From: Trichinella spiralis
Lineage: Eukaryota > Nematoda > Enoplea > Trichinellida > Trichinellidae
Length of the DNA stretch: 64,000 nt
Reading direction: 5' to 3'
Assembly: GCA_000181795.3 (NCBI GenBank)
Contig: CM012953.1
Coordinates: forward strand, 15,262,664-15,326,663
The first letter of the stretch is position 1; each line of letters opens with the position of its first letter. Both the position numbers and the translations under genes were made by a program. Positions 1 to 64,000 of this stretch are shown here, in pieces. The notes beneath the pieces are model-generated. The model was not told where the DNA came from. It searched no databases and worked only from the letters and a program-made list of their open reading frames with translations.

Positions 1-71
1 AAATTTATGATTTGCATGTTTTTTTCTAGCCTTGGATTCAGGATATCATTTTTTTTCTGTTGCTATTTCAG

Positions 72-1988
72 AGGGTGTGCTGGAAAATTATGCAGCGGAT
101 ACGGAAGATCGAAAGGACATTTACTTTTACCAGGCTGACGATGAGCATTATATTCCTCGGGCAGTTTTGATTGATTTGGAACCACGAGTAATTCAGTCGA
201 TTTTGAATTCACCATACGCAAAGTTGTACAATCCGGAGAACATTTTTCTGTCGAAAGATGGAGGTGGTGCAGGCAACAATTGGACCAGTGGCTTTTCGCA
301 GGCATAATAATAATAATAATATTTAATATCTGTTGCGTGAGAAATTGTTAATTAAAATCAATTATTTTTCAGGGTGAACTCGTTTATGAGAAAATTTTCG
401 ACATTTTGGATCGAGAAGTGGAAAATAGCGATCGTCTGGAGGTGTAGTATTATTGGTAATTGATCTCTATTTTAAGTTTCTAACTAAATTTTTTTTGAGG
501 GTTTTGTTCTTTGTCATTCTATTGCTGGTGGAACTGGTTCAGGCCTTGGCTCGTATATTCTGGAAAGATTTGGAGATAGGTATATATATATTTTTTTTTT
601 AATTATTGTTGTTTTTTTTTAAATTTAACAAATTGCTTTATTTTAGATTTCCAAAGAAACTTATACAAACTTATTCTGTTTTTCCCAATCAAGATGAAGC
701 GAGCGATGTTGTTGTTCAGCCTTACAATTCACTGCTAACTTTGAAACGTCTTGCTCAGAATAGCGATTGTGTGGTAATGAATTTGTGTTTTTTTGTCTTG
801 TATCTGCATTCAATCAGAAATGTATATATTGAATTTTAGGTGGTTTTGGACAACACTGCTTTGAACAGAATAGCTGTTGAACGTCTGCACATTGATACTC
901 CATCTTTCAGTCAGATTAACTCATTGGTTCGTTCTTTTTTTTTAAATTATCAATTTGTCAATTTACATTTTACTTCTTTCAGGTATCTACTATAATGTCT
1001 GCAAGCACTTCAACTCTTCGCTATCCTGGTTATATGGACAACAATTTGTTGAGCTTACTATCTTCATTGATACCATCATTGAAGTTGCATTTTCTGATCA
1101 CAGGCTACACTCCGTTAACCACGGATGCTAATGTACGAATTTGTGTTTATTTCAAATTTATCCAATCCAATAGCAGATTTAATTTGAATATTTGTTTTTT
1201 TCTTCTCCTTATCAGGTTACCAATATTCGCAAAACCAGTGTAATGGATGTGATGCGTCGTCTTTTGCAGCCTGAGAATATGATGGTCTCTAACATTCCGT
1301 TGAAAAGCAAGAACGCCGAGCACTGTTACATTTCCATCTTGAACATTATTCAAGGTGATGTGGATCCGTCTTCGGTAAGGTCCTTCTTGCTCTCTTCAAA
1401 TGTTTGCCGATTCAATTAGTATTGACGAATTGTTTCATGTTTTTTTTTACAGGTGCAGAAAAGCATATTGCGCCTTCGTGAGCGTAAGTTGATTCAGTTT
1501 ATTCCGTGGGCTCCAGCATCCGTGCACGTAGCCTTGTCTCAAAAATCACCATTTGTGCAAACGGCTAATCGAATATCCGGATTAATGTTGGCCAATCACA
1601 CAGCTATCAGTGCAGTATGCTAATTTTTCACTAAAAGTTGTTTTTCTTGTATTTGCATTATTTGTACATCTTTTTCCCCGTTAGCTGTTCGAAAGAACTC
1701 AAAGTCAGTATGAGAAATTGCGAAAAAAGAGGGCATTTTTGGAGCAGTTTAAGCATGAAGTCATTGGTGAAAATTACGAAGAGCTTGACTCAAGTTTAGA
1801 AGTGGTTCAGAATCTGGCCGAAGAATACAAAGTAGCTGCAACTTCTAACTACTTAAATTTTGGTTTGGACAAAGTAAGAAAAAACTGAAATTGTGTTTTT
1901 ATTTATTATTTTATTTTTATGTGCATTTTGAATGCAATGTTTTCAGATTGTTCAATCAATGCCTAATACGTTCGAAATGAGACGCTGA
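72..1988 (+). CDS. tbg-1: gamma-tubulin, 3' part (5' end outside window)
   Basis: Gamma-tubulin caps and nucleates microtubule minus ends at centrosomes and spindle poles. Exons: 72-301, 373-441, 500-579, 647-773, 840-926, 983-1132, 1216-1374, 1453-1614, 1685-1873, 1947-1988; every join keeps phase. The family blocks appear in order: [27 protein letters not shown], the nucleotide-binding loop [36 protein letters not shown] and VMRRLLQP. About the first 45-50 residues lie upstream of base 1. I place the first acceptor at the CAG ending at 71, which joins a GlyIleSerProGlu-like stretch; an AG at 28-29 is the alternative. The C-terminus is short and unlike the vertebrate tail, ending EMRR. All nine visible introns are 56-83 bases. 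The first intron (302-372) needs a GC donor. AATAAA signals follow at 2044 and 2055. The family call is certain. Confidence 0.97.
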
Positions 1989-2043
1989 TTTACCTCATTT
2001 ATACAAAATGTCATCATGCGTGAATTCTGTCATAATATATAAT

Positions 2044-2060
2044 AATAAAAGAACAATAAA
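2044..2060 (+). terminator. poly(A) signals of gamma-tubulin
   Basis: Two AATAAA hexamers (2044-2049 and 2055-2060) lie 56-72 bases past the gamma-tubulin stop, the expected place for cleavage and polyadenylation signals. Confidence 0.7.
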
Positions 2061-5000
2061 ACATGCAACAAACAATGTTTGATTGTCTGCTCATCTTTTT
2101 CATATTATTTGATGCGTCTGTTTTATTTTATTTGTATTTTTTTATAAATACAGAAATAAGCTGAAGTTTTACAAAGTGATGTTTGAACGCCCATATTTTT
2201 GCATCAAAATTAAAAAAAATTTTTGTTTTTAAATCTCATGTAGTTGGAAATTTTCCACTATTAATTGAAACAAAGGATTGTTTTAGTATTTCAAAATGCT
2301 CTTAAAAATTATGCCAAACGTACGAAAATTGTTTTGAAATATTTGTTAGACAGTATTATCATTTAATCTTGCTGATCAAAAAGTATCTACGGTACTTTTT
2401 ACAGTCATTTTTTCGATGTGTTATGCGTGTTCTCGTTATGAATAAATTGGTATTTGTGGAATAAATTACATTGTTGGTAGTTTATAGAATAGGAAAGGCT
2501 ATTTTTTCTCACTCAAAAAAAACTGACCAAACGAAAGTTCATTAATTTCCCCCGAGCGGTGGAGAAATGCTCTTTACTTGAGCATCGAAATTGAACCTTT
2601 TCGAACAAAATTAATGTTGCATGAGGAAATAGTTGTTCGTTTCTGCTCAGAACTATAATTTTTATTTTTAAAATGTGAATTACATGTTTGTTTAATGAAA
2701 ATTTATTTACAAGAGCGCTCTACGTGTGCAACAGTTAATTCGCCACAATAATAATCCTAGCCTTGTTCTTAATATGCCAACAATAATTAACTCGCTTAAA
2801 AGAAGCTTTCAATCATAAGTTATGGATAAAAATATTTTCTGATCACAATTTTATTCTCTTTGTCAATTATTCATTGCCCGAAGTAGTTCGTGATTGAGTT
2901 TTAATTTTTCACGCAAGATTAACTGCTGCCAAGAATGCAAAAATGAGTGCAAATTTGAAGCTTAGAATTAAGAAGAAAAAAAATAATCCTGAACGTCTAT
3001 GAGTTGCTTAAAAACAGAATTGCGACTATGTAAATTCATTCATCATTCACAGATTGTTTCTTCATTTGTCAGTGCAATTTTAAATCAAATGGTCGTTTAA
3101 TCTGATTTCTGTTTTTGTTTAAATAGCATATTACTTCTGTTGTTTAATAATAAATAAATAAAAAAGGAAAAACGTGAAAAGTTTGCTTTTGCGATCAGCA
3201 ACGATGAATTGAAAAGCTGATCTGGATGTGGACGAGCGACATGTGCAGTAGTGGTTCGTTCATTTTAGCCTGTTGGCAATTGTTTAATTGAATTTTTTGT
3301 ATGCATTGGTCGTTTCCGTCTTCTGCTTGGAAAAAGCAATAAAAGCAAGAAGCAGCAATGTTTGAGAAATTTATTGACGTCTCATAAGAGCTTGTTCGAT
3401 GAGAAATTAGAAATTTAATCACATTATTGCAAGCTGCACTTTAAAACGTTTATTTTAACGGTCTCATAAACATCAAGATAATGCCAACCAGAATAATTAA
3501 TCTTGATGGGTTTTTAATTTTTTCATCTTTTTTACAAAAATTAACGAAAAATTTAAGTAAAAATTTATCCATCTACAATTATTATTATTATTATTATTGA
3601 TAATTATTTTTCTGTTTTGTTTGAATCCAGATGACGTCATAAATTTAATATTTATTTATGCATAGTTTTACAACATTATCAAATAAATATTAATATCTGC
3701 ATCGAAGACGACAGATAATGAAAATATGTATGACAGTTAGTGAAATAAGAAAGCAAAAATTGCTTATTAGAATTGCAAATTATTGTTATTTGATTATGTA
3801 AAGCTTATCAGTAACCAGTAATTAAAAAAGTGCGATAACAGAGCAGTAGGCTATTCAAATGAACAATTACAATAAGATGAAAATTTTTACTATTAAAAAG
3901 TACTTCATTCAATTGAACTAGGACTGTTAACTTTAATTTCATTTATCATATACGGCGCTCAGTTTAATTTTTTCCCACTTTTTAATAACTGAAATCAATA
4001 AGTGCATATTGCATTATACATTGCCAACATTTCGTTTGTAAACCTTTTTAAACATGTAATAACTATTTCCAAACAAACATTATTTGTAATAATGATCACA
4101 TATTAAACAAATTCTCTTCCATATAAATATTTTTTATGTACATAAAGTTTTATATTAAGACTGCTAAGCATATTTTCAAAAAAATTTTTCTTAGATCATG
4201 TTTTTTAAAATTTAATCATATTTTGTTGCGTTTGACATCAAAACAATAAAAGAAAGTAAATATTTAATATCGTTAAATTTTATTTAATGATTTCAAAAAT
4301 GGGAGTATATTTTTCACTAAATTTAGAAACACACTATCAGTTCAAATATTGGTTTTATTATTTTTTCATGTTAATAGTAGTGTGCATAAATTTAAACTTA
4401 AAATTATTTATGCTTTTAATACTAATATAGTTTTATTCAATTAAATTGTATCAAATGCATAAGAAAAGTGAAAAATTTTATCATATTCACTGATGAATGC
4501 ATAATTTTTGCAGTTTTAAAATTATTCATAAACACACACAATTATTCAATAATAAAACAATGAATTGATTCTGCTATTTAATAATTCGAATTAATTTTTT
4601 TACTGATAAAACAATAATAGTTATTCTTTAAAAAATTACAATATTCTTTTTATTACTGCTTGACTGAGTTGAAAAGGAAATTTGAAATTTTGAAATATAA
4701 ATTTATTCAAAGCTTCAATTTCTTCTTAAAATGAAAATTAAGCTATACTCATAAAGTAAATATAAAATGACGAATATGAATGATTGTTTGTGTGAATGTG
4801 TGGATAAGTACTCTGATCAGTATCACAAATATTTGCAGGATACATGTAAAAACATTAAAAAATGAGAAACGTATACTGTCATTCTTGGTCTATTTTTAAA
4901 GCATTACCTTAATAATAATAATAATAACAATAATAAATTTTAAAATTAAAAATATAGAACAGTATACGTATTAGGAATTATTGCACAATTGACTAATGCA

Positions 5001-6700
5001 TTTCAATTTAAAGAATCCGTTAGAGCCCGTTTATCCGTTTGAATTTTTTAAATAGATTTAAATGAAGATTATAGCAGAACAATAAAATTAATGTACACGA
5101 CATTTCGATGATGCAAGCGGGTGATGAATGTGGAATACAAATTGCACATATTTATTAAAAAGAGTTTATACGACAATTACATTAATGCTATTTATTTATT
5201 ATTAATAAGTGATAAATAAATGAGCAGTTGTTGAAACCAAGACGTCATTTGTCATTGCTGCAAATGATTCATTTGAATAAATATTAATTAGCAATATTTT
5301 ACATGGAAAAAGCATGCAGGTTGGTTTTCTTTTTCTTTTTTTACAATAATAGACTGCACATATTTTAAAGTACTTCTTTATTCTGTTGACCATTATCTCA
5401 TCAGACAATAATACTTTTTGTTTCTTTTTTATTTGAAAGCTTATTAATGAGCAATGGCAAAATTATTCAAGCTGAATTCATCTGCAATCTATTTACAAAA
5501 GGAACTCATTTAATACATTTTTTATTATTTCTTAAAAATTGAAATTTGAATTCACTTTTTGTAATAAATCATGAATAAAAAAGCTTGTTAAAGTTAATAA
5601 ACAGATAATCATCCAGCAAAATGTGGATATATTTTTAAATGCATAATATGCTGAAAAAGCAATTATTTTATAAATTATTGCTATTATTGCTTTATTCCAA
5701 ACAATGAGAAGCTTAAATTCACAGTAATAATGGTAAGAAATTTTAGTTTTAGAAAGAAATGTTAATTTTCAATGGTGAATAGAATTAATTCGACAGCAAT
5801 TATATTTTTGCAGAAAATACAAAATATGTTTAATTTATCACAAGTTAGAAGAATATATTTTATAAAACTTTCTTTATTGTTTAATCTTTTCAAAGGTCAC
5901 TTTCTGCTAGTTATTATTATTATTATTTTAGCAAAAGGATTATAAAAATGCTTTCTTATTAAAGGAGAAAGAAATTAATGAAAAAATTAACATCCTAAAG
6001 GCATGCTTATAGTGTAAAATTTCCTTTTTCATTTGATATCCTTTATATGGGTCTATTAATGAAAAGAAAGCAACATTTTTACATTAAAATTTTCAAATCA
6101 CAATTGAACATATTAAATGAACTATAATTCAATAATTTTGCAAGAAATTTTCCTTCCATCCAGTCGCATTCCAATTGACAATCACTCGAAAATTTGACAA
6201 CAACAAAAATTTACTTTTGCAAAGTTGAAAAATTCATTTTACCACATCCACATCAATAAAGTATGTAGCATAAAAATATTTCAAAGTCAGTATTATCCAT
6301 ATTTATAATATTGAATATTTTTTGCTGTTTGAATGCAAAGCAACAGAATGTGAAGTGCTTTGTCAGGGTCACTTCCTATTCAAGATAAGAGGGACAATTC
6401 TTTTCTTTCTAACTAATTTCCTCTTTTTTTGTCGTAAAGCAATTTCATTTTATTGAAGCAGAAAAAACTGACGTGAAAGTTTGTCGATGACCAAGTAAAA
6501 AAATCTATTTCTAAAGAAGCAATTGTGAAGGCAATCAAAAAATTAGTCAGAAAATTGTTTAATGTTTTCTGCATATGTTTTAAAGTTTATTAAAGCTTAT
6601 TCCAGGATATAATTAAAATCTATTCTATTTTGCATATGTTCTTATGGTTGTTCTTTTTTCTTGATTATTAATATTTTTATTATTTTCAATTTAAGATCAA
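2061..6700. other. intergenic AT-rich DNA, no gene seen
   Basis: About 4.6 kb between gamma-tubulin and the neuropeptide gene. Open frames are short, rich in Lys/Asn/Ile/Phe and lack family features. It holds an (ATT)n run near 3579-3599, an (AAT)n run near 4911-4935, and one inverted repeat at 4869-4969. The stretch 3180-3420 is slightly less AT-rich but has no convincing coding frame. Confidence 0.7.
4869..4969. repeat. 11-bp perfect inverted repeat with ~80-base loop
   Basis: ACGTATACTGT at 4869-4879 is exactly complementary to ACAGTATACGT at 4959-4969. The interior is AT-rich and contains an (AAT)n run. A second weaker pairing (TCTATTTTTAA with the complement of the stretch near 4938-4956) could extend the stem. 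The outer stem resembles the ends of the arthropod iab-4 microRNA hairpin, but the loop is too large for a normal pre-miRNA. Confidence 0.45.
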
Positions 6701-6802
6701 TTGTTATTCAAGCAAGCAAGCAGTGAACGCCACCAAACTGAAGTCAGCTTTGAATTTCTGCATCAATTTTACAAATTGACGAATCAACGTCCGCACGCTA
6801 CA

Positions 6803-6846
6803 CCAATGATTGGCAAGCTGCCCTCAGAGCCATCGGTATATATAAC
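6803..6846 (+). promoter_or_regulatory. CCAAT/TATA promoter of the neuropeptide gene
   Basis: CCAATGATTGG at 6803-6813 carries CCAAT on both strands. A TATA box, TATATATAAC, follows at 6837-6846 with the usual spacing. Transcription would start near 6865-6875, about 75 bases before the ATG at 6945. The surrounding 6700-6940 is less AT-rich than its flanks. It contains an 80-codon open frame that stops just before the ATG, which I read as promoter and leader rather than as an exon. Confidence 0.6.
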
Positions 6847-6944
6847 TGTTGAACTTGATGAACAATGGGTGGTTTTATCCTTGGAAAGCTTTTTGCCCAT
6901 TCAATTTGAAAATTCCACATTTTCATTCTTGAACAATTGAAAGC

Positions 6945-9900
6945 ATGAATATGAAAAGTTGCATGATGTCAGCAACACGCTTCGCATTTTGCTTCGTCCT
7001 GGTGCATCTAGTGCAGCAGAGTTTTGCATATTCCATTTCACAAGCGGTTGAAGGTGGTACTGTTGGAAAAACGTCCACTGCAGATCGTACAGCCGGATCA
7101 GTGGGCCTGAACCATCAAGCGTACAATCTTTTGGTCGACATTTATTCCACACTGATGGACACTACTATGAAAATTGAAAATCTCTTTCAAACTGTCGCTT
7201 TTGCCAGACCCATCGGCAAGACAAGTAAGTGCATATCAATCAGCGTTTTCTTTTATTTGAAAAATTTTAAACTAACCAATCACAAAATCAAATATGCAAA
7301 AAGGACACTTTACAACAAATTATAACACTGCAATGTTTAAATATTTTCATATCACACCAGAGCATATGCTTCTACGTGGTAAAAAAATTGCAAAAAAACC
7401 AATAGAACATGAAAAAGAACATTTGACAGCTGGGATCATTATCCTTTATCATTACATAACAAACTTTACAAAATATTTAAGAAACCGATGCATTGAATAA
7501 TAAGTGAATGTTTACAATAGAAATCATTAGATATTAAATTGTTTCTATTTGAATGATTAGATACTCACAGATTTGATCATTTTATTCAACCTAGTTTATA
7601 GCTGAATCTATGACAGATTAATTTTCTATGCATAACATTCTGCTCACAAATTCGTAAATTAAATATTTCACAGTATACATTTTGAGAAAATGTTCAAACA
7701 AAAGCGAATAAAAATAATAAAAGAGAGACAAATTAAACATAATGATTTAATTCAAAAAAAGATTTTATTTTTACAAGAAGAAATAAAAAAATAAAAACTT
7801 TTGATAGAAAATAAGAATTTCACTGACAAATGAATGATATGCAGAAAATTTTACAGAATTGCATAAATTCAATAATGCAGCATTCGTATTATAAAATAGC
7901 TTTTTTATTATTTAAATATTAATCTATGCCGACGTCAATTAATTTATCAACTGAAAAGTTCATTAAAAAACATTAAATATATTCATTTTGTATTACATAT
8001 TAACAAATATGAATAAATAATTGACGGCTGGATTGATAAAATTTAATTATTTATGAAATCATTTTGGAATATTAAAAGGATTCTGCATTGTTTAAAAGAG
8101 AAACATGCGTATGTTTCAGTTGAATGATCATTAAAAGAAAAAAAGATGCTTTTAATTGCAATAGTCCACTATAGAAATAAATACTGTTGATTGGGCAAAT
8201 TTGTTAAAATTGATTTTGCTTTATTTATTTATATTTAATTTGGAAAAGAATTCCTCATGAGTTTATTTATCTTGCTTTTCTTTCTTAAATATAATCAGCA
8301 ATTATCTGACCATTGATCTAATTAGCTGTATGGCAGATCGGGTTAACTGTGCGCAATTTATTCTGTTTGCACATTTTTATTTGAATGAAAGAAAAAACAT
8401 GATATTCAGATAACTTTACATTACATTTGAATATTTTGCAGCAATTGCATTGCAATTATAAATTTAAATTTTACTCTAATTGTGTATGCAAAGTTTGAAT
8501 TTTAACGTTCTTCATTATTTATAATGAAATTTGTTACAAATGTATTCATTTTTCATTTATCTTCACTTTCAAAGTAATTTAATTTCTCAAAAAAACTTCC
8601 GATAAAAAAGCAATTTCTTTCTTGGTTTTACAATTTTTTAATGTTGAAATCAATCAAACAATTCAATATCTTCATTTATTATTAAAAAATATCAAATGAC
8701 AGATGATGTTTGCTTTCATGGCAAAAGTTTTAATTGCAATTTCTGTGAAAAATATTATTCGAAAATACAATAGAAGGATATTGATTCAAATTGGTAGTTG
8801 TCATTGGAAAATTTTACTATCCCACGACAGTATCCATTGTTTAGAAAGATTTTACTCATTCTGAAGCAATTCTATTTGATTGAATAAAATTCATGTTCGC
8901 AAATGTTGTTCGTAAATATGAAGGTACATAAAAATTTTACATTCGTGATTTTATTGTTCGATGAATTGGCACCGCACAATGAATGGCCAACATTATCAAG
9001 TATCGATGGTAGCACATTGTCTTGAAATCGATATTTATTTGTAATGATTCTATAAACTGAAATTGAATAATAATTATAGAGGAGTGGTTCACATTCAACG
9101 GGCCTGTTCAGTGGCATTTAAATTAACTTTTTCCATTACGGTCACCAATTTAGCACTGCTTTTCTCAGACCTCTTGAACTTTACAAGATTCAATTTCCGA
9201 TCGCGTTAATTTCTCGATTAGTTTCAGTATTTACTTTCATAAACTATTTATTGATTGCAAAACTGATACTGCTTTCGAAACTGCTAATACACACGAATGT
9301 TTGTCTTTCTTTTTTTTCATTTTATCTCATCTCCTGACATCATCCAAACTATCATTTTTTCTTATGTAAAAATATCAACGCCTAAAAAAGCAGTGATATG
9401 TATACGATGAATTTGTAAAAATAAAATCGTTTTTCACGAAACCCAAGAGGTTGGCTGTTCAATCAACTGAGCATAGTAATGGATTTCATTTTCTACTACT
9501 CCAACTAACACGCTTCACCAATGTGGGAATTGAAAAAAAACAACTAACAACATTGCGTGCTTGAAAATTTCATCTCATGACAACAACATATTGTCTTTTT
9601 TTCCCACTCTTGACAGACATGGCATTGCATGACACGCTATTTTATAAATTATAATAAAAACTGCTCAAGATGAGAAAATGTCGTCATTTGCATTTCGATT
9701 AACTGCCATCTACACAGTTAAAATATTTCTACTAACTGTTTATCAATTTAAATCACTAATCAAACCTGATATTCACAAACTACAGTACGTAATTTATGTG
9801 ACTAAAAAGTCATTGTAAAAATTCTCAAATGGATTATAAACATAGCAAACATAATTAAGAATAAAATATTTTTTACTTTAATCAAATCATATAAATTCAG

Positions 9901-10066
9901 ATTTGAATAATAATGATAAATAATTAACCGCCATCAAAGATAAATGTAAATTTCTTAAATTTTACCGGCAGTAAAAGCAAATTTTCTCTTTTCAGATTCC
10001 ATTGGCGATGGAAAAGACAAAAGATACGATTTGAACAGTTGGGAATTTATGCGTTTTGGAAAATGA
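6945..10066 (+). CDS. flp-12: FMRFamide-like neuropeptide precursor (FLP-12-like), 116 aa
   Basis: Exons 6945-7224 and 9996-10066 join in phase 1 (donor A|GTAAGT, acceptor TTTTCAG). Exon 1 begins with a signal peptide: a short Lys-containing start, the hydrophobic stretch FAFCFVLVHLV, and likely cleavage after QQSFA near residue 28. A 75-residue spacer with no dibasic sites follows. Exon 2 supplies GKDKR, then YDLNSWEFMRF, then Gly-Lys and stop. Cleavage after the Lys-Arg pair and conversion of Gly to an amide would give one 11-residue peptide ending EFMRF-NH2. Nematode FLP-12 precursors also carry a single C-terminal copy, and their core N-x-aromatic-EF-[IM]-RFG matches here; the orthology is inferred. 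It should be secreted and act on a G-protein-coupled receptor. The family is clear; the exact FLP assignment is less so. Confidence 0.78.
7225..9995 (+). other. 2.8 kb intron of the neuropeptide gene
   Basis: AT-rich sequence between the two precursor exons. A more complex stretch at about 8830-9220 contains no exon that would join in phase, and I saw no further RFG-encoding segment in it. Confidence 0.65.
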
Positions 10067-10809
10067 CCATTAAAATCATACCAGTAGTTAACCAACTGTT
10101 TTCACTGCTTTTCAAATTACAACATAAGTGCATCAAATCAAAAATTCCCTTTCTGTAGTTTCCCATGATTGAGCATGTCAATTAAATTACATTTAATATA
10201 TGCATAAGCATCTAAAATAATGCGTACACGCATATATACATATACATAAATATATTGCACATATACTTTTCTTATATTCCAAAATTACAAATACATATGA
10301 TTGAAATTAATTGCTTATTCTTCCAGATTAACTTTCAAATTTGAATTACAGTAAAGATCGATAATGTAAAATCTGCTTCCAAATAAAGGTGACAAAAAAT
10401 TACTTTTTTCTTTTTCGAATTACTTATTATACTATTTTATGTTGTAAAAATTACATTTATGAATGAAATTCTATAAAGCATCACATATTTTCAATGTTTA
10501 AAAAATATGTTCACTATATACAGTCTAAGTTTTCTTAATAAAAAAAACAGACCATAAAAAATAAAAATTTTAATAAAACACGCCACAATAACATAACTAT
10601 AAAAAAACATACACATTAAAAAACCACTACATAAAAATTTTCCACTAGAGCATTATATAAAACACCTAAAAACGACGTTAAATAATGACTATTAGTAAAT
10701 GTTTTCCCCAAAACCATAAAATACTTTTGAGGTAAATAATGTAAATAAATCGAAATTATTTAAATAGAAACTTATAAATGAAACGGTTATAAAAGTTTCC
10801 ATCAGTCAG
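10067..10809. other. gap between convergent neuropeptide and NASP genes
   Basis: AT-rich 3' flanks of two genes that converge. Nothing coding is visible. Confidence 0.7.
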
Positions 10810-13800
10810 TTATTCTTGAATTTCTTTTTCTTCCTTATTTTCGCTCGATTCACCAATTTCAGGTTCGAGGCGTGGCACCTTCCCCACAGTGTTCTCGTTT
10901 GTAGTTGCCAATCTTTTCTAATAACAATAAAATACTTGATAAGCATATAAATAAATAAATAAATAAACAGTTTATCATACTTTGCGAACAATCAAGGACT
11001 CAGTGTCCACTTCACTGTCATCAACTGCTATCATAGGTTGCTTAGACTAAAGTAAAAAGATTAAAATAAAGAAGATTAAAAACAAACGTCTTCTCCTTTA
11101 CAAGAACATCAGCTAATTTAAATTTCGCTGTTTGTGTGACGTCAGCCATACGATTGCGGATACTGTCCCTATATTCAATGCATTGTTCAAGTTGCTCTTC
11201 GACTTTTAATCGTTCTGTACTGTCCAATTCCTCTTTCAAGACATCTTCCAAATGCTTCTTGCGAAGTTCAAGCGATTCAATAGCGGCTTCAAAACATTTT
11301 TTCGCTTCTTCAAATTTATTGCTCATCTCCAAATTTGCTCCTTTCAGACAATGGCTTGAAAAATTTTTTTAATGAAAAAAATTACACTGACGACAATAAT
11401 AAATGCATTAAAAATCCAAATGCCACTAACCAATTTGCAATACGACGATCATGCTTTGGCAAGATCTCTTTGAAAACAGAATATGCCTGCGAAATCGACG
11501 TAATTGCATCATCAAAATGCCCGTTCTCCGAAGCAATTTCTGCCAACAGAACGTGGCATGATCCCAAACGCGCCAAGTTATCCAAAGAAGTGGGTAAACT
11601 AAATTAGAATAAATACAACACTTGCACACAAAAATAGCAGCCTACTTTTCCTTGTATATTACCGAATTAAACCCACACGAGCAGTTTCAATCGCTTCCCA
11701 AGCCAACTGCAAATCATCCACATCTACAAATTTAAAATGAATTTGCAGTTTCAGAAATACTTTTGCATCAGTAATTGAAGAATTTGTTCACCTTCTTCAT
11801 CTTCTCCGTTAGCTGCTCCCTCAGCTTCTTCTCCATTAGCTGTTTCATCTTCTCCGTTAGCTTTTTCATCCTCTTCCTCATCCATCAACTCATCAGCAGA
11901 GCCTTTTTCATTTCCTTCTTCGTCTTTCACTTCTTCATCACCATTTGATTCATCACTCTGCTTGTCTGACGACTGCTCCATTTTTACTTCATCATTCGAA
12001 GTTCCACACCCATCATTCTCTTCCAAAGCGTCTAAAAAAATTAACAATTTTCATTTATTTATAATTAAAATATTCATAATTTATGATAAATTAAAATCTA
12101 ATATATATAAATATTTTTCATTTTTCAATTTAGCATTTTAAAGTTCAAATAGGACGATGCATTCACGTTTTGAAATAATAAATGATTACTCCAATGTCTC
12201 GAAGCAATGTTAAATGAAAAACCCAAATCTCCTTTCTTTGATATAAAAAAATATATATATATATATATATATCATGATCACATTTATTCGCATACCATTT
12301 CCCGCAACAGCCAAGTCTCTGCTGTTGGCCAGGTAAACGTCCAACAGTGCCTGACCGTACAACATGTGCGGTGTAATGAGCTTCTCATTAAATTCACCAT
12401 AAATTTTAACCCTAAAAACGTTACAGAAAACATGAAAGGATCAAAAGAGATTTTAAAATTCGTATTAATTAAATAAATTCTTTTCTCTTCAATTCTAATT
12501 CTATAGCAACGACAAATTAAACACTGAAGTCCCTGCTTTAACAGAGACAAAGAGATTATACTTAAACTGTAAATTTAAATAATTCACATGCATAAATGAA
12601 ACTAATCTAGAAAAGTTATTCATCAAAAGTAAATTTGAATAACAACTATAACCACTTGCAATATTTCAGCAATATTTTGAAGCAAAGCAATATTTCAATA
12701 AATTAAAATATAACTTTCAACTGACCACAATTCAATAGCAGATGACATATGTCGAACCGCTAATTCCATGTTCTTCATTACCAAAGCTCGTTTACCCAAA
12801 TCAAAAAGACGCTGTGCTTCTGCATCTATTTCTTCCTTATTAACACTAAACTTAATGAAATAATAAATGATTACAGTGTACTGTAATGCTGCATAAAAAA
12901 GCAATAAAATCATATTACATTTGGCTATTAAATTTATAGCCCTTATTAAAACGGCTAAATACGATACTTGAATATGCATTAATCATTTTCACATTTGCAA
13001 TTTTAAAAGCAGTAAGTAGAAAAGAATACAGTTTATTATTATTATTATTAATAAATATAAAAAAATAAAGAAACAAAATTTGAGTTTTTCCACTACCTAA
13101 TAATGAAAGCCCCAGAATTGTCATTCAAAAAAGAATAGCCTCAAATATAAGAAGATAATACATACACATCTTGTCCACTGCCTTGATGCGAACTTTCGGT
13201 CACACCTTCGGCAGAATTCTGCTTTTCATTCATGCTATCAGAATGGTCATTCTTGCAAATTTCCCTAAAAGAAAAACTATTAAAAATTATTCTTCACAAG
13301 TAATAAATCATTTAATTCTAATCATCATAATTTTGAAAAAAATCGGTCACACACCATTGTCAGAAATTATTTCATTAAACATATATATTAACAAATATTG
13401 AACATCATACTTCTAGATCATACACATTAATAAACTCATAAGACCTTGAAATTGGAAGCCAAGTAAAACTATCGTATCAGGTAAAGAAGCAACACAATAC
13501 AAAAATGAGCAAAAAATTATAAACAGCCTTATAAAGAATTCAAGGTGAATAACACAACAGATTCAAGATAAATTATAAAAAACTTACATTTCTTTGAAAC
13601 AACAAATCTAGCATTCTGCACAACCAAATTAATCGAAATTTACAGAAAAAACACGTAAGATAAAACTAAAAGTCAGTAATTTGAGCAAATGATGATATTA
13701 TCAGTTAACAATACGTAACAAATATAAACTGCCCTCTTGAAAAAATCGTGTTATAATAATTTAGGGTAAGATAGGGCAAATGTTGCAATAAAAATGCAAC

Positions 13801-13903
13801 TACAAAACTTCAGAGCTACAACAAATGAAAAATTTTAAAAATATTCTTACGATTTATCTGACGCATCACAACTAGTTAAATGCGCGTCGCTTGAGGATTC
13901 CAT
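10810..13903 (-). CDS. NASP: NASP histone chaperone (SHNi-TPR protein), 427 aa
   Basis: NASP binds H3-H4 and linker histones in the nucleus and maintains the soluble histone pool. Ten exons, in coding order: 13903-13851, 13264-13166, 12845-12726, 12411-12296, 12031-11792, 11723-11663, 11598-11431, 11354-11102, 11046-10981, 10917-10810; all joins keep phase. The family pattern is complete. The first TPR has KRALVMKNMELAVRHMSSAIEL followed by YGQALLDVYLANSRDLA. A long Asp/Glu block is inserted inside the TPR (exon 5, residues about 130-210), as in all NASPs. DVDDLQLAWEAIETAR follows, then TPRs with LLAEIASENGHFDDAI, then a Glu/Leu coiled coil. The basic nuclear signal VRKKRLATTNENTVGKV follows, with an acidic tail. 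The start is the only in-frame ATG of exon 1. The exon 8 acceptor is CAAG rather than CAG-like. Kinship is certain; exon 2 is the least constrained. Confidence 0.93.
12250..12272. repeat. (AT)n microsatellite in NASP intron
   Basis: Alternating AT for about 23 bases just downstream, in gene orientation, of NASP exon 4. Confidence 0.9.
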
Positions 13904-16855
13904 AGCAATTCCTCAAAAGCGTGTATACACAAACAAAAGTTTTCAAGGATATGTATTTGCCGATTAAGCCGTACGATCTTATGTAAAATAAAATGCAGGT
14001 ATAATTTTTTATGTAAGCATAATTTTTTAATATTAAAAAATGAATCAAATATATTAAGAATTAAATATTAAAATGTATAATTAATTATTATTTTTAAGTT
14101 AATTTGAATCTATTAAATAGCAGAAAAAATGTTATGACACTTCAAATTTTATTTTGAACATTTTTGTTTTTTTTTGTACTTGCACATTAAAAATCTTTGT
14201 ATTGTAACGGTAATCGCTGTGCCATGTTCGATTTTCTAATTAGTGTTAGTAATTTTATTGAGTATGACAGATTGTTTCTCTTTGCTTTTTCTTATTTTTT
14301 GTATAGATAAGTATTTTTTGAATAATTAATCCATACAAATACTATTTAATTAGTTTTAAGAACAGATCATATTATCGGTGATCTGTATAAAGAAGGAAAA
14401 TTTAGCTACTCCTGAGTATAAACTAGCGAAAGGCGATTAAAATTTTTTAAAGAAGACGCTTAGAAACCTGAGTATCAGTTTACAAAGCGAGTTTTATATT
14501 AATTGAGTTGAAGCATTTACCACAGTTTTTGCTCTTTAAAAGTACTTAAAAATATTTAGTAATGCATGTATACTTATTTAATCTCATTAAAATGTTTCGC
14601 AACATTTATCACTAACCAATTTTATAGTAATGCTATACCGCAAGTATAATAAGCAGTACAGTAAATTATTTGAAACTTATAATTTATTTCCGCATTTTTA
14701 AAGGTATGATTTCAAAAATCAAAACATAATTTGATCTTATCAAGAAAGAGTTTTCTGTCTACTATTCAGTTTCCTATTTATATTATCATTATCAATACGT
14801 AGTATTTCATCAATTAATAGTTTTGTTAATTATATTTTCATTTATACTAATTACTTGATCATATTTAAATAGAATGTCAATTATACGAGTAGTGGAATAA
14901 TGAAAAATTAAATGCATTCTAAACTTAATGTTGATCGCTGACATAAATAGCACTGTTAACAGTCGCTCTGAAATTTTCTGTAAGTGTCCAAAAATTTAAT
15001 TATTAACATTCCTGTGGTTATTGAGCTGGTGAATTGTGATAAGTGTTCAGCAGTATATTTAAGGCACCTAGTGTCAAATCAAAAACGCACAAAATTAAAA
15101 AGGAACACATTTACAAATGAAAAGTATTCATCATTACAATTTACAGCAATAAAACTCACATTTTTTCTATTTATTTGCATGTTATTTTATGTTATGCATA
15201 ATAATATTAATAACCTTTCTGTATTTTTTATGTATTATGCCGCTTAAGTAAACATTTTAAGATTATTTTGTTTTGACAATTCACTTTAGTAATATCTATG
15301 TGTTTTAAGAAACAGAGTAGCGCATACCAGCATACCATCATAATATTCTGAAAAGTAGTAGAGATTCTCAGTTGAGGGATTCTCAGACAGAGTTCAACAT
15401 AGTTGTACTATTTATCTACAATTTATGATAATTGTGTTATTAATTTCTATTTACAGTTATTTTTTTAATAGCAGTTTTCATGTGTTACTTCAAACAAATA
15501 TAGAAGCATATTTTGATATTACAATAAGAGTTTAAAGCATTTTATTTATTTTTATAAAATATGAGGCATATTTAATTTGTAAACTGTGCTACTTCTTGTC
15601 CGATTGAATGGTGCGATATTAAAAGAACTAATATTTAATAAAGTGACAGTTTTATCAGTTACTTTTGAATTTATTTTAAAGTGCAAAGTAAATGAAATTC
15701 TGTGACAGTTTAAATTTTCGCCTTATTTTAAATAATCAATTGCAGTTATCATGACAAATTAATTATATAAATATTATGAATATTATATAGCAAACAAAAA
15801 TGCATTTTATCATATTTTTCATTTATAAAAATGTGGTAGAAGTGCATTAAAAGATGAATGCTTTTTTCTCGTTTTTTATTACTTTTTAGTGTATAAAATT
15901 TAGCTGTTTTGCACGTGAATAGAATTTCTAGACGGGAAAAATTTGCACGTGAAAAAGCATGCAAGTAACTTATCTTGCTGTTTGTGATTACGTTTGTAAA
16001 ACATGAAAAGCGACTGCAACGGTTATTATAATTTGCTGACATTAAAAAAGATTATATGACATCTAAGAACCATGACAATTATCGTAATAATAATGAATTA
16101 TGCTGATGCAGTTCTTCAAAACTTCATTCAAGTGCTCGTTTTACAAATGCGACAACAAAAGCGTTCATGAAATATTCAACGCCAGAACATTTAATTAAAT
16201 TTGAAACTTGCTTTTATGATATACCTTGAAAGCGAAAGGTTTATAAAATGGAAATATTTTGCTTTTACAATTAAACGTCACTGATATTTGAACGGTTTTC
16301 ATATGAAATGATTAATTTTAATTTTAAATATGAACATTAAGATAATTAAATTAGAAAGCTTGAAATACTCATTTTATAAAAGTTGTGAGAAATGTATAAC
16401 GTGAAAAGAACATTTAAGAAATTTGTAAGTAAAGAAATAATAAAAATCTTCAAATGGTAGTATTTCATTAGAAATAAAAATGGTATTTTATGAATAGTTG
16501 AAATTATTTGACATTTGTTAAGATAACTTGGATTCAGTATGCCAATTTAAAAATTGCTGTTCATTAGTGAAATTTAGTGAGGTATTTGAGGCAACACAAT
16601 TACATCTGCATAATGATTAATGTATTTTATTTGTTTATTTAATTACAGTGTATTGATTAAAGAATGTATCATCAAAAGATTGCAAATCAAAAATACTTTC
16701 AAAACAAATCCCAGATGAAAAAAAGTTAAAAGTAGTTGATTTTTGCAAAAAAGTCAAAGTATTTCTCTTTTCAACTCAACTTGCTTTGAATATTTAGCAA
16801 TTTTTTTTTCATTCCCCCATTCATTGAAATTTTTTGTAAAATGTTTCATTTGCAG
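13904..16855. other. intergenic, upstream of NASP and Hox4-class gene
   Basis: AT-rich and apparently non-coding. Two copies of TTGCACGTGAA (E-box CACGTG inside) lie about 35 bases apart near 15910-15952. An 87-codon open frame at 14984-15247 has low-complexity composition and no recognisable features. Confidence 0.6.
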
Positions 16856-17250
16856 AAATTTATTTGCATAAAATTATTATTGCACGCTATAATAACCGAT
16901 TTCAGCAATGAGAATGAGCAAGCGGGCAAAACAGCGTTTGATTGAGAATAGCCGTTCTTGTGATGACGTGTAATGAATGTGGCGGCAGTTTCATCTTTGA
17001 AGCATCCTGTTCGCCTTGTTTGAACTCTCATTTCAACTTGGCAAAAGCAACGCCGACACTTTGACAAACGACTATATACGACGAGTATAATTCATCAAAT
17101 TTCCTTTTCTTTTTGGCTGAGGTTGACAATTTTTGAAAATGTTTCAATAAAAATGGAAAAGTACCAATGGGAAAACTCGTACAGCGTTGTTTCATCAGCT
17201 TTTCGTTGAACTGAATTGGAACCAGCATCCCGCTACCCCAGGACGAGGGA
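16856..17250. promoter_or_regulatory. GC-richer non-coding island 2 kb upstream of Hox4-class gene
   Basis: This stretch is visibly less AT-rich than its flanks and carries a CRE-like TGATGACGT and a TGATTGAG. No frame shows family features; 66-73 codon frames on the minus strand are incidental. Its position suggests an upstream control region. This is inference from composition and location only. Confidence 0.35.
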
Positions 17251-19015
17251 TGTTTTCAATTTTCTATCCTCTAATGAATTTTTGCAGTCTTGGAATTTTG
17301 AAAAACTAGCCTCAAAAACAAACAAACAAACAAACAAGCAAAAAAATAAAGCATGTTTAATCATTTCGTGAAAATAGCTTCGTGCAATTTCGGTTGAAAA
17401 TGAAATGCCCTGATTCCTATTTTTTATACGATAAAACAGAGAAACACTACAATCTTTATTAAACGTAAAGTGTAAATGAACTTGAATTTTGCTATACAAA
17501 TGAATGTTTTATGAATTTTCATTTTTGAAATGTAATATACCCATTTGCAATTGAATTAATAAAAAAAATAAAAGGGAGTATGCGGAAAAATGAAAACAGA
17601 AAACTCTACATGCAAGTGTTTCACAGGCGTTTATTTGAACTTTATCCAGATTGAAGAAACAGCCATTCCTCAGATGTTTGTTTTTATGAATTTCAATTTG
17701 AAACTTTTTGCTTTGTTACTTTTGTTGCAAAACCTGAATATATTTATCAAATGCTGCTTTAAGCAAAAATTTGCATTTCAGAGTATCTTTGTTAAATTTC
17801 TGTAAAAATCTGCCTTTTCAAAGTATTCCATAATCAAAAGTTGTTAAAAAAATTACATGAAAACTGATTTTCATGAATCAAAAAACAATATATAATAGAA
17901 TATAATACAGTATTAAAATATTTTTATGCATTTTCGAGTAATGTTAATTCTTTTTCTTCATATTCTTGAATTGTTGAATATATTGTATCAATAAAAAAAA
18001 ACTGACTCACTTCGGAGAAGAATATAAAATTGCTTTCCTTTTCACTACTGATTATCTGTCATTTTATGTTCATTGCAGAAGAAATTTATTTTAAATCTGA
18101 TTTAACATTTCAAATATTATAATTCTGAAAACCACTGAATGTAGTTTTAAAAATAATTTCATTGTTAACGATTTTTCAATTTAAAAAATAAAAGATTTTC
18201 ACATTTTATGACATAAAATGTTTAATAATTTAAAATTGAAATAAATTTATTAGAAATGTCATTCCGTTTGGAAAAAAGGCTTCTGTTTTGGCTTTGCTAC
18301 GTTTTGCTCTTATACTTTCTTGGTGGAGACTATACAATTACATGACAAAAATTACAATATAATTTACATTAAAAATAAAATTTTTTAATTAATTTTTTAC
18401 AAATAGTAAATTGAAATCTTTTTGTACAAAATTAGAATATATGAATATGCATTACTTGCACTGTATGCAACTAATAGAAGTTTTAAAATAAAAATAATTC
18501 TTTTTTATATACCGATAATCCGATTTTAAGGATTTGATACAGTCTCGTTATTTTGTCGGGTTACACATGTTAATTTGGATAAAACTAATTCATTATGATC
18601 ATAAAGTAAAATATTTCCTTTAAACAATTTATCGCAGATAAATATTTATCATAGAACAAACTTGATGCAATAATCACAAAGTTTAAACATTTTCTGAATC
18701 AACAATTTCAATCAAAAATAAAAATAGCTTACTATATGCATACAAAGAAATTTTTTTTAATTTTGTATCACAAGTTCATCTTGGTCAAGTTCATTAATTT
18801 TTCTTTTTAGTAAAAATAAATGTGAAACAAAAATATGTAATAAATTTTTCCCTCGCAATATTTAATTATTACTTTGTTTGAGAAGGATATTTAATTAAAA
18901 GAAATAAAACTATTTTAATAAATAAAATTTAAAATAGAAAAAGCATCAGGTGTTGTTTAAAAAATAATTTTTAAATAGATATTGATGAAAAAGTGAAATA
19001 ACTGCGATTAACCAA
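17251..19015. other. intergenic AT-rich DNA upstream of Hox4-class gene
   Basis: Contains an (AAAC)n run near 17315-17335 and short incidental open frames. I see no gene. Confidence 0.6.
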
Positions 19016-19274
19016 TTCTGTTCTGGAGTCAGAATTGTCATCACATTTGACCAATGAGAACAAGTGGAACTTGTTCCGCACCAATCAAAAAACGAACAAA
19101 CGGCCTGTCGTTTCCGCGATTGCCCAGCAAAATTGGTTTTCTTCAAGAATTTGCAAAGGCATCATAAATTTCCAACCGCGGCTGGTCATTCGGTAATGTG
19201 TGTTACTGCGGGGGTGAACAAGGCATAAATTGCTGCTTGTAGTCTCGTGATAAATCAATTTTTATGGCAATTTG
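19016..19274 (+). promoter_or_regulatory. promoter and leader of the Hox4-class gene
   Basis: The last 260 bases before the ATG are less AT-rich than the upstream DNA. They hold two CCAAT motifs (GACCAATGAG and CACCAATCAA), a weak TATA-like GCATAAATTG, and TGATAAATCA at 19248-19257. The last combines TGATAAAT with TGATTTAT on the other strand, the form bound by Exd/PBX-Hox dimers. A separate ATG at 19264 opens only a three-codon frame. Confidence 0.5.
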
Positions 19275-22200
19275 ATGAATCCACTGATTGCGACCGCAAA
19301 TCAGATGTTGGATCCAAAACTGTCCTTGCAAGACCATAGCAATGGCAGTTACAATGCTGACACAGGTTCCACCTATTTGTCACCAGCAGCAATAAGAAGT
19401 TCAACTTCAATTACCTCCCAAGCTTCGACTACGCCAACATCCGGTGAAGTTCTTTACAGACAGTTGTACAGTCAACCGTCATATCTAAGGTATCAACAAC
19501 CGGCTAATGATCTTGTCTCAGCTTTCAACTTTCACAGTCAACTGTCATCAGAAAGCGGTTTATCAACAAGACGAGATGCTACGGCTGAACTGCTAAACGC
19601 AACTGCGTCGTGCCAATTTCTGGGTCCATCATTTTTCAGTCCTGCTTTAGTAATGGGATTTAGTCAACCGTCCGTAGTGGATGACGCTGTTCGATCCACT
19701 AGCGGATCGCTTCGTCCGGATGCCCAAAAAATCTCCATAAAACGTGAAGATGCGCCTAAAGATGTGCTGAATGCCGAACGGACAGTCAAAGCGGCTTATG
19801 ATCAAGAATGGTCGTCAGTGTGCCCTAGTACGGCACCGGCCACCTCTCAGCCTTCGGCTTCTTCCTCTTCTGCATTTGCCGTCGAAACAAGCAAAACATC
19901 CGGAAGCTGCTCAGAGGAGTCGAATGATGAAAATGAAGCTTCTGATTCAGGTCTACGATCGTCATCATCTCCTCTACCTGAGGCGCATTCTGGACTGAGC
20001 CAGCCATCCGCTCAAATTTATCCGTGGATGAAGCGTTTTCATTCAAACAAAGGTAAAAATATTGCGCAATTCGGGCAAACGCTTTTTCAAATGTCTTCTT
20101 TTCAACACACCTGTCTATCATTTGTCATTGTTTATCAGCGCGCACTTTTGTGCAAACAAACAGACAATTTTCGGTTTTTATCATGTTAGCAATATCAACA
20201 ACAAAAGTAGGAAGTTACTGAGCTTTGTTCAATTTTCACCGCTTTCCTCCTTTACAAAATTATATAATCCACATATATTTGAGAAAACATAAATTTACTT
20301 AATCCATCACAATAGCACAAATTGCACCCTCGATTTGTATAAAATGCAAAGCATTCTTTTCATTGTCTGCTGCTGCTGCTCTACATTAATTATTACTGTA
20401 CACAACAGAAGTGTTTAAGAAATTTAACAGATAAGAAACACAAAAATTTATTTTCATTTCCGCATGTACGTAGTGCAATTATTCATGTACTTAAGAGGAT
20501 GACAAGACTATATTTTTGTAAAAACTATTAATTTTTCAATCAAATTATGCTTTTCATTGCATTTTAATGAGAATTTACATTTGATATGTCTATTTTTACA
20601 AATGTGATTATATAAAAACTTACTGAAATCAACAGTAAATTAAGTAAACGGTTTATCTATCAGTTGCAGTAATGCAATAATAATTAATTATTACTAGATG
20701 CAGTTTTTAAAAACGGTTTATTTGATGTTTTTTATGAATCCAAATAGGCAACCCAAATTAATTTGTTTGAATGTGAAGAGAAAAGTGATTTTAAACAGTG
20801 TATCAAGAAAGGCGCATTGACGAAACTGACCCAGTACATGAAAATCAGTCAAGTTATAAGTTTTTATGACAGCAAGCAGACTGATGCGAAATATTTTTTC
20901 AATTGACTTTTAATCGTTTTTATTACTTTGATGAAGATAAATAATTTTTGCAATTTTTAAAATAAATAAATCAATTATTTATATTTTTAATTCAAAAAAA
21001 CGCCAAAAATTAATTATTAGTTTTATAATTTTTGATGAACATACTTTGTTGTATATTATATATATGTACTGCAGTATTTGCATAAATTGATATGTGCAAT
21101 TTGTATTTGCATTACTTGCATGCTGAGAATGTTTTCCAGTTTTACTACCAAATAGATGTTTATAACATGTTCAATAAAGTGTTTTACTAATAATTAATAA
21201 ATTTAAGACCATTATCAATAAGTAGTATGTAAAAGTGGAGAAATGTTTATATACATATTTTTAAATACACCGGAAGTTGTTGCAGGCTGAAATTTTCAAC
21301 AAATAATGCCAGTTTAAACTTCTCTACTTGATCTATGAGTTTTTTTGCTACCAAAAATCAGTGAAATGTCACATTTTTTAAATCTGAGCAATCAGTCAAC
21401 TTTTTTTTATATTTGCCGCTGCGAAGCTTAATTTTCCCCTTTTCAATTAAAAATAAGTTCAGCTTGGAACAGTTTGAAAATAACATCCAAGTAATATTTA
21501 TTATAACTTAAACATCTGTTATTTGCAAATTTTATTAAATGCGTATGCTTTAAAGAGATGCTTCAAACAAGGGAATGCATATTTATAGATATGTAATAGC
21601 AATTAATTTAAATTATGAAAAAAGAATAAAAGTTAAAATGATGTTGAATTATTTTGCAACTGCTGCATACCATTGACTTCACATTCGCTTGAAATTTTTC
21701 ATTTCTTTAAAAACTTTTTTCATATGAAAATTTTAATTAAGTATCAAATTTGTATATTAATTTCTTATTATATTATAAATTTACATTGCTTTATAATGAA
21801 ATGCATTCATTTATGAAAAACTGCAAATTTTCATAGTTTTGTGTCAAACATTTGGTTGAATCATCACCAGCGAGAAAGAGTATTAAAATAACATTAATAT
21901 TGCATTTTTAATTGTCAGTTTGTTTGTTTGTTTTTCTAAGCAATATTGCAACAAAATATGCAGATTTATTATTCTAAAAATATGAATCAGTCATGAAATC
22001 AGCATGGTAAAAAGTGATTATAAAAAGTTTAGACAAATTATAGCAATGATTAATTGTTGCCGAATTGGTTTAAATTGTAGCTAAATTCAAAGTGTGATTG
22101 ATTAAAAGACAATTCGGCTAGTTTTCATGCATTCCTATAAAGAAATTTTTCAAGGTCGAATTAGAAAAGCTGATATCTGCAGACTCATAAATTTTCCATG

Positions 22201-25005
22201 TCATTGAAGCAAATTTAAAAATTTTGCAACATTTCAATTGTTTTTCAAAATTAATTGTGCTTATTTGGGCAAAATTATTTGAAATGCTTCTGAAATAGTA
22301 CATTTAAAATAATGGAATAATTTAATTTTCCAAAACAGAAAAACATTCATATTAATAGTTAAAATGCACCGAATTATTTTTTCCTGTATATCTTCTGATT
22401 TACTAAAGGATACATTTAGCTTTTTTTAAATAAATGATTTAATTTGCATAAAAATGAAAATGTAGTCCAATGTTTAAAATTATCATATTCATATGTGTGT
22501 ATTAGAAATTTTTCACTAGTGCTTTGAAAATATATAGTTCGAGTAGAAAATTTATTGTGATGGATTAGACATGTCTGCTGTTCTTAAATCACATTTGTCA
22601 AAAACAACCCATTTACCCACTGCGCTTTAGTAAAATAGACAGACGGCACTTTTGCTGCATTTTCAATGCACATATTTAAAAAGTTTTCTTTTTTATTTAG
22701 AAAGAAATAGAGCTAGCAGTTCTGTTTTATATTGTATGAACACGTCATACAAAATGCAAATAAGGAACTGTTCGGTTTGAACAATGAAAGCTATCAATTA
22801 GCTATTAAAAAGTGAAAATGTAAAAATTCAATGGCATCTTTTTTAATTTATTAAAAAATTTATTTCTCTAATAATTGATACTAATTTTGCAATAAGCGGT
22901 AATGTTATAATTTAAATTTATGCTTCAGTATGTATAACATGAATTACTGTTGTTGTTTTTAATAAAATCCCAAGTTTTCAATTGAGAATTAGCTCAATTT
23001 ACACTGCAAGATGCAAAATTTTGCATTTTTAAATCAAACGCAAATTTTCTTGTTGCAAAAGAATTTCATAATTAATTTTCCATCTTTATTATTGCACTGT
23101 ATGTTTACAAATGAACTATACCAGTTTTTTTGATAATTCATTTGAAAGAATGTTAAATTTAAAAAATTGTCAATTTTTTTATATTAAACTAATAAATCCT
23201 CACGTTTTACCGCTTTCAAGCATGTAAATCAGGTTTTGTAGTGCTGTGGTAAATTTTTGTCCTTTCTGTTTTCTTACATAGCAAATCAAAAGAGCTTTCT
23301 TTTCAGCAAAATTAAATTGTGAGCAAGCTTTGCTACGCAAAATTGGTATTTAATTTTTTTAATTAAATTTAAATTTAAGAAAATTTTTTAATATTCGATA
23401 CTGTTTTTTTTCTTTGTAAAAGTGTTCTTAAGTTGTTATGAAAGTATTAAAATTAATAATTTAATTGTATATAATAGTTTAAATGGAAATGATTTTTTGA
23501 ATAAGTTTTGGAAAATTTCTGATTTGTTAATAATTTCATGATAACACGTTTGTGTGTGTGTGTGCGTGAATCGATCTATTTTTCTTTTGTTTCATCATAA
23601 AGAGCCGTTTTTAACAGCAGCAAGTGGGGTAGAATTTTTCCAAAAGGCGGCAGCTTCTTTGCTAAAACGTTTATCAACAATTTCTTTAGCTTCAGCTAAC
23701 TAGCTGTAGCCGTGTGTCCATTTGTCATCTGGCATCAATGACTGATGGCCCAGAACGTTTGCATAAAACGCGAACGCGTTTTTGTCGCAGTTTGATTGAT
23801 TTAATTCGCATTCGCTTTTCAAAAGCTGAACACCACAAGGCTCGCCACGTTGACATTTTTAATATGTTTGCTTTGTTTTGTCGACTTCAAGCACGGCAAC
23901 TAAAAAAGAGCGGCTTCTGTTTCAAATAAGCTAATTCAAAATTAACTAGCAAAATCAACCACAACCGTGTGTGTGTGTGTGTGGTGCATCTCTTTTGACG
24001 TAAACAAATGAAAACATTTTGAAAAAATTTTCAAAATTCACATCTTAATTTTATTCAATAAAACCATTCAAATTCCACTATACACAATTACATTCTTATT
24101 GTTCTATCAATTAGTTATTTCTCTAGTCGTTCTCACTGTTTTTCAATGAATACTTGAACCTGAAAGTCATTTAATTTTATTTTATTTTAAATATACTTCT
24201 AATGGTGATTAATAATTTGAAAAGAAATTACAAACTTACAAATCGAATTTGTCCAATTTTACAATCCGTTTTCAATTGAAGTTATAATTAAATTTTCACA
24301 GAAAAATCTGTTGAAATTTATACCATTTTTTAATTTTAATTTATTGCTGATAATTATAATTTTATCTGAAAAACTTTCTGAAGCATAAATTTAAACTTAA
24401 TTTTCACAATTTATGATTTACGACAACAAACCCGCAAATTTTTAACTGTAATGAAAATGACAATCAGGTTCAAATGTTATATAGCTAACAATTCATGATT
24501 GAATTCAATTGAGTCATCATTTAGATTGTTTTTATTTGTTTTATTGTAATTTCAAAGATAATTCTGTATTGAAAAAATCAATTATTTTCTTTTCTTAAAT
24601 TTAGTCAATGGTTCAACGGACGGAAAGCGTCAGAGGACAGCTTACACACGTAGCCAAGTGCTAGAACTGGAAAAAGAGTTTCATTTCAACCGCTATTTGA
24701 CCCGTCGTCGACGTGTTGAAATTGCGCACACTTTAGATTTAACAGAACGTCAAGTTAAAATTTGGTTCCAAAATCGCCGCATGAAGCTCAAAAAAGATCA
24801 AAAAACTTTACAACCATCTGCGTTCAGCTCTGCTGCCATAAGCAGCATCATCAATCCGTTGCAGATGAACCATCTAACCGCGGCAGCAATGCATGGAACG
24901 AGGCCAGGCGCCAGTTATTTGTTCAACGTACCCTATGACATGCAAGGAAGTTTAAACTCCAATTGCCCTGGTGCGCAAGGTCCAAAAATTTTTTTACAAG
25001 ACTGA
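19275..25005 (+). CDS. lin-39: Hox4/Dfd-class homeodomain protein (lin-39-like), 392 aa
   Basis: A Hox transcription factor that specifies mid-anterior body identity. Exon 1 (19275-20052) ends just after the PBX/Exd-binding hexapeptide IYPWMKRFH. Exon 2 (24605-25005) starts with a 6-residue linker and then the homeodomain (24622-24801). Hox4/Dfd signatures are [36 protein letters not shown] and the KKDQK end, plus YPWMK-[RKF]-H in the hexapeptide. Recognition helix [10 protein letters not shown] is intact with Gln50 and Asn51. Residue 56 is Leu where Hox4 proteins have Trp. The N-terminal half is Ser/Thr/Gln-rich, with an acidic serine stretch before the hexapeptide, and looks disordered. The start is the first ATG of the long open frame. 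The 4.55 kb intron sits between hexapeptide and homeodomain, the usual Hox position. In nematodes this class is lin-39. The class is firm; the symbol assumes a nematode. Confidence 0.96.
23600..23950. promoter_or_regulatory. candidate intronic Hox enhancer
   Basis: An abrupt rise in GC and complexity inside the Hox4-class intron, with no sustained coding frame. It contains TGATTGATTTAATT at 23793-23806, an Exd/Hox-type TGATTGAT joined to a homeodomain TAAT core, and the palindrome GCGAACGCGTT near 23771. Autoregulatory introns are common in Dfd and lin-39; function here is inferred. Confidence 0.4.
23967..23983. repeat. (GT)n microsatellite
   Basis: Eight GT units just after the intronic island; a shorter GT run lies near 23550-23566. 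Confidence 0.9.
24622..24801 (+). other. homeobox of the Hox4-class gene
   Basis: Sixty codons starting [10 protein letters not shown] and ending MKLKKDQ, wholly within exon 2. Gln50 and Asn51 are present; position 56 is Leu. Confidence 0.97.
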
Positions 25006-25741
25006 AGAACCAATTCTAAATATTCCTCCTCTCAGTTCCATCTTCTGTTTTGCAAACTCTTTTCTTATAATTTGCTATTCTGAATATCTCTGAAATTGAT
25101 CTCTTTCTGATTTCGTTTTTCTCTTTTGGTTGCTTTGTGTAGCTTACATCAGCCAGTTGTTTACTAGCTTTAATTGAGCAAATTTCGAAGCTGAACTATG
25201 GCAAAAATTGCAGTATTATACATTGAAATTATACCATGCTAATGTAAAATTGCATTTAAGTTTATTAAAAAATTTAACTATTGTATTAGCTTTTCTTTTT
25301 CAAGTCATATATTTACAATTTGAAAAATAATTTTTGATTTTATTCTATCATATTCAGTTTCAAAATTATAATTTCATAAATTATCAAATCATTTGTTTTT
25401 AATTTTCCATTATTTAATTTCTGAACAAAAAATATTCAACCAACAGTTTGAAAAACGTTGAATTAAAAATTATAACCAGCAATTTTACTTCAAAAATCAT
25501 AATTCTATTTATATTGTTCAAATTTTATATTCCATTGTGCAACTTTTTATGAAAAAGTTTCAAAATTATCAAAAACTTTAAAGCCATTAAATGAATAAAC
25601 AATTGGAACTAAATTGCTGAAAAATCAACAAGAAGAAAATGTTTTCTCGTATACCGCCGTCGTTATAGATAAATTGAAATAGAAAAATGACTGCATTTTC
25701 TTGAAATTTGCATATTTAAATATAATTTTGCAATGGAATGT
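25006..25741. other. 736-base gap between convergent stop codons
   Basis: 3' flanks of the Hox4-class gene and kynureninase. An AATAAA at 25594-25599 on the plus strand could end the Hox transcript, which would bring it within 150 bases of the kynureninase stop. Otherwise AT-rich with nothing coding. Confidence 0.6.
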
Positions 25742-28700
25742 TCACTGCTGTTCATCACTACTTAGCTGCCTGAAAGAATCAATCAAAGATTCTGTAAATC
25801 TTCGCACGTCGTTAAAGCTGTTATAAATATGCACTGGCGTTATTCGTAAAACATCCGGAAAACGCATGTCACACTACAACAGAAAAAATCTCCATACAAA
25901 AATTAAAATTGAACGAGAAATTCAAAAATTTACAACAACGCCTCGCTTTTGTAATTGATCATAAACATCGCTGAAGTTGGCAGAAAATTTAAGCGAAAGC
26001 TGACATCCGCGTTGTTCAGGATCCTGCGGAGTGATCACTTCACAATAAATTGGATTCTTGAGAACGGTTGACATTTTTCCAAAATAATAATTCACCAAAT
26101 ATTCCAAATAAGCCGTCAATAACTTTGATTTCTGTCTCAGCGTTTGCATCGATGTCTTTCCATATATCTGCAAATTTGTCACATTTTAATTTTACTGAGA
26201 GAAGTTTAAATTTCATAATTAAAAAAAATGAGTAAATAAATTTATTTAAAATTGACAATTTTTCACTTTCAGACTGGCAATCATGGGGCACACCAACAGT
26301 GCAGGCGGATGACTAATGCGATACGCTGAACAGTCGTGTGGAAATTTCATTTCTGAAAATAAAAAACTGCTTACAATAAATTATACTTTTTCGTCTTTTA
26401 GAAAAGTAACTTCCTCATCAAATAAACAAGAAAACAGCTTCCAAAATTAAACATCCCTAAGGAAATATTGTAATGAAAAATGATTTACCATTTCATTTAC
26501 TGAAAAGAATATTACTTTGAAAAATTCAAATAATTTTCCAATCAATCAACAAAACTTTCATTTTTTTTTCAACTTTACACTTTTCAAAGTCTAATTAAAT
26601 GTTTTTTTTCTGCAGTTTTCTCTGTTTCCATTTTCCTGTTCCTAATAATATTCAAAAAGAAAGATCCGAAAGTTTTTGCACATCAATTGATTACAATTAA
26701 ATAATTATTTTTATTGTTAAACGTTTCATTATAGAATCTATAAGAATTCTAAATCTGAACCGTTTGTCATCTCCATGCGGCTCTCAGCTTCATGTCCCCA
26801 CCAGCCCCAAAGAGCCGGTGGATATGAATCGAAATTGTTTTCGTGTATGAACACTATACTCAAACCTCCGCAACCAGAATTCAAATATTTATAAGAACAC
26901 CAAGCAGCAAAATCAACTTTCCATTCATGGAGATTTAAAGGAACGTTTCCTGCAGCATGAGCTAAATCCCAGCCAACTATGCAACCCTAAAAAAGTCGTT
27001 TTTTCACCACCATTTGAGCTGAACTAAACACTTCTCTTTACAGTATTTCTTAAATAAATTTGTAATATAAATTTAAGAATAGAATAATTTTTAATATATA
27101 AGAAATAAAATATATTTTTAAAAGAAATATCACGTATAGAAATAAATGCAATTTATTTACTTGCGCTTTACCACAAGCAGTAATGCTAGGTATATCAAAG
27201 TATTGTCCAGTGTAATATTGAACACCGCTGAACAACACTAACGCAATCGACTGGCCATTCTGAGATATATAATCCAAAATATCTTCAGTTCGTAAGCAAT
27301 GTTCATTCTAATAAAAACTGCCCAAGTTGAAATTTAATATATAAATGAATCTCTTCTCACTATTTTATCATTTCACACATTTATACATATATAATTTAAA
27401 ACTTTATCATCAATATTAAATATTTGAAAAATTTTAAGACACGTAACCATAAAAAAATATTTCATTGTAAATATAAACAAATACTTGTCGTGGTTGCAAA
27501 ACAACAACACATTCTTCAGGATCAAAGCCATGAAAACGCACTTGTGAATGGACAGCGTACTAAACAGAATAATTATGGCTCTTAATCAATGAATAATGTA
27601 CATTTTAAAAAATCATTCAGTTCAATTATTCAATTACAATTCGAAACCCATACCACCTTCATTACAATGATTCACCATCAGCATGCAGAAGTTCTGTAAC
27701 AAACAAACTTGTACAGCTTCATTTATTAATCAATTAATTTACAATCAGAAAATTATCTTACAATTTTATATTGAAATGTAATATTAAAATAAATGTATAC
27801 TAACAAAGTCTGATGGAAATGGTTTGTTCTCCAAAAGGATCTTCTTTCTTGATGAAGTTGGTCTGTAGAAAGCAGCCTTGAAATAGAAATTACGTTGGTT
27901 GTTAATACGATTCAAATTTTCCTATTTCTCAACATCTTTATAAATTTTAATTTAAATAAATGCATTTTTTAAAAAATTTCATAAAAAATATTCAAGCATC
28001 CTAATTTTTTTGAAATAAATGACTGTACCGTATTCTTTCAGAATCGGAATAAATTTTATTATTTAAATAAAATGTAAATAATCTTTCAACAGACCATCAA
28101 TAGATGAAGATTAATCGTCAAACTGTTCATAACGGCAACTTCACACTTTTTGGCGCCAACAAGAGCTGCATTTGTATCCAAAACGAATTCATCACATTTC
28201 GCCCAAGGCATCTTTCCATTCGTATGGCCATGAACACCCCTTTCAAAGGTAAAATTTTGTTGATTTGACAAAATAATTTCCATACCTGGCATACATTTTC
28301 GCCCATTTATCCAACTCTTCAGAAATATACTCCTGAACATCTTTTGGCTGAAGGCCCAAAGAGTTGCCACACAAATAAATTGCATCGCTTTCTGCATCGA
28401 CCAAATTTAAATCAACTAAACTAACAACATCATCGTTATTATGCCAAAAAAAGAAATTCACTGGATAAAGAGGAATATATTGCTGAAGAATATTAACTCC
28501 TTTTCATTTTTAAAAACAAGAAAAGTAATGCCACAAAAGCTTCACTTATGCTATTTAACATTTTGTGACAAAGAAAATGGCAGACATACCTTTTGGTAAG
28601 TCACTCATCTTTGGATATTTAAACATTTTTCGAAAATGACTTAATTCATCAACTGAATCCAAAAATTCGGCAAACTCAGCATCTGTAACCTTTAAATTTT

Positions 28701-28779
28701 GTTGCTGAGCAATCCGCTCTAACTTCGCTTTCATTGTTTCATCCTTTTGTTCCAGCATAGCTTTTCCAACGTAATTCAT
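25742..28779 (-). CDS. KYNU: kynureninase, 493 aa
   Basis: A PLP enzyme that cleaves kynurenine and 3-hydroxykynurenine to anthranilate or 3-hydroxyanthranilate plus alanine, in tryptophan breakdown towards NAD. Ten exons, in coding order: 28779-28590, 28460-28286, 28239-28095, 27876-27805, 27559-27485, 27307-27161, 26986-26761, 26352-26267, 26167-25934, 25873-25742; all joins are in phase. Family blocks in order: [55 protein letters not shown] equivalent [39 protein letters not shown] (Lys binds PLP), [24 protein letters not shown] and [12 protein letters not shown]. Slightly longer than the human enzyme (465 aa), partly from a small insert after MSDLPK at the exon 1-2 join. That join uses CCAG before TGAATTT; an upstream TTCAG would break frame. 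In C. elegans this enzyme is FLU-2. The identity is certain. Confidence 0.97.
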
Positions 28780-28871
28780 TTCAAATTGAAATCTAATTTA
28801 CAAGTTTTTATTACATTTTTATATAAAAATTACAACAAATGTAAAGAAAACTAAATATAGTATATAATCTG

Positions 28872-29201
28872 ATGAAATTCAAACATCTTTATTATTCTGT
28901 TGAAGAATTAAAACATACCAAATTACAAGAAAAACACCCTCAAGTGATATATTATTATAAATATTTTATATATTATATTGATTATATAAACATATTTTTG
29001 ACAGAATTTGATATTGCTTATGAAATTCAAAAACTACAAGTTAAAAATGCTGAATTACTTAAATTATTACAAAATTTACGATTTTTCATGATAAAACAAA
29101 TACAAAATGACATGAATACAAAATGGCAAAACAACCGTCAGTATTATATAGTAATACGAATTTCAAGTAAATTTTACAGTAACCTAAAACAGCTTATTTG
29201 A
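28872..29201 (+). CDS. uncertain 109-codon open frame, small coiled-coil protein
   Basis: An ATG-started frame upstream of and opposite to kynureninase. Residues 60-80 (EIQKLQVKNAELLKLLQNLR) have heptad spacing and resemble a short coiled coil. The middle (IYYYKYFIYYIDYINIF) looks like translated AT-rich intron: a GTGATA at 28943 and TTTTTGACAG ending at 29003 would bound a 60-base intron of the local type, but removing it breaks the frame. A distant likeness to the C-terminal coil of Mediator subunit 30 is possible but weak. It may be a real small gene, a remnant or chance. I cannot assign a function. Confidence 0.25.
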   Translation: MKFKHLYYSVEELKHTKLQEKHPQVIYYYKYFIYYIDYINIFLTEFDIAYEIQKLQVKNAELLKLLQNLRFFMIKQIQNDMNTKWQNNRQYYIVIRISSKFYSNLKQLI

Positions 29202-29890
29202 AGAACGGAATTGTTTTTTCATAATATTTAAAGGAAAAACAATGGATGTATATTTAATTTATTTATAACTTTAATTTTTTGTGCAATCGGCATTAAATTA
29301 AAGTGTATTTGAACCCATTTATGCAATACTCAGCAACGTAGCCGTTTCTAGTCTTATCAAATAAGTTGTGCGCAAAACATAAAATAATATTTGTTTTCAA
29401 TATAGTTACGGAAAATTAAATATGAAAATTTAAACAATCTTTTTCCGCTTTTTTCACTTACATCACTTATACGCACTTTTCGATAAAGTATTCCTCAAGT
29501 ACACAGTTTTAATTCACTTTACAGGTTTACAGGTTTTTGAAATAAGATGTACTTTAATCATGCAACCAAGCAGTCCCGACTGCTCTTCTCTTTAACATAA
29601 AGTACAATTTATTCTCATTTTTGCTTATTAACATGTACGTTTTTTACAATTTTGTAAGTGTGCCTATAGCATTATCGCAGCCTATAGCATCATACTAATC
29701 ATGTAAATTTCACATTTTAATAATTAAATGCACAACTGAATATATACAGATTTTTCAATTAGAAGCTATGCGTTGCATAACCTTACAATAAATTTCAGTG
29801 AACTGAAAGAACAAGTGTAAAAATAAATACACAGAAGTATACAAACATACAGTTGTAAAACTACCGCGAATGATAAAACAGTACTTGACA
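29202..29890. other. AT-rich 3' flank of PPP1R7, no gene seen
   Basis: This is the spacer between the PPP1R7 stop on the minus strand and the uncertain small frame. No coding frame or RNA gene is recognisable. Confidence 0.6.
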
Positions 29891-30835
29891 TCAATCTCCA
29901 TCAGAATTTGGTTTACACACAGTAGCATCAATTTGAGTAACCTGTGGTAAAGCGAGCATCACTTTGCGTCGGTAATTAACGTCCCTATGATCAAAGTTGT
30001 TTTCTTCAAAATAAACAGTTCTCAAACTTGGGCAGTTGGCTAAAATGGATACTTTTTCAACACTGTCCAATTTGTTTTTATTAAACCAAAGTTCTTCCAA
30101 ATTCGTCAAATATGACAAATCGCACAATTCTTTTATATTGTTTCCACTCACATCTAAAGTACGCAACTGTGTGCATTTCTCTAAACCTTCGATGACACTT
30201 ATTCCATTGTCACTTATGTAAAATTCTTGGAGATTAACACAGTTATCTAAATTTTCAATTTTCTTAATCCAGTTACATTGAATGCTCAGCAACTTCAGAT
30301 TAACAAGTGAATCCAAATTCTCAATTTTCGTCAACTTATTCGATCCAACAAAAAGATAATTCAAATTTACAAGAGAATTCAAATTTTCCAACTTGCGAAT
30401 TTTGTTGTCTCCCAGTTCAAGCGACTTCAAATTGACGAGCGTGTCCAAATTTTCAATCTTCTCAATGCGATTGTGAATCAGGAAAAGATGTTTCAAATTT
30501 GTGAGTGCAGCCAAATTTTCAATTTTTCGAATACGGTTGAAAGACAAATCTAAAGCTTCAAGCATGGCGAGCTCTTCTAAATTTTCAATCTTTGGAATCT
30601 GATTGTTGTACAAATCCAATTCAACGAGTGTATTTCGAAGGCAGCTTAAGTTTTCAATTTTCGTCAACAAATTGTTCCGGTAAGATAAAGTTCGTAATTG
30701 TTTGAATCGGCTCAAATTGCCAATCTTCTTGATTCGATCGAATTCAAAATTCAAATCCGTTTCATCTTCGGGAATATCTTCACATTCTTCAGGAACCACT
30801 TCAGATACTGCGCCTTCTTCTACCGAGTTGTTCAT
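29891..30835 (-). CDS. PPP1R7: protein phosphatase 1 regulatory subunit 7 (SDS22), 314 aa, intronless
   Basis: SDS22 binds the PP1 catalytic subunit, acts in its assembly and activation, and is needed in mitosis. An acidic N-terminus (about residues 1-25) precedes roughly eleven tandem 22-residue SDS22-type leucine-rich repeats. The repeats read L-x-x-L-x-L-x-x-N-x-[IL]-x-K-I-E-N-L, for example LEALDLSFNRIRKIENL and LKHLFLIHNRIEKIENL. An LRR cap follows (YRRKVMLALPQVTQIDAT). Length is close to the yeast (338) and human (360) proteins. The whole reading frame is one exon, unlike every other confident gene here. It lies head-to-head with ASPP, another PP1 regulator, 1.87 kb between ATGs. The start is the first ATG of the frame and suits the family N-terminus. 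The identity is certain. Confidence 0.97.
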   Translation of the reverse strand: MNNSVEEGAVSEVVPEECEDIPEDETDLNFEFDRIKKIGNLSRFKQLRTLSYRNNLLTKIENLSCLRNTLVELDLYNNQIPKIENLEELAMLEALDLSFNRIRKIENLAALTNLKHLFLIHNRIEKIENLDTLVNLKSLELGDNKIRKLENLNSLVNLNYLFVGSNKLTKIENLDSLVNLKLLSIQCNWIKKIENLDNCVNLQEFYISDNGISVIEGLEKCTQLRTLDVSGNNIKELCDLSYLTNLEELWFNKNKLDSVEKVSILANCPSLRTVYFEENNFDHRDVNYRRKVMLALPQVTQIDATVCKPNSDGD

Positions 30836-31839
30836 AATTTTATGAATAACTTATCCAAATAAGCAACCACTGAACTACCTTCTAAAAGCACGTGAAGAAC
30901 TCACAACAATTTAACTAACAATGAGCACGTATCATACAGTAAGATAGTATATTTGAACATCAGGTTTTATTCGACAAAAAATATCCTGAAATGCCAATCA
31001 CAAGAAAAGGTCGAATTTCCTTGAAAAAAATCCCCTTCATTTTATATTTACGATATTTTGACAATTAATAGTGCAAAAATGATGGATGACTATTTTTTGG
31101 TTTTATCCTGTTACTGTTGGCAATGTTTTAAAATTTATTTTATTTACGTTTGCAGGCGGTGATGCAAGATTAACAGTTTAATCGAAAAATACTGACAAAC
31201 AAAACTGTTTACAATTTTTAATATTTTTTTCATTTTAAAATTTAGGAAAGTTATTAATTTTTTGAAGATGTTTTTTAAAACATTAAAAAATTATTTTAAA
31301 GTTTTTTTTTGAATTTAGAAGAAACAGATATTTTTTGGGATTGAAAACAGTGAATGATTAATTTGTGCTGATTTATTACTGATTTGCAGTTGCGTTTTTT
31401 ATGATAGAAAAAGAGCACATGAGAAGGAAAGCAGAAATGTAACACGTGTTGCATTTTGAATTTGTTAACAATTTATGGACTGAATAAATTAATTTTTGCT
31501 CAAATTGAAAGTGCTTTTTTAAAATTGTTATTTCCTAACTTGCTAGTTTAGATACACTAATTTTATTAATGTGATATGATTGAATTGTTTCATTGGAAAA
31601 ATTGGCCACTCGACTTAATACTGCTTGACAAATGAATGGGAGTCTGTGGAAGGTGATGATTCATTTGTCAGTTTTCGCCATTTGAAATGTTTCCAAATAA
31701 AAATTTTATCAAATACAGTAAGAAAATTTGAAAGCTTCTTTTAACCGTTTATGTTTTGTTTTTCATATTGTATTTTCTAAAAGGTTATACATGAGAAAAT
31801 GAGAATGAGGTCATTTTGGAGGCAGACGGAAATCAAGTT
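30836..31839. other. divergent promoter region, AT-rich half
   Basis: Sequence between PPP1R7 (-) and ASPP (+). It presumably holds the PPP1R7 promoter immediately beside its ATG. No motif is strong enough to name. Confidence 0.45.
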
Positions 31840-32040
31840 GCTTTGATCAAGATCAGGTCGAGGCGACCAGTCGGATGTTGCTTCAGGCCAATGCCCTGAA
31901 GAGCCGCTGTATGCGCAGGTCCATCAAACCTCGTAGCAGCAGGCTCGGTTGGTCGGTGAGGTTGATCAACGCTGACAAGCTGCCCGCAAAGCCGCATTAG
32001 CCCTCAACTAAGCTGGATGATTGTTGTCCTTTCTCCGTAC
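31840..32040. other. GC-rich island with open frames on both strands
   Basis: An isolated GC-rich block. The plus frame from 31839 stays open to TAG at 31998-32000 (includes EATSRMLLQANALKSRC). On the minus strand, one frame gives a 54-codon ATG-started reading that includes QPHRPTEPAATRFDG, and another gives GSLSALINLTDQPSLLLRG. None matches a family I recognise, and no splice sites clearly link it to ASPP. It could be a 5' leader exon, a transposon scrap or a regulatory CpG-like block. Confidence 0.3.
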
Positions 32041-32134
32041 AAAATAGAATTATGTTGCCAACAATCAACAACTAGAACCTGTTTTGACGGACAAAAATAT
32101 GTGTAATTTATTTTTGCCCGCAGTTATGATTATG

Positions 32135-32177
32135 ATATATATATATATATATATATACACGTGTGTGTGTGTGTGTA
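32135..32177. repeat. compound (AT)n(GT)n microsatellite
   Basis: A run of AT changes to ACACGTGT and then to GT units, about 43 bases in all, in the ASPP 5' flank. Confidence 0.95.
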
Positions 32178-32701
32178 TTGTAGAAATGATGGAGATCAGT
32201 TTGGTTGAAGCAACCGGTGGTCAGTAGTGATCGTCAGGGACAGTGGGACGTCAAGTGACGACTAACTGTAGTATAGTTGTTCTTTTTCCATTTTTCCACA
32301 CTGTCAACTGGGTCGTTGAGGTCAATATTGATGCGATGACCGGCGCCACTGTTGTTCAGCTTATTTGCCAAAGACCATCGGTCAGTGACAGTAGGTGAGC
32401 AGAGTAGAGGAGTTATTTTTTTCGTAGAAATAAATGTCTTCAGCTTTTTCTGTGTATTTTATAATTTGTACAGATCGGATACCACCATTCAGTTGTTGCT
32501 GTTCATTGAAATAAAGCAGCCAAAGTTGTAGTGTGGTGGTCATTTGGAAAGCTGCAACTTGCTACCGCCAGTTGTGCGACCAGCAAGTTCAACGTCGACC
32601 GGACGGGCACCAGCAATCACCGCGGTCGTCAACTTCGTTCGGCCAACGGTCGACGAAAAGGACGCGCGCCAAATTTTCATACGGTCATTGGTCAACCGGA
32701 A
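32178..32701 (+). promoter_or_regulatory. probable promoter and 5' leader of ASPP
   Basis: Less AT-rich DNA before the ASPP ATG. It contains CGTCA/TGACG cores around 32247-32262, which are CREB/ATF-like. From about 32530 the sequence is GC-rich and open in frame with ASPP, but lacks an upstream in-frame ATG. I read it as a leader. Confidence 0.4.
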
Positions 32702-35190
32702 ATGATGCACGTCACGGTGGTCGTGCAGCTGCCCGGCAAACAGGTCGCCGAAGTACCGCTGCTGCCGGACAGCACAGCCGCGGACGTGATTCGTCAGCTC
32801 AAGCTCAACGCCAACCTGTCCGACGACTACTTCCTCACTGCAGATTTCGACGGATACGGTAAGCGATCACGATGACATTATTTTTTTGGTTTTTTCTTTG
32901 TCTTCCCCCTAAATATCCAAAAAAAAGTGGAAATCAAAATTTTTAACACAAAATATTACATAATTTATTTTTAATAAATGATCAACAATTTATTTTTTAC
33001 TATTCTTTTATTCATCGGTGATAAATTGATCATCAACTGTATACAAAAACAATTTCTTCCAGGTTACTGTAGCCTGTTTTGTTTTTACTTTTCTATTCAT
33101 CTCTGTTTCTCATTTGTTCAAGCTGACGATTTTTTTTCAATTTACCCTTGACTCTTGATCATCATTTCAATTGGTTTTTTTTAAATTCACTTGATTTAAA
33201 TTGGGAAAATTCACCTCAACTGAAAAAGAAGCATCCTAGCATTGAAATTTGACGGGAAAACCTTGATTTGTTTATTCGTTATTCAGAAATTTTTATTCAT
33301 AAAAAACAGTTGAATTGGATTTCTATTTTTATTGTAATAAAACAACAACAACAACAACAACTGTACAGTTAGTTGTTCATAGAATTGTTGGATTTGGTCT
33401 ATTATTTTGTATTGTCAGTTATTCAACAAAAAATTTTTTTTTTCAATCTCTCATCATTTTAGTCAAATGTTAAAGAAAATTACAACTGAACCAGAATTGT
33501 CAATTCGTGTGAAACAACTTCTTCTTTTTGTTCAAGTGAATAAGTTTGATGATGCAATTGAAGTGCTCAAATTTATTATAATTTTTATAAGACGCTGTTG
33601 TTGTGCTTTATGATGAATTCAAATAGCATCTGCACTCATGTCACAATTGAACCAGTTCTTCATTGCAATGTTTATAAATCATTGCGAGATACTAGTGTGA
33701 AAATTTTTCATTATTGGTGTCAAGATGAATTTTTCATCCTCATCATAATATGAATAAATGATACACATGTACACGCAACAACTAATAAATCATTTTGATT
33801 GTTTTTTTTGAAATAGCTAGTTTCTTAGTTTTTGCATATTTTAAATTATTTGAATTGTTCATAAAAATTCCATCTGAAATATTCAACAAACTTTGCTTGC
33901 AGTGCTTTTGAGCGAATATTATTTTTTGCAGCACATCGTAATATTTCATTTTTGCATGCTTTTCCCATTGTTAAACTAATGCATTCAAGTGAAAAAAATC
34001 TGAATTATTTTTAAATGTGCCTGCTTGATTTATTTTTTGATGATTTTTACTGATTTATTTTTGAACATGGAGCATTTGAAGTATTTTTTTTCTTTTTCTT
34101 TTGCTTGTTCAATGAATAAATTAAACGGATAATTTTCATTTTTCAAAAATTAATAATTCTCTTTGAAATATGATGAAGAGAGAATATCAAATGGAATAAA
34201 TATTTGAATAAAAATTAACTTTTTTGAACTTTATAAATTTTTAAAAGATCATGTTCTGTTCTTTTAAAAAATTTTGCATTTTTTGACAATTTCCTTATGT
34301 TCTGTAGCAAATGCGTCGCTTTCAGTGTATCACCATTTCTATAAATGTCATTAATTTGACGTTTGGCAAGGTCATTATGACGATATTGATGATCTGCTGC
34401 AAATTATGGAATTTTCTGCTAGAATATATTTAATGGAGCACTTGAAAAGATGTCGTCTGTAACCAACGTCAACTTAATAGTTGTGCAAATATATGTATGT
34501 ATTTCAAAGTAGCGGAAAATTAAATACATTTTGAAACTGAGAATATGAAGAGTTCTAGTTAATGAATTCCAGCTTTGAAACATCACAATTACAATTATTT
34601 ATTTGATGCATATATTGTTTTGTACGAATAAATTCATTTAATTTAGACAAGTTATTTGATGCTGAAGAACGTCTATATCAGCTTGTAAAAAAGCACATTC
34701 TTGGTGGTGGTCGGAAAAACGACGTACAATTTTATCTCAGGAAGAAAAAAACAATTAGTAAGAATTGTTTAATTTTAATATTTTATTTTTAGCATGTTCA
34801 TTTAAAAGTAGAATATTACTTTTTTCTTTTTCAATTCGATTAGGTCAACTGAAAGTGTTAATTTAATTCAAAGAAATTAATAAAATAAAAATTCAGTTTT
34901 GTTCAATTAATATATATAATTCTTTTTTATATTTATGTACAGTTGAAAAAGTTATTTAATTGTGTTTATGCGTAATTTCTTCTTCGATACTTGTGCACAA
35001 TATTAATCCATTAATATTTTTCTCAGCATCTGGATTAAATACACCCGCATCTAGCTCACAATCTGACGGAAAAAATGAGGTACGTATACTTTATATTTTT
35101 TTTTACTGAGCTGTGAAAAATTAAAATATGAAGCTGAACGTGTATTTCAGTTGGTAGAATTACGAATAGTAATAATGGTGAACTTAATCT

Positions 35191-35222
<32 letters not shown>

Positions 35223-38200
35223 TTATTGATTTACTGAGACATTATTTTACTTATTAATTGGATGGAAATTAAATTAACAGGTTTCTCTGATCGCATGCTT
35301 ATTCAAATTAAACAATAATATATTTTAAAAAGTTGATATATTTTGTAATGAATGAAAAAGATTTTTATTTTTATTTTTTGAACATGCCAAATTGAAGTTG
35401 ATACGGTTATTATTTATTTTCAATTTGAAATGGTACTTTTTGTATTTTCATACTGTAGTCAATCTAGCTTTACTTTAATCTGTCACGGTTGATTGGTAGA
35501 GGCTGTTGTACGTTACGGTTGCGGTGATCAGGCTTGTGGAATTGGTGTTGTTTTGTAGGCTTTGCCGGAAATGTACAAAGCAAATCCCGACTTTGGTGAT
35601 TTATTCAAAATGCCAGTATCGCAGTTGCGTCGAATTGCTCTGCACCGACGCGCTTTGATCGATCAAAACTGCAATACAATTAACGAGAAAAACCGGAAAT
35701 TAAATTCATTCCTCACCAGTTCAGGTTTGTATTCATGTTCATCTTTTTTGCTTTTTGATTTACGCTTTCGCTCGATTGTAATTGCAGTTTATTCTCATTT
35801 ATATTGTACAATGAACTCTTCGAACGGGTAGAGTAATTTTTTCTTTTTTTGGAAATTCTACTCTATCAAACTTGGGTGCAGTTTCTAAATATACCAAGCT
35901 TTATTTTTTATTCGTATTTTTTTGTTGACGATAATTCCACTCGTATGACAACAACAAGTTCACATTATTATCTCACATCTTGTCGGCATTTGTGATTCAG
36001 AGTTCATGTAGATGATGGACTTTTTGGCAATTGATGATCAACTGTGTAAGGCAACATCTTTTGTTTTTTTTTTATTTCTTGTCACATTTGATAAATTGAA
36101 TTAGTTTTTTTTTTGTATTTTTATTTTTGAAGTTTCATTTTGTTCTGGTGATTTGTTGTTGTTCAATTCAAATGCGCATCTCACATTCTTGACAAATGGA
36201 AAACTGTTGCAATTTGTGAGTTGCAATTGTCAATATTTGTTCAGTTATCGGCGTGCTGCTTTGTTTTCGCTTAAAACTGTGCAGCGGGTGTGGCGTCCGT
36301 TTGCCGTCAGGCTCTTCATGCTTTGCAGAGTAAATAGCGCATTTTATCTTTTCTCTTTTCTTTCAATTCTCAACAGGCCACTAATCGCCGATTACATGTG
36401 CTTTTAATAATGTGAAAGTGATTTCAATTTTAACAACTTTTTTCTTTCTTTTCGTTCATCTAATCGTTTTCATCTCTACTGCAAATGACTTGAACGTATA
36501 AACAGAAATCAATCAAATTGGAAAATTGACGCAATAATTTTTCAAACTTGTCAATGTTTGAACGCGTTCAGCGTTAATGGAAGCATTAAAAAGGTGATTG
36601 AGGTGAACTGGCTGCACTTGAGTTTCTGTTTGAAAGTTATTTGACAAATGTGAAAATCTGGTGCCAAGGAAATTCAAATATTCACCATTTCAAATATTTT
36701 CAATTATTTATTCCTTGGGTATATACTTTAATAATTACTTATTTTGTATTCATTAAAAAAATATGTAAATGGACGAAAGGAAAATTGTTAAATATAGATT
36801 ATATGAGCTTAATGCAGCATTAATCTTGTTTCATTTATTGAAATATTCTCCTTCAAGTTGCAAAGTTTACTTCAATAAATAGCGCGTGGCGATGTGGCAT
36901 TTTTTTTCAAAATAGTTAATTTCATTCAGCTTATTCGAGTTTGCATGATTGACGTGTATGTTGGTTGAGAATTTTACGAATGGAAGAGAATGAACTTTTT
37001 GATTTGCTTTGTTTCATTAACATTTTACAAACTTTACATCTTGTTTGCTTTATTATAGAATTATGTAAGAAAAAAAGTTTTTTCCATTATTCGCATAGTT
37101 GACTGAAATGTCGCTCGGTGAATGCACGGTATTTTGTGATTTTCAAGTTCAATTTTTATCGAGACTTGTGAAATCTGTGTAAATATTTTCACCTGTGAAT
37201 GATTGGATCGAACTGCTAGTTGTTTAATTTTCTTTTATATAATTATATTTCGGTTGCCATGATTGACATGATTTTTCTTCCATATTGAATGGAAATGTTT
37301 TCTATGCGATAAAAGAAATTTCTCGAACATGTTGGCAGGTATTTGTTTGGTTTCATTGCTGTTTGATAATTGATATTGTCGAATCGTTAAAAATGTTCAC
37401 TTGCTAGTACTTGTTAATCCGTTTATTTCGTTTGGTTTTTATTACAAGTTATTCATAAAAAACATTGAATGATTGAAAATCTTGTTTTCAATTTCGTGTT
37501 TCTTAATGCTTGAAAATACTTGTGTCCGTTATTGTTTACTTCGGGAAATGAATTTGCTTGAATTTTTACAAGCAACTTTGGGCAGTGTTTCTGCGTGCGT
37601 GCACAGTGGACCACAAGGGATTTTTTGTTTGAAAGCTTTTCAAGTATGTTGAATAAGATTTTTTAAAAAGAGCATTGAAAAAAAATATACACATTGATGA
37701 TGAATAAACCACCGTAGCCGACTGGTTAGTAAACGACCGGTGATTGATTGAATGGATGAATGATTCATTCATCTGTATTACAAGGAAATATTTATCTAGC
37801 GGTGCATGTGAGTCATTAATTGAGCATTTTTCAAAGAATAAATTGTCAAGTATATATTGTTTTTTATGTGATTTGTTTTTCAGGGAGAATATTGTAGAAA
37901 TGATAAAATTTAAATAAAATTATAGTTTGATGTTGTTGTTCAGGTGTGGATTTACGATTGCAGCAAAAGTTGCGCCAGTTGGAAGACCGTTTGGCGTTGG
38001 AAGAGGCGCGTTTCAAAAAGTTGACCAGATTGAAGGAAGAATTGAACAATTATTCGTTGTGCTACAAGTCGCTGGTGCAGCAGTTGGATTTGTTGAAAAT
38101 GAAAATGCGAAACAAGAAAACCGAAGTCGAGCTGGCCGACCAGAAAGTCGAAGAACTGAGCCGTCTGCTGGCCAAGTTGAAGTTGCAGAGGATATTGTTG

Positions 38201-41200
38201 GCCAAACGTGCCGAGATAAGTTTGTACGACAGCGAAATTGGCGATCTCAGTTGTGCGTTGTCATTGCCGACCACCGGGTCGGGGTCGGGCGCCGATCCGG
38301 GTCCAAGTCCAGGTCCAGGTTCAGGTCCCGATGGACAGTCGAGCAGCAAGCTTTCGGTCGGCTCGGAGTGTAGCAGAGTGCAAGGGTCGAGGCCGAAGGC
38401 GGCGGTGGAGCCGTTCAAAATCGACACGCCCGACCAGGACGTCGAGTGTTGTTCGACCGAAGAGGCGGCGGCCGAAAGCGGGTCGAAGTTGGACCAGTAC
38501 GTGCGGTCGAAAGGGTTCCGGACCGCGTTCTTCGCCATGCAGCGGGCGTTGGTCGAAGACGCCGCCGGCGACGGGCGATCCGTGGAATTGCCGTCGGATT
38601 CCGACGACCACGACGTTGTTGTGGTCGACGGCGGTCAGCCACCGCCCTCCGCTGGTCCAACCGAGCCGTTGGTGAAATTTCTCCACGGCAACGGCAACGC
38701 CAGTAGACGGTCGAACGTGCGGTCCGAATTGGCCGATTCCAGCCAATCGCCGCCGCCCGACCTGATCCCCGCCAGCGAGAAGAGCAAATTTTTGGGCCAG
38801 GGGGCGCTGGCGTCGGCATCGGATGCGGCACTGGGCGATATTGTCAAAGCCGAAACCGACAAGATCCATCTGCGCAGCGATACGCTCAGGGCGGCAAAAC
38901 GGCGCTCCTGGGCCGAACACCACGCCAATTTGGCCACGAGTGACGAAACCGAGCACATTCGGCTTCTTCTGTGCCGTGAATTGAAAAAAGGCAAAACGTC
39001 CGTCAATTTGTCTTGGATATTGGACCAGCTGGATTCGGTGGGTGCTGCGACGACTTCGACTTCGACTTCCACAACCAATGCGGTACCATTTGTAGCAGCA
39101 TTGATTAGAATTTAAATTTAAGAATATAATTTGAACAATTTTTTTTTGTTTTCCAGTTGTTGTCGGAACCGATGCGGTCGTCGTTGTCACCATCCGATGA
39201 GCATCTGAACTATTGCCGGGCCAAAGTGACGTCGTCGACTACCAACAATGACGATGATACTAAGCTGACGTTGGATTCGTTGACAGCAGTGTGTTGTCCG
39301 CAAATTTCGGACAAATTGTTGTGTGATTTGGTGGAGATTGAAAAAAATGGAAAAGACGACAAAGTGGAAGTGAAAGAACAACTGCTTGAACAACAACCAC
39401 AAGAAAATGATGATGATGACGATGGTGGTAAAGAAGAAGAACATGAACGCGAAGAAATTACAATAGTAGTAGTGGACGAAGAAGGGCCAGAAGTTGAACG
39501 ACGACAACGCAGTGGAAGTGGAACGACGTCGACTAACAGGAGAGAAGCGGAACCGAAACCCAGGAGAGGCATTCTGCAGGGTACGTCTGCACGTTGTGGC
39601 GACGGCCCTGTCCGACCCAGGGGTGTCCACTTCGATCCGTTGGCTTTGCTGTTGGACGCGGCATTGGAAGGCGAACTGGACCTGGTCAAACGTTGTTCCA
39701 AACAACTGCCCAACGTCAGCGTCTGCTACGAAGAAGGGATCACGGCGTTGCACAACGCCATTTGCGCCGGTCACTACGACATTGTGCGATTTTTGGTGGA
39801 AGCCGGTGCCGACGTGAATGCCCAAGATTCGGACGGATGGTATGTGGGGGAAAAGTGGTTTGGTGTGATTTTCAATTAATAAATAATAATAATATGTGAT
39901 CTTTTTTTTCTTAGGACCCCGCTGCATTGTGCCGCTTCGTGCAACAATTTGCCCATTGTGAAATTTTTGGTCGAAAACGGCGCCTGCATATTCGCGTCGA
40001 CTCTGAGCGACGAAGAAACGCCGGCGGCGAAATGCGAAGAAAACGAAGAAGGTTTTGTCGGATGTTCGCAATTTTTGCTCGGCTTACAACAGCGCATGGG
40101 AACGATGAACGGCGGCATTGTATACGCCGCTTACTCGTACGATCCCGAACGGGACGACGAGCTCGGCTTTGAAAAAGACGATCAACTTCGAGTGTTGGCC
40201 AAAGATTTGGACGGTTTTGGTGGCTGGTGGCGAGCTTTCGATCCCAAATCCGGGCGTGAAGGTTACGTGCCGAGAAATTATTTATCCGTAAGTTTTTTTT
40301 TTTTTCAAAAGTTGAAAAAAAAAAGTTCAAAAAGAGATAAATCACTGATGAAATTGCATGCAAACTTGTTGAAGAAGAAGTACTTGTTCTTCTTTTTTTG
40401 TCTGCTTTTCGATATTACAAACAAGCCAGTTCTGATGTAAGCAGCAGTGCTCTTTTTGGCAATTGTGTCTGTCTGTTTGTCCAATGAACAACGTTAAATA
40501 GAATACATTTTTGTATGGTTATGTTTTTTTTGCCCCTTCTTTCTCGCAGTGCAGCTTTTGTTTGTTCCCTTTTGTGCTTCCACATCTCTATTGTGTTGTT
40601 CACATTTTGTGAATATATCAGAGACGAATTAATTCTTCTTTATATGTATATATGTATAATTTTCCTCCTTCTACTATAGAACAGAGAGATTATTCGACTA
40701 GATAGATGAAACGAGTTTCGTTTCGTTTCAATTTGTGAAAAGCAATTTTTCACATAAATTAACTATAATTTAAACTTTATTTTTTTTGTTTTGCTACAGT
40801 TTTTCAGAAAATTGTATTACTGCTAGGGTTTTATATATGATATGCATCATCGGGTGGATTGTGATCGAATGGTGGGGTTGGAGAGTTTTAAGTATTAAAT
40901 CTTGCGTGCATGTGTGCAAAAATACTGCCAGTTGGTAGGATTGCTGCTGGTGGTAATGATGATGATTATTTTATTATTAACGCGCACATGTGTTGCTTTT
41001 GCTGTCGGGCAGGCAGGATTTTGATTGCTTTTTAGCATGACGAAAAAGCAACAACCACAACTGTTCCTTCGGATTTTAGTGCTTCTTTAATTTTATTTTT
41101 TTCTCCATGAAGCTAACGTCACATGGAATCTTTTTCTAGTTGACTACCTGAATCCGAATCTGAGTCTGAAATTGAAAAGTGTCAGTTGTTTCAATATATT

Positions 41201-41440
41201 TTATTTTTCTCCTGACAATTTGGATTTTTATTCTTCTTCTTCGGTTCTAATCTTTTATTATTGGAAAAGAAAAGCCATTAAAAATTTGAATCGTCTAATA
41301 TAATATAATTTTATTGTTTTTTTTTGTTTTTATTATTACTTATATTTCAGCTTTACCCACGACCTTCGCAGTTGCGTTTTGCCACCCGAGGCGGAAAAAA
41401 TGACCAACAAGAAGAATCTCGTGCAACAGCCGCACAATGA
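32702..41440 (+). CDS. PPP1R13: ASPP-family protein (PPP1R13/APE-1), ~908 aa
   Basis: ASPP proteins bind p53-family factors, PP1 and Ras, and act in apoptosis and epithelial polarity. Eight exons: 32702-32858, 34647-34757, 35027-35079, 35559-35724, 37944-39037 (or 39082), 39157-39839, 39915-40287, 41351-41440. N-terminal ubiquitin-like/RA domain: MMHVTVVVQLPGKQ to VQFYLRKK. Exons 4-5 encode a coiled coil (RLALEEARFKKLTRLKEEL), then a long disordered Gly/Pro/Ser and Asp/Glu region. The C-terminal half is the strongest match: GVHFDPLALLLDAALEGELD, ankyrin repeats with EGITALHNAICAGHYDIV and SDGWTPLHCAASCNN, then an SH3 domain (YSYDPERDDELGFEKDD, WWRAFD, GYVPRNYLSLYPRP). Arg-Gly-Val-His-Phe keeps the PP1-docking RVxF pattern. 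The exon 5 donor is ambiguous: GTGGGT at 39038 fits consensus better than GTACCA at 39083; both keep phase. The family is certain. Confidence 0.95.
35192..35222. repeat. (AAT)n microsatellite in ASPP intron 3
   Basis: Nine to ten AAT units. Confidence 0.95.
35725..37943 (+). other. 2.2 kb ASPP intron 4
   Basis: Apparently non-coding. It holds a GC-richer patch near 36240-36400 and a tRNA-like fragment at 37709-37757; otherwise T-rich. Confidence 0.6.
37709..37757 (+). mobile_element. tRNA-like (SINE head) fragment
   Basis: TAGCCGACTGG at 37715-37725 fits the polymerase III A box TRGYNNANNGG exactly. The following GGTTAG...CGACCGGTGAT continues in the layout of a Leu/Ser-type tRNA-derived SINE head. 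No intact B box follows, and a tRNA cloverleaf does not close, so it is a decayed fragment if it is one at all. Confidence 0.35.
38270..38335 (+). repeat. imperfect GGTCCA/GGGTCG hexamer array in ASPP exon 5
   Basis: Tandem six-base units encode alternating Gly-Ser, Pro-Gly and Pro-Ser pairs (TGSGSGADPGPSPGPGSG), a disordered linker. A shorter (TTCGAC)n array at about 39053-39070 lies between the two candidate exon 5 donors. Confidence 0.75.
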
Positions 41441-41654
41441 TATTTATTATTAATTAGTATTACATTCGTTTGACGTTTTTATTTTTATTTTTTTCTTATT
41501 TTTCATCTTTTCCTTTTTCTTCTCTTTCTACACACAACAATTTGATGTAAAAGAAAACTGCCCATTTTGTGTACACATGCGGTTTTTCTTCATTTGCTCA
41601 CAAACCTGGGGTGATTTTACATTTTAATATTCATTTACGCTGTTATTCTTCTGT

Positions 41655-41656
<2 letters not shown>

Positions 41657-41687
<31 letters not shown>

Positions 41688-41700
41688 TTGTGTGTGTTTG
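41657..41700. repeat. (CT)n microsatellite
   Basis: A pyrimidine run of CT units followed by a short GT run, 220 bases past the ASPP stop and so probably within its 3' UTR. Confidence 0.95.
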
Positions 41701-44590
41701 TGTTTCTCTCTTTCTTATTCTTTAAACGTTATGATAAACGGGAAATTTTGTTGCATTTATCTTCATCCTTTTCTTATTTTTATTTTGTTTGTTTGTTTGT
41801 TTATTTGTTTGTTTATTTCTTAATGCATAGAGTCTTAATGCCAGCAACTTCAGTGAATCCGTGTGTCTGTGTGTTGTTCATTTACCATCTGCAAAATTTT
41901 GTGAAAATATACCGGCCGTGTGGAAGACGTGGTTTCCTTCCTTCTCTATGCAAATTCTCTGTGTTCCTCTATTTCGGTTCCTCTCGAGGAGACGATCTCT
42001 TGTTGTCCTCAGTGGCAGCAACAAAATTTCAGCACTTTCACATCATAATATTATTATTTTTATTATTATTATTGTTTACATTTTTTTTCTGTTAATAATA
42101 AAAACTTTTTTACCATTTTGTTTTGAACTTTGTTTTTAAACAATTTTATTTTCTTTTAAACTGAAAACAGAAATGTAATCTATTAAATAAAAATTGTTGG
42201 TTTTAGTAGTTGGATTTTCAATAAACAAGCGCGGATGATAATTTTGTTGCAATTCATGTGTGTAACAAAACAATTTCTGTATTTCACTTTATTCCACATT
42301 TATTTGCGTATTTATAATCGAATATGCGACTTTTTTTGGAAAACATCAAAGAACTTGGTTTTGCAAATTGTGTATATTTATTGTTTTCAATTTTTTCAAT
42401 CTTTTTCTGGAAAAGCAATTTTGAATCAACAAACGATTAATAATATCTTGTTCAACAAAAGAAACAGCTAAACTGATTGATTGCTTTCCAATTAATTATA
42501 AAATAACCACTCTGTGTACCGATGTGAATGAAAATTTCAATTTTCAACAATCACCTTTTCGAAGCAGTGATTTTTCAAATTGTAAAAACGTGTAAAAACG
42601 TTTTTAAACTGAAATTTTATGATAAACATTCTGCTTATCAAATTGAGTAATAAAAAACAAACGATACCTTTTCATTGCAGTGGTTTTATTGGATGACGCT
42701 ACTATTTTACACGTACGTACGTCATAGAATATTTAAATTCATCCACTTGCGTAGAATACCTACTTTTCTAAATGCATTCATTCAACTGATAAAGTAAAAA
42801 ACTAAAAAAAGACTGTCGAATTTTTTCTTTTACTGTAAGTACAATAATTTCCAGTCTAACTTTTACAGTATATTTCCTTTTCTTATTTATGAAACAAAAA
42901 TTTTGCGAAATTATTCAAAATAGTAATTTTACGCTTATTTGTTAATAAAGATTAATTTTAAAACTTAAATGTCAGAATCACTTTTTTGTAGCGTGCTTAT
43001 TTTCTAGATTTTATTACATTAATTTGTTAATTTTTTTACTTACACAATACTAGCGCTTCATTAATTAGTGAATAATACATTCAGTGTTTTTCACGTTTTT
43101 TTTATTTATAAAAACAAATGGTCAGTTAATTTACGTTTTTTTGCATTTTTCAACAGTATATTTTGATGTTCAAGCTAATTAAATTACTGTATGAAGTACA
43201 AAAATACCAAAAAATTAATTTTCAGTATTACATTAAAAAATCTATTCTATATTTTTTTATGAGTGAACAGAGTTTTGGAAAAGAAAAATAAAGAGCTCCC
43301 TTTTGGCTGCTCATATTCATTTATTATTAATTTTCAAATGTAATCTCATTTATGTTAAATGTTCTTTTGCCTATGTGATAAGAAATAATAATAATGATAA
43401 TAATAATTATTATTATTATGGCAAAACTACTAATCTTTCTTTGTAGTTTAATTCGTGCATTTAATAATTTATATATTTCTAAATAAATTTTAAACTAGCC
43501 TTGTATCTTCATTGGAAAATTGTGAAAAGTAGGTTTTGTATATACAGTTTCTGAATATGGAATTTATTCTTTAAAAAAATAAAAATGCAATTTCATATAA
43601 AAAACAGTTTCACCTGCATAACATATAGCATAGTTTGCATGAAACTTTATTATTCATGAATGTATAAATGGAAATTTTACTGAAAACCAATAACACAGCT
43701 GGTTTTAGCTAAATATTTGCATATTAACTATATTACATAGTTTAAATATGCCATTTTTGTATTTTAAATAATATGAACTTCTCGCCTATTTTACTTTACC
43801 TTTTCTGCTGTTTTCTGTAATAATATTCCTGTGAAGCAGTAATACTGGCATTTTAAAAATATTCTCCCTTTGAAATGCATTTTCAGCAATAAATAACATT
43901 GCTTTTAGTATTTCCATTTTCAACGTGCCATCATCATATATAGTGTGAAAATTGATTGCAATTCGTTTGTAATGGAAAAACAAAATATAGCACTTACTCA
44001 CAAGTTGTTAAAAGCGGCACATAATCAAAAAATCAATTTTATTTCAACCAAAAATCAAATAATATAAAAGAAGTTTATCCTTCATCTACTATCGAAAATG
44101 TTTTTTAATAATGGATAATTATTTTTTTAACTTTTCACGAGCAGTATAATTTACAGTTTTATCTTATATATATAATGTGGCATGATGAAAAAAGGACATT
44201 AGAATTGTACCAGTGTACTTTTAAATTGCATTAACAGTTTTGCAGTGTTTTCAAATTAAAAAATCTTCTCCAACAACGCAATTAAGATATTGAAGTTATT
44301 AAAGTTGATGAAGTCTTTTGCTATTTAAGAAATTTAAAATAACCTGATCATTAAATACATAATTTGTATCAACTAAAAATTTACATTCCCTTTTATATAA
44401 TAAGTAAAACATCCAATGAATGTAATTGAACTACTAAAAAAACTGTTGCTTCGTGCATTTGCTCATCGCCACATCAAGAAAAACAATTAATAAATTAAAT
44501 TCATTTTCTTTGGGTAAAGCCAACAAACAAACACTTCATGAAAATAGGCGAGAAAGAAAAGAAAAGCACGTCATATATAAATAGGAAAAA

Positions 44591-44613
44591 AATACAATAC
44601 AATACAATACAAA
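44591..44613. repeat. (AATAC)n repeat
   Basis: Four tandem AATAC units. Confidence 0.85.
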
Positions 44614-44698
44614 TTAATGCATAGATAAAGCTAAAAGTTGAGAGAAAACAAATATACAGATATATGGTAATTTGATTTACAGAGAAAATTAAGTACGT

Positions 44699-44745
44699 AT
44701 AATATAATATAATATAATATAATGTAATATAATATAATATAATAA
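44699..44745. repeat. (AATAT)n repeat
   Basis: About nine tandem AATAT units with one G substitution near the middle. Confidence 0.92.
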
Positions 44746-45176
44746 ATAAGCTAGCCAGCAGTTTAGTTGTTGCTTCTAGTCAATTTCTACAAAGACAAAT
44801 TTTAAAAGCTTATTATAGCATTTTTCATGAACGCTACTTTTAGTCAGAAGCCAAAATCAACATCAAAACGCATGTTGCAAAATATGGCCTGAGAACTAAA
44901 AGCAAACTTTAGATTAAATTTCGAGGTATCCCATCATCAACTCGCTCAACAAATTTCAGTTCACACAGGGGTCGACATAAGTGAATCAGGCGCAAAATGG
45001 ATTCAAGAAATCTGCATTCTACAAAAGAAACCATACAAATAATGTACATATATACATATATATAGTTGATAAATTGAATGAAAAATAACAATTATATTTA
45101 CATTTTTAATGTAAAATAAAGGGAAATCCGTTTTAATGAAATGTACAAATTTGTTCAACTTTGACAGTCAAGGATT

Positions 45177-45200
45177 GTATTATTATTATTATTATTATTA
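45177..45200. repeat. (ATT)n microsatellite
   Basis: About eight ATT units immediately past the mab-5-like stop in gene orientation, likely in its 3' UTR. Confidence 0.9.
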
Positions 45201-45245
45201 AAAGATAGAATCAAATTGTACTTGAAAATTTTTAATAACAACTGT

Positions 45246-48200
45246 TCAGCATCGGCCAAACATGACTTTTTTGACATCTTTCGTTTCTTCTACCGTCACT
45301 GAATAGTTCTGACGCTGGTTGGATTCCAGTTTAGAGATCGACGGCTGTGATGACGCAGGAGTGGCCGGATTTGTGTTGACAAGCGTTGTAGAGCTACAGT
45401 TGCTGATACTCGACACATTCGAACCGTCAAGGCTTTCATTCGATTTCTGATCATCCGGCTCTTTTTGCTTGTGTTCCTTTTTCCACTTCATGCGCCTATT
45501 TTGGAACCATATTTTCACTTGACGTTCCGTAAGGCCAACATACTGGGCTAATTCAATCCGACGTCTCCTGGTCAAATAACGGTTGGTGAAAAATTCCTTC
45601 TCCAACTCGAGCGTCTGCGAACGATGATACGTTTGTCGACCTCGTTTTCTGGGACCCTCAGATCCGGTAACAACTAAACAAAAAACAAGCTGCTTACCTT
45701 GGCAAATCAAGCATGCTTATTGAATACACGCTGCAATAGTTTCTCACAATTGCAAATACAAGAGCAAGTTTTGTAATTCATCATCAATTTATGTTAAACC
45801 ACAGAACAACCTGTATTGTTCTAGGAAACTTTTAACAATTTCCTTAGAATTAGACTTATTCATAAAAGTTACTTATAAAACAGCAACGTGCAAAAAATAA
45901 AACTTGAGCAATTATAATTTTATACAGCTATTTCTAGCTTCTAACTCTTTATCACAAGATCTTTTGAACAAGAAATTTTACTGTGTACAGCAAGCATGAG
46001 TAAGCTTCTGAATAAAATTTACAAAGTAGAAAGTAAATTCATAAAGTGTGCACATTTATTGTTACTTTTATTTTAAAAAAATGATGTCAAAAAATGTCAA
46101 GCTTTCGTATAAGCAGAGTTACTTCATTCAATAAGGCTATTTGCATTACAAGTTGTATTTGTAATGTAATTTATGAAATTAAAAATGACCAATTTTAAGT
46201 TTTGTCAAAAACGTTAGAAAATCATGCTACAGTAACCAACAAATTTTCTTCAAAAGTTCCGAATCATGCCAGCTGTCAGTATGTACAAATGAAAAAGTTC
46301 GACGATGCAGTTTTGCAACAACCTACGTGCAAAGACCGTGAACTGACAAAGTGATCGTCAATTTTGCCAGTATAATGATTCAGAGCGTGAAGTTACAAAA
46401 TTAGACCGGAAGGATCGTCTGATTTCATACAAACATGATGCAGCAATCACACAGGAGAAAATAATAAACAGCAATTGCAAGTTTCAAATTTAGAAAAAAA
46501 TCTTAGTGATTTTGATGCTGCTTTTAAATGAAGCTTTGAGGAATGATAATAAGAAGGTACTGTTTTTTTTTGAGTTGAAAATTTTCAACGCATCAATCTG
46601 TATGAATGAACAGCAGTCTGAATGTTTTTCAACTGTGGCTTTATTAAGCGTTGACTGCTCAGAAGTTAGTAAAGCTGAGAAATACTCAAGTCGTGAGAAC
46701 AAAAAATTATCTGACATAAGGTGCATGATGAGAATATTGGTTTCGGCACTAGTGGACAATTTGACGTTTTAAAAGCTTGAACAGTAATGGGAAAAGTACG
46801 CAGAAAAAAGAACGCGGAAAATGGAGAAGCTTTGAACGTTCCGCTCAATAAATTTCTTTGTCCCCATTAGACATCCAGAAATGACAAGAAATCAACGGCG
46901 GCGTCCTCTGTTTGGCAAAGGCTAGTGAGAACAAAACACCGCAACGCATCAAGGGCTACCCGGATGCCTGATTTATGTCCTCAGGATAGAAATGGCACCA
47001 ACTCGAATGAAAAAAGGAAAAAAGAAATAAGCCAGGAAAGCAATTCCGGCAATATACAGTATGCATTACAATGGCGCGGTGTTCGGTAAATCAGTAAACC
47101 AGCAGGCAACAACTGGGTCACCACAATACTACTTTGACCGTGGGGCAGATTTTATGACACCCATTAGCCTGACGACCACCTGCCGATTGGCTTGTAAACC
47201 ATATTGCTCTCACCACAAACTAGCTGAAATGGGCACCGATGCTTCTATGTTTTAATATTTTTACCAGACACCGTAATTGAATCAATCACCTGCTGCCAAA
47301 CGTAACAGCAAATAATGATTCAAAAATCATGCCAGCAACCAGCCACTTGCGCAGCAAATAAAATTGATTTTCACTATCGATTACTGTAAACCATTGAGGA
47401 AAAATACGCAACGAAAATGGCTTAACCTCTGCACGCAATATTCAACAAGGGACCTAGTCAACTTATAATCAACATCATCCTTTTCCGGCACATGAAAATC
47501 ATACTGTAAATTGTTTATTAATTTCTTAATGTTCAACAGAAATATTACTGCAAAAGTTATGAAAAAACTTGTTTTTTACGAAAGATTTGGAAAAATGATA
47601 ATAAAATGTAATTTTTCTTCCATAATATAATAACTTGGAACTTTCAAGTAATTTCGTTTCACAAAATAAGCATAATCAGTAGCATACGCTTAAAATATAA
47701 CTTCACTAAAATAACAATACAATGCATATACAAAACTACAATCACAGTGAATGAATTTCATATTTCATTTACTTTTGTTTCTTCACTTATGATGAATAAA
47801 AATTTCAACGTTTTATAACTTGATATCTTAACTTATCCTTAAACTCCTTTAAACATTATTTCATATAAGATTTCTTTAATTGAAATTTTATATCATGTCA
47901 TAAAGAAATGCATAACGTTATTTTATTATTCTGCACTTTATTGCTTTACCGTTCATAATAAATAAACCAGTACTGATACTTTTTTTGAAACAGAAATGGC
48001 AAGTTATGACATGGTTTATGCATTTCACTTTATCAATTCACTGGTTCTCTTAAATTATAAATATAATATTAAATAAAAAAATAAACATCTGAATTCATAT
48101 GTCATCTATAAAAGGCATAAAAGTAATCAAACTACCATTAAACGTGACAATAATTACTCATAAAAATAATTAGCTTAAGTTTGCCACTTTTAATTTAGGA

Positions 48201-48444
48201 AATGATTTTATATCAGATAATCTGCAAATAAATAAAGACCATTTATTTTTATTTGTAAATGCATATAATAATAATACAAAAAGATGACAGTGCCAGAAAA
48301 TTTCAATTATTATTTAAATTATATTAATTTACTGTGAGAAGTTGAATAAAGCTGAGCAATTAAAAAATTATGGATTATGTATAAAGATGTCGATGATTTT
48401 ACTTACATCTTATTTCAAATGTATAATTATCAATCGTAAAGCAC

Positions 48445-48482
<38 letters not shown>

Positions 48483-51400
48483 GTAACACTTTTATACTTA
48501 TGAAATAAAACATTTGCTAAATCATTCTTTTATGAATCTGAAAAAAATCAGAAATCATATTGAATTGCATTTATTTTATTTATTTTGACACCAAGTGTAT
48601 TTGCTTGCGGTTTTGCTTCATTTATTGCAACATTAAAGGGGAGGTTAATCATAGTGCAGAATAACTTGAAAGCTTTATAAAACAGATTTTGAAAAGTCGC
48701 TTAAAATATATTTATATATATAGAAATGGATATAACTCAAATATATACGTCAAAGGTATATACATGTGTATATATACAGATATAATTTTTATCAGGTTGT
48801 TTGTTTTACACTTAAATTGTATTTAATCACATCTCATTAGAAATTTAACTTCACATATTTACATTGTAAGTATGTCAATAAAGCAATAAAATGCATTTAT
48901 AAAATAATTTCAGAAGCTTAAACAGACTGTATGCAAATATAACAATAAATATTTAAAATTAATTAAAAATAAACATAATATTTTGCATAATAATTATTTA
49001 TTTATATTATGCAAAAACTGTAAAAATAAAAGTAAGATTCTCAATTTTATAACAATTAAACTAACTGAAATTTCTTAAACTGAAATTAACTGAACTAAGA
49101 TAAATAATGAAAGCATTACATTTATTTGTAGATCATATAAACATATGATATTTTCAACCGACAAAAAATTACGTAAACTCTAAAACAAAATTAACAGAAA
49201 CACCATAACTTCTAATGATTAGAAAATGAAAATTAATAGCCTCTTTTTAAATGACGTTTAGAAATTAATTTGTTTTTGAAAAAGTAGTATAAATTTAATA
49301 ATCCAGATTATTTTTATTATTTTATTTGATTGTAATTTAAATAGTTGTGGTATTTAGCAAATGTTTTAACAAGTTGTTTATTCTTACAATTATCTATTTG
49401 TATTAGTAAATTATTTTTTACAATTTAATTGGCTGAACAATTACTTGAACTTTTCATATTCTGAACTATGAAATGTAAAAAAATAAATTAATTATTTGAA
49501 AATTTACAAGTCATCTAAAATAATACATAAAATATACATACACAAATATACAAATGCAATTATACATAAAATTATAAATAAAATAAGAAATTTTCAACGA
49601 AAATTTCAGTTTCCGCTTTCAATTAATTCACTTCATTTCCTTTCTCATATTTTAATTTTATGGCTAATGAACTTCCAATTATTCTAACATAAGCAATTTC
49701 ATGTGCATCTTGCAACAGTTTTTAACTTGATTTCAATACTTTATCAAATATCATTTCAAAAGTATTTAAAAGTTTTATTTTTTCACATTTAAAAGTGCAC
49801 CATTTGTATATTTAGAAACTGCAAAAAGTTTTTAAAACTGGTTTTTATTTATTTACAAGTAATATATTTACAGAATCTCAAAATGTACACCTAAATAAGT
49901 ATACTTATATCTACTGTCACCAAATTTAAATACTGCACTATCTGTATATATATATGTATATTCATTTCTTTTTTTCTATTTCGATGTTGTTAGTTAGATA
50001 TCATTTAGCGAGTAAACAGAGTAATGTAATAAACACTTTATTTGATCATAAGTGCTTCTGATATATTTAAGTATAAGTAAGATTATGGCAAAAATGGAAA
50101 AAGCGTTTATCATAAGGAACAATTTTTTGCAGCATTACGAAAAATATTAATTACCTCTACGCAGCAATGCTGCACTTCCTTTTACTAGTAAACACGACGC
50201 AACATTTCCGTATTTTAAAACTTTACAATCTGCATGTGTACTCATGAATTAGCGTAATTATGAATAACATTCCTGAGCGTAACTTTAATTTAATAAAAAG
50301 TTAAACTAAATTCAATGAAGCATTAAACTGAAATTAAACACATTTTTAATCCAATAAAATCTGTATATTACAGTATAATTTTTCGTCTTTTTTTGCGTTT
50401 TATAATACTTTTTTCTAATTATGACAAAAAATTACCTAATATTAGATTTAACAAAGTATCTCATTTTTAATAGAACACATTTATAATCCGCTAGTCATTC
50501 TTTCAAAGCGCTTCATGTACATCCTTGTTAGCTGATTCACTAATTAAAAATACATTTACACTTAATTAAAATATTCTTTTATATTTGTATTGTAAAATCC
50601 AAATTTACAAATGCAAAGCTCTTGAAGTTTAATTACTGTAACTTGTAAATTAATTTCGCACTCAACTTTTAACAATTTACTGCTTTGCATTTATTTTTTG
50701 CATCCAATGGTAACTTTTAAACTTTTTTGAAGACCGTTAAGATTACACTGTTGTTAATAAATTTCGTTTAACGTCTTTACAGATATGGATATTTGAAATT
50801 ATAAAATTATTTTATTTAAGTAGGATAAAACAAATAAAAGTTGTCAAGTAAAATATGGTTTAGTGCAAAATTAAGAAAAATGGTTTGGGGTATTCTCTCT
50901 AACGCACTATAGGAAAAACTTTAAAAAATGAATGGCGCTACACATTCTATATACGTAAAAGATGTGTTTTGAGACGTCTTCAAAAATATAAAGTTATTGA
51001 AAATCAATAATTTGCTATTTCTTTTGACTTCATTTGTAATAAAATTTTAAAATATACTAAATATAGTAAATATATAACTTTATTGATAACTATGTAAAAT
51101 TTGAAGTCAACTTAACAACAATATAATATAAAAATAAAAAACTAATGTAATTATATTTTTAACAGTAATACTTACAAGATCTGGATATCCATGCATATGG
51201 TGGATAGCCACTCAATCCCATTAATTGCGTAGGCATGGTTTGCGCAGCTCCGACACCGGTATTAGCAAATAACATTGCGGAAGTTTGATGTGCCTGACTA
51301 GCATACCCATTAGCCGGCAAATGTCCATAAGAAGGTATAGGTGCTCCAGAACCCAAACAAGCAGAATTGAATGAATGTGCAGCTGATTGATGATGATAAG

Positions 51401-51943
51401 GGGAGTCACCTTCCAACTGCTGATTACTTGTTACTGTTCCCAGATTAATTGGTGCAGATGCAGTAGTAGCATTGCTTGGCAAAATGTTTGTTGGTGTTGG
51501 AGTCTGTTGAGTCTGTGATGATTCCCCAAAACGATCATAGCTACATTTTAAAAACAACACTAATTATTAAACTGTGAAAATGTGGATTTCAGATTTGATT
51601 ACCTGCTTGTGCGAAGACTATAAGGATAATAGAAGTGATTCCATTTGTATTGGTCAGCACCGGATGTTGACGTAGCGTACGGTGAGCTTGCACTATTCGT
51701 AGCTGTAATGGAGCTTTGCACATTTTGTGTAGCTAGGATAGAAGCAGCTGATGGACAGACAGACTGTGCCGTCACCGGAGCTACTACATTCGAACTTGAA
51801 GCAGTGTGATGATGCGTGTACTGGTCTGCGCTGGTATTACTAACACCGTTCACACTTGAAGACAATTCTGGCGGAAAATAGGAATTATGCGTAGCGGCGG
51901 CGGCGGCGGCAGCGGCGGCGGCCGCTTGATAAAATGTGCTCAT
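45246..51943 (-). CDS. mab-5: Antp/mab-5-class homeodomain protein, 377 aa
   Basis: A Hox transcription factor of the central (Antp/Ubx/ftz/mab-5) group. Exons in coding order: 51943-51603, 51540-51176, 45673-45246; phases 2 and 1 match. The N-terminus MSTFYQ leads into 11 alanines, then Ser/Thr/Gln-rich sequence. Exon 2 ends with YPPYAWIS, a diverged hexapeptide (YPWM expected). Nine linker residues join it to the homeodomain (45471-45650): [53 protein letters not shown]. The acidic/Ser-rich tail follows. RGRQTY and MKWKK place it in the Antp group; FFTN and AQYVGL are unusual. ArgSerGlnThrLeu after the Tyr is shared with nematode MAB-5. I chose MSTFYQ because the only earlier in-frame starts are non-ATG and MS-[TS]-[YF] openings are typical of Hox proteins. 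The Hox identity is certain; which central-group gene is less so. Confidence 0.94.
45471..45650 (-). other. homeobox of the mab-5-like gene
   Basis: Sixty codons starting [10 protein letters not shown] and ending RMKWKKEH, all in the last exon. Gln50, Asn51 and Trp56 are present. Confidence 0.97.
46289..46831 (+). pseudogene. possible decayed coiled-coil coding sequence in Hox intron
   Basis: Successive short frames on the plus strand, each ending in a stop or shift, have the same Lys/Glu/Asp/Leu heptad style. They are [20 protein letters not shown] (46292-), [20 protein letters not shown] (46371-), [19 protein letters not shown] (46472-) and [15 protein letters not shown] (46787-). The frame changes twice and the first and third share a phase, as expected after compensating indels. 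No parent gene is recognised. Chance cannot be excluded. Confidence 0.3.
46900..47480. promoter_or_regulatory. complex GC-richer segment in mab-5-like intron
   Basis: Higher complexity than the rest of the 5.5 kb intron. A 64-codon frame at 47061-47255 has no family features. TGATTGATTCAATT occurs on the minus strand (plus 47275-47288), nearly the same composite site as in the other Hox intron. It could be an enhancer or part of the decayed element just upstream. Confidence 0.35.
48448..48476. repeat. (TA)n microsatellite in mab-5-like intron
   Basis: About 14 TA units; neighbouring 48700-48785 is also rich in TATA-type steps. Confidence 0.95.
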
Positions 51944-52310
51944 CGTTGGCGAAAGGTAATTTGGTAGCACGTTTAGACCCGTTCACCGAATACTGAATGT
52001 TGTCGTTGAAAATTTTACGACCACCACGACAGCGCAGTCGCCAATCAGCAAGTCCAATGTTGGACAAATGTAATGGCAACGAACACAGCAGCCGCCGGAG
52101 ACCTAGCAGCTTATTCGACCAACTTCAGCGGCTTGCTTTGATCTTCTACAGTAGGCCAAGGCGGACCAATAAATCACTAGCGCTTGAAGTGAAACGTCGC
52201 CGCCTAGTAGAAAAAAGCGACCTGATCAAGCAAGCAAGCAGGTGACAGCAACCACTAGCTGACCTTAGACACTTTTCTATGCCCCGCCTCCGTATAGTAT
52301 AGCTGTTACA
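51944..52310 (-). promoter_or_regulatory. promoter and leader of the mab-5-like gene
   Basis: A sharp GC-richer block directly upstream of the ATG. On the minus strand it shows a GC box (GGCGGGGC, complement of 52279-52286), a CCAAT motif (CGCCAATCAG on the plus strand near 52039) and TGATTTAT (complement of 52169-52176), the canonical Exd/PBX-Hox site. An 82-codon plus-strand frame here is incidental. Confidence 0.5.
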
Positions 52311-55300
52311 GAAATAAAAATTTTTTTAGCAATGTTCTATTGTACTAGAAAAACATAATATCGAAGTTAGCCAATAAGATTACAGTATCCTGCTCTTATA
52401 CCTATGAACAAGCCAATTTGCTCTCTGATGAATATTTTAAATTTGTCTGTTTAATCTCAGGGGATGATGAAACTGTTTGCCAATGGTATGAGAGTAATTC
52501 TCACTTGCTGGACCTTTACAAAGCTCAAGGGGTGTGTCGTTTGTTGCGAACAAATTTCATTACGTTGAATTCGCAGTCAATGACAAGCTTTTGCATTATG
52601 ACTGATAAATTTTGTCAAAAAATTGTTGTAGAATTTATTCATAAATTCACAAAATGATTATACACTCTTTTTTGATAAAACTAGCCATCTGTTCAAAAAA
52701 TAGTTTGATATTAAATGATAAATTACTGATGTGCATTAAAATTTAGCCAAATCACAATTTTATTTTCAAAATGTTTGTATAACATTATTTTGAAAAAAAC
52801 AGCAACAAAAACTCAATGAATAAATGAAATAGAATTGTTCTTTTTTGTTAATAAGCTACTTTTTCTAAAAAAAATAATATAAGAAACCACAAGTTTCATG
52901 CAGGAAGCACAATGAAGTAGACTAGTTTGATAAAAATCAATTAAAAAAATGACAGTGTTAATGTAATGATTATTGCTAACTTAATTGAAATAACAACAAC
53001 AACAGCAATAATAATGATCATAATATCGATATGCATTAAACTGTACATCATGGCATAATACAACATCAGTAGGCTTGACAAAATTTTGTTTTTGCTTATA
53101 AAAATTTTTACAGATTATACATACTCCTATCCATACGGTTTTATTTCAAAACTAATTATTGCTTTAAAATAAAAATAATAGAATTTGTTTAACACGAAAC
53201 ATTATGTGAAGAAATTATGTAATGATACACAACAATTGTTCATGTATTTTATTCATGTTAAACAGCAACCTCATTTTTAATGCATATAATATTAAGCTCA
53301 TTAATAGCAGTTTTCAACATCACTTGAAAACTGGAAGACAAGAACAGAAATGTTCCATCTTTTTTATATGTTAAATCAAAAACAAATGGTAGATGATGTC
53401 TTAAAGTTAGATTTAATATTATTATACAAGTGAAATGTTAAAACTGCTGTTGCTAAAATTTCAATTTTAATGGAAAATATTATGCATGTAATGATTCTTT
53501 AGCAGCGTCAGAAAGTGCAAAACAGAGGCGCTAATAGCGCTGACAATGATAATCAATGCATGTTTAATACGATACATGCACACTGATAAGTTCTTTTCTT
53601 TGAACAACATGAGCATACTGTAAATGAAAAGTTTCATGACCTGAAATGAAAAACTAAAAGTGTGCTTGAAGAAAACAGTTTTTAACAAAAGAAAAGTTCT
53701 GCTTTACTTTTCAAACTATGTACAACAGAAAAAGAAACTGAATTGACCTTTCCTTCACCCAGTGTGACATCATGCAATTGAGATGAAAAACATTTTTTTT
53801 TCAGAACAGCAGTATCTGTACAAAACAGTGCGCTTTATAATAAAATAGTAGTTGTTTTGTTGCCGTTTTTTGAAATTAAGGTCAAAGCTTTAGAACTGTC
53901 GAGAGAGTTCTGTAAAAGTTTTAAACCTATGAGCGTTCATGCAATATTGTCTCACATCTCAATTAAAGTTCTAATCACTTTAGACAACTGTTAAGCAGAG
54001 AGAATGTTATTATCTATAATAAAATAAAAAGCACAATTTTTCATATTACAGTATTTAATTTTTGACACTTTAAAGGGCACTTATAAAAAATACAAATCAT
54101 TTATTTGTCACTATTTTATAATAATGCACGTTAACGGTTACCAAAGGCAACGCTGAAGGGTATTTTTACTGCTCGTTAAAAGTAATTTGATCCTAGAAAA
54201 GGTAATCTAGCTGCAAAAGTCAATGGAATTATTGATTTTTTTTGCAACCAAGCCGTAAAAACTAAATGCGACATTTGATTTTCCATTATTCAAATTCAGC
54301 TACATGTCATTACTTATAAAAAAACACCAAAATACTCACTTAACGCCTGCTTATTTTTCAAAACAAATGAAACATGCTTTTTATGCCATAGAATTCATAA
54401 AAGTATAATAAACAATTTACTAAAAAAGCAGTGATAAAAATTTTACTATTGAAGTTTTACAATATAACACCTGAGTTTTGAAAACGTCTTTTAAACTTTT
54501 AAAATATAAAAGTTACGTTTAAGATCTTGCTGTGTGTTATTCATTGGTTTGACAACCTTAGTCACTAATCTTGTAATCACAAATAAGGTTCCATTACTAT
54601 AAGAAACTCAACATTTTAATAATAAAGTTAATTTTCAAATAAATTTCAATGGACAGAAGTTTCAGTAACCTTTAAAAGTATGCTTTTTGATATAAAGAAT
54701 CATTCATGCACATTTATTCTAAATCTGAATTCTTTAAATGCTAAGTAATGCAATTCTGTGTCCTTTTAAAAACAGAATATTACTATGTTAATGTTATATT
54801 TTAATTAAAAAGAGTGAACGAGCAAGCTGTTACTACTCTTAAAATTCACCCGGGTTATGACGGTTATAAACAACAAATTTTTGTTGACAATAATGATTTG
54901 ACACAAACAATACTATGATTAGAGTTTACAAAAAAAACCACCTTTATTGTCAACTTTATAAATAAATGGAAGTTGCTTTTAAATGTGGATTAATTACGAA
55001 TAAAAGTCAATATTAGTGGAATAAATTTTAAAGACATAACAAGAGTAAACTGCATGTTTAACACTACTGAAACAGATTTGCGCGTAAAGTACAAAAACAA
55101 TAAAACTATATATTAGCTATATAACTTCCAGTACTTACAGTGATTACCAAAGCAATCTATTGGAATTATTAAGTTAGTTACAGCACTGTCTTTATTAGCA
55201 AATGTTTTAAAGAGCAGTAAATTTAAAAAATTTTGTAGCCATCTTGCAAATTTATCATGACTTTATTTTACATGAAGATGGCATTTAAAAGAATCACCAC

Positions 55301-58140
55301 CACTACAGTAGGCAGTGCTATGCATTATTATTTGCAGAATATCCAGAAAAGAACAAAATAGCGTTTCATAGTAAATCTTATCAAAGTATACTATAAATAA
55401 AAAGATTTTTACTATTATAATACATTTTTCACACTAAATATTACGTAAACGGAAAGTCAGCCTTTAATTTTGTATAACAGCCATTTGTTACAGTTAACAT
55501 TAATTTCCTATTAATAGTAAACCTTAAATAAATGTACTTATTTTGCAAAATTATTCTGAAGTAATAAAACACTATAAAATGGTCAGGTTTTGATTGAACT
55601 TCATCAGTTAATTGCACAATGCTTGATAAATTTGCTTTAAAATCAAATTAAGTGCATTTTTATGTACTTTTAAGTCACACCGTTTTAGCATGCTATTTTA
55701 AAAATTACTGTTAAATCTAAAATAAATGAAGCACTTATGAATTAGCGTTATTACTATTTTCTTTAAAAAAATAAAATTTCTAATTTCATGAAAGATATCA
55801 TAGAATAACACTGCTTTGCAATTTCGAAGATATCATACTTTGACAGTAATGCAAAATGCTTATATCTCACTTACAGAAAATAAAACTGCTTAGGCAATAT
55901 TAAATAAATTATTTTCTAAAATCTGAATTAAAATTTGATCTTCAATAAATTGGAATGCTTTTGTAAGCTTACTGAAATGCATGCAGCAACTGGCATGCCT
56001 TCTAGTTTTCAAGTGAAGAACTCAAAAAATTTTACTTACATATGAATACTGAGAATATAATATAAATATAAACTATCATAGTTATTTTAAAAATAACACG
56101 AATCTTTCAAAACTGTATTTACAATACACAGTTCTACATGCAATTTAATTGCTTCTAAAAAGATATCTTGCATATTACATTTTCATATTTTATAAATGGA
56201 TTAGTAGTAAACAGTTAACGTTTGGTTAATGCAAATTACACTAAATTATAAAATTTCTGTAAAATTAAGATAAGGGCCTTCTTGCACAGTAGACAAGTTT
56301 AGTCAGTATGTTAAGAAAATTTCAAATGCTGTGGGAGTTTCATTGATATAAGATGATACTCTTTAACAAATTTCAGTGCTACCTATTGTTAAGCAATATC
56401 AGATTTATGCAAGCAATGAAAAGGTTTTCAGCTAATTTTTTTCCAACGAAAAAAACTCTTTATCGTTTCACTAACAACTGCTCAGCATAATAACAAGCAT
56501 GGTTAATAGTTAAAGTGACTTCCCATTCAAAGATAATAGGCTCATTATACCAAAACTTCCCAGATGATATCCGGGCATATCTTTTGTTTATTGTTGTTTA
56601 AATTGATGTAAAATGGAAGTAAATTTCCATTATTTTTACAGAAACATACAAAAAGATGTTGAAACCTCATTTTACAGAAAATACGAGACTGTACTGCATT
56701 AATTTGAAAAAATAAGTATTTCTTTTTATAAATTTACTTAGTACATAAAAATATGAAATAAACATTTGTTAAATGTTTATTGCAATAATTTATCCTTATA
56801 TTCTTATTAGAATAAAGTGTAATAGTTCGATTCACCGGTGAAAGCATAATGATTAAAATATGACATTAAAAGTGGTCAGCAATTACTCATGAAAATTTGA
56901 CAACAATAATAATGCAGTAAATAAAATATTTACGTTCAAAGCATTAAATGCAAATAATTTTACTTGAGAAATTTTTAGCCACATGCTATATGCTTGCCTT
57001 GTTAAGTCACATTTCAGATTCTATGACTTTTTTAAAGTTTAATATACTGAAGAGTAAATAGCAACACAGCTTCAATAAATCAACACGCATTCTGATCTAT
57101 AAAAGCAGTCATTAAAACATTTAAACTGTTTAATATATAATAAAAGAAAAATATTTTTTTCTTATAGTTAACATAAAATGAGTACATCCATATATTTCCT
57201 TATTTATATTATTCATTTTTTAAGAACAAAATAAAAACAAAAATTTTACATACATGCATTTTCACTTCTGCAAACAGCTTGATTCATTTTTTAATAATGT
57301 TCTTTTATTAATACAAATTAGTTGTTTTCTCTCTATCTGATTGCAAAATATACTTAAATCAATAATGATGATAATGATAAATGTAATGAGCAGCTGTTTA
57401 ATTATTTAAAATAATACCTTATGCCTTTCTAAAACTATTGAAATAAAATTTATCCTCTCCAAATGCCTATTATTTAAAGTAGAAATTAAAAAAATATCTG
57501 AATCAATTTTAGCATATTTATTCTGCAATAAAATGTAAAATTAATTTCAATGAAATGATGCAATTTGGAAAATATTTAAATGAAATCTATAAAACAAATT
57601 GCAAAAATGCATAACTAATACTGCACTTGTAAAGCAAACTTGCAAGCTTTATCAGTGTTAAGAACAACAACTTGCCAGTAATAACAATTTCATGAAAGAA
57701 TTTAAATTAACATAAATTTTGATTAAAAGAGGAAGAGTTTTCTTATTTGAAAATAAGTCCTCATAATTAATAATATTTGTAAATAAAAGTTACATTCTGC
57801 ACTAAAAGAAAATTTCACTAAACGTAAAAAACATTTTGATTATAATTTTTAAATAAATCTTTTTATTATTTTTAACAAAAACAGATAATTTTTGCAAAAG
57901 ATTTGCATATCGCTGCCCTTCAACGTGCAACATCAACAAGTTCAAAAGTGAGAAGCTTTGAACAGTTTGCAAAAGTGAAACTTTTTCTTCTACACAAAAG
58001 CATTGAAAAAAAAATATTTACATACATTATTATATTATGCAAATACATGAAAAAAAGAGCACATTAAAATTTGTATCCTTTCTAAATAAATATTCCTGCA
58101 TGAAAGCAATATTTTAAAATTTACAAGCATTATGCAAATT
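52311..58140. other. long upstream region of the mab-5-like gene, no gene seen
   Basis: AT-rich DNA with only short open frames. One frame at 52418-52657 (79 codons) has ordinary amino-acid content but no recognisable domain or splice context. A perfect RFX-type X-box, GTTACC-AAA-GGCAAC, lies at 54137-54151. Confidence 0.6.
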
Positions 58141-59290
58141 GAAATGACAAAATGCGCAGTGGCATTTTGAAGAAGAATTAGCTAGTTGTCCGCCGAATGC
58201 AGGCAAGCAAGCAAGAATCTACACAAATTGGTCGATAGTGGCAATATATATTTCAATTGAGCGCCGTTTATGGCGTTGCAAATGGGCAATTAAAAATAGG
58301 AAAATGGTTACCTTTTGGCCAAAAAGAGTTCAAGCAAGGGCACGGTGGACGTTTTTACAAGCCGCCTGGAGCCAACAAACAGCAACAGCTTCGATCAAAG
58401 TTGATCAGATTAAAAATCATTTCCCCATTCAATGAGGGGGAGACAGAAAGACACACACACACAGAGAGAGAGAAACAGAGAGTGAAAGAGTGAGACTGAC
58501 TGACTTGGCAAAGGGAAATTGGCGCCCAAGTGTCCGGACGGCGGTCGAAAAATTTGCCTCTTCCGGATCCGCATGTTTATTGCGTCGTAAAGTGTTGACG
58601 AGAGTTGCTGCTTGATTCAAGTGAAACAATGCGGCGCTTTTCTCACGAGGCGCTTGCAAAAGCCGGCCGGCGGAAACGGTGGTCGAGAATAAAGACGGGT
58701 AATAAAAAGCGTGATTTACGCGATGCCTCTATACGACCGCTTTCCTTTTACCAATCGTCCTGCAAGCTGAAATGCAAACCTCCGCTATTAGCTTCTTCAC
58801 TTTCTTTATTTTTTGCACATACCTATGGAAATATGTAAAGCTTGCATAATCATAATACATCCATATCATGTAATATGACACATCAACAGCGTATGTATAT
58901 TCGACTTTACTGGTTGGGCATTTTTACCTCTCATCTCATTTGCTTCTTCTAAGCTGAATAATTTTAGTAGCTTTATGCCATGATGTTATTTTTGCTTTTT
59001 TTCTTTCGTTTTTATGTCTCTATTTTTCTTTCGCTACCCCTTTTGCTCTCTGGCGTGCGCTCTTTCAGTTTTGGCCGCTAGGCGAAAAATTGTTTTCGAT
59101 CAAACAACAGCGGCAAGATCAAACAAGCTGACGAACCTGCTTGCCCATGGCAGTTACGGTCATAAATCACAAGCACGACTGTGAAAAATCTATACGCCAT
59201 CGTCGCTGCTAACCGACATACCCCTATCGACCAACTGGCATCAGTATCCTCATCTTTTTTCTCATTCATCCCATTGATTATGATGTTATT
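58141..59290. promoter_or_regulatory. 1.1 kb GC-richer island, apparently non-coding
   Basis: This is the most prominent composition change in the last 12 kb. Frames of 60-80 codons occur on both strands but none shows family features, and they overlap one another. It contains TTTATTGCGTCGTAAAG, with posterior-Hox-like TTTAT and CGTAAA cores, and the inverted repeat GCGTGATTTACGC near 58709. It also contains a CA/GA microsatellite. Possible roles are a distal enhancer, an untranslated first exon, or the promoter of a gene beyond the window. Confidence 0.35.
58450..58473. repeat. (AC)n(AG)n microsatellite
   Basis: ACACAC changes to AGAGAG inside the GC-richer island. Confidence 0.92.
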
Positions 59291-59309
59291 TTTTTATTGA
59301 AAATTTACA

Positions 59310-59350
59310 ATTCATTCATTCATTCATTCATATTCATTCAATCATTCATT
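59310..59350. repeat. (ATTC)n repeat
   Basis: Tandem CATT units, about nine copies with one interruption. Confidence 0.9.
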
Positions 59351-62300
59351 GCTATTAAAAAAATTTGTTTAATAATTTGAATTCTTTTTCACATCCCTCC
59401 TAAATTATACCTGCCCCAAAATACTGTAATACATTTCTGCTGAAGTGATATGATGGCCGTGTCGACACTGACCTCTTTTATACTCTACTGGCTGACTAGA
59501 CACTAGTCGTCGGTCGGGATCGCTTTGTCGCTTTTAATAGCTGTCCTGACCAAGCACGACACCAAATGAATCATTCTGCGAAAACTTTTCCCATCTTATA
59601 TCCCACACTAGAGATAAGCACACAGCTCCAATTTATCATTACTGGCTCTGATCGAATATACAATAATACAAAAATTCAAATATTATCATTATTAAATTCC
59701 TTTCGTTTTAACTTGCTGAAATTATTTCTGTTGTAAAATGTCAAAAAAGATTTTGTTTTAAAAATACAACATATCCATATTTTCTGGAAAAATTATTAGA
59801 TATCATTGGGCTGTGATTAGACGATGTTCAATTCGTTAGAAATGAGAGATGCAATTTCAAAAATTTTCTCCAGCCGGACAGATTTTTCTTGTAAAATAAT
59901 TTTCAGTATCTCAGATGGACCAAATTGAAGAAAATTTTGCTAAAAAGTATAGTATAATTTTTTCTTCAGTGTTTTAAAATATATCATTTTATTAATGATG
60001 ATAAATTGTCCTTGTGGTAACAACAAATCAATATAAGCCACAAAAAATTTCATTTTATTTATTAGAGATGTCGAATAATTAAAGCAACAAAACTATGCAA
60101 TAGTGTAAATAATTGAAAATACTGGAACAATTTTGCTAAAATAGTTGTATGAACTTGTTGTCATGATCAAAATAACATGCATGACATAAAAATGGTGCAG
60201 CTATTTGTAGTACTGCTTTAAGAAAATTGTACTCCACCAAATGATGTTTCCACTTGAAATGCGCTAATGTTTACAAGCTGCCACTGCATATTCCTATTCT
60301 GCAAATCATTGCAATGTAAAGGAAAATTGTACATTTTAATATTTTGTACATTATGCAGCAAATTGTCCTAGGATAAAACTGCTGCAAGTGTTGAAGTCGG
60401 AATATTAATTTGCACAGCATTCATTTTGTCAACTTAAGTTTAACTGATATATTATGGTTATAAAATTTTAATGTAGATAAATAAAAAAATTTAAATTTTA
60501 ATTCATTGTTTGCAACTTACTGATTTTAATTAAAAAAAATCTAAGATTACAAATTTGTGATAATTTCTACTATGCTAATTTTGTACATTACAGTAAATAA
60601 TACATTAATAAACTGATATGAAAAGTAAACATAAAATTTCTTTAAAATATTCTTAGCCATAACTGAAGCATTGAGTCTTTTCCGTTTAAAAGCAGTGTTG
60701 CAAAATTAAAATTAAACAGCGTGAAGTTGCATGTAATTTTTAGTTGCAATAATATATTTAAAATTTCCAAGAAAATCTTATTTAAATTAGTTTGAAATAA
60801 ATAAATATATGTATAATATTATATGTAAATTTTCATGTGTATTTAGATCTACCTTATTGTGCAGAATATGATTATGTATGGCATAAATCAGGAAAGATTC
60901 TCTGATACCATGTTAAATAAGTCTATTTAAAAATTATTATATATGCAGAATTTTAAAATTACTTTTTCAGCAATTTACATTTGTATTAAAAATTTAAATT
61001 TCTTTCTTCAATGTAAATTGCATTTGAATTTAAACAAAAAACCAGCGATAAACGTAGCTTAAACCATAATGCAATTACAATTTTTATTATTGCTTTTTAT
61101 TGTTCATCATGAAATCTATTAATGATTTTATTCATTTCCTTTTACTGTTAAAAATTGTCTTTTTTGAAACGTTCACAAATTAATTAATTTAGTAAAACTT
61201 ATTCTGTATCATTGCATTTATTTATATGCTGTGATAAAACTTCTCGATTAAAAATGTGATACAAAAATTATGCACAGTTGTATAGAGAATGCTAACTGTA
61301 CAAATTGCATTAGTAATATCTGAAAATGCTATTGTACTTTAAATTTTACACATAGTAAAATATTTTTGTTAAAAAATTTTAAATCCATTATACCTGAGAT
61401 TAATTTTCACAGTAATGTAGTGATAATGATATCATGAAACAAAATTATGATTTTTTGTAATTTTGAAAAAATTATTTCATGTTTTTTTAATTTATGCACA
61501 AATAAATTATTTTAGTATAATATTACATGTGGTATAATTTTGTTTTGTTTTACTTTACATAAATAAAGCAAAATTGAATGCATAGATATAATTCACTGCA
61601 TATTAATGCGCAACCATGTCACTTAAATATTGCTGTTTGCTTAAATGAATAATAAGTCTTTGAGTTTGACAATGAACTGCTGAAAAATGAATTATACTTT
61701 TAATGAAACGTTCTTTCCTACAATATACGATAAGCATGAATGGATTATATTACTATCAGTCATTATAAATTATTTGACATAGTTTTATAAATTTAAATAA
61801 ATATAGAATTCCGTTGGGAATCTACTTTTGCATTTCATATTGGAAAGTGCTGATAAACGTGCAAATAAATATATACAGTTGCTTAAGTTCTTGCAATTTT
61901 TTATGTTTAGAAATTATCCATCTTTTAAAATTAATTAAAAAAATGTCAAAATAATAATAAAAACTTTACTATTTTTTAGTATGATTTATTTTGAAATATA
62001 TTTTTATAGCTTTTTCATTTCATTAGCAATCTTTCTCTGAATCTTCTTCGAATGATTTACCCCAAGCTGAATTATTATATTTTACATCAAATCATTGCAA
62101 AAGATAATTCGCAATAATTAATCATGAAAGTTTATATCTTTCACAGATCATTATTTTACAATAAGTTTTGCAAATTTTATAAATTTAAATACATCGGAAT
62201 CTAATTTTCGGCTTTATTCACATCAAAGAAATATTTACTACTTTTTAAATGTACTAATTCTTTTGTAAAAGCATTCCGCAACACGTTAAAACACGTGACT

Positions 62301-64000
62301 CTTCAGCATAAGTTTTGTTGTTTTCAATATAAAGAATTGCTAACGATGAACAGCTAAAACAATAAAATTTCTTAATTATCAAGATGCTCAGCATTTGAGT
62401 ATGTTTAAAAGTTTTTATTGCCAACACTCCAGACAGCCTAATTTTTATAACTCTTTAATTGCGTTTGAAATATTTAGAATTCATCTGCTATGCAGAAAGA
62501 AAGATTTTATGATGTTTAAAAAAAGTGCATTTTTTCTTAGCTATCTGGTAATTAAGCTTTTATAGCTAGGATGTGAATGTTGTTTACCACAAAACATCCA
62601 TGTGCTCTTTTTCATTATGCTTTATTACTTTCTTTTGATAAACAGCGGTTGTTTGAAGTTTTAAACTGCATTACTTTGGCAAGCAGGAAAATTTTACTTC
62701 GAATTTGAGGAATTGTTTGATGGAACTTTAAATACATCCTTTGCTGGTGGATAGAAAATGTGCATTTCAAAATTGCCGAATGCTGAAAACAGAAATTTAA
62801 TTTCATCTGAAATTCATTCAACAAATATACAAATTTATAAGCTGACTACAAAAATTATAAAGAAATGGATGTCAATTTTTTCACTGAAATTAGTGCTTTT
62901 GTTCATCTTGCTGTCTGTTATTTTATCAAAAATGAAGCTTAATAAAGTAACCTTCTGTAAGCTAATTTTCTTTTCAAATTAAAAAATTATTTTTGTTGAA
63001 AAATTTTTAAGTGATGATTTATTTTAAAGGTCACACATGAAATCAATACCTATTTTGAAATGCAATAAATTTTCTTATAAAACACAATGAATTTGATTTC
63101 TTTTAAATGTTGTCATTCATCACATAAATTAAGATTGTTATTTATGCTTTTATGCTTCATATTGTTTCTAGTAAACAAACAGTTTTTATAATTAAAAATA
63201 AAAATTTCAGTATTGCTTTAAGAAATATTACTTGATAAACTTAATTATATCAAGAAGAAGGTAAAAAATCATTAATTTTTATTAAAACTTTTCATTAGCT
63301 AGAAGAGCTTTACAATTTATATGATTTCAATACTTCATTATTTCTGTAATGTAAAATCACAGTGCACTAAAATTAAAAATTACATTTATTTTTTTTCATG
63401 AAATAGGACTTTAATAATAAATGTACGAGTTATTTATCACATTGCTTTATTCAGAAAAAATTTGCTTTTTTACATTAATTTAATAAGATTCTGCAAGCGG
63501 AGACAAGTAAATGTGATCAGTAGTTAAAATAAAAAATTAAATATCAAAATTAAAATAAAAATAATATCAAAAGCTAATATAGCAAAACTATATTTTTCAT
63601 GCAATAATTTAATTTGATTTAGCTATGCTAAATTTATTTAAAATTTCTGCTGCAGTTCAAAAGCATATAATATTTTTAATTTTTTCTTGAAAATTTTGAT
63701 GCCTTGAATTTCTAAAGCATTGTCATAACTGAATCATTAAAATTTAAGCCAAGGAAGATAAATATTGCTTCTGAATGTAATAAAATAGTACATTTTATAA
63801 ATTAAGCTCAGTGAGTTTATTTACGTCAAATTTCCGTCATTTTAATTAATGATTTACAATGCTGATTATATTGACTGAAAATATCAAGGGAGTACTTCAA
63901 CATTTTCTGAATATTTAATTGTAATCTTTAAAAAGTTAATTTAATTTAATAACACTTCATGAACTATTTTCATTCTTTTAGCTTCCTTTGATCATAGGTT
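59351..64000. other. distal AT-rich DNA, no gene seen
   Basis: Apart from a less AT-rich patch at about 59440-59620, the region is uniform AT-rich sequence. Open frames are short and of low-complexity composition. No tRNA, rRNA or transposon ends are recognisable. Confidence 0.6.

Follow-up and report, generated by a model that had tools for sequence, protein, structure and literature searches.

A Two-Exon FLP-Type Gene of Trichinella spiralis Predicted to Release a Single EFMRF-amide Peptide

The Locus and Its Genomic Surroundings

The window (the whole stretch of Trichinella spiralis DNA that was analysed, 64 kb in length) contains a two-exon gene that is flanked by tubulin-family exons on one side and by several homeobox exons (PF00046) on the other, and that shows no sign of belonging to either. 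The neighbouring exons are as follows.

11-304 and 1183-1416, + strand: tubulin-family exons (Pfam PF00091 and PF03953, respectively)
19272-20189, + strand: homeobox gene exon, without Pfam match
24658-25005, + strand: homeobox gene exon, PF00046
45246-45710, - strand: homeobox gene exon, PF00046
51159-51970, - strand: homeobox gene exon, without Pfam match

The tubulin-family exons are presumably those of gamma-tubulin. The homeobox exons, which we take to be of the Antp class, lie on both strands and are probably part of a Trichinella Hox cluster; a YPWM motif was noted in the exon at 19272-20189. An intronless leucine-rich repeat protein, presumably sds22-like, is encoded between the homeobox exons at 29891-30835 (- strand; LRR_4, E 2.5e-39), and ankyrin repeats followed by an SH3-like stretch are encoded at 39157-40440 (+ strand), in what we assume to be an ASPP-like protein. 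The Rfam scan of the 64-kb window gave no matches. SL1 RNA (RF00198, and the 22-base SL1 with at most one mismatch) had no match in the T. spiralis genome, a result that is uninformative since the RF00198 control was found in 0 of 14 genomes.

Gene Structure and Predicted Precursor

The features of the gene are listed below; P0001 and P0002 are the deposited proteins of T. britovi and T. pseudospiralis described in the next section.

6837..6842, + strand: TATA-box-like element (putative function), about 100 bases 5' of the start codon and the sole TATAWA match in 6601-6945
6945..7224, + strand: exon 1, 280 nt, with the start codon, signal peptide and the greater part of the propeptide; it covers residues 1-93 plus base 1 of codon 94 and matches P0001 and P0002
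6945..7028, + strand: predicted signal peptide, residues 1-28, with the cut after QSFA placed by eye
7225..9995, + strand: intron, 2771 nt, GTAAGTGC...ATTTTCTCTTTTCAG, with a GTAAGT donor and a TTTTCAG acceptor
9996..10066, + strand: exon 2, 71 nt with the stop codon, comprising the end of the propeptide, KR site, peptide, Gly-Lys and stop
10019..10024, + strand: predicted Lys-Arg cleavage site, residues 102-103, from sequence
10025..10057, + strand: residues 104-114, predicted as the mature amidated peptide YDLNSWEFMRF, the same in the T. spiralis window, P0001 and P0002
10058..10066, + strand: Gly as the predicted amide donor, a Lys expected to be trimmed, and the TGA stop codon, from sequence
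10382..10387, + strand: candidate polyadenylation signal AATAAA, with ATTAAA at 10069 and 10181 as alternatives

Joined in frame (280 + 71 nt), the two exons translate into a precursor of 116 aa that ends in GKDKR-YDLNSWEFMRF-GK-stop. The preliminary description of this DNA had given the two exons, their coordinates and phase, the 71-base second exon, the consensus splice sites and this precursor end, all of them correctly. Within 6401-10400 of the + strand, GTAAGT occurs once (7225) and YYYTTTCAG once (9987-9995), both at the sites of the proposed intron, and both motifs having been picked after the splice sites were seen. The N-terminus has the character of a signal peptide: the most hydrophobic 11-residue stretch, FAFCFVLVHLV at residues 13-23, has a Kyte-Doolittle mean of 2.7, and small residues precede the presumed cut. 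The C-terminus is that of an flp precursor, with an RFG flanked by basic sites on either side (KR-YDLNSWEFMRF-GK-stop), and the precursor holds a single, C-terminal RFamide copy and one KR site.

Across all six frames, the window has a single match to a strict precursor-end motif (a dibasic site, 3-14 residues, [FY][ILMV]RFG, 0-3 K/R and a stop), and 60 order-1 Markov simulations of 64 kb had none. A looser motif (a dibasic site, 1-16 residues, RFG, 0-3 K/R and a stop) likewise has one match in the window, where the simulations averaged 0.17. No Pfam family scored above its cut-off for the 116-aa precursor; FARP (PF01581) reached 13.9 bits against a cut-off of 15.5 (E 0.082), in what is a low-power test, as the FLP-12 precursor P0003 discussed below is also without any Pfam match. 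At the level of sequence, the earlier proposal is supported that two exons encode an RFamide precursor having one peptide copy, a signal peptide, a KR site and an amidation Gly, and we put the probability that this is a two-part Trichinella gene of flp type, which through predicted splicing and processing would most likely release YDLNSWEFMRF-amide, at about 0.87.

Conservation in Other Trichinella Species

A search with the spliced 116-aa protein against 5.8 billion proteins yielded three candidates, the third of which was above E 10; the two matches, P0001 (T. britovi) and P0002 (T. pseudospiralis), are both from Trichinella. P0001, deposited as 'hypothetical protein T03_2256' and belonging to a cluster of 10 sequences, is the product of the same gene: it has 116 aa, is 97% identical and differs from the T. 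spiralis precursor at 4 of 116 residues, all between 13 and 50 (13, 18, 39 and 50). P0002 is 89% identical, and just one (S95F) of its 12 differences over 109 residues lies beyond residue 74. The last 21 residues, from 96 to the end, are invariant in the T. spiralis window, P0001 and P0002, and the peptide YDLNSWEFMRF is therefore the same in 3 of 3 Trichinella proteins, which fits the strongest constraint being on the peptide end. Both deposited proteins run the exon 1 product straight into the exon 2 product across the junction; they are gene predictions, possibly from one pipeline, so that they support the junction at the level of predicted proteins. Because P0001 and P0002 carry the same spliced product, the gene is regarded as real and conserved, and this is the decisive support. 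The label given to P0002 by its source, 'ASTRA-associated protein', found no support in the analysis and is probably a naming error.

The preliminary description had considered the gene hidden. With its product already on deposit as T03_2256, under no functional or otherwise fitting name, the gene is unnamed and not hidden. A search of the T. spiralis genome with the last 42 residues of the precursor gave two matches, both to its own exons (exon 2 alone, E 1.0e-9, six-frame), and no second gene copy was found by this search. The precursor had no tblastn match in phages, as expected.

RFamide Genes in the T. spiralis Genome and in Published Surveys

Trichinella falls in Dorylaimia. In PMC4058706 the flp genes of T. 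spiralis are flp-1, flp-8, flp-14 and flp-18, with four genes likewise in T. muris, and the flp-12 row contains neither species. PMC4405611 gives a complement of 13% for both T. spiralis and T. muris; novel flp genes were outside the aim of that study, and a search with degenerate strings was tried on T. muris. PMC11658156 counts 3.9 +/- 0.3 flp genes per clade 2 species on average and proposes that the ancestral set included at least flp-1, flp-8, flp-14 and flp-18; Trichinella is not named in the main text of that survey. With T. spiralis gene names assigned by peptide motif, the four listed genes were found at the following loci.

flp-1, C2:4484 kb: at least six copies, a NFLRFG-like run with mostly NFLRF ends
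flp-8, C1:13297547, - strand: IKRKNEFVRFG-stop
flp-14, C1:12984.4 kb: three copies with [E/D]YLRF ends
flp-18-like, C1:1192.2 kb: APGLMRFG twice, fitting the published FLP-18 consensus

An FLP-18 peptide query on the T. spiralis genome led to the flp-1 locus and to the APGLMRFG locus at C1:1192.2 kb. The possibility that the window gene is the T. spiralis flp-8 or flp-18 of the survey was ruled out, as each of these has a separate locus of its own. Since flp-1, flp-8, flp-14 and flp-18 are all found elsewhere, the window gene would be a fifth flp gene of Trichinella, one that appears unlisted in the surveys: it was not found in text passages and tables of PMC4058706, PMC4405611 and PMC11658156, whose supplementary files may hold it. 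In the literature, the strings YDLNSWEFMRF, NSWEFMRF and WEFMRF were not found, and only T032256 was matched, among the matches listed; where text matches to 'EFMRF' were read in context, they were parts of names (eFMRF, DmeFMRFaR and CimleFMRFamide), the others being judged by title and the start of the abstract.

The genome scan (53.1 Mb, 14 contigs) places this gene among the RFG-encoding sequences of the genome. Two patterns representing [FY]-x-[RS]-F-G-[KR] at the DNA level occurred at 59 and 35 places, against 49 and 31 for the reversed-pattern controls, and such scans may miss RFamide genes in which an intron interrupts the motif, no F/Y precedes it or no K/R follows the Gly. After exclusion of 46 of the 94 places, whose codons put Ser at the Arg position or Phe at the I/L/M/V position, 48 encode [FY][ILMV]RFG[KR], the window gene among them. 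The other 47 were examined as 41 stretches, among them the flp-14 and flp-1 loci; eight of the 41 have a dibasic site at most 14 residues upstream; none of the 41 has the dibasic site, motif, K/R and stop as combined in the window gene. The narrower E-F-x-[RS]-F-G pattern occurred at 8 places genome-wide (reversed control, 4), and only in the window gene and flp-8 was a dibasic site present within 14 residues upstream. The RFG patterns exceed the reversed controls by a modest margin, so that the motif by itself is no proof, and context and conservation carry the case.

Relationship to Known FLP Families

The predicted peptides of T. spiralis FLP-14, FLP-18 and FLP-1 likewise lie between basic sites as RFamides. 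However, these genes have three, two and at least six copies, respectively, against one in the window gene, and their ends ([E/D]YLRF in FLP-14, APGLMRF in FLP-18 and mostly NFLRF in FLP-1) differ from EFMRF. The FLP-14 pattern (KH[E/D][Y/F]xRFG, usually repeated) was not found in the window peptide, and neither was the FLP-18 end ([P/Q/A][G/Q/D/A]-[V/M/F/L]-[V/M/F/L]-RF), the F-M-R-F being preceded by W-E. FLP-8 (KNEF[I/V]RF-amide) shares the E-F-x-R-F-G end after a dibasic site; SWEFMRFG does not fit KNEF[I/V]RFG, and the Trichinella flp-8 exon, KRKNEFVRFG-stop, has no residue after the Gly and no aromatic residue before the Glu, unlike the window gene.

The closest likeness is with FLP-12. 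When the peptide was scored (BLOSUM62) against 31 nematode FLP motif sets, with flp-33 left out, FLP-12 was the best match over the last 6, 8 and 9 residues, with scores of 24, 30 and 28; the runners-up were FLP-25 (22), FLP-25 (22) and FLP-34 (23), and FLP-8 and three others reached 19 over eight residues. The FLP-12 precursors, with one copy of (K)[R/K/N]NKFEFIRF-amide, and the Trichinella precursor have in common the C-terminal position of the copy after a basic site and the N-x-[aromatic]-E-F-[I/M]-R-F-G core, and a single C-terminal peptide, as in FLP-12, is what the Trichinella gene encodes. In comparison with FLP-12, however, the core has S for K, W for F and M for I, leaving NSWEFMRF identical to NKFEFIRF at 5 of 8 residues (N, E, F, R and F), and the peptide has the N-terminal extension YDL. 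The W/F and M/I changes are conservative.

Among 212 candidates for a query built from three FLP-12 tails, a single match reached E <= 10, the protein P0003 (E 2.8), from a JGI metagenome (longest contig, 1542 bases). It has a signal-peptide-like start, carries KRRNKFEFIRFGRR and contains KRRNKFEFIRFGRRRR followed by an unrelated tail; we regard it as an FLP-12 precursor in the metagenome, presumably of a nematode. Comparison with FLP-12 precursors therefore means comparison with this one metagenome reference. Against P0003, the Trichinella propeptide scored 18, under the shuffle mean of 21, with 410 of 500 shuffles as good; with the peptide included, the alignment scored 38, which 2 of 500 shuffles equalled or bettered, and this score came entirely from 10 residues of the peptide end. 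In P0003 a single open frame covers both signal peptide and peptide; the Trichinella gene has an intron 9 residues before the peptide. Both precursors have a signal peptide and a predicted helix ahead of the peptide: AlphaFold, at low confidence (block-mean pLDDT 42-66; overall means 48.1 for P0001 and 49.9 for P0003), places a helix between the signal peptide and the basic site at residues 45-87 of P0001 and 50-74 of P0003. A conserved helical stretch of the propeptide has been described for FLP-12 (PMC11658156). A chimera query, in which the precursor was given the canonical FLP-12 tail, returned the two Trichinella proteins as 2 of 2 candidates.

The preliminary description had called the peptide FLP-12-like and had proposed comparing the 116-aa protein with nematode FLP precursors. 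The likeness holds for the peptide, with FLP-12 the best of 31 motif sets, and falls short of supporting an FLP-12 identity for the gene, as the core departs from that of FLP-12 at 3 of 8 residues and the propeptide is dissimilar to P0003; the protein search, for its part, brought two Trichinella matches. Because the conserved core was not found and the propeptide failed the comparison with its one reference sequence, the gene is not filed as FLP-12. By analogy, it would work like FLP-12, and FLP-12 orthology is possible.

Origin of the Gene

An origin within the lineage has, in our estimate, about an even chance. The gene would then be specific to Trichinella or its order, either as an old duplicate of flp-8/12 or flp-8/flp-14 type or as a gene lost elsewhere, and its likeness to FLP-12 would be convergent. 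Such an origin is consistent with the separate presence of flp-1, flp-8, flp-14 and flp-18, with a propeptide that lacks similarity to FLP-12 (P0003) and with two deposited relatives that are both from Trichinella, and convergence between FLP motifs, together with a grouping of FLP-8 with FLP-12, has been reported (PMC11658156). However, FLP-12 clearly tops the other 30 motif sets over eight residues (30 against 22), and the search reached only close relatives, with three candidates, so that absence outside Trichinella says little.

The gene could also be a true flp-12 orthologue kept in Trichinella, with the peptide diverged to SWEFMRF from KFEFIRF, which we hold to be possible and short of even odds. 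The best motif match points in this direction, as does the helix predicted at low confidence in both P0001 and P0003. The single C-terminal copy agrees with PMC11658156, in which flp-12 is among the single-peptide genes and has one peptide in every species that bears it. The lone other EFIRFG of the T. spiralis genome (L106) has no dibasic site upstream and is followed by Cys. Against orthology stand the change of 3 of 8 core residues in a family whose motif PMC11658156 counts as one of 17 highly conserved FLP motifs, the propeptide alignment to P0003 below its shuffle mean, the intron between signal peptide and peptide where P0003 has one open frame, and the absence of flp-12 from the T. spiralis and T. 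muris lists of PMC4058706. The compound claim of an unlisted fifth flp gene in Trichinella that is a diverged flp-12 is more tentative still.

A real gene that is not a neuropeptide precursor, with an incidental RFG-K end, is improbable: the single KR site and the lack of a Pfam family above cut-off would suit it, but the signal peptide, KR, RFG-K and stop occur in combination, the end is the same in all three species although other parts of the precursor vary, and the strict motif is absent from all 60 simulated windows. That exon 1 is real and exon 2, fitting by chance, lies in no transcript is scarcely credible, as proteins from other species fuse exon 2 to exon 1 with an identical C-terminus.

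Proposed Processing and Significance

Read as an flp-type neuropeptide gene, the locus would be spliced in vivo, presumably in neurons, into an mRNA for a secreted precursor of 116 aa. The precursor would lose its signal peptide and enter dense-core vesicles, where a convertase would cut at Lys-Arg, a carboxypeptidase would trim the final Lys and the exposed Gly would be converted to the C-terminal amide, to give one peptide, YDLNSWEFMRF-amide, that may act on an RFamide-type G-protein coupled receptor. These processing steps are those of established neuropeptide biology.

A conserved fifth gene would make the published four-gene count for Trichinella (2014 survey) incomplete. The figure of about four genes per clade 2 species in the 2024 survey underlies the inferred minimum ancestral set. 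The predicted YDLNSWEFMRF-amide offers a concrete ligand for receptor matching in a parasite of humans and animals, and surveys could seek single-copy RFamide genes with short exons as a remedy.

Further RFamide-Like Sequences in the Genome

Three other places in the T. spiralis genome drew attention during the scans. At C2:5808853 (- strand; L077), an open frame reads RK-YELVDVIFHFLRF-GKR, a basic-flanked FLRFG that has no known flp arrangement and may be due to chance. At C3:9558035-9558150 (- strand; L107/L108), two tandem copies 99 bases apart end in ...ISNFEFLRFG; in one copy a stop comes next and a lone Arg lies upstream. There is no dibasic site, and the pair is probably a tandem repeat and not a peptide gene. 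In the flp-8 region (C1:13294500-13304400, - strand; L111), a signal-peptide-like frame with cysteines lies upstream, and FVRFGR is encoded some 110 bases ahead of the KNEFVRFG-stop exon, in a different frame.
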